A stretch of DNA of 29,286 nt from a virus: IMG/VR virus record IMGVR_UViG_3300017771_000072, positions 1 to 29,286 of that record; one strand, given 5' to 3'. The notes below the pieces were generated by a model that saw only the letters and a list, made by a program, of their open reading frames with translations, searched no databases and was not told the DNA's origin. The position numbers and the translations under genes are program-made. Shown here piece after piece: positions 1 to 29,286 of the stretch; within the stretch, counting starts at the first letter, position 1, and each line of letters starts with the position of its first letter.

Positions 1-5
1 AAAAA

Positions 6-33
6 TGCACACGAATGCACACAAACTGCACAC
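6..33 (+). repeat. Three TGCACAC direct repeats (left arm)
   Basis: TGCACAC occurs at 6-12, 16-22 and 27-33, that is every 10-11 bp, one helical turn, so all three sites face the same side of the DNA. This phasing is typical of a protein-binding array such as integrase arm-type sites. Confidence 0.7.
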
Positions 34-136
34 AGACTTTGAGAACTGTGAGAAGTATGAGACATAAGATAAACAATTGACCAATAAATCACTGGCAATT
101 TATAATTATGCAAGAGTGTTAGTAGGAAAGAATCCC

Positions 137-147
137 TTGCCAACGAG
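137..147 (+). other. Candidate attP core identical to tRNA-Gly anticodon region
   Basis: TTGCCAACGAG here equals positions 28984-28994 inside the tRNA-Gly(GCC) gene. The 7-bp TTGCCAA is the whole anticodon loop, the place where many tyrosine integrases that use tRNA genes exchange strands. The sequence that follows is only loosely T-arm-like and could not form a working tRNA 3' half. Confidence 0.5.
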
Positions 148-283
148 AGTCTCTCGGTTAAATTCTCAAGAGCTCGTGTGCAGTGATCTTTCCCAAAAAC
201 CCATCTGTTCTTGGTTAATATCATTAATTTATATTATAACGAGAAAATTCCGAGAAGCTCGTGGTTAATAAAAACACCTAAAA

Positions 284-301
284 TGCACACAGAATGCACA
301 C
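284..301 (+). repeat. Two TGCACAC direct repeats (right arm)
   Basis: TGCACAC at 284-290 and 295-301, 11 bp apart and in the same orientation as the left-arm copies. Together with the left cluster they bracket the tRNA-identical core. Confidence 0.7.
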
Positions 302-435
302 AGATTTTCAGTTTATAAGAAAAACCCTAAGAGAATCAACGCATTTTGATGATGGCTGATCACAATAATATTGATCTGAATCTTCGATATGTTTTAAGAT
401 CGAATGACAAGACTTGCATCTGTACTTGTCGGAGT

Positions 436-765
436 TCAACCTTTTCTTCTTCTTTCTGGAAATAAGTCACGCACCTTTCGATTGTTGTGCAGTCCTTTTC
501 TTTGAGCTGGGATAGTTCCACCCCAGACACCCTCTGAACAATAGTTTTTAATCGCATAAGCAAGACATTCAGCTCTGACTGGACATTGCAGACAGATGTC
601 GATTGCTTGTTTGTATTCCTTGTTTAAGGATCTACCTTTTAGATCTCTTTCCATAATGAATAGGGAAGTGTCACTTGATACACAAGCTCCTTGCTCTTTC
701 CATTGATATTCTGGATCTGAGATCAATTGTTTGACTTCAGACAATGTCAGATGATCATTTGTCAT
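436..765 (-). CDS. WhiB-family iron-sulfur transcription regulator
   Basis: A 109-residue protein with the full WhiB signature: C28, then C58-x2-C61-x5-C67 (the four ligands of a 4Fe-4S cluster) and GVWGG at 79-83, followed by a basic tail rich in Arg/Lys for DNA binding. WhiB proteins bind the primary sigma factor and redirect transcription; phage versions such as that of mycobacteriophage TM4 are known to interfere with host WhiB functions. I start at the ATG at 765; an in-frame TTG 60 bases upstream would add 20 residues unlike the family. There is no clear Shine-Dalgarno sequence, and a tRNA-like fold ends two bases before the ATG. It is the last gene of the leftward early operon. The family is nearly exclusive to actinobacteria and their phages, so it is the main host clue. 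Confidence 0.9.
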   Translation of the reverse strand: MTNDHLTLSEVKQLISDPEYQWKEQGACVSSDTSLFIMERDLKGRSLNKEYKQAIDICLQCPVRAECLAYAIKNYCSEGVWGGTIPAQRKGLHNNRKVRDLFPERRRKG

Positions 766-766
766 A

Positions 767-845
767 GTGGGCTGTCCAGAATCGAACTGGATCTTTTGTC
801 TGGACTTTCTGAGTTCTCGATTCAAAAGAAGACCATCTCAGCCCT
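767..845 (-). ncRNA. tRNA-like element just upstream of whiB
   Basis: On the minus strand a 6-bp acceptor-like stem (GGGCTG with CAGCCC) closes on a perfect 5-bp T-stem (TCCAG/CTGGA) with a canonical 7-nt T-loop TTCGATT, directly stacked as in tRNA. A 5-bp hairpin TTCTT/GAGAA with loop TTGAATC could mimic an anticodon arm, but there is no D-arm, the segment before the T-stem is 22 nt long, the end pair is A-A, and no CCA is encoded. The element is about 79 nt long and lies between the stop of the 875-1363 gene and the whiB ATG. It may be a tRNA relic or a tRNA-like processing or regulatory element; I do not call it a functional tRNA. Confidence 0.35.
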
Positions 846-874
846 GTTGCCCTCAAGAATGGGATCTGAGGGGC

Positions 875-1363
875 TTAAAATGGAGCATCTTGCTCCTTTA
901 TCTCGATATGGACTTTCGGCAATCTAAGGATTGCATCGAGAAGAGTGTTTAATTGTTCAAGATCACTGCTCTCAAGAGTTTTATGAGCTAGATCTCTTAA
1001 ATCACGATAATTTGTGATCTGAGCTTCTTTATTCACTGCATACTGCTTGACTTGAGCTTCTATCTTCCACATTGCATTTGCAGTCACGAGTTCATCTTCA
1101 TCAGTTGGAAGTTCTCCAATAACTTCTTGACCATTAAGCCATTCATTTGCATCTCTGTATCTTTGCAAATGGCTATTGTTCAGCCATCCAACATCTTGAG
1201 CTATCTCATTCAATAAGACATACGCATCAACAACTTTCTTCTTGAGCTGTTTTAATTGATCAACTTTCTTCTTGTGTAGATCATCAAGAGCTTCTTCTTC
1301 TGAATTAACCAAGATCGGATCTGGTTGAGCCATATAGTCTGAAACTTTTCCAAAGTAGCTCAT
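875..1363 (-). CDS. Early protein of unknown function, SSB-like C-terminal tail
   Basis: A 162-residue, mostly helical and charged protein, not recognised. Residues about 25-60 are Lys/Leu-rich (LKQLKKKVV) and likely form a helix or coiled coil. The last residues are IKEQDAPF, close to the acidic-PF tail of bacterial SSB; two other early proteins end similarly. The start at 1363 has a strong GGGAGGA ribosome site and its ATG overlaps the stop of the preceding gene (ATGA); a longer version starting at 1399 would ignore that site. Ninth gene of the leftward early operon. Confidence 0.75.
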   Translation of the reverse strand: MSYFGKVSDYMAQPDPILVNSEEEALDDLHKKKVDQLKQLKKKVVDAYVLLNEIAQDVGWLNNSHLQRYRDANEWLNGQEVIGELPTDEDELVTANAMWKIEAQVKQYAVNKEAQITNYRDLRDLAHKTLESSDLEQLNTLLDAILRLPKVHIEIKEQDAPF

Positions 1364-1737
1364 TTGATCCTCCCAGCTTGAAATTCTTCTCCAAACCACT
1401 GATCAAAGTTATCATCGATCATTGATTTTCTATTAAGTCCCAACAATCTGACATTTCTTTCATTGATCAGATCATCTGGCTCAATTGTTGTTCTACTGAA
1501 AGCAAGTCTTTGATCATTTGCTCTGACCATTGCTTTTCTATACATCACAAGAGCTTCGACAAGATTGTTCTCAATGTCTTGCAATTGTTTTAATTGATTT
1601 GCAGATTCGAAATATTGTTGCTTATTAAAATCCCATCGTTGATCTATTGATACAATCTCAACTTGTGGATAATGTGTATGAGCATACATCATTTCTTCTG
1701 TTTGTTTTATTGGGGCTGGTTGAATATCTTCTGCCAT
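1360..1737 (-). CDS. Early operon protein, unknown
   Basis: A 125-residue protein, not recognised. It has a proline-containing acidic N-terminus (to about residue 20), then a predicted long helical segment (about 45-75) rich in Gln, Asn and Leu, and a Phe/Trp-containing C-terminus (DQWFGEEF). No Cys pairs, signal peptide or membrane segment. AGGAGAAG stands at good spacing before the ATG at 1737. It overlaps the next gene by four bases (ATGA), so the two are probably translated together. Confidence 0.75.
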   Translation of the reverse strand: MAEDIQPAPIKQTEEMMYAHTHYPQVEIVSIDQRWDFNKQQYFESANQLKQLQDIENNLVEALVMYRKAMVRANDQRLAFSRTTIEPDDLINERNVRLLGLNRKSMIDDNFDQWFGEEFQAGRIK

Positions 1738-1750
1738 ATTCTTCTCCTAT

Positions 1751-2242
1751 TTAAAATGGAACATCCTTATGATCTTCCTCTGATTTTTTGTCGAATGGAT
1801 CTATTTCAACAGTGTCTTCTTTTGGAGCTGGAGGGACTTCAGTCTTGATCCAGTCTTGTGGAAGATCCTTTGAATTAAGCCACCACGACTTTCTGAGCAT
1901 TCCATATTGACCTTGTTTTCTACCACTGCAATCAGTGTTGTTAGAACAGACAAAGTCTGGGCTCTTCTCTTTATATTCCCCAGATCTCTTTTGTGGTCTA
2001 TTGTCAAAGACTTTAGATTCACATAGATAACAGACAAGGTTTTGTCTTGGGGGAGTTGTCTCTGTCACTGGAATAACCTCATTGATCATCTCCACTGGAT
2101 CTGATGGTGGCTCTTCCTCGATAACAGATGGCACTTCGTTTTCTTGTGTTTGCAGTAGTTCAGCCAAGATCTTCTCAGCTTCATCAATTGCTTGTTTTGA
2201 CAGCTCTATCTTTTGAAGAGCTTGATCAATATTTATGTTCAT
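1751..2242 (-). CDS. Zinc-binding early protein with SSB-like acidic PF tail
   Basis: A 163-residue protein in three parts: a helical N-terminus (1-35), an acidic proline-rich linker (36-66), then a zinc-ribbon-like domain with C71-x2-C74 and C99-x5-C105, followed by an acidic tail ending EEDHKDVPF. The layout (nucleic-acid-type zinc domain, flexible acidic linker, terminal D-x-PF) resembles SSB proteins, whose C-terminal DDDIPF recruits replication enzymes. Function is therefore probably in replication or recombination, but the family is not recognised and no OB-fold is evident. Its ATG overlaps the upstream gene's stop by four bases. Confidence 0.75.
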   Translation of the reverse strand: MNINIDQALQKIELSKQAIDEAEKILAELLQTQENEVPSVIEEEPPSDPVEMINEVIPVTETTPPRQNLVCYLCESKVFDNRPQKRSGEYKEKSPDFVCSNNTDCSGRKQGQYGMLRKSWWLNSKDLPQDWIKTEVPPAPKEDTVEIDPFDKKSEEDHKDVPF

Positions 2243-2754
2243 ATATCCTCATTTCTCATAATTTCTGAAACTTCTAGCAAGATTGATTCAGACCAGTCCA
2301 GATCCCAGAGGTTTTCATAATCTGCATAAGTGAATGGCTCTTGCTTCCAACTATTCAACTGATCTTGCAGTGACTTCTTCCAACCAATAGGGAAGAGCTT
2401 CTTCAACTTTCCCTTTGTGTGATATGTCTGATCATTAATTCTTGGAGATTGTTTGATCCGATCTTTCAAGAAATATTGTTTGCAGTTCTTTTCTTTGCAA
2501 TAACAAGTCTTCTTTCCAAGTTGTATTCTCCACTCTCTAAGCATCGGAGCTCTCTTGATCACTTCAATATCATCAAACTTTTGATCAACAATCTTTGTCC
2601 CATATTTCTTAAAGTTTGGATCTACTTTCAAAAGTATCTGCAAACAAACAGAATTGAACTTTCTTAATACTTGAAAGATAGAAGTATTTCTGACCTCAGT
2701 TTCACTTGGAACTTCATTGATATATTTGGATGTGGCTCTTATTGGATCACTCAT
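2239..2754 (-). CDS. Early protein with Cys cluster, unknown
   Basis: A 171-residue protein. A cysteine cluster C84-x-C86-x4-C91 lies in a basic stretch and may bind zinc, suggesting nucleic-acid contact. The C-terminus is acidic and Trp-rich. I start at the ATG at 2754, which has GGGAGGT directly upstream; the in-frame ATG at 2790 lies deep in the preceding gene and lacks a site. It overlaps the upstream gene by 8 bases and the downstream one by 4. No family recognised. Confidence 0.7.
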   Translation of the reverse strand: MSDPIRATSKYINEVPSETEVRNTSIFQVLRKFNSVCLQILLKVDPNFKKYGTKIVDQKFDDIEVIKRAPMLREWRIQLGKKTCYCKEKNCKQYFLKDRIKQSPRINDQTYHTKGKLKKLFPIGWKKSLQDQLNSWKQEPFTYADYENLWDLDWSESILLEVSEIMRNEDI

Positions 2755-3097
2755 AAGACCTCCCACATCCAGCACAAAACTTCTGATCAATAGGAACTCT
2801 TTTATTCTTTAAGTCACAAGAGTCGATCTTGCATTGTTTTGATTCATATCGAACAGCTTCTCCATTAATCATTGAGACACATTGATCAGCTATCTGACCA
2901 AGTTTTTTGGTTATATATCTACGATTTGAAAGTTGTTTGTTGAAGTTCTTGTCATAATTGTCTGGAGCTGTCTTAGATCCAGAGACAGATCTCTCAAGTT
3001 TCATATTTGATAGTCTTGGACTTCCGATTTCTTCTGAAGCTGTATAAAACGAAATAATTGTTTTGATGTGCTCTTCAGCTTTCTTAGAGATTTTCAT
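2747..3097 (-). CDS. Small protein with C-terminal zinc ribbon
   Basis: A 116-residue basic protein ending in a treble-clef-like zinc ribbon: C89-x4-C94 and C108-A-G-C111-G. The N-terminal 80 residues are Lys/Arg-rich and probably helical. Such ribbons usually touch nucleic acid or a partner of the replisome. The ATG shares one base with the preceding stop (TAATG), indicating re-initiation. Specific function unknown. Confidence 0.75.
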   Translation of the reverse strand: MKISKKAEEHIKTIISFYTASEEIGSPRLSNMKLERSVSGSKTAPDNYDKNFNKQLSNRRYITKKLGQIADQCVSMINGEAVRYESKQCKIDSCDLKNKRVPIDQKFCAGCGRSYE

Positions 3098-3489
3098 TAT
3101 AGATCACCAACTGCTTTCTCTAATCCATCAGACATTTCGCCACCATCTTCTTCAATTTTGTGTCTTATAAGCTCAACCAAAGAATCAAATCCTTGAGATC
3201 TGGCATATTCTTTTGATGTCATCCAAGTTGATGGATCTTCATCTGGAGCTTCGATCTGTCTTTCAGCAAATTGCTTTGTGACTTCATCTCTGCACATAGA
3301 CATTAATTTGGCTGGAGATGGCTTTCGAGACATCCCTTGAGTCAATTTCAAAACATTGAGAAGCACAGAGCTGTTGAATTGTCGAAACTCTGGAGCAATT
3401 GTCTGGAGCTGTCGATCAGAGAACTTGTAGTCGTGCCAGTTATCAATCTTCATCAAAAATTCCTCAATAACAAACTTCAGATCACTCAT
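3097..3489 (-). CDS. Early protein, possible helicase-loader-type
   Basis: A 130-residue helical protein. The stretch around residues 40-65 (ending RKPSPAKLMSMC) resembles the pattern of small phage replication proteins of the G39P/helicase-loader type, where a helical bundle ends in a PS/PT-A motif; this is pattern likeness only. Two ATGs are six bases apart in frame; I chose the inner one (3489) because GGAGG sits six bases before it but touches the outer one. It sits directly after two other putative replication genes. Confidence 0.6.
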   Translation of the reverse strand: MSDLKFVIEEFLMKIDNWHDYKFSDRQLQTIAPEFRQFNSSVLLNVLKLTQGMSRKPSPAKLMSMCRDEVTKQFAERQIEAPDEDPSTWMTSKEYARSQGFDSLVELIRHKIEEDGGEMSDGLEKAVGDL

Positions 3490-3877
3490 TGCCATCCTCC
3501 ATTTGTTCGATCCATTTTTTCATCTTTGCTTCACGAGATTTCTCTTCAATCTGCTTATTGACTTCACCTTTTGGAATTGGCATCAATCCAGTTCTAAAAC
3601 GATTGAAGTGCTTCACATAAGCAAAAGGGGATGGGATGTGATGAAAGTGTGCAATATAAGACTGCTGGGCAATTTTCATCTCATCAAGACTTGGCTCTTG
3701 TGCTACTAGATCCCAATAGCATTTCATAAAACCAGACTTCTGCTGATCACTCATTCTCATATCTGTATTAGTGAGAAGAGCAAGTTGCTCAAATATCTGA
3801 TCCTTAATAAGTGGAAATATCTTTTCACGCCAAGAAGAGTCAGACTGAGATTGAAAAGCTGATAATTCTTTTGACAT
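3482..3877 (-). CDS. Putative replicative helicase loader/inhibitor-like protein
   Basis: A 131-residue protein. Residues 50-95 (KCYWDLVAQEPSLDEMKIAQ, then HFHHIPSPFAYV) match the shape of phage G39P-like proteins: an aromatic W-x-L helix, an A-x-x-x-Y/H-I helix, then a PSP turn. The C-terminal 30 residues are highly charged and probably disordered, as in loaders that bind DnaB. It lies directly downstream of the replisome-organiser-like gene, with GAGGGAGA before its ATG and a TAATG junction. The assignment is inference from pattern and position. Confidence 0.5.
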   Translation of the reverse strand: MSKELSAFQSQSDSSWREKIFPLIKDQIFEQLALLTNTDMRMSDQQKSGFMKCYWDLVAQEPSLDEMKIAQQSYIAHFHHIPSPFAYVKHFNRFRTGLMPIPKGEVNKQIEEKSREAKMKKWIEQMEDGNE

Positions 3878-4260
3878 TATAAATCTCCCTCAGTCTGTTT
3901 TCTCTTCTTATCACGATCAAGTTTCAGAATGGTCTGACCAATTTTTTTCTCCCAATCTGGTAGGGACACAGTCCCATCAACTTCATCGATCCACGAACAA
4001 TCGTGCAATGCTTTATATATCTGATCACCATCTAAATCCAGAGCCATAATGCTTGGGAGATGGTCTTTTGTGACTTGTAGCTTTCCAGACATAAGGATTC
4101 CTTTTCCATCTGGGAAGTCAGTTATTGATATAGACCACAGTCTCACTAGAGCTCCTATGGTCTCATTAATTGTGATCCCAAGTGTTTTTGCTATGTGGAT
4201 CACTTCAAATTTGTTGAATATCCTTGAATCAAGTTGAAACCAAATATCTCTCTTCGCCAT
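3877..4260 (-). CDS. Replisome-organiser-like N-terminal domain protein
   Basis: A 127-residue protein. The opening (RDIWFQLDSRIF, then EVIHIAKTLGITINETIGAL, VRLWSISI) has the arrangement of phage replisome organiser / replication initiator N-terminal winged helices: W-x-x-L/I-D, a helix ending in LG, a second helix and the V-x-LW motif. Such proteins bind the phage origin and recruit a helicase loader. The protein ends in a Lys/Arg-rich tail, so any loader-binding domain must be in the next genes. Junctions on both sides are TAATG. Confidence 0.65.
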   Translation of the reverse strand: MAKRDIWFQLDSRIFNKFEVIHIAKTLGITINETIGALVRLWSISITDFPDGKGILMSGKLQVTKDHLPSIMALDLDGDQIYKALHDCSWIDEVDGTVSLPDWEKKIGQTILKLDRDKKRKQTEGDL

Positions 4261-4448
4261 TATTGATCACCTCTGATCAACGACATAAGAACAGATTTTT
4301 CAACCCTTAAAGGTTTAAGTTTGGTTGATGATCCAGTCGGTACAGCTTGAAGCTGTCCAGTATCAATCAACCGATAAGTTGTAGCTTTGCTCCAGCCAGT
4401 GAGTTCAACAATCTCCTTGACTGAGAGCAACAATTTGCTGTCTTGCAT
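4260..4448 (-). CDS. Excisionase/AlpA-like helix-turn-helix protein
   Basis: A 62-residue protein with a MerR/AlpA-type (HTH_17) winged helix: LLLSVKEIVELTGWSKATTY then RLIDTGQLQAV, and a closing VEKSVLMSLI helix. This is the typical form of phage excisionases and small directionality factors. It is the first gene of the leftward early operon, preceded by AGAGGAAT. It may serve as Xis together with the integrase at the right end, or as a regulator of the divergent promoter region beside it. Confidence 0.8.
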   Translation of the reverse strand: MQDSKLLLSVKEIVELTGWSKATTYRLIDTGQLQAVPTGSSTKLKPLRVEKSVLMSLIRGDQ

Positions 4449-4546
4449 ATCATTCCTCTTGGTCTTGGAGAAGTTTCAAAAATTCTATGGTCTCTAAAGG
4501 AGACACACAGCCCCATCAAATTTTTCAATCTTCTCTTCTTTCCCTC

Positions 4547-4584
4547 TGGGAAACTATTGACATAATTATGTCTCTATTTTCCCA
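4547..4584. repeat. Operator-like module 1: TGGGAAA-N24-TTTCCCA
   Basis: TGGGAAA at 4547-4553 and its reverse complement TTTCCCA at 4578-4584, start-to-start 31 bp. GACA begins five bases after the first half, the same place as in module 2. The palindrome at 4559-4572 is centred between the halves. Confidence 0.65.
4559..4572. promoter_or_regulatory. 14-bp perfect palindrome
   Basis: GACATAATTATGTC is a perfect 14-bp palindrome lying between the two half-sites of operator module 1. It is a likely binding site for a dimeric regulator. Confidence 0.6.
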
Positions 4585-4623
4585 AAAGATTTGTTCTAAC
4601 TATATCACAGCTGTGGAATTTGA

Positions 4624-4661
4624 TGGGAAATAAAAGACAAGTATTTTAATTATTTTTCCCA
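4624..4661. repeat. Operator-like module 2: TGGGAAA-N24-TTTCCCA
   Basis: TGGGAAA at 4624-4630 and TTTCCCA at 4655-4661, again exactly 31 bp start to start, 77 bp from module 1. GACA is at the same internal offset. It ends just before the -35 box of the rightward promoter. Confidence 0.65.
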
Positions 4662-4666
4662 AACTC

Positions 4667-4694
4667 TTGACTTAGAGAATCGATGATTTATGAT
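4667..4694 (+). promoter_or_regulatory. Rightward promoter, leaderless start
   Basis: TTGACT (4667-4672), 16-bp spacer, TATGAT (4689-4694). Transcription should begin near 4700-4703, which coincides with the ATG at 4703. There is no Shine-Dalgarno sequence, so the mRNA is probably leaderless, a common mode in actinobacteria. Confidence 0.65.
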
Positions 4695-4702
4695 TAATAA
4701 TT

Positions 4703-6070
4703 ATGAGCAAAGAAATAATGAACAACGATTCTGAGAAGCAGAGCTTGTTTGCATATGATATTGATGCAAACTATCGTGATCTATTCTTTTCATTAAAAGA
4801 CAAGAAAGTCAGAAGTCTATTTCAAAAGAAGTGGGACTCTGTTTTATATACTGGACAGACTGGTGGCTTCTTAAATACTTTTCAGATCCATATGGATAAA
4901 GACATTATGTTTCCAGAGCATAAGTTCATTCAAGATGACTTCAAGGTTGCTCATATAAATAATTTTTTTAATAGCATTCCAAACTCTGATCCAGATCCAT
5001 ATGTTGAGCAGAATCTTATTGATTTGAGAAAGTCCACACTTGCTGAAGCAATATTTGTTGGAACTCTTAGTTCAGAGGATCTATTTAGACCATCAGCTTT
5101 CTGGAGTTATGATCTTGGACAGAATTTAGCTGAAAAGGGGATTGCTAAGAAATTGAAGACTGATGTCTTTTATATAACTGCAATCGTATTCCAACCAAAT
5201 CAAAGTGTTCAGTTTGTTTGTTTTGAGACAGTTTATTCTTATGCACAATTAAAAAAACTAGCAAAGAATCTTGATCAACCATTTGGAGAATCATTGTTTG
5301 GACTTGATAAAAGAAAAAACAATTTCATTGCTCATATAGATCAGCTCAATGGATTTTTGTTGTTGTTGAATGATGATGACACTGCAATATGGAGTGCCGA
5401 TAGAATTGAAGCTACTGAGATAATTGATAGATATATTTTTATAAGAAAATTTTGTGCAAACCTTTCTCATCATCACTTATCAACTGAATTAGCTAGAAAA
5501 GGAATTGCAACAGATCACAAAAGACTTGCTTATTGGGAGAAGTCTGAATCTAAGACACCAGCATTTGTGAAAGATCAGAATTTATTTAAAGCATTGATCA
5601 AGGTATTAGCAGAAAGATCATTTGCTTTGTTTGAATATTATTTGAGGGATTCAGTGGGAGAAGATCTTGTCCCATTGCATAAGATTGAGACTTGGATCAG
5701 AGAATTTGTATTATTTGGAAGAGATTCATCATTGATCGACATTCCAGAGTTTATAGATAATTTTATTTATTTTGATGATGGGGAAAAGAAGAACTCAGTC
5801 AAGAAAGAGTATGAACAAGTCTTGATGAAAACCAAACTTGATAAGAGTCTCAGAGAGAATATCAATATCTGGTCGGCTAGAGATTTGGATGATTCACCAG
5901 TACAGATCATTCAGTTCACAAATATGCTTGGACAAATGTCTGATGCTGATGTTGTTGAGTGGACAGAGGATTTATATCAAGATGATCAAGACAAATATGA
6001 AGTGTTTAAACTTTGGAAGTTCTTAAATAAAAGAATTGGGGAGTTCCAAGAATTAGAGCCCCCCTTTTAA
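4703..6070 (+). CDS. Orphan rightward protein; possible lysogeny regulator
   Basis: A 455-residue acidic protein that I do not recognise. It has no signal peptide or clear membrane segment. Residues about 256-287 (LSTELARKGI, then KRLAYWEKSESKTP) resemble a Cro/C1-type helix-turn-helix, with the W-E-K then P pattern of XRE domains, but this is weak. The C-terminus is FQELEPPF, an SSB-like acidic PF ending. It is the only long gene on this strand, divergent from the excisionase-like gene and behind two operator modules, the place where temperate phages usually keep their repressor or lysogeny control. Other possibilities are an exclusion or host-takeover protein. The start codon coincides with the predicted transcription start. 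Confidence 0.85.
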   Translation: MSKEIMNNDSEKQSLFAYDIDANYRDLFFSLKDKKVRSLFQKKWDSVLYTGQTGGFLNTFQIHMDKDIMFPEHKFIQDDFKVAHINNFFNSIPNSDPDPYVEQNLIDLRKSTLAEAIFVGTLSSEDLFRPSAFWSYDLGQNLAEKGIAKKLKTDVFYITAIVFQPNQSVQFVCFETVYSYAQLKKLAKNLDQPFGESLFGLDKRKNNFIAHIDQLNGFLLLLNDDDTAIWSADRIEATEIIDRYIFIRKFCANLSHHHLSTELARKGIATDHKRLAYWEKSESKTPAFVKDQNLFKALIKVLAERSFALFEYYLRDSVGEDLVPLHKIETWIREFVLFGRDSSLIDIPEFIDNFIYFDDGEKKNSVKKEYEQVLMKTKLDKSLRENINIWSARDLDDSPVQIIQFTNMLGQMSDADVVEWTEDLYQDDQDKYEVFKLWKFLNKRIGEFQELEPPF

Positions 6071-6073
6071 TTC

Positions 6074-6253
6074 TTAATATATAAACGATCCAACTACGAT
6101 CAGAGAAGTCATTATGATCCCTAAAACTGAATAAAATTCTTTCCTAGAGACTTTATCATTCAACAGATCAGAAATCTTTTCATCCATCTGATCAAGTCGA
6201 TCAAGTATCATCACGAGCATCTCTTTCTGTGTGAAGTCGTTATTTTTTGACAT
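6074..6253 (-). CDS. Small coiled-coil plus membrane-anchor protein (XhlA-like)
   Basis: A 59-codon gene converging on the rightward orphan gene. Residues 1-42 form a charged heptad-like helix (MILDRLDQMDEKISDLL) and residues 43-59 a single C-terminal membrane segment (LGIIMTSLIVVGSFIY). This order is that of XhlA-type holin accessory proteins. It starts 11 bases inside the end of the holin gene and is the last gene of the late operon, which supports a lysis role. The ribosome site is weak, so it may depend on coupling to the holin. Confidence 0.75.
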   Translation of the reverse strand: MSKNNDFTQKEMLVMILDRLDQMDEKISDLLNDKVSRKEFYSVLGIIMTSLIVVGSFIY

Positions 6254-6437
6254 TGTAGTTCTTCACTACTGTCTTCAGCAAAGCCAAGACAGATGCAAGA
6301 CCACCGACAAAAGCAGACTGCAAGAGATCATTGTCTCCACCAGTCATTGCTTGAGCTGTGATCATAGCCAAGAATGTTTCGAGAAATGTTGCCACGCAAC
6401 GCTCCCCAAGATCTTTAAAATCAATATCTTTAAACAT
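6240..6437 (-). CDS. Holin (r1t-like)
   Basis: A 65-residue protein with two hydrophobic helices, about 14-31 (CVATFLETFLAMITAQAM) and 41-58 (SAFVGGLASVLALLKTVV), joined by a Gly/Asp turn, with a basic C-terminus. The N-terminal DLGERCVATF pattern matches small class II phage holins of the r1t type, which open the cytoplasmic membrane at lysis. AAGGAG precedes the ATG. Neighbours are small membrane proteins and, further upstream, a lysin. Confidence 0.75.
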   Translation of the reverse strand: MFKDIDFKDLGERCVATFLETFLAMITAQAMTGGDNDLLQSAFVGGLASVLALLKTVVKNYNVKK

Positions 6438-6448
6438 TTTCTTTCTCC

Positions 6449-6970
6449 TTAATGTTGATGGGAATATGCTTCGAGATAAGCAATTCGATCTCTTAAGTTA
6501 TCGAACTCCCAGCTCTCAAGCTGATTATTCTCCAAAGTTGTTATCTTCTTCAATAAGTCTTGCCATTCCCATTTCATCAACTCATATGACTGAGAGTCTT
6601 GTGAGGGATTGTTGAGATCAGAGATATATCTGTTTTGAAAGTCATCAACTTTCCATTCCAGATCACTGAGTCTTTTGTCTAAGTTTTGAAATTCAGCATT
6701 GAGATAAACGATCTGATCTCTAAACTGATCAGCTTCATAGCTGATTTGTTCTAACTGATTGACTTTCTCATATAGTGTTGCAATATCATTTGAAACCATA
6801 GTTTCAGATCGAAGCTCTTCAAATCTGTATTCGATAGAGTTCATTCTTTCATCTATGTTGCTCAATGTGGTCAGAACAGCACCAAGACTTTGAATCCCAG
6901 CACCGATAGATCCCATCAGAGTGATTGCAGTCACTACAATTGCAAGATTATCTTTTATCTTTTGAAGCAT
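6449..6970 (-). CDS. Membrane-anchored coiled-coil protein
   Basis: A 173-residue protein with an N-terminal hydrophobic helix (about 8-33, AIVVTAITLMGSIGAGI) followed by a long acidic coiled coil from about residue 38 to the end. With this N-in anchor it would span outward from the cytoplasmic membrane. Placed in the lysis cassette it may be a spanin-like or holin-regulating protein; the fold alone does not decide. Its ATG shares a base with the stop of a 13-codon gene (TAATG) and has no Shine-Dalgarno sequence of its own. Confidence 0.7.
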   Translation of the reverse strand: MLQKIKDNLAIVVTAITLMGSIGAGIQSLGAVLTTLSNIDERMNSIEYRFEELRSETMVSNDIATLYEKVNQLEQISYEADQFRDQIVYLNAEFQNLDKRLSDLEWKVDDFQNRYISDLNNPSQDSQSYELMKWEWQDLLKKITTLENNQLESWEFDNLRDRIAYLEAYSHQH

Positions 6971-7011
6971 TATCTGTCACCAGTGCAACAACCATTGCCA
7001 CAGCAATCCAT
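6970..7011 (-). CDS. 13-residue cysteine-rich peptide, MDCCGNGCCTGDR
   Basis: A complete 13-codon reading frame joined by TAATG one-base overlaps to the genes on both sides (7011 and 6970). A GGTGG ribosome-site-like sequence precedes its ATG. Four of thirteen residues are cysteine in a CC-x3-CC pattern able to hold a metal or form disulfides. It fills the whole gap between its neighbours, which argues for a real translated unit rather than chance. Function unknown; it could also serve only to carry ribosomes to the next start, which has no ribosome site. Confidence 0.55.
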   Translation of the reverse strand: MDCCGNGCCTGDR

Positions 7012-7223
7012 TATCCACCTACTTTGAACAGAATTTCACGAATGACTTCTTCGATGATTATTAAGTTTTGATTGAAACCAGATATGCTTTCTTGATAAGC
7101 ATTGACTTGAGCTTTTAATGTTGCAACTTCTTGTTGCATATCATTAACTGTTTTAAATAACCAAGCCACTAATCCAGCGAGACCACCTTGCAATATTTGA
7201 TTAAGATTGACTGTTGCTTTCAT
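7011..7223 (-). CDS. Small membrane-associated coiled-coil protein
   Basis: A 70-residue protein: a hydrophobic stretch near the N-terminus (about 10-26, ILQGGLAGLVAWLFKTV) and a following helical heptad region (27-65). It has the size and form of phage holin-like or lysis-accessory proteins but no family is recognised. It overlaps the end of the metallophosphoesterase gene by 23 bases; AAGGAGT lies upstream of its ATG. Confidence 0.7.
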   Translation of the reverse strand: MKATVNLNQILQGGLAGLVAWLFKTVNDMQQEVATLKAQVNAYQESISGFNQNLIIIEEVIREILFKVGG

Positions 7224-8427
7224 AATTTGTTTTGACTCCTTTAGTCGTTAGAGTCCAGAAGAATCCTCTCCAAGTGATCGTGTTATTGTCATAGACCACC
7301 AGCTCTGGATGAAATGTGTTTTTCTTTCGATCTACAACTAAAGTCACAAATCCTCCTTGCCAATCTGGATGTTTGGAATATCCCAAACCTTTTAGATCAG
7401 CAAGTGTGCCAGTTTCAATTGCAGAATATAAATTCATTTCCTCGCCAGTCCAACGAGTTTGATGTGTTATTGCAAGTCTGTGAGTATGTCCCATAATGAT
7501 CGATCCATTGATTCTTTCAATAGATGACAAAGCACTCATTCCAGCTTGTTTTCTTAATGCAGATCCAGAGTGAGTTGCAAACAAACCTTTGACAACTTCA
7601 TATTCACTATGAGGATAAACATCTGATGGTTTGTCCCAATAAGTCCATCCAAGATCATTAAATCTCATTAAATTAGCCAAATGAAGAACAGACTTCTCAT
7701 CTTCACTGACATCAGCTCTCTTGATCCCAAACAATTGAGGAAGTTTATCGATCAGAGCTCTTCTAAGTCGAAGCTCGTGATTTCCCTCTAAGAAGATCAG
7801 TTCATCTTTCTTTGTTAGACCAGCTGAGTCTCTCAGATCTCTCAATGTTGAATATCCTAGATCAACTCCCTTTTGCACAGTAGAAGTGAAATCTGGATTC
7901 GTTGCAAACTTTGACAAGTTGGGGAAATCAATTAGATCCCCAATATAGATCAATCCATCTGGACTGACATCTTGCAAGAAATAGTGGGAGAGCTCAGTCA
8001 ATTGCTTGTTTGCAAATGGAAGCTGTGAATCACCAAGCACAACGAGAAGCTCTGGTTTGCTTTTAGCTTTGAGAGTTGGTTGAGGACTGAAACCATTCCC
8101 ACCCAGAGATTCTATTGACTTAATGAACTCTCCCAAAAATTTAGGTTTTTGCTTCAGAGTTGCTTTTGTCTGCTCCATTAATCTTTTGCCCCCATTAACA
8201 TCTGGAGCTTCCCATTGATTAACAGTCAGACTTTGGATTTCCCATTGATCTGGATCAAATCCTCTTTCTTTAAGCATTGACCAGACTTCATTTATATCTG
8301 ATGATCCAACTGGTAGAGTTGCAGTAGCTTTGCCATCTTTGACTTTGACAGCTACCTTTTCAGATTTGTCTGATCCTTTCACGACTTTATTCTCGTGATT
8401 ATAATTTTTAAGAGATTTCTTTGGCAC
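7201..8427 (-). CDS. Calcineurin-like metallophosphoesterase
   Basis: A 408-residue protein. From about residue 126 it has the metallophosphoesterase motifs in order: GDSQ (D133), GDLID (D164), GNHE (N216, H217), H286 in ATHSG, and GHTHR (H314, H316). These ligate two metal ions in phosphodiesterases and phosphatases. The first motif is usually D-x-H; here it is D-S-Q, so one metal ligand is changed. The first 125 residues are Lys-rich and not part of the core. Such enzymes occur in many actinophages with unknown substrate. Its stop lies 23 bases inside the next gene. Confidence 0.85.
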   Translation of the reverse strand: MPKKSLKNYNHENKVVKGSDKSEKVAVKVKDGKATATLPVGSSDINEVWSMLKERGFDPDQWEIQSLTVNQWEAPDVNGGKRLMEQTKATLKQKPKFLGEFIKSIESLGGNGFSPQPTLKAKSKPELLVVLGDSQLPFANKQLTELSHYFLQDVSPDGLIYIGDLIDFPNLSKFATNPDFTSTVQKGVDLGYSTLRDLRDSAGLTKKDELIFLEGNHELRLRRALIDKLPQLFGIKRADVSEDEKSVLHLANLMRFNDLGWTYWDKPSDVYPHSEYEVVKGLFATHSGSALRKQAGMSALSSIERINGSIIMGHTHRLAITHQTRWTGEEMNLYSAIETGTLADLKGLGYSKHPDWQGGFVTLVVDRKKNTFHPELVVYDNNTITWRGFFWTLTTKGVKTNYESNSQS

Positions 8428-8650
8428 GATTGCTCAACCACATTCTGATTGTGTGTGTTTTGATCTTGATCTCAATAGGAGATTGATCAATCAACCACTT
8501 AGAAGCAACAGTTGGGGAGATGCCATCTTTGACACCTTGAATTGCTTCTTCAACTAACTCTTTCAATTCATCACGATCTAAAAATGATCTCTTTGGATTG
8601 TGATGTGCTGGATTATCCTCAGCATATTTTTTCAATGATACTTTTGCCAC
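8408..8650 (-). CDS. Small putative DNA-binding protein
   Basis: An 80-residue basic protein. Residues about 43-75 (GISPTVASKWLIDQSPIEIK then HTIRMWLSN) look like a helix-turn-helix. It starts with GTG, behind AGGAT, and a perfect 8-bp inverted repeat lies just upstream. It overlaps the metallophosphoesterase gene by 20 bases. The first residues (SLKKYAEDN) resemble the start of that enzyme (SLKNYNHEN), which may be chance. Confidence 0.6.
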   Translation of the reverse strand: MAKVSLKKYAEDNPAHHNPKRSFLDRDELKELVEEAIQGVKDGISPTVASKWLIDQSPIEIKIKTHTIRMWLSNRAKEIS

Positions 8651-8668
8651 TGTTATCCTCTTTCCTCA

Positions 8669-8696
8669 TTTCACAAGCACAGCTTTGATTGTGAAA
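8669..8696. promoter_or_regulatory. 8-bp inverted repeat between lysin and GTG-start gene
   Basis: TTTCACAA (8669-8676) and TTGTGAAA (8689-8696) form a perfect 8-bp stem with a 12-nt loop, right after the lysin stop codon and about 19 bases before the next start. There is no T-run, so it is more likely an mRNA structure than a strong terminator. Confidence 0.5.
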
Positions 8697-8697
8697 A

Positions 8698-9282
8698 TTA
8701 ATTAATCGTATATTTTTGATTGCACTTCCTACAAAAGAAGCCACCACCAATGTTCACTCGATCATTCTTTTGATCAAGATCCTCTTTTGGTTTGTGATCA
8801 TAATCAATCACATTGATCCAAACTTCATCACCTTTGAGAAGAGCATCTCGGATCACCTTATATGTTCTCAAATAGTTATTTCGAGAAGCACCAACCCAGC
8901 CAAACTCTTTGATCTGATTGTTTGTTTGATTGTCACCGATAATGACACATCCACTGGAACTTTTCGCACTATTGCCACTATGGATCAAGACATATGTGTA
9001 TTCTGCACCAGAATAACCTTTCACATCTTGAAGCTCCAGCATTCCTTTGTGATACTCATCACCATATCTTTTCAAATAACGAGAATGAAACCCACCAACT
9101 GCACGAAACTTGATCTGATAACGACCATCAGCAAATCTTGTGATGTGTTTGACTTTCTTTTCTCGATATGGATCTTCTACTGTATAAGCCAAAAAATCCT
9201 TTGATCCATCTTCATTGATCTTTGATAAGATCCCAGAAGTTGAATCTTTTGTTGAGCTAAATCTCAATAGTTCGATTTCCAT
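8698..9282 (-). CDS. Putative lysin / peptidoglycan enzyme (DUF5675-like)
   Basis: A 194-residue protein. Residues 30-120 carry the DUF5675 pattern: LAYTVEDPYR, a basic K-V motif, GRYQIKFR, a GMLEL-x-DVKGY segment, then VLIHSGN (H101) and SSSGCVIIG (C112). The His plus S-x-G-C pair resembles the active site of L,D-transpeptidase/YkuD-like cell-wall enzymes, so it is the best lysin candidate in the window. The C-terminus (FFCRKC) has a Cys pair that may bind zinc. It stands between the tail genes and the holin cluster. Enzyme class is inference. Confidence 0.65.
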   Translation of the reverse strand: MEIELLRFSSTKDSTSGILSKINEDGSKDFLAYTVEDPYREKKVKHITRFADGRYQIKFRAVGGFHSRYLKRYGDEYHKGMLELQDVKGYSGAEYTYVLIHSGNSAKSSSGCVIIGDNQTNNQIKEFGWVGASRNNYLRTYKVIRDALLKGDEVWINVIDYDHKPKEDLDQKNDRVNIGGGFFCRKCNQKYTIN

Positions 9283-10019
9283 TATGCCTCCGAATACTCT
9301 ATGTTGTTTTTAATATCTTTGAATAAAGACTTTGGTCTTCTTCTGTGGATCGTATTAAATAAAGATCCAGTTCCTCTTTGCATTGATGCCAAGTTTGTGT
9401 TTTCTCCAAGCCACATTTTTAAACTCTCTGGAGCTGTGAACTTATGAAGTCTCACACGATCAGAGAAGACAAGTTTCATATGTGGTTGATTCTTCTTGAA
9501 TACTGCTTTTGTGTCATTCATTTTTTCAAAAGCATAAGCAGAAGACAAAGCTCTTGGAATTTGTCCAATATTCAACACTGCTTCAATATTTCTGACTTGA
9601 TCTAGTTCAGAAGTAGTCTCTGAGCTTTGAAGTCCCATTAAGTACATTTGAAGATCTACTTCAGCCAGAAAAACATATGGGACAATATATTGAAACTGAG
9701 CTTTGCTTGGATCATACCAAGTCTCTTCTCCAGTGACATTGACTGTGTCAGCTGACCAGAGAAAGTTGTCTCTGACATCATTTGAATGAGCTTCAAATCC
9801 ATCAAATAAATAACGATCACTCACTTGATCAAAAATCCAAGTTGGACTGATCTCAAGATGAAAAGGGGATTTTATAATTCTGATTCTTGAGTTGTAGTCT
9901 GCAACAACTGGGCAAGGAGCAAGAACAGTTTGCTTTTCTGGATCTCTATAAATTGCCGATGGAGTTGATATGTTTGGATGGAGTGTCCAATATACATCAA
10001 TGGATTTATTTTTCCTCAT
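9282..10019 (-). CDS. Late structural-region protein, unknown
   Basis: A 245-residue protein between the tail-fibre genes and the lysin. Its opening (YWTLHPNISTPSAIYRDPEK) followed by PCPVV and SPFHLEI looks like a beta-rich domain; I do not recognise the family. I use the ATG at 10019, with GGGAGAA at proper spacing; the in-frame ATG at 10103 would lie in the preceding gene. The C-terminus is Arg/Lys-rich. It is likely a virion-associated or tail-fibre accessory protein by position only. Confidence 0.7.
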   Translation of the reverse strand: MRKNKSIDVYWTLHPNISTPSAIYRDPEKQTVLAPCPVVADYNSRIRIIKSPFHLEISPTWIFDQVSDRYLFDGFEAHSNDVRDNFLWSADTVNVTGEETWYDPSKAQFQYIVPYVFLAEVDLQMYLMGLQSSETTSELDQVRNIEAVLNIGQIPRALSSAYAFEKMNDTKAVFKKNQPHMKLVFSDRVRLHKFTAPESLKMWLGENTNLASMQRGTGSLFNTIHRRRPKSLFKDIKNNIEYSEA

Positions 10020-10422
10020 AGTTCTCCCACCACTCTGGAAGTGAGGGGAGTTGGTTTGATGAAAGATGTGTTTGCACACCATCTGGATCAGCAACAGCAT
10101 CATTGAAATTGTTCAATGTGTTTGTGATCCAATTGTCCATCTCTGTCCTCGTTCCGAAATAATACAATCCATTGTGAGCCACAACATTAATTGTGACTAT
10201 CTGTTCACCGACTTCTTCTCCAGTTAGAACATTGATCCATTCTGGAACTGTCTCTTGAAATGAACATTCTTCAATTCTTATTGCTACCACTGGCAACTTT
10301 TGTTCACCTTGATAATCATCAGCTCTGTTATCGAGTATCGAATCAGAGTCATCAAATCCAAAATTGTGAAACCAATTTCTGTGATTCTCATCCTCTGGAT
10401 TCATATATGCTGTTAATGGCAT
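10006..10422 (-). CDS. Tail-region protein following the Gly-rich adhesin
   Basis: A 138-residue acidic protein, not recognised. It has Trp-rich ends (RNWFHNFGF near the start, PEWWENYEEK at the end). The ATG at 10422 follows GGAGGAT and shares one base with the stop of the adhesin gene (TAATG); upstream in-frame codons read through the Gly-rich gene in another frame and give an artefactual Trp-rich extension. Being coupled to a fibre gene, it may be a fibre-assembly chaperone or a tip protein. Confidence 0.7.
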   Translation of the reverse strand: MPLTAYMNPEDENHRNWFHNFGFDDSDSILDNRADDYQGEQKLPVVAIRIEECSFQETVPEWINVLTGEEVGEQIVTINVVAHNGLYYFGTRTEMDNWITNTLNNFNDAVADPDGVQTHLSSNQLPSLPEWWENYEEK

Positions 10423-11567
10423 TAATATCCTCCTCCAGTTAGTGTTCCTCCAGATCCAGCAGAAGATCCAGATCCTCGACCAGATCCAGTTGATCCACCA
10501 GCAGATGTGATTGATCCAGAGTTTGTGAAAGTACCATTGCAAGTTGCAATTAGTATTCCACCACCAGATCCACCTCCACCTCCACCAGAGAGTCTTCCAG
10601 TTCCACCAGTTTGTCCACCTCTTCCAGCAGAAGAAAGAGATCCACCAGATGCAACTGTGAGATTTCCAGAAGCATAGATCACAAGTGATCCACCAGTTCC
10701 AGTGTGACCACCATATCCAGCTCTCGAATCAGATGGATTATAAGAGTTATTTGATCCACCAGATCCTCCACCATTTCCAGTTCCACCAGTTCCTCCAGCA
10801 TCACCAGTCCAGTATGACCATTGAGTGTGTCCAGATGCTCCACCATTTCCACCTTGTCCAGCGTATGAAGTGGCGTTTCCACCACCTCCACCACCTCCTG
10901 AATAGTGGTTATAATATGCAACACCTCCAGATCCTCCTCCTCCAGATCCTCCAGAAGCTAAGTGTCCAACAGCACCAGATCTTGATCCTCCATAAGATCC
11001 AGATCCACCTTGACCACCACCTCCAACAGTTAGAGCTGAAGCAGTAGATGATCCATTTGTATGAGCTGAAGCTGATCCAGTCATTGATATGACAGTTGAT
11101 CCAGCAACTTCATTTGCTGATGAGTTCACAGCTAAGTTGCTAAGACCACCAGATTTATATCTTCCCTTGTTATAAGTTGAGATTGATCCATTGACAGTGA
11201 GATCACCATCAACAAATATATAAAATCCTTGAGTTGTGCCAGATGTTGTCAGAGTGAATCCAGCAGAGATTGTCAGATCACCATTGATCCTAAGAAGAGC
11301 AAGTTTATCTCCAGAAGTTCCAATATTTCCAGCTCCGAATGTGTTGTTGCCATCATAGACAATAATGTTTGCATCGTATGTTGTGCCACCTACATTGATC
11401 CCATTTGACTCATAACCATTTCCAGTTGTGATGTCATAATTTGTATTGAATTGAGAAACTGGGATCTTCTTTAGATGCCAAAGCAGATCAGCTGAGACAT
11501 TTGTCCCCTCATATTGTGCTTCGGCTAGTCCACCAATTAATCCAATTTTTGCAAAACCTATCGGCAT
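10422..11567 (-). CDS. Glycine-rich tail adhesin / receptor-binding protein
   Basis: A 381-residue protein. Residues 1-160 form an N-terminal beta-type domain; residues about 170-381 are very rich in Gly, Ser, Thr and Asn, with runs such as GGGGQGGSGSYGGSRSG and repeated GGxGG blocks. Long Gly-rich segments of this type form polyglycine-II sandwiches in phage adhesins (T4-like gp38 is the known model) and present variable receptor-contact loops. Variable aromatic islands (YYNHY, HTQWSYW) between Gly runs would be the contact loops. Position at the end of the tail module fits. No signal peptide. Confidence 0.75.
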   Translation of the reverse strand: MPIGFAKIGLIGGLAEAQYEGTNVSADLLWHLKKIPVSQFNTNYDITTGNGYESNGINVGGTTYDANIIVYDGNNTFGAGNIGTSGDKLALLRINGDLTISAGFTLTTSGTTQGFYIFVDGDLTVNGSISTYNKGRYKSGGLSNLAVNSSANEVAGSTVISMTGSASAHTNGSSTASALTVGGGGQGGSGSYGGSRSGAVGHLASGGSGGGGSGGVAYYNHYSGGGGGGGNATSYAGQGGNGGASGHTQWSYWTGDAGGTGGTGNGGGSGGSNNSYNPSDSRAGYGGHTGTGGSLVIYASGNLTVASGGSLSSAGRGGQTGGTGRLSGGGGGGSGGGILIATCNGTFTNSGSITSAGGSTGSGRGSGSSAGSGGTLTGGGY

Positions 11568-11578
11568 TTAAAATCCTC

Positions 11579-13027
11579 CTAAGACATTTTTAATTGTGAG
11601 AAGACATAATAATTTGTCCCATCAAAGACAACTGTGACAATATCGATTGCACTTGCATCAGTTGTCAAAGTTAGTCCACCAGCTCCAACAGTTTTGAAAG
11701 CTGTTGAGTTTATCTGTGTGGCATTCATTAATCTTGATCCAGTTCCATCTTGTTTGAGGATCACTGTGATCGTTGTAGCTTTTCCAGATACTAAGTTGCT
11801 TATTGCCCAAGTTGTGACATTGTCATTGAGTGTTATATCAAAAACATTTCCATCTTGAACATCAAGAGTCAAAGTGTTTGATGTGAAAGAAGTTCCAGAA
11901 TCAGATGTTGTTGCAACATCCTCTGCATAATCTTTTGCAACGAACTTTGTGATCTCTTTATCAGAGAAGTCTGTATCTCCTCTAATAGTTCCACCATCTA
12001 CTGAGAAAGCTCCAGCTGTGAGTTGTGAATCTCCACCCATCCCAGCGTGGCTTGTGCAATAGACATAGAGTCTTTCTGGAGTATCAGCTTTGACTTCGAT
12101 CTGTGTATAAGCTCCAGTTTGTCCAGCAGTTCCATTTGTTGTGACATTATCTGTGAACTCTGATCCAGATGCGTGAGTTCCATCTTTTGTAGTTGAGAAT
12201 CTTAATGGATGTCCAGAGTTTGAAGCATTGCTTTGATCAAATCTGTATTTGAAGCCAGTAGTCAAGTTGATCACTTGATCTTGTGCTCCCTCAAAGAAAT
12301 ATTCGTTTTGTGATCCAGATCCATTATCTGCAACAGTGACAGCAATGTCAGTTCTGATTGCAGTCGTTCCAGCTGTGATGTTATCAAGTGCAGTTTGAGT
12401 TGCACTAGATATTGGAAGATCGTTCAATGTGATCTTCTTCTTTGCATTTGAATCAGTCACATCAGAGATCAACATTTCATCAGCTGTTTGTGGAGTGACT
12501 GAGCTTGATCCATTGATGTCCACTTCAAGAGTGACATCTCCAGAAGTAGCTCCTCCAGATAAACCAGATCCAGCATTTGTGATGATTGCAGTTATGTCTC
12601 CGAGTGCAACAATATCACTGATCAGAGCTTTCTTTGTGCTGTTGTCTGTGACATCGTGTAGAACTATATAATCCGAAGATGAAGCTGTGACAACAGACAA
12701 GTTGTTTGCATCCATCAACAATGTTGAAGTGAATGCTCCAGAAGTTGCAGTTGATCCACCAGACAAACCAGAGTTTGTTGCAGTTGTGATTGTGACAGCT
12801 GTGATGTCTGCTCCACCGAGCAGTGCTACCCAAGAAGTCGAGTCTGCATCATATCGATAATATGACTCTGTGTCTTGAGCAAAAGCAATCTGTCCATCCA
12901 CAGCTGAAGTGATGTTGTTTTGGATTGCTGTTAGGTTAGCAAATGAATAAACTGCTGAATTGACTAGCTCTTGAAAGACAGTCGCATCAATCAGATCACC
13001 AGTTGCCCAATTTGATTTGTATGCCAT
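11579..13027 (-). CDS. Tail fibre protein with cupredoxin-like domain
   Basis: A 482-residue fibre-type protein. Residues 1-70 look like a virion-attachment segment; 80-220 contain Gly/Ser/Thr-rich spacers and two related VTDNSTKK / VTDSNAKK repeats; residues about 229-333 form a cupredoxin-like domain with H273 (in SGHPLRF), C324, H327 and M330 (YCTSHAGMGG). C-x2-H-x2-M is the type-1 copper loop spacing of amicyanin. The C-terminal 100 residues are a further beta domain. Copper binding is inferred from the residues. It lies between baseplate and adhesin genes. Confidence 0.8.
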   Translation of the reverse strand: MAYKSNWATGDLIDATVFQELVNSAVYSFANLTAIQNNITSAVDGQIAFAQDTESYYRYDADSTSWVALLGGADITAVTITTATNSGLSGGSTATSGAFTSTLLMDANNLSVVTASSSDYIVLHDVTDNSTKKALISDIVALGDITAIITNAGSGLSGGATSGDVTLEVDINGSSSVTPQTADEMLISDVTDSNAKKKITLNDLPISSATQTALDNITAGTTAIRTDIAVTVADNGSGSQNEYFFEGAQDQVINLTTGFKYRFDQSNASNSGHPLRFSTTKDGTHASGSEFTDNVTTNGTAGQTGAYTQIEVKADTPERLYVYCTSHAGMGGDSQLTAGAFSVDGGTIRGDTDFSDKEITKFVAKDYAEDVATTSDSGTSFTSNTLTLDVQDGNVFDITLNDNVTTWAISNLVSGKATTITVILKQDGTGSRLMNATQINSTAFKTVGAGGLTLTTDASAIDIVTVVFDGTNYYVFSQLKMS

Positions 13028-13046
13028 TGAATAATTCTCCTAATAT

Positions 13047-14294
13047 CTACCAAGCAAGGTTTGTTGATTGTCCAAGTTTTCCAGATCCTAAGATCCACGC
13101 ACCAACTTCTGATCCAGCAGATGTGGACAAGCTATATGTCCAAGTCTGGTTTATAGCATTAATCTGCTGAGATATTTTCTCAATGTGAACATCAAATTCC
13201 ATTGTTGTTGATGCTGGAGTTGGGATCTTGATTGTGATCTTATCTCCAAGCTCTCTGTTTAGAACTTGAGCCCATATGTTTGAATCGGCTATTGGATTAA
13301 TAATTAATCCCTCGATCCTTGAAGTTGTCCCTTTGAAACTTGCAAGTCTTTGTTCAGCAATAGCGAGAGCATCTGAATCAGAGACATTCAATGTCCCAGT
13401 CAATGAGTTCTCTCTTGCACCAAACTCTGCAATTGATGAATCATTTGCAAGTCTTTGCTCTGATCCACCATCTCTTGTCACAGATACAATGTTCACGATC
13501 CTTGAGTCATCAAGTGTTGTGATCACATCTGAAAAGGGGAGTTCTCCAACTCCATTCCCAAAAGTTGCTTGAGAAGTGAATTGTTGTCCTCTTTTATAAT
13601 TTCGATCTCTGAATACAACATCACCATCTGCTCCAATAAAGAACTGACCTTGTTCTGCTGTCTCGACATCTTTTAATGCAGTCAGCAAGTTTGTCTCTAA
13701 AGACACACCAGCTTTGACTTGTAGATCACCAGTTGAAATATCTCTTTGTGTAGAGCTCCAGCCAAAAGCATTGAGGAGTCTTGTGATCCTTGCTGATGAC
13801 AATTCTTGTGCATCTACATAACCAAGTCGAGTTGATTGACCTATGTTAGAAAAACCACTTTGTCCAAGATTCCAACCTCTTGATCCGATTGTGTTTAGAT
13901 TAAAGATCTTAAAAGCATCAACACAAACAATTCTGACACTTGAATCTGCACCTTGACCACCAAAGGATTCTGGATAGCTTTGTATAAATCCACGATATAG
14001 AACTTTCGTTGATCCAGAATAAGTTGCACTGATCTTGATCTGTTTGAAAGGTTTTATATTTGGATAATAAGCTGATGAAGTATTCAGTGGATTAAATCTG
14101 TCATCTATGTTGTTCACAAGTACAGTTGCAACACCAGTTTGAAATTCATCAAGATCGTGTTGTCTTCCTCTATCAATACTGATCTCACGAACATATGAAG
14201 ATATATCAGTGAATGTTTGTGATGAGTCGAATGGATCTGATGCAAACCCTACTTCAACAGTCAAATCAATATCACTGTTGAATGCTACGCTCAC
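13047..14294 (-). CDS. Minor tail / baseplate hub protein
   Basis: A 415-residue protein immediately downstream of the tape measure, the usual site of distal-tail and hub proteins. Residues 35-130 have the pattern of siphovirus minor tail proteins: GVATVLVNNIDDRFNPLN, then YYPNIKPFKQIKI and LYRGFI. The C-terminal half alternates beta strands. It overlaps the tape-measure stop by four bases (ATGA). Exact role (distal tail protein or tail-associated hub) cannot be separated here. Confidence 0.75.
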   Translation of the reverse strand: MSVAFNSDIDLTVEVGFASDPFDSSQTFTDISSYVREISIDRGRQHDLDEFQTGVATVLVNNIDDRFNPLNTSSAYYPNIKPFKQIKISATYSGSTKVLYRGFIQSYPESFGGQGADSSVRIVCVDAFKIFNLNTIGSRGWNLGQSGFSNIGQSTRLGYVDAQELSSARITRLLNAFGWSSTQRDISTGDLQVKAGVSLETNLLTALKDVETAEQGQFFIGADGDVVFRDRNYKRGQQFTSQATFGNGVGELPFSDVITTLDDSRIVNIVSVTRDGGSEQRLANDSSIAEFGARENSLTGTLNVSDSDALAIAEQRLASFKGTTSRIEGLIINPIADSNIWAQVLNRELGDKITIKIPTPASTTMEFDVHIEKISQQINAINQTWTYSLSTSAGSEVGAWILGSGKLGQSTNLAW

Positions 14295-16456
14295 AAAAGC
14301 ACCTTCTTCCCTTGCTTCTGCAAACTGATCAAAGCATCTTGTGTCACAGTTTCAAATTTCTCGTGTCCAATGTTTAATGTTGTGAAAATCTTTATTGGTT
14401 GAGCAGATCCACCAGCTGATCCACCTCCAGATCCACCTCCACCTCCATCTCCATTTGATTCAGCAAAGGATGGAGCTTCGACAATTTCTGGATTTGCACC
14501 AGAGCTGTCTGGCACAGTGAAAGCATCTTCAGTCAATCCAGCATTCTTGAATGCGTTCTCAATCTCTGAAATCTTTCTACCAGTTAGCTTTGCAATCTCT
14601 TCAAGAGTTTGTTTAAAAGTTTCACCCTCAAATGATCCAAATGCTTTCTCTAATTCTTTAACAGCAAGAGCTTCAGTCAATAAACTTTCAGCAGAGACCT
14701 TTGTTGCTTCAGCAAGATCTTTCTTTGCTTGGATCTGTTCTTCACGAGCTTTCTTCTGATCCTCAATAGCTTCTTTGAGATCTTCTTCAGCTTTCTCGAC
14801 TTTCTTTAAGAAATCGAAATGTATTTGATCAACTTCTGTTGCTTGAGAGGTAGCTTCAGCCAACTCTCTCTTTGCAATAATAAGTTCAAGCTCTTTCTCT
14901 CTTGATCCATCTTGTGCATCAGTTAGCTCATTGACAGCTTCTTGAAGTTTTAATATCTGGAGCTCTTCTTCTTCTGAAACTAGAGTCCCAATTTTTTGAG
15001 TCTTGGTTGCCATATCTTGCATTTTTGCAAGATGTTGTTGAGCTTTAGCAACACCAATGTTTGCTTCTTCTAGCTCACCAGTAGCTTCATCAAGTCTCTC
15101 TTGTTCTCGTTTTCCTCTTTCTTGAATACCAGTCAAAGTTTTGATTGATGAAAGAGCAGACTTAATTGATTTAGTGTATTTGTCGAACTCAACTGCACCA
15201 TATTGGAGTTCATCAGAATTGTCTTCGATTGAGTCTGTGTTATCTTCGATCTCATCAGTCAGATCTTCTGTGGCTTCAGTTAGATCCTCAGCTCCCTCAG
15301 TATTTTTTCTATATTGAGCAGATCGTTCTTCTCTTCTTCGATTGGCTTTCTTTTCAGCTTCATTCTCAGCTCTAATGCCATTTGCAATGTCATTGAGTGA
15401 ATCGAGGAATCCAGCTCCATCTTCTCCAAGCTGTTTAAATATCTTGGACAAGATCTTGTTGTTTTTTATAAATTCTATAACTCGTTTAATTGCTTCACCA
15501 ACAATCACACCGATGTCTTTGAATGCTTGAAATCCTCTTTGTAGTCCACGAAGAATGTCATCACCAAATTCAGCCATAAATTCTCTGACAGCTTTAACAC
15601 CATTCTGGAACATTTCAACAAGTCTTGGAAGAACTTTCTCTGCTAGATCAGAAATCACTGGAAGCAACTCTGCCACTGTCGGCATAAGAGCTTCACCCAT
15701 TTCTGTTGCAGTTTCACGAAGTTCAGCTTTTAATCTTCTTTGAGTGTTAGCAAAACCATCAGATGTTCTATCAAGATCACCAATTGCATCAGCAGATTGT
15801 TCTCTGATCAACTGAAGTGTTGCTTCAGCTTTCTCCATCTTTGTGAGTTCAGAGACAGCATTCTTGTTTGTCATTGTCAGAGCTTTTTGTTGAACATCGG
15901 TCTCTTTGATGATCACGCCAACTCCCTTTAATGCTTCCCTCTCGCCTGTTAAAGCAGAAGTGATTGCACGAAGAACTTGTTCTGGATCTTTATTTCTAAG
16001 AGATCCAATATCACCAGATAATTCAGCAACTTGTTTTGAGAACTCTGCTGAAGCATCAGCTGATGCTCCCATACCATTAACAACTCCACCAGTGAATGAA
16101 AGTAGTTCTTGAAGTTCTGCTGTTGTGAATCCAGCTTTTGTAGAGAATGAATCGACAAACTTGTTCAGTTCATCAGATGCAGATTTAAAAGTCACGCCAA
16201 AAGCGTTTGCACTTTCTTCACTATCAGATGCAAGATCAATCAATTTTTTAGATGCAAAACCTACTGATCCAGCCATTGCAGTTCCTAGAACTCCAACAGT
16301 TTTCAATCCACCACCCAGAGCTTTCAATCCAGACTTTGCTGTGTCACCAGCTCCACCAAGTTTTTGAAATTGTCTGATTGCTCTTTTCTGTCCAGCTTCA
16401 AGCTGTTCAGTGTTTAGAGCAAGATTGACATTGATTTGTGAGCCACCTCGTGCCAT
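14291..16456 (-). CDS. Tape measure protein
   Basis: A 721-residue protein, the longest in the window, placed right after the frameshifted chaperone, which is diagnostic. The N-terminus has a conserved QLEAGQKRAIRQFQKLGG helix and a hydrophobic segment (about 46-68). Residues 380-600 are long coiled coils rich in Glu, Lys and Ala; about 665-685 is Gly-rich. At roughly 1.5 angstrom per residue (general rule for these proteins) the tail would be near 105-110 nm. The ATG overlaps the stop of the chaperone -1 frame by one base. Confidence 0.9.
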   Translation of the reverse strand: MARGGSQINVNLALNTEQLEAGQKRAIRQFQKLGGAGDTAKSGLKALGGGLKTVGVLGTAMAGSVGFASKKLIDLASDSEESANAFGVTFKSASDELNKFVDSFSTKAGFTTAELQELLSFTGGVVNGMGASADASAEFSKQVAELSGDIGSLRNKDPEQVLRAITSALTGEREALKGVGVIIKETDVQQKALTMTNKNAVSELTKMEKAEATLQLIREQSADAIGDLDRTSDGFANTQRRLKAELRETATEMGEALMPTVAELLPVISDLAEKVLPRLVEMFQNGVKAVREFMAEFGDDILRGLQRGFQAFKDIGVIVGEAIKRVIEFIKNNKILSKIFKQLGEDGAGFLDSLNDIANGIRAENEAEKKANRRREERSAQYRKNTEGAEDLTEATEDLTDEIEDNTDSIEDNSDELQYGAVEFDKYTKSIKSALSSIKTLTGIQERGKREQERLDEATGELEEANIGVAKAQQHLAKMQDMATKTQKIGTLVSEEEELQILKLQEAVNELTDAQDGSREKELELIIAKRELAEATSQATEVDQIHFDFLKKVEKAEEDLKEAIEDQKKAREEQIQAKKDLAEATKVSAESLLTEALAVKELEKAFGSFEGETFKQTLEEIAKLTGRKISEIENAFKNAGLTEDAFTVPDSSGANPEIVEAPSFAESNGDGGGGGSGGGSAGGSAQPIKIFTTLNIGHEKFETVTQDALISLQKQGKKVLL

Positions 16457-16596
16457 TATCTATTCCCTATATATTCCGAGAGCTGATCAAGATATTCATT
16501 GATCTCTCCATATGTGAGTTTTTCTAAATCCCAAGCATTGATTCCAAAGAAGTGACTGAGAGCTGGAAGATGCTTCCTATAAGCTCTCCTTAGTCT
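16456..16596 (-). CDS. Tail chaperone C-terminal extension made by -1 frameshift
   Basis: The minus strand carries C CCA AAA (plus 16596-16602), a classical X-XXY-YYZ slippery site, four residues before the end of the upstream chaperone frame. Slipping back one base opens 46 further codons reading ALSHFFGINAWDLEKLTYGE and ending TAA at 16456-16458, one base into the tape-measure ATG. The sequence matches the T part of siphovirus G/GT chaperones (H-F-G-x-x-x-W-x-L/V-E-x-L-T). The fused product would be about 143 residues. Confidence 0.85.
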   Translation of the reverse strand, partial: RLRRAYRKHLPALSHFFGINAWDLEKLTYGEINEYLDQLSEYIGNR

Positions 16597-16886
16597 TTTG
16601 GGATTTCTTGATCCAGTTCATCTTCAGTTGTGATCGAATCAATTGTGAGTTTGCCTAATATGTTTTCATATTTGACATTTTTGTCTTCTCGCTTTGCAAG
16701 AATATAGACAACTGAAGCAAGAGCTTCAAAGTCCATCATTGATGTTTGAGCTATCACTTCCATTGAGTTGAGACCAGTTAGTTTTTTGATCTCTCTCCAT
16801 TCGATTCCAGTTATGTCTGAATAATCAAGAAGATATTGTTCATCTTCTATCACGACAACTGGAAGATTTGATTTTTCTTCAGCCAT
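16590..16886 (-). CDS. Tail assembly chaperone (G-type)
   Basis: A 98-residue protein directly upstream of the tape measure. It has an acidic N-terminus, a helix-rich core (DYSDITGIEWREIKKLTGLN, then MDFEALASVVYILAKRED) typical of actinophage/HK97 tail chaperones, and ends just after the slippery site. It coats the tape measure during tail assembly; the minor frameshifted form then recruits tail-tube protein. Confidence 0.85.
   Translation of the reverse strand: MAEEKSNLPVVVIEDEQYLLDYSDITGIEWREIKKLTGLNSMEVIAQTSMMDFEALASVVYILAKREDKNVKYENILGKLTIDSITTEDELDQEIPKD
16596..16602 (-). promoter_or_regulatory. Slippery heptamer CCCAAAA for -1 frameshifting
   Basis: Read as C CCA AAA in the chaperone frame; after a -1 slip both tRNAs re-pair on CCC AAA. 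Two codons later the zero frame stops, which helps pausing. No strong downstream hairpin was evident by eye. Confidence 0.8.
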
Positions 16887-16897
16887 TTGTCCTCTTC

Positions 16898-17395
16898 TTA
16901 TTTTTTCTCTGTGTCTGCATAAAAACCATATAAGTTTTTGATCAGACCATTTAGTTGTTTGACATAGTCTCTTTGTATCTCTGGCAGTCTCTTCCTAACA
17001 GATGGGAATATGAAATATCCCTCTGGTCTAATAGGTTTATAGAGTCTCCTCACTCTGCCACCGACACGAGAATATGGATTATATCCACCGAACTCAACGA
17101 GTCTTGCATATCGAACTTTCTTGTTGTAGCCAACACGAAATGATGCACCTTGTTTTGTTCTTGTTGCTCTAACAGATCCAGCAAGAGCTCCAGTATCTAC
17201 TGGAATCCTTGATCTGACATCTTTTGCAACTTTCTCTGCAAAACCTTTGTTGAAATCTTTGTAGAGATCAACTGCATTTTTGCCCAAGAGCTCCACGAGT
17301 CTGATTTGGTTGGCAATATCCACGCCACTGACTTCGATTAGAGCTCCGAGACCTTTGATCTGTCTCTTCAGAGATTTTTTTCTTTGTCGAGACAT
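16898..17395 (-). CDS. HK97 gp10-like neck/tail completion protein
   Basis: A 165-residue basic protein with the HK97-gp10 signature: RSRIPVDTGALAGSVR at about residues 61-76 and VRYARLVEFGG at 93-103. The family joins tail to head or completes the tail tube. It has a Lys/Arg-rich N-terminus. It lies between the tail-tube gene and the chaperone. Confidence 0.8.
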   Translation of the reverse strand: MSRQRKKSLKRQIKGLGALIEVSGVDIANQIRLVELLGKNAVDLYKDFNKGFAEKVAKDVRSRIPVDTGALAGSVRATRTKQGASFRVGYNKKVRYARLVEFGGYNPYSRVGGRVRRLYKPIRPEGYFIFPSVRKRLPEIQRDYVKQLNGLIKNLYGFYADTEKK

Positions 17396-17402
17396 TATTG
17401 TT

Positions 17403-17792
17403 TTAGACAGTCCCTCGTGTCACTGCACCTGTCACGATTAAAGAAAAACTGAAAGAAATTTTGTCAGTTGCACTTGAATCGATTGTGTAGTTTGTCACGA
17501 AAGCATTTCCAGTGTATTTTGGTTGAGATGATGTATTGTCTGGTCTGTATTCAAAAGCTACTTGTGAGCCATCGAATAGTCCAGCCATAGTTCCATCATT
17601 TGTTGCATCCCAAGATCCAGATCCAGAGATTGACAAACCCTCAACACCTACAACGAAAGTTGCTTGGTCTGAGCCAAAACTTGTGGTCTCAAGAGTGTTC
17701 ACATCTCTTGAAAGAGATAGAGAATCAACATAAGATGAAATATCAGTCCCATCAACACTAAAGAACGAATCTTTTCCTGATTTGAAAGCCAT
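17403..17792 (-). CDS. Major tail (tube) protein, paralogue B
   Basis: A 129-residue beta-rich protein. It shares with the next upstream gene a start region of the same layout: FSVDGTDISSYVDSLSLSRD, ETTSFGSDQAT and a glycine-rich turn (compare LTSYFNSASFSRE, ETTVFGSNQAT). Both also share a YTIDSS motif near the end. This is the form of siphovirus tail-tube subunits, which stack as rings around the tape measure. It lacks the C-terminal extension of its paralogue. Confidence 0.75.
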   Translation of the reverse strand: MAFKSGKDSFFSVDGTDISSYVDSLSLSRDVNTLETTSFGSDQATFVVGVEGLSISGSGSWDATNDGTMAGLFDGSQVAFEYRPDNTSSQPKYTGNAFVTNYTIDSSATDKISFSFSLIVTGAVTRGTV

Positions 17793-17816
17793 TTTTATTT
17801 CTCCTAAATTAAACGA

Positions 17817-18533
17817 TTATTTTAGATTATGAGCATAACCAACTGAAAAGGTTGCAGATCCACCAGTCACAGTGATAACCAGTCGAACATATCGATTGAC
17901 TGTGTTAGTAGTTGCAATTCTTTGAGTTGTTGCTCCTGTTATAGTTGTGAAACTAAATCCAGAGACATCAGCAAAACTTGAGTTGTCTGCTGAAGACTGG
18001 ATCTTCACGCTAATGTTTGCAGAGCTGTGAGCTGTGCAATGAATGTGTGCTTGTCCTCCTAATGTAGAACTCGCACCAAGATCAACAGCAGTTGTGTTTG
18101 CTGTTGCACTTGTATTGGTTAGAGCATAAAGACTCTTCCCATTTCCAAAGTTGTCACCAGTGAAAGTTGCCGAGATCCCAACTGGATCTTGAACACTTGA
18201 ATCAATAGTGTAGTTTTGGATCTTTGAGTTCAATAGAATAACTTTATTCCCAGCAGTGTCTCCACCTTGATAAATAGAAAGGGGAGTATCAGTTGCAGAT
18301 CCAATGACAGCTTGTAGCTCTTCATCTACTGCATCACTCCCACCATCATAAAAACCAGATAGAGATGCTGATGCAGTTTCTATTGATCCAATATATGTTG
18401 CTTGGTTTGATCCAAAGACTGTTGTCTCACTGACAGCTTGTTCTCTTGAAAAACTTGCTGAGTTGAAATAACTTGTCAGATCATATGCACCAAACAAAAC
18501 TTTGTTGTCTTTTCCAGCTAAAAATGTAGGCAT
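17817..18533 (-). CDS. Tail-tube paralogue A with extra C-terminal domain
   Basis: A 238-residue protein. Residues 1-130 align by eye with the 129-residue tail protein beside it. Residues about 135-238 are an added beta domain (VKIQSSADNSSFADV, RYVRLVITVTGGSA) of the Ig-like / surface-decoration type that many phages carry on tail-tube subunits. Which of the two copies forms most of the tube is not visible from sequence; this one may decorate the tail surface. Confidence 0.7.
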   Translation of the reverse strand: MPTFLAGKDNKVLFGAYDLTSYFNSASFSREQAVSETTVFGSNQATYIGSIETASASLSGFYDGGSDAVDEELQAVIGSATDTPLSIYQGGDTAGNKVILLNSKIQNYTIDSSVQDPVGISATFTGDNFGNGKSLYALTNTSATANTTAVDLGASSTLGGQAHIHCTAHSSANISVKIQSSADNSSFADVSGFSFTTITGATTQRIATTNTVNRYVRLVITVTGGSATFSVGYAHNLK

Positions 18534-18534
18534 A

Positions 18535-18690
18535 TTATTCCTCTTCTAACTTCTTGAATTTATCTTCTGGCAATACAAGTCCTTGAAGTACCATCCAACG
18601 AGGGACAGATACATTGACTGGATCTCCAGCTTTAAATTCTTTCTTCTTGATTTCGCAATCTACGACTGCAATATATTTAATTTTTGACAT
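18535..18690 (-). CDS. Small 51-residue protein in the neck/tail module
   Basis: A 51-codon frame that fills the gap between two structural genes. CGGAG precedes its ATG at 18690. The protein (MSKIKYIAVVDCEIKKKEFK at the start, VPRWMVLQGLVLP in the middle, acidic end) is of the short head-tail module type found in many siphoviruses; function unknown. It ends two bases before the next ATG, so coupling is likely. Confidence 0.75.
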   Translation of the reverse strand: MSKIKYIAVVDCEIKKKEFKAGDPVNVSVPRWMVLQGLVLPEDKFKKLEEE

Positions 18691-18694
18691 TTTT

Positions 18695-19135
18695 CTACTC
18701 CGATAATGTTGCTTCTGCTTCGAGACTCATTTCAATCAAACAAACTCTTCCCTCATCAGACAATGTGTTTTCAACATTGATATTCTGAATTGAAGCTACG
18801 ATGACAGCTCCATTGACAGTTGAGTCATCATTCAATTGATCTATGATCTCATTAGCTAGAGCAATAGCTCTGCTCTCGGTAGTTCCAGCAACAGAATCAC
18901 CAGCTCCAGCTCTTAAAACATATACGAAGATCTCAAGTGATAGATCTTCTTCATAAACACTTCCAAATGCTTGAAAGTTGATTGTTGAATCTGAATCTCC
19001 AAAAAATATATGTTCTTTCTTTGCAGATTCGATTGGATTGTATTTGCTGATCGAGACTCCAGATAGACCAGCTCTTGCTGAAAGCTGAGTATGTAGATTA
19101 TCTCTGACAGTCTTTAAAACTGATCCGATAGCCAT
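18695..19135 (-). CDS. Putative tail terminator / neck protein
   Basis: A 146-residue alpha/beta protein between the head-tail connector and the tail-tube genes, the normal site of the tail terminator. It begins with a helix (LKTVRDNLHTQLSARAGL), then strands, a long helix (SRAIALANEIIDQLNDD) and a final strand ending LIEMSLEAEATLSE, an order seen in gpU-like terminators. The call rests on order and position. Confidence 0.6.
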   Translation of the reverse strand: MAIGSVLKTVRDNLHTQLSARAGLSGVSISKYNPIESAKKEHIFFGDSDSTINFQAFGSVYEEDLSLEIFVYVLRAGAGDSVAGTTESRAIALANEIIDQLNDDSTVNGAVIVASIQNINVENTLSDEGRVCLIEMSLEAEATLSE

Positions 19136-20025
19136 TAAACACCAAAGACCTTTTCTGAGTTTTCATCGATCCATTGATTGACTTCTGGGATTCTTGTTGG
19201 ATTCTTAAAGTTTCCTCCTTGAGTCACCAAAGAAATATTCCCAATTTCATCATTGAAACTTGTTGCACGATCTGGAATGTTTGAACTAATGATCCTATCA
19301 AGTAGGAGCTTCAAAGCTATTCGATCAACACCATTTCTGATGTAGTCCCAACCATATTCGTATTCCACAACAATTGGAAGTGGATAAGCTGATGTTGGCT
19401 CTGGAAATGATCCATCTATTCTATGAATAAAACCAGCACCTTTGTCAATCTCAAAGTTAGTTGTTGCAATTGTCTCACCTAAGATCTTGACTGAGATCAA
19501 TTTATTTATGTGAAAGTTAGGAAGACTGATCATTCGATCTTTCTCACCTTTCATTTTCACTAGATTATATTTAGGAGTCCAAGACACTCCAGTCCACTGT
19601 TCAAGTAGATCTGTGATCTTTGCTCTTTCTTCAAGGATTGTTGCATCTGGATAATCACTAGCTGAATCCAATTGAGATATATCAAAAGATCTTGCTTGTG
19701 CTTCAGTGAACAATGGAAAGCCCATCACTTCGTGATTTGTTCTAAGTTTTTGACTGACACTTTCCCAAGTACCAGTCCAGACAGCATAAAGTTTTTTCAC
19801 ATCAGCTGTGTTTGAAATTCCTAGATCATAATAATAAACACCAGTCGATTCTTTAGTTGCTGACTGACTATTGATGACAGTTGCTCCAGCTTCATCGGTC
19901 ACTGTGACTGTGACTGATCCACTTGCATCTGTCAGTGTGCCATCAACATAAGCATTGACATAAATTCGACCTTTTGAGTCTTTAAATAGTTGTTGAGTAC
20001 CACTACCAACTGAATATCCGATCAT
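19135..20025 (-). CDS. Head-tail connector protein with N-terminal beta domain
   Basis: A 296-residue protein. Residues 1-95 look like an Ig-like beta domain (SVTVTVTDEAGATVI); residues 120-296 fit a gp6/gp15-like connector: a helical region (ILEERAKITDLLEQWTGVSW), a strand segment, and DRIALKLLLDRIISSNIPDR. These form the ring under the portal. The fused N-terminal domain is an addition to the usual size of about 100-200 residues. TAATG junctions on both sides. Confidence 0.7.
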   Translation of the reverse strand: MIGYSVGSGTQQLFKDSKGRIYVNAYVDGTLTDASGSVTVTVTDEAGATVINSQSATKESTGVYYYDLGISNTADVKKLYAVWTGTWESVSQKLRTNHEVMGFPLFTEAQARSFDISQLDSASDYPDATILEERAKITDLLEQWTGVSWTPKYNLVKMKGEKDRMISLPNFHINKLISVKILGETIATTNFEIDKGAGFIHRIDGSFPEPTSAYPLPIVVEYEYGWDYIRNGVDRIALKLLLDRIISSNIPDRATSFNDEIGNISLVTQGGNFKNPTRIPEVNQWIDENSEKVFGV

Positions 20026-20099
20026 TATCTTTTCCTTGATCCCTTAGTTTTTTTCTTTTTTTTCTTTGACCAATACGAATTTGAATCGTGTCTTGGCAT
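20025..20099 (-). CDS. 24-residue lysine-rich mini-protein
   Basis: A complete 24-codon frame, coupled by TAATG to the genes on both sides. It starts MPRHDSNSYW, has six lysines in a row, and ends TKGSRKR. The whole gap between two head-module genes is taken up by it. A basic peptide inside the head operon could bind DNA or act as an assembly cofactor; function unknown. Confidence 0.6.
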   Translation of the reverse strand: MPRHDSNSYWSKKKKKKTKGSRKR

Positions 20100-20290
20100 T
20101 AAGATTTCTCTTTTCCAGCTGGAGAATCAGCTTTCTTCTTTGGTTTTGGAGCAGACTTAACTGCTTCAGCCCAACCCTTTTCAATAAGATCAACAGCATT
20201 GTTTTTGTCTGTGTCCCAGATCTCATCTTTCTTTGGGATTGGTTGTCCATTGTATAGTCCAGTCATATCGACCAGCATCTTGATTTTCAT
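20099..20290 (-). CDS. Small conserved head-module protein
   Basis: A 63-residue protein beginning MKIKMLVDMTGLYNGQPIPK, the opening of short actinophage/siphovirus proteins found just after the capsid gene, with a WDTD turn, a helix (NNAVDLIEKGWAEAV) and a Pro/Lys-rich tail. I use the ATG at 20290 with GGAGA before it; the longer in-frame start at 20332 lies in the hairpin region. Likely a head or connector accessory protein. Confidence 0.7.
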   Translation of the reverse strand: MKIKMLVDMTGLYNGQPIPKKDEIWDTDKNNAVDLIEKGWAEAVKSAPKPKKKADSPAGKEKS

Positions 20291-20435
20291 TATCAATCTC
20301 CTTAAATTCACCGAGAACTCCTCAGACAGCAAAGAAATATCGAAACATTACAAACGATATTTGAAAGAGTTCTCAGTCAATGCTCTGTTGCCAGAGCAAA
20401 GACTTTTATCTGTTGCCAGATAATAAAATTATGGT
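20291..20435. promoter_or_regulatory. Hairpin cluster downstream of the capsid gene
   Basis: 145 bp without a gene. Seen on the minus strand, after the capsid stop: an AU-rich TTATGG...CCATAA stem followed by TTTTATT across the stop codon; two 7-bp hairpins with identical GCAA tetraloops and CTG/CAG closing (20406-20423 and 20381-20398); an 8-bp stem AAATATCG/CGATATTT (20335-20342 with 20355-20362); and around it GAGAACTC/GAGTTCTC (20313-20320 with 20367-20374). GNRA-capped stems are very stable. Likely role: partial termination or protection of capsid mRNA so that capsid is made in excess. Confidence 0.7.
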
Positions 20436-21608
20436 TTAACCCATAACCATTCTTTTGACAGCATTTGTGTCGAGTAGATCACCATCAGCACGATATATTG
20501 CTCTGAAAGTGACTAAGTCGTTTGCAAACGCATAATCAACAGAACGATCCAATTGGAAACCTTGAACTTCACGAATGAAATATTTGCTCATATCTCCGAA
20601 AGCCATAACTTTCTTAGCTGTTGCAATTGTTTCAATGTTAGGATCAGAAGCAACTGGAGATCCAAGAAGTGAATCTGGATTTCCTAATTGCAAGGATGGT
20701 TGCCACAAGTATTGGTTGTTTGAATCTTTTAGTTGTCTAACTTCTTTCAAAGTAGCATCATTCATAATCCAAGCACCATTCACTCTGTATGGACTTGTCA
20801 CTGCGTGATATAGATCAATAACTTCATCAGAAGTGATTGCTGTTGCACTAGCACAAGTCACACCAGTTGATGTTGCATTCATTATGCCATTTGGTTTGGA
20901 AGAGCCATTTCCGACTGCAAAGTCAGTTCCAGCTCCATTTCCTAATGCACGACCAATGTCTTGTGCAAGGAATCCCTCGATGTCCACGCCCTCATCAGCA
21001 AGAAGCTCTGAAGACACTTGAACGAGATAAGCATATTTGAAAGCTCCTAAAGTGACAGAAGCACTTGTTGGATCGCTTTCACCGATTGCTCCACCCTCAG
21101 CAACTAATGAAGCTGAACTGTGAGCTGTTATTTGTGGGAACTTAATGTCTTCACCAGAAGCAGTTGAGACAACTGTTGCAAACTGTCTCACGACAGCATT
21201 TTCATCAAGTTTCGCAATTATTTGGTCATAAAAACCTTGAGGAACTAATCCACCATCGCCACCTTTGGTCAAGTCTCTTTTCTCGAAAGAATGAGATCTG
21301 ACTTCACCAGTAGCCATTTTTCTTAAGATAGAAGCATCAGTTTCAGCTTCTTCCTTTTCGATAACTGGGGCATTTTCAGTTTCAAAGATTGCTCTTGATT
21401 CTTCTGATTTTTTGTTTGCTTCTTCAACAGATGCAAGTTCTTGAACTCTGGCATCGATTTCTGACATTCTGTCATTCATCTTGTCCCATTGTTCTTTTTC
21501 AGAAGCATCAAGTGATCTTTCCTCTTTGATCTCACGATCATTGAGTTCTTTCATTTGCTCCCAGAGACCAGCTCTCTCTTCATAGAGATTATCTACGATA
21601 TTAGCCAT
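20436..21608 (-). CDS. Major capsid protein, HK97 fold
   Basis: A 390-residue protein with an N-terminal coiled-coil delta/scaffold region (about 1-75, LYEERAGLWEQMKELNDREI), a probable protease cleavage zone near residues 95-120, and then the HK97 core: GGLVPQGFYDQIIAKLDENA, GEDIKFPQ, a GVDIEGFLAQDIGRAL spine-helix region and IMNATSTGV. It follows the prohead protease directly. AGGAGAT before the ATG. The presence of the delta region matches the lack of a separate scaffold gene. Confidence 0.92.
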   Translation of the reverse strand: MANIVDNLYEERAGLWEQMKELNDREIKEERSLDASEKEQWDKMNDRMSEIDARVQELASVEEANKKSEESRAIFETENAPVIEKEEAETDASILRKMATGEVRSHSFEKRDLTKGGDGGLVPQGFYDQIIAKLDENAVVRQFATVVSTASGEDIKFPQITAHSSASLVAEGGAIGESDPTSASVTLGAFKYAYLVQVSSELLADEGVDIEGFLAQDIGRALGNGAGTDFAVGNGSSKPNGIMNATSTGVTCASATAITSDEVIDLYHAVTSPYRVNGAWIMNDATLKEVRQLKDSNNQYLWQPSLQLGNPDSLLGSPVASDPNIETIATAKKVMAFGDMSKYFIREVQGFQLDRSVDYAFANDLVTFRAIYRADGDLLDTNAVKRMVMG

Positions 21609-21712
21609 TTTTTATCTCCTAAGATATTGGACAAGTGAAGTCGTTTCGACTTGTCCGAGTCGTATGTGTAGAAAAGCAGACTGATTCATCATCGAGTTTG
21701 CTTAAAATTTAT
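21609..21712. promoter_or_regulatory. Capsid-gene leader with alternative hairpins
   Basis: 104 bp between protease and capsid genes. GGACAAGT (21629-21636) pairs with ACTTGTCC (21649-21656), 8 bp; within it AAGTCG (21638-21643) pairs with CGACTT (21647-21652), 6 bp. The two stems share bases and cannot form together. They end about 10 bases upstream of the ribosome site. At the upstream edge TTGATC-N18-TATAAA, overlapping the protease stop, could be a weak leftward promoter for capsid. Confidence 0.5.
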
Positions 21713-22999
21713 TTATAAACTTTTATTTTTCAGCAGATCAAGTCTTCTCTTTCGAGCATCTGCATTGAAGACAGTTTCTTCTTCTTGTTGCAATAACTCT
21801 TTAAGAGTTCCCTTTTCATTTGCTTCAACGAGATCTCTTAGATCTAGTCCACTCATATCTGCAAGACCTTTGAATGATCTTTCAGTTGAGACAGTGGAAT
21901 CTTGATATGCTGGGAAAGGAGTTGGACTGACTTCATAAAGTCTTGTCTCTAATACTTCTCTCAATACTGGATCATCAGAGCTTTCTGGCACTGACCATCT
22001 TTCTTCTATCACATCAAATCCAAAACTTGAGTTTGTGACATCTCCTCTTTCAATCATCTTGAAAGCTGATCTGTGATGTGTGATGTCCAGATCCAAATCA
22101 ACCTCATAGTGAAGTCCTTTTGAATCTTCTGACAATTTCAATGTCCCAGCTCTTTTAGATCCAAGAACAAGATCAGTTGAATGATTAAAGAGAGCTTTTA
22201 TGTCATCTCTTGAGGTTTGTGTCCCTCTTTCATTAAGAGTTTTTGTGAAAGCTCCTCTTTTGATCTGTTCAACAAAACCACCACCAAGCACTTGTGAAGA
22301 TCTGTCAAAGATAGAAGCATATCCACTGATCACAGCTTTCGATCCATCAAGGGATCTAGCTTCAAACTCATTGACAATATATCTCACATCGTGAGCTGGA
22401 GTTGGTCTAACTTGTTTCGGCTCTGAGCTGAATATTTTTTCTTCTATTTTTTCCAATGTTCTTTCTCCATCATCTAATTTGATTATTTCTCGATCTGCCC
22501 AAGCAATTGTCCGATCAGCTCCATCGAGCATAGATCCAACAGATATTTCAGCTGATCCAGATCCCCAGAGCCAATGTGCAACCACACCAGCTGAGATCTC
22601 ACCATCTTCAACTTGTTCAGATTGAAGATCACCACGATGTCTTTTGATCCACGCAGATAATCTTCTTAGTTTGTCCTCTGTTATTGATCCTCTTGCTAAA
22701 GCTCTGGCTTCAGTGATAGTTTTTTCAACTAAACCATCACCAGCTTTGTCCAAATTCTCAAGACCTCTTTCAGCATTTGCTTGAATATAATCTGGAACTG
22801 AAATATGTTCAGATCTTTCCTCTGATCTATCTTCATTCAGTTCATCGTATTCTTGATGAGTTTTGCAAGGCATATAGAAAACATCATCACCATCTTCCAT
22901 AGTGTGAAAAGATGTATCATCGATATAACAACCGATGACTTTTGCTTTTGCAAGTGCTTCTTCTTGAGTACCAAACAAATCTTCGTATGGTTTAGCCAT
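21713..22999 (-). CDS. HK97-type prohead protease with N-terminal extension
   Basis: A 428-residue protein. Residues about 200-390 are the U35 prohead protease: SGYASIFDR, GGFVEQIKRGAF, the catalytic His in LFNHSTDLVLGS (H273), and the Ser in TNSSFGF (S324/S325). It cleaves the capsid delta domain and portal during maturation. The first 195 residues are an added module: VPDYIQANAERGLENLDKAG at 68-87 and VVAHWLWGSG at 139-148, found fused or next to proteases in some actinophages. Usual family length is about 200. The ATG follows the nuclease-like gene by seven bases. Confidence 0.85.
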   Translation of the reverse strand: MAKPYEDLFGTQEEALAKAKVIGCYIDDTSFHTMEDGDDVFYMPCKTHQEYDELNEDRSEERSEHISVPDYIQANAERGLENLDKAGDGLVEKTITEARALARGSITEDKLRRLSAWIKRHRGDLQSEQVEDGEISAGVVAHWLWGSGSAEISVGSMLDGADRTIAWADREIIKLDDGERTLEKIEEKIFSSEPKQVRPTPAHDVRYIVNEFEARSLDGSKAVISGYASIFDRSSQVLGGGFVEQIKRGAFTKTLNERGTQTSRDDIKALFNHSTDLVLGSKRAGTLKLSEDSKGLHYEVDLDLDITHHRSAFKMIERGDVTNSSFGFDVIEERWSVPESSDDPVLREVLETRLYEVSPTPFPAYQDSTVSTERSFKGLADMSGLDLRDLVEANEKGTLKELLQQEEETVFNADARKRRLDLLKNKSL

Positions 23000-23006
23000 T
23001 ATCTTC

Positions 23007-23765
23007 CTATATATATTTCTTAAATAAACGATCAGACCATTTCGAGTTTGGATTAATCGATCTTATCTTCTTTGGATCGAATATGTGTCTTGACTTGATA
23101 TGATATTCACGATCAGAAGAATTAAACTTTGAAGTCAATTCTTCTATTGTGTAGATCTTTCTCTGTTCAATATGATCCAAAGTAGGAGTCCAGATCTGTC
23201 CAAGTTTTTGAGTTTTATATGATCCATCAGAATATGCAGTTGGATATATAAATATCTCGAAATCTATAAGACATCGATTTCTGAACTGTGGTTTTGCATA
23301 AAGTCTGATCTTCTCATTGTGTCGATCAACTCTTTCTTGGAATCGTTGATATTTTCTAAGATCTTCATTCTTGATAGAACTAGATCCTTTGACTTCAATG
23401 AACTTATTCTTCAAATAAGGAGAATCAGCTTCATTCTGAGTCCAGTAGCAGACAAAGTAGTCTGGATTAAAGAACTCATCGTTCCACATAAATGAAACGA
23501 CATTTGGAATAGGGGAATTGAATGGATCAGCTCCTAATGTTTGGAAAGCTCCAGAGCAATCTTCAAATTGCATCCAGTTCCAGTCACCAGAGATCTTCTT
23601 GATCCCATTCGTTTCCATATCAAATTCAAAACATTCAGCACCATAATCTTGTTGCTTTGTATTGTTTTGAAATCGTTTTGCTACTGATCCAAAGTCACCA
23701 AGCATTGATCTTGTGTTTTGTTCAGATAGCTTATCTGGATCTCGTAGATCCCAGATTTCTTTCAT
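23007..23765 (-). CDS. PD-(D/E)XK nuclease-like protein
   Basis: A 252-residue protein placed between portal and protease. It has a possible PD-(D/E)XK active site: E44 (YGAECFEF), P101-D102 (FFNPDYFVCYW) and E124-V125-K126 (KFIEVKGSSSIK), followed by a helix with R/Y residues. The C-terminal third is basic and aromatic. The spacing of PD and E-x-K (about 20 residues) is as in VRR- or Holliday-type nucleases. In this position it could process packaged DNA, or be an inserted nuclease gene. Catalytic activity is inference. Confidence 0.6.
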   Translation of the reverse strand: MKEIWDLRDPDKLSEQNTRSMLGDFGSVAKRFQNNTKQQDYGAECFEFDMETNGIKKISGDWNWMQFEDCSGAFQTLGADPFNSPIPNVVSFMWNDEFFNPDYFVCYWTQNEADSPYLKNKFIEVKGSSSIKNEDLRKYQRFQERVDRHNEKIRLYAKPQFRNRCLIDFEIFIYPTAYSDGSYKTQKLGQIWTPTLDHIEQRKIYTIEELTSKFNSSDREYHIKSRHIFDPKKIRSINPNSKWSDRLFKKYI

Positions 23766-23783
23766 TATAACTCTTCCGAATTA

Positions 23784-25007
23784 TCAGCTTTCGTTCTGAG
23801 TTTGGTCATCTTGATCTTGAACAGATTGTTGATTCAAGTTTTGCAGATACGAATCTCCAATTTCTTGATCTACTGGCTCAAGATCTTCTTTTGCTCTGAT
23901 CTCATTAACAGAAAGGAATCCAGCATTTCTTCCCAAGTTGTATGCTTCATATCGAGCTTTGATATTTGCTCTTAATAATCCAGATACATCAATTCTTGCA
24001 AATTGATTTCTTGGAAGCATCATCGTGAGTGCTGTCTCGATTCTGTTGATATAGGGGAGAAGAGTTAGTTCATAAAAAACTCTGTTTTGCTCCTCAATAC
24101 TAGATCCGAGCTTTGTAGTTTCTGAGAGATCACCGATCATATACGCTGGAACTCTAAAGAGTCCACAGATTTCTGATTTAGTGTATTTCCTAGATCCCAA
24201 AAACTGCATTTGTTCGTGGTTTAAAGCCATAGGTTTCCAAGAAGCTCCCTCAGTCAATATTCCGATTCGATGAGACTTCTTAGTTCCCATATGTTTTCTC
24301 TCAAAGCTCTGCTTCAAGATGTTGAGTGATTCTTCTGTTGGACTTGAGTCCATTTCGATCACTCCAGAGAGAACAGCTCCATTCTGAAAGAATCTTCCAG
24401 CAAACTCATCTTGTGCAAGTGCAATTCCAATTGCTTCTTGACCAGCTTCTATTGGAGAAAGTCCCAAATCAGATCCTTGTTCAAAGTTCTTGATGTGAAC
24501 GATCTCTCCAGCTGGATTCATAGATGTGTATCTAGTGAAAGTCTCTTTTCCATTGAAAACATAAACTGCTTTCCCATTTTTTCTTTGGATCTCAATATCA
24601 TCTGGATGCAAGTTATAGATCTCAGATGGAAAACCATTTCGATCTCTAGCTGTGATCAACCAGTACGAATTGCCATAAAGACAAAGTGAATTGATTGATC
24701 TGTGCATCCAAGTGAATATATCTGTCTCTGGATTTGGCATTCCATTAACAGCATCCAAGAAAACTGGAGGAGTTGTGGATTCTCTATAATCTTGAGTCTT
24801 TCTAAATGTTTTGACTGGCATTGTTGCAATCGAATCACTTATCAAAGAAATACAAGAATAAACTGTTGCAGAAGTGATTGCAGTTGATGGATCAACTATC
24901 TCACCAGATGCAGTCTTTCCAGTTCCATCCATTCCCAAATTAAATAAAGAAGCATCCATATCTCGCTTCTCAAATGGTTGTCTATTAAATAAATCTATTA
25001 GTCTCAT
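23784..25007 (-). CDS. Portal protein, HK97 family
   Basis: A 407-residue protein with HK97-portal features: TVYSCISLISDSIATMPV near residue 50, SLCLYGNSYWLI at about 107-118, IYNLHPDDIEI, EIVHIKNF, GLSPI, the FQNGAVLSGVIEM segment, GTKKSHRIGILTEGASWKPM, and FRVPAYMIGDL. It forms the dodecameric DNA channel at the head vertex. The C-terminus is Gln/Asp-rich. The ATG overlaps the preceding small gene's stop by four bases. Confidence 0.92.
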   Translation of the reverse strand: MRLIDLFNRQPFEKRDMDASLFNLGMDGTGKTASGEIVDPSTAITSATVYSCISLISDSIATMPVKTFRKTQDYRESTTPPVFLDAVNGMPNPETDIFTWMHRSINSLCLYGNSYWLITARDRNGFPSEIYNLHPDDIEIQRKNGKAVYVFNGKETFTRYTSMNPAGEIVHIKNFEQGSDLGLSPIEAGQEAIGIALAQDEFAGRFFQNGAVLSGVIEMDSSPTEESLNILKQSFERKHMGTKKSHRIGILTEGASWKPMALNHEQMQFLGSRKYTKSEICGLFRVPAYMIGDLSETTKLGSSIEEQNRVFYELTLLPYINRIETALTMMLPRNQFARIDVSGLLRANIKARYEAYNLGRNAGFLSVNEIRAKEDLEPVDQEIGDSYLQNLNQQSVQDQDDQTQNES

Positions 25008-25147
25008 AATCTCTCAAAGTCGAATAAAAGTGAAATAGCTATCAGTCCAGATCCAAGAACAAACAGTCCAACAGTTGTTGAGACAAAGAATGCTGAGACA
25101 CAAACACTGACAAATCCCACTGAAAAAATAATTAGGTTATTTATCAT
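25004..25147 (-). CDS. Small two-helix membrane protein
   Basis: A 47-residue protein almost wholly hydrophobic, with two probable membrane helices (about 4-21 and 24-42) and a short acidic end (FDFERL). The ATG at 25147 has TTAGGAG upstream, whereas an in-frame start at 25189 would reach into the terminase gene. Small membrane proteins between terminase and portal occur in various siphoviruses without known role. Confidence 0.7.
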   Translation of the reverse strand: MINNLIIFSVGFVSVCVSAFFVSTTVGLFVLGSGLIAISLLFDFERL

Positions 25148-25154
25148 CAAACTC

Positions 25155-26624
25155 CTAAATTGATATAAATTCTGGAGACTTCTGATCATCTTCTTCTTGT
25201 GGTCTGATTAGATCTGACCATCTATCGAATGCCATTATTGAAGCAATAGCCAAGTCGATCTTTCTTGCAGATGATTTGTTGATCTTTGTGACCAGAGTCC
25301 CTTGAGGAGTCTCTTTTGGGACACAGTTGATCAAATGTTGGAAAAGGTTGAAATCTCCATCGTGTGAAAGTCCTTGTTCCATAACAGCTGAATAAAACCT
25401 TGAGGTTGCTTCAGCCATTTTCTTTCTATAATTTCCCTCAAAATAAAGGATCATATCTGATCCATACTTGTCTTCTAATTCATCAAGTTCTTGATGCCAA
25501 CCCATAGGATCAACAACAAACTCGACAACTTCATAATCTCTAAAGATCTGATCTATTTTTGCCAGAACTTCATTTCTAGGAACTTTCCAAAGTTGGTTTT
25601 CTTGAACTGGTCTTTCCCAGTGTCCCAAGACTTGAATGTGTGGTTTTTCTTCAACTGAAATCCCCACCAATGCTGTTGAGTCCCTTGAATACGATCCATC
25701 AAACGCCAATATGATTTTTGATTCTTTCTCGATGGTTTTTTCGGCATAACATTCCTCCCACACACCAGCTGGAAGCCATCTCTCAGCTGTTGAAGTCCAT
25801 TGATTTAAAAAATATCTTCTAAATTCATTCTCTGGTATCTGATGAAAAGCTCTTTCAAGCTGTTCACGATCAACAAAGTCATCAAGAGCTGGATTGCTTT
25901 GTTCAAGAGCAAGTTGTCTTTGATCGAAGTTATTGATGTCCAATTCTTGATCTGCTTCGTATATTTTAAAATAAAAGCCCTCATCTTCGATTTCACCAGC
26001 TTCAATTCCTTTTGCATATTTATAAAGTCTATAAGCAAGACTGTTCTCAACTCCAGCAGTTGTGATGTTGATTCCAATCGTGTTTGCTCTTTTCCTAAGT
26101 CCATTCTGGATCACCAGATGAGCTTTTTCCTTGTTGCCAGTCATCTCGTGGATCTCATCAAAGATTCCAAAAGGAGCTGGTCTAAGACCATCATTCTGAC
26201 CAGCAACACAAGGAACTCTTAAAATATAAGCATTGGGATTGTCCTTGACTATGATCTTTCGTTCTTGAATATCAACAAAGTGCTTCAATTCACTGTTTTG
26301 GATCATTGCTTTTGCAGATGAAAAGACAAGATCAGCTTGATCATAACTTGATGCAACAACTGGAATGATCGGACTTGGATTTCCAGATCCTAGCAGTCCA
26401 TAAACTGCCAACATTCCAGCAAGTTCAGTTTTTCCATTCGACTTTGGAGTCGATATATAAGCAGTATGATGTTTGAATGATCCATCTTCTCTAAGTTCAA
26501 AGAGTTCTCTGATGATCTCTTTCTGCCAATCTCTCAAGACAATAGGTTGTCCAAGATAATCTCCAGAAGAGTGAACACAATATCGTTCAATGAACTTGAT
26601 AACTCTATTCCCAAGAGTTTTCAT
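25155..26624 (-). CDS. Terminase large subunit
   Basis: A 489-residue packaging motor. ATPase part: Walker A-like TPKSNGKT (59-66), Walker B FDEIHE (D156, E157) and an ITTAG coupling motif (188-191). Nuclease part: D309 (ILAFDGSYSRD), D372 (VVDPMGW) and D457 (ARKIDLAIAS), the RNase H-like metal ligands. Its ATG shares one base with the small-subunit stop. A nearby HNH gene suggests the HK97-like type of cos packaging. Confidence 0.92.
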   Translation of the reverse strand: MKTLGNRVIKFIERYCVHSSGDYLGQPIVLRDWQKEIIRELFELREDGSFKHHTAYISTPKSNGKTELAGMLAVYGLLGSGNPSPIIPVVASSYDQADLVFSSAKAMIQNSELKHFVDIQERKIIVKDNPNAYILRVPCVAGQNDGLRPAPFGIFDEIHEMTGNKEKAHLVIQNGLRKRANTIGINITTAGVENSLAYRLYKYAKGIEAGEIEDEGFYFKIYEADQELDINNFDQRQLALEQSNPALDDFVDREQLERAFHQIPENEFRRYFLNQWTSTAERWLPAGVWEECYAEKTIEKESKIILAFDGSYSRDSTALVGISVEEKPHIQVLGHWERPVQENQLWKVPRNEVLAKIDQIFRDYEVVEFVVDPMGWHQELDELEDKYGSDMILYFEGNYRKKMAEATSRFYSAVMEQGLSHDGDFNLFQHLINCVPKETPQGTLVTKINKSSARKIDLAIASIMAFDRWSDLIRPQEEDDQKSPEFISI

Positions 26625-27073
26625 TATTCTTCCTCTAGTTCTGCATTAAGATCAGCAAGACTTTTCTTTGCTTGACCTATTGAGATCCCTAGAGACACTC
26701 TAGCTTTCGGATTCATTCCTATTCTGTCCTCAAGTTGTCTGATCTCAGCATCTAACTTCAACATTGCTGAATATAGAGGATTAATCACGACTTGACCTTG
26801 TGATCCTACGACCAAACGATCTTTCTTAGCTTGTTTATAGATCCTCTCTCGTTCATCCATCAGTGTTGCAAGTCGATAAATGATTGATTGATCTGATTTC
26901 TCATCAATTGCACTAGCAAGATCACTTGTCCAGAATGCTTCCCACCACAATTTCGTGTTTTTTAAATATCTTCCAGATAATTTCGGAATATTTCGTTTTT
27001 TATATGCAGACATTTCGACCAGCTTTGGTCGTATTCGATGTTCTCTTTGATCAAGTGGTTTAGCTCTAGTCAT
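26624..27073 (-). CDS. Terminase small subunit, P27-like
   Basis: A 149-residue basic protein. KLWWEAFWTSDLA, then the long helical stretch LATLMDERERIYKQAKKD, then VVGSQGQVVINPL and EIRQLEDRIGMNPKARVSLG form the pattern of P27-type small terminases. It recognises the packaging start on phage DNA. No Shine-Dalgarno sequence precedes the ATG at 27073, where the upstream DNA is a run of A and T; a later start (Met 21) has none either. Confidence 0.8.
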   Translation of the reverse strand: MTRAKPLDQREHRIRPKLVEMSAYKKRNIPKLSGRYLKNTKLWWEAFWTSDLASAIDEKSDQSIIYRLATLMDERERIYKQAKKDRLVVGSQGQVVINPLYSAMLKLDAEIRQLEDRIGMNPKARVSLGISIGQAKKSLADLNAELEEE

Positions 27074-27276
27074 AATAAAAAAATATTTTTTTTGAAAGTT
27101 GTGAGACTATACATCTCTCTTTCTTAAGGGGCATCGGGAGAGACACGCTGTTATATCTCTGCATTTTTGACCTACCCCTACCAAATAGAGTTCTGATCAG
27201 AACAGTTTTTGTCTGTTTTTGCACACTCCCAAGCACTTATCTCAGCATATAGAGTCATTTCTACTCACAAAAGTTT
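27074..27276. promoter_or_regulatory. Packaging-start region (candidate cos) between HNH and terminase
   Basis: 203 bp without a convincing gene. It has a GC-rich island in an AT-rich surround (AAGGGGCATCGGGAGAGACA, near 27127-27146), an inverted TCTCTC/GAGAGA pair around it, a perfect 14-bp palindrome GTTCTGATCAGAAC (27190-27203), and the near repeats CAGTTTTTG and CTGTTTTTG. In HK97-like phages cos lies just upstream of the small terminase. The exact cut site is not visible. Confidence 0.5.
27190..27203. promoter_or_regulatory. 14-bp palindrome
   Basis: GTTCTGATCAGAAC is a perfect palindrome in the gap upstream of the terminase genes. It could bind terminase, the HNH protein or a late regulator. 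Confidence 0.5.
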
Positions 27277-27588
27277 TCAGATTGTTGCTTGTTTGGAGCT
27301 GTTGCAACTTCGACAAAAGATTTCCAAAGTTTGATAATCATCTCCACCTTTGCTTGTTGGTATAGGATGATCAGCTGTCAGATCAGTTGAGAAGTGTGGT
27401 TTCCTTTTATATCCAGAACACACATATCCATATTGATCAATGTGTCTTTGCACAGCTTCTTTTCTATATTTTCTCTGTGCGTATGTGACAGTCTTTGGCT
27501 TCTTATAATATTTCTTCTTGATCCTATGCTGTGGACACTTTCTTTGATCCGAAACTTTTCCACAGTCATAACAGAAAAACTTTGGCAC
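27277..27588 (-). CDS. HNH endonuclease
   Basis: A 103-residue protein. An N-terminal zinc knuckle (C6-x2-C9, C18-x2-H21) is followed by a basic linker and the HNH core: TADHPIPTSKGGDD (D73, H74) and FCRSCNSSK (C92, C95, N96). Such small HNH proteins next to terminase take part in cos cleavage during packaging in HK97-like phages. Start codon GTG, with a weak GGAAAAGAG site upstream. Confidence 0.88.
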   Translation of the reverse strand: MPKFFCYDCGKVSDQRKCPQHRIKKKYYKKPKTVTYAQRKYRKEAVQRHIDQYGYVCSGYKRKPHFSTDLTADHPIPTSKGGDDYQTLEIFCRSCNSSKQATI

Positions 27589-27604
27589 GATCTCTTTTCC
27601 TTAG

Positions 27605-27624
27605 TATTAATAAAACAATTAATA
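27605..27624. promoter_or_regulatory. AU-rich 7-bp hairpin upstream of the HNH gene
   Basis: TATTAAT (27605-27611) and ATTAATA (27618-27624) with a 6-nt loop, in the short gap before the GTG start. It is AU-only and therefore weak; possibly mRNA structure affecting the HNH start. Confidence 0.3.
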
Positions 27625-27630
27625 TTTCAA

Positions 27631-27960
27631 TCAAGGAGATAATCTTCGTTGAATCTCAACAATACGATCTTCCATTGTGCTCAGTTGCCATTGATAGTTC
27701 AGATACTTCTCATCGATCTTAGTTATCAGCATCGTATGTTCTTTATCTGCTTTCTTTAATTCTTCAATTGAAGTTTGTAGCTCTTTGATCTCGTGCATCA
27801 TTAAATTAATTTCAATATGCGTATGATCTAAGTTATTGATCTGATCTTGTATTGCTTGGAATCTCTGATCAGTCTGTTGTTTATTCTGTATCAGTACAAA
27901 ACAAAGAATGATGATTGAGATAGTTAATGCAATCCAACTTATATATTTCATATAGTCCAT
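27631..27960 (-). CDS. Membrane-anchored coiled-coil protein near late-operon start
   Basis: A 109-residue protein with an N-terminal membrane helix (about 6-24, YISWIALTISIIILCFVLI) and a long coiled coil (28-105). It has the same design as the 173-residue protein of the lysis cluster but no obvious sequence relation. It overlaps the preceding gene by 13 bases and has no evident ribosome site. Possible roles are superinfection exclusion or a membrane-linked early-late function; not decidable. Confidence 0.65.
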   Translation of the reverse strand: MDYMKYISWIALTISIIILCFVLIQNKQQTDQRFQAIQDQINNLDHTHIEINLMMHEIKELQTSIEELKKADKEHTMLITKIDEKYLNYQWQLSTMEDRIVEIQRRLSP

Positions 27961-28247
27961 ATCTCATAGGGGATCATCATATCTTGTTGCAAGAACATAG
28001 GGGAGTTCTGATCTTCTACTCTTTGAGTTATAACATCTAAGAACAAGAACTCTCTTGCTTCTGATGGTTTCATATCTTGATTCCCAACTAATTGGATCAC
28101 ACATTGATTGAAGTCATAGACTGCAACTGATTTCTTTCCATTCGTTCCAATACCAATGAAAGCTGGAGTGAACTCTGGAAGAACTATTGCTTCTGGATTT
28201 AAAGAAGCTAAATGTGAATAACTAGGATGGTCAATTGCTTTAATCAT
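27948..28247 (-). CDS. Unknown 99-residue protein, first gene of the leftward late region
   Basis: A compact alpha/beta protein with IVLPEFTPAFIGIGTNGK, then KSVAVYDFNQCVIQLV, a helix (SEAREFLFLDVITQRV) and PMFLQQDMMIPYE. No zinc cysteines, signal or membrane segment. Not recognised. It is the first leftward gene after the right-hand control region. No Shine-Dalgarno sequence is evident before its ATG at 28247. Confidence 0.65.
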   Translation of the reverse strand: MIKAIDHPSYSHLASLNPEAIVLPEFTPAFIGIGTNGKKSVAVYDFNQCVIQLVGNQDMKPSEAREFLFLDVITQRVEDQNSPMFLQQDMMIPYEIWTI

Positions 28248-28545
28248 AAGATATTTATTTCTGAGATAGAAATTGGATTATTGGTATAACTATATCAGCT
28301 AAATGGAACTCAATTAAAAATTTGCCCATATTTCTTGATTATTTTAATTCTCACTACTGATTGAATATTTCTGCTTTTATTTAAAGCAAATAAATATTAT
28401 CTTATGTTTTCTTATCTTATCTTTCTTCTCTTATCTTATGTCAGAATTTCCGACTGCATTCCGATGGAAATCCAACTGCTTTCCAAAGAAAGTCGGTGGA
28501 AAGTCGTAGGAAATTGTCTCACATTGTGATTAAATTAAAAGAACA
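28248..28545. promoter_or_regulatory. Divergent control region at the start of the leftward late genes
   Basis: 298 bp without a gene, between leftward and rightward genes. It contains TTATCTTATG twice (28397-28406 and 28431-28440) with further TTATC units between; TTTCC/GGAAA pairs at 28447-28451 with 28466-28470 and 28480-28484 with 28498-28502, and a further GGAAA at 28509-28513, the last two both preceded by AGTCG or GTCG. No GATC occurs. TATAGT and TATACC boxes near the leftward gene are possible -10 elements, but without a good -35. Confidence 0.55.
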
Positions 28546-28734
28546 ATGGGGAATGCTTTAGATTATAACGACACACACGAGCCACGAAGATTGATAGATT
28601 GTGACAATTGTGGCAAAAGGTTTCTTAATTATCCAGATAATGTCCCAACTTGTTCTGATTGTTTGCAGAATCCGACAATTAAGAGACAAAGATCCAGAAA
28701 TTCGACTCCAGTTGCATTTTTATTCGATATTTAA
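28546..28734 (+). CDS. Small zinc-ribbon protein
   Basis: A 62-residue protein on the plus strand with C19-x2-C22 and C36-x2-C39 (IDCDNCGKRF, PTCSDC), a compact zinc ribbon, then a basic stretch (IKRQRSRN). Function unknown; such ribbons often bind nucleic acid or act as small transcription regulators. It is divergent from the late genes and behind the GGAAA repeat array, so it may be controlled by or act on that region. Ribosome site weak (AAAGAAC). Confidence 0.7.
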   Translation: MGNALDYNDTHEPRRLIDCDNCGKRFLNYPDNVPTCSDCLQNPTIKRQRSRNSTPVAFLFDI

Positions 28735-28816
28735 AATATGCGTTTAAGTTTTTTCCAAACCTTGATTTCATTGAGGATTTCAGAAAATTTGCCACAGCTC
28801 CTCATTTTTAACACAT

Positions 28817-28895
28817 AGACCAGTCATAAGTGTGTTCAAGTTTATCCAACCGATACAAAACTTGTGGCTGATCAGTTGGCACGAAAGACTGGTCT
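28817..28895. ncRNA. Candidate structured RNA, possible pseudoknot
   Basis: AGACCAGTC (28817-28825) pairs perfectly with GACTGGTCT (28887-28895), 9 bp, closing a 79-nt element. Inside, CAAGTTT (28837-28843) pairs with AAACTTG (28858-28864), and CCAAC (28846-28850) with GTTGG (28875-28879); these two cross, which would make an H-type pseudoknot. No tRNA T-loop is present. Strand and function unknown. Confidence 0.4.
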
Positions 28896-28915
28896 GCTTT
28901 CATTATAAAACCACA

Positions 28916-28943
28916 TTGAACAGCTCTGAGTATTTGTTATAAT
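28916..28943 (+). promoter_or_regulatory. Promoter of tRNA-Gly
   Basis: TTGAAC (28916-28921), 16-bp spacer, TATAAT (28938-28943), about 10 bases before the tRNA 5' end. The perfect -10 box and position show that the tRNA is transcribed on its own. Confidence 0.7.
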
Positions 28944-28953
28944 TTTAGTTATT

Positions 28954-29028
28954 GCAGTAGTAGTTCAGTGGTAGAACGCCTCGTTGCCAACGAGGAAGTC
29001 GGGAGTTCGAATCTCCTCTACTGCTCCA
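28954..29028 (+). tRNA. tRNA-Gly (anticodon GCC), CCA encoded
   Basis: A full cloverleaf: acceptor GCAGTAG/CTACTGC (7 bp), D-arm GTTC/GAAC, anticodon stem CCTCG/CGAGG with loop TTGCCAA (GCC), T-arm GGGAG/CTCCT-type with loop TTCGAAT, discriminator T and genomic CCA at 29026-29028. The integrase stop codon begins at the very next base on the other strand. The anticodon loop region equals the candidate attP core at 137-147. Confidence 0.95.
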
Positions 29029-29286
29029 CTAATCTTGTTCTGGTTTATAACCCTTATCAAATGAATCAGCCATTCTCTTCTTGAGATCCATATCTTCTTT
29101 GATATAGTACTCACGAGTCACACGATCATTCTTATGTCCCAAGTGATTTGCAATATCAGTAGAACTCCAACCAAGACCAGCAAGAACTGTTGCTGATGTG
29201 TGTCTTGTATATTTAGGAGACTTGAGTGGTCTTTCAATACCAACCAACTCTTGAATCCGAATAAAGTTCTTTCTGAAATAATCTAA
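29029..29286 (-). CDS. Tyrosine integrase, C-terminal part (cut by window edge)
   Basis: The open frame runs from the right edge (no start inside the window) to TAG at 29029-29031; 85 codons are visible. It has the catalytic-domain end of tyrosine recombinases: SPKYTRHTSATVL (the Arg of box II; the usual His three residues before it is Lys here), DIANHLGHKN (L-G-H) and, nine residues later, the nucleophile Tyr in TREYY. The rest, normally 250-350 residues more, lies outside. It inserts the phage at a tRNA-like site. The gene converges on the tRNA with no gap. Confidence 0.9.
   Translation of the reverse strand, partial: LDYFRKNFIRIQELVGIERPLKSPKYTRHTSATVLAGLGWSSTDIANHLGHKNDRVTREYYIKEDMDLKKRMADSFDKGYKPEQD

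Follow-up and report, generated by a model that had tools for sequence, protein, structure and literature searches.

When a temperate phage carries both a tRNA gene and an attP core that matches the same tRNA, does it restore the host gene it enters or break that gene and bring a replacement? The window analysed here (the whole stretch of DNA, a linear viral record of 29,286 bases) raises this question, with a complete tRNA-Gly(GCC) gene abutting an integrase gene at its right end and a candidate attP core near its left end. The features that bear on the answer are listed in Table 1.

Table 1. Features of the tRNA, integrase and attP region of the window and of nearby phage genes.
Feature	Positions	Strand	Basis
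attP arm-type repeats, integrase side: TGCACAC x3 (at 6, 16 and 27)	6..33	+	Motif positions
attP core TTGCCAACGAG, 11 nt	137..147	+	Identical to the loop and 3' stem of the anticodon arm in tRNA-Gly(GCC)
Position of the tRNA 3' half of L005; non-tRNA here	148..182	+	Alignment to L005; chimera test
attP arm-type repeats, far side: TGCACAC x2 (at 284 and 295)	284..301	+	Motif positions
WhiB-like regulator	436..825	-	PF02467, E 3.7e-16
Small HTH_17 protein, candidate excisionase/RDF (weak)	4260..4448	-	PF12728; phrog_66, E 4e-4
Promoter-like TTGAAC-16-TATAAT, upstream of the tRNA	28916..28943	+	Consensus scan
Complete tRNA-Gly(GCC) with encoded CCA; proposed replacement tRNA	28954..29028	+	ARAGORN; Rfam RF00005
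Tyrosine integrase, C-terminal part (end of catalytic domain, with the Tyr)	29029..29286	-	Pfam PF00589; L002, L003

The two ends of the window are continuous in close relatives. Two near-identical IMG/VR contigs (L002 and L003; identity above 99.5%) join position 29,286 to position 1 through the same 1,080 bp, and the whole genome is therefore about 30.4 kb and permuted or circular. The bridge supplies the 5' part of the integrase gene, which lies beyond the right edge, and completes a 430-residue tyrosine integrase (as read from L003: PF00589, Phage_integrase, E 1e-14, with a SAM-like Phage_int_SAM_5 domain). A preliminary description of the sequence had asked whether bases beyond the right edge lead back to position 1, and had proposed that the tRNA, the integrase, a missing part and attP would form a self-contained cassette; both hold, the cassette being contiguous over about 1.7 kb through L002 and L003. 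On a rival reading the tRNA belongs to the host and marks the edge (attL or attR) of an integrated element, the window being a prophage boundary, and a tRNA beside an integrase is indeed typical of a prophage end. This reading is exceedingly improbable, and is refuted by L002 and L003, which traverse the tRNA, integrase, attP and then whiB with phage genes on either side, and by L004, which continues from the tRNA into phage structural genes; since L002 and L003 bridge the ends of the window, the tRNA-Gly is phage DNA and not a host flank.

With positions 1–25,000 of the window as query, the phage collection contains no near DNA match. In the intergenic stretch at 28,395–28,520, GATAAG-like (CTTATC) repeats precede iterated words of the type TTCC/GGAA; similar stretches occupy the same place in L025, L051 and L006, and a role in replication or regulation is possible. 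The tail gene region includes a gene (10,422–11,567, minus strand) coding for a 381-residue glycine/serine-rich protein with many imperfect repeats.

The tRNA-Gly(GCC) is the sole tRNA gene that ARAGORN and Rfam find in the window; it scores 72 bits against RF00005 (cut-off 29; E 4e-14), and its CCA is encoded at 29,026–29,028. The integrase stop codon starts at the base right after the tRNA, with the integrase on the minus strand and the two genes convergent, so the earlier report of a complete, CCA-encoding tRNA gene adjoining the integrase is borne out. The promoter that it was also credited with is less secure: the element upstream has 10 of 12 consensus matches and an extended -10 and ends 11 nt before the tRNA, but the number of promoter-like matches in the window is not above that in shuffled sequences, and we treat it as a candidate with a fair consensus match.

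On the two sides of the attP core lie five TGCACAC repeats in all, with a spacing of 10–11 bp, whereas the rest of the window, counting both strands, has four; a core between spaced repeats of this kind is the layout of arm-type integrase sites. A shared word of at least 11 nt arose in 6 of 2,000 shuffles of the surrounding 247 bp. The carried tRNA and the core agree in anticodon, Gly(GCC) in each. The canonical restoring feature, a complete tRNA 3' half in attP, is absent from the window, which between flanks aligned to L005 (a related phage contig discussed below) has AGAGTCTCTCGGTTAAATTCTC... in its place. Joining the 5' half of the phage tRNA to the window attP in silico yields no tRNA by ARAGORN, whereas the same 5' half joined to the L005 attP as a control is called as tRNA-Gly; the DNA after the core thus cannot rebuild a 3' half, as had been claimed. 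Integration could nonetheless be of the restoring type, the usual strategy and the one seen in L005, L053, L093, L094 and L026, with a working 3' half elsewhere in the true attP and the carried tRNA redundant. We consider this very unlikely, as the full interval from the integrase to whiB in the window, L002 and L003 has no second tRNA 3' half, just the 11-nt core between arm repeats.

Phage L005 displays the reverse state of the window. Its integrase is 58% identical to that of the window (about 77–90% for the shared DNA), and its attP includes a complete tRNA-Gly 3' half with CCA (CTTGCCAACGAGAAGGTCGAGGGTTCGAATCCCTTCTACCGCTCCA) at the same place as the window core, while an Rfam tRNA search finds no tRNA gene beside the integrase or anywhere in its 11-kb contig. 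A related phage, L006 (TerL 80%), has a clearly different tRNA-Gly(GCC) at 1,363–1,437 (minus strand), about 0.7 kb from its integrase, possibly a third acquisition; its contig ends before attP.

The same two states occur in a second integrase clade, which was reached through terminase relatives and whose integrase is 23% identical to that of the first. In L049, L050, L051 and L052 a tRNA-Val(GAC) gene follows the integrase stop codon by about 20 nt on the integrase strand, and the attP, where visible, is a bare Val core (TCGACAAGGT) followed by non-tRNA sequence, so that Val is paired with Val. Two further contigs (L022 and L025), both of which begin inside the integrase gene, also carry tRNA-Val(GAC). 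In L053, L093 and L094 the attP includes the entire Val 3' half (TCGACAAGGTAGATGTCACAAGTTCAAATCTTGTATCTCCCACCA); these contigs lack any tRNA gene, and their integrase stop codon is followed directly by the same downstream sequence. The L053 and L051 integrases are 54% identical. On each side of the core, the arm repeats of this clade have a spacing of 11 bp. A third integrase is found in L026, which likewise has a Val 3' half but not a complete tRNA. The chimera test with ARAGORN was informative for Gly only; for Val, the control chimera itself failed to be called correctly, and the argument rests on alignment.

Across 36 related contigs searched for tRNAs with Rfam, this reciprocal arrangement has no exception where attP is readable, the contigs being fragments, such that a tRNA could lie elsewhere in L005, L053, L093 and L094. 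This comparison draws on few phages: two different genotypes with a bare core and, from the same two clades, four restoring contigs, together with L026. The tRNA is convergent with the integrase in the Gly clade and co-directional with it in the Val clade, and these opposite orientations, with the different isotypes, argue for separate acquisition of the Gly and Val tRNAs. The tRNA-Val genes of L049–L052 end in CGCCCCA-CAAG and do not encode CCA, whereas the window tRNA-Gly does, and the Val type would therefore depend on the host CCA-adding enzyme.

These pairings also bear on a simpler account, in which the tRNA-Gly would be ordinary cargo that serves translation or anti-defence, with a core match that is coincidental or a product of past recombination. 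Such genes are common, and the TTGCCAACGAG anticodon arm recurs in the tRNA-Gly(GCC) of many unrelated IMG/VR phages. However, the window has no other tRNA, this one sits beside the integrase, its presence mirrors the absence of the 3' half from attP, and in the second clade the carried tRNA is Val precisely in those phages that have a Val core in attP; we regard cargo as improbable.

Our preferred reading, very probably correct, is that the phage practises tRNA-dependent lysogeny, breaking a host tRNA-Gly(GCC) gene and supplying its own copy. The preliminary description had proposed just this, breaking one tRNA and bringing another, and its proposal is supported because reciprocal states in relatives, spanning two integrase clades and two isotypes, are hard to explain otherwise. 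The tyrosine integrase would recombine the core with the anticodon region of the host gene, a tRNA-Gly(GCC) with TCTCGTTGCCAACGAGA being the proposed target; the host 5' half would be joined to phage DNA that is unable to complete the tRNA, and the host 3' half would be moved to the integrase end of the prophage. The host gene would thereby be destroyed and not rebuilt, and the phage tRNA-Gly(GCC) beside the integrase would replace the lost tRNA and keep the lysogen alive. We infer that the phage integrates at the host tRNA-Gly, that this gene is essential there and that the prophage expresses the phage tRNA.

More broadly, we lean towards the view that in one marine, probably actinobacterial lineage the modules of tRNA, integrase and attP have switched at least twice independently, once with Gly and once with Val, between restoring and replacing states, and that gaining a cognate tRNA next to the integrase is a recurrent modular route from one integration strategy to the other. 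The flanks and spacing around the bare core are conserved in the window and L051 despite the absence of the 3' half, and a search of these bare attPs finds no significant remnants of it (p 0.99 for the window and 0.55 for L051); the loss may reflect decay in place after tRNA capture or replacement by recombination. The arm-type repeats keep their position and approximately 11-bp spacing in the window, L005, L051 and L053, with sequences that all differ (TGCACAC, TTTTGCCCAA, AGAGCGACCA and GAGCACCC, respectively), and this dissimilarity suggests that the arm-binding specificity of the integrase changes fast.

The WhiB gene, the GC content of 35–41% and the Val attachment sites of the relatives point to a marine actinobacterium as the likely host. 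A search for the 3' half of the Gly attP, allowing up to three mismatches, found none in 396 genomes of the phylum of Mobilicoccus, 398 of a class with a similar tRNA-Val and 120 of one order. In the same genome samples the sole matches to the Val attP 3' half (three mismatches, with a degenerate pattern) all fall in one class, and this is suggestive of the class of the host, though not proof. The genomes sampled at class level are unlikely hosts, as their tRNA-Gly 5' halves joined to the L005 attP are not called as tRNA. An apparent orphan Gly 3' half in genome G666 (L079) was dropped, a run of N covering the rest of the tRNA and the genes of the contig being unrelated. Scanning the genome contigs for the integrase recovers only a distant Mobilicoccus relative, and no Actinomarina genome was recognised among the searchable genomes, nor any host attB found.

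The strategy is not new. It was named tRNA-dependent lysogeny by Guerrero-Bustamante and Hatfull (mBio 2024; PMC10865867), whose deletion and integrating-plasmid experiments showed lysogeny of Mycobacterium phages to require the tRNA that the phage carries. The isotypes of the dependent type in their table of examples are Lys-TTT, Ile2-CAT and Leu-CAA, and Gly-GCC and Val-GAC are absent from that table. This recently proven strategy was seen in cultured phages of Mycobacterium and Gordonia; the phages described here extend it to the uncultured marine realm, with two added isotypes, and a bare core with a cognate tRNA beside the integrase is a sequence signature by which such phages may be sought in metagenomes.

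Several known systems are similar in part. Phage group G13 of Ca. Actinomarina, from Mizuno et al. (2013; PMC3861242), is likened here by description: it shares WhiB, low GC and an integrase, and its 43-bp tRNA-Val att is of the restoring type as in L053; the sections of that paper drawn on here describe no tRNA-carrying variant. PMC10865867 and PMC11476347 cite the Lactobacillus johnsonii prophage Lj965 and some prophages of Sinorhizobium as elements that break a tRNA on integration and carry the cognate one; these too are likened by description and belong to other hosts and phages. Canonical restoring systems (mycobacteriophage Omega at attB-11, and L005 and L053) share the target class, attP geometry and integrase families, but the window attP is without a 3' half and nothing is restored.

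The closest parallel is mycobacteriophage Fionnbharth (K4), set against its canonical relative Boilgate (K8) in PMC10865867: as in the window, there is a tyrosine integrase, no rebuilt tRNA and a carried cognate tRNA. Fionnbharth is proven experimentally, whereas the phages here are uncultured, marine and known from sequence. Core lengths in the systems of PMC10865867 are 8–17 bp, compared with 11 for the core as read here from the phage DNA. The tRNA gene abuts the integrase in the window, overlaps gene 37 in Fionnbharth and is downstream of the integrase in Gaia (PMC10865867). The Fionnbharth/Boilgate and Gaia/Omega pairs of that study match the pairs found here, in each of which a tRNA-carrying phage has a close restoring relative without the tRNA, and such paired relatives bear on the question left open by the 2024 authors of how restoring and replacing systems interconvert.
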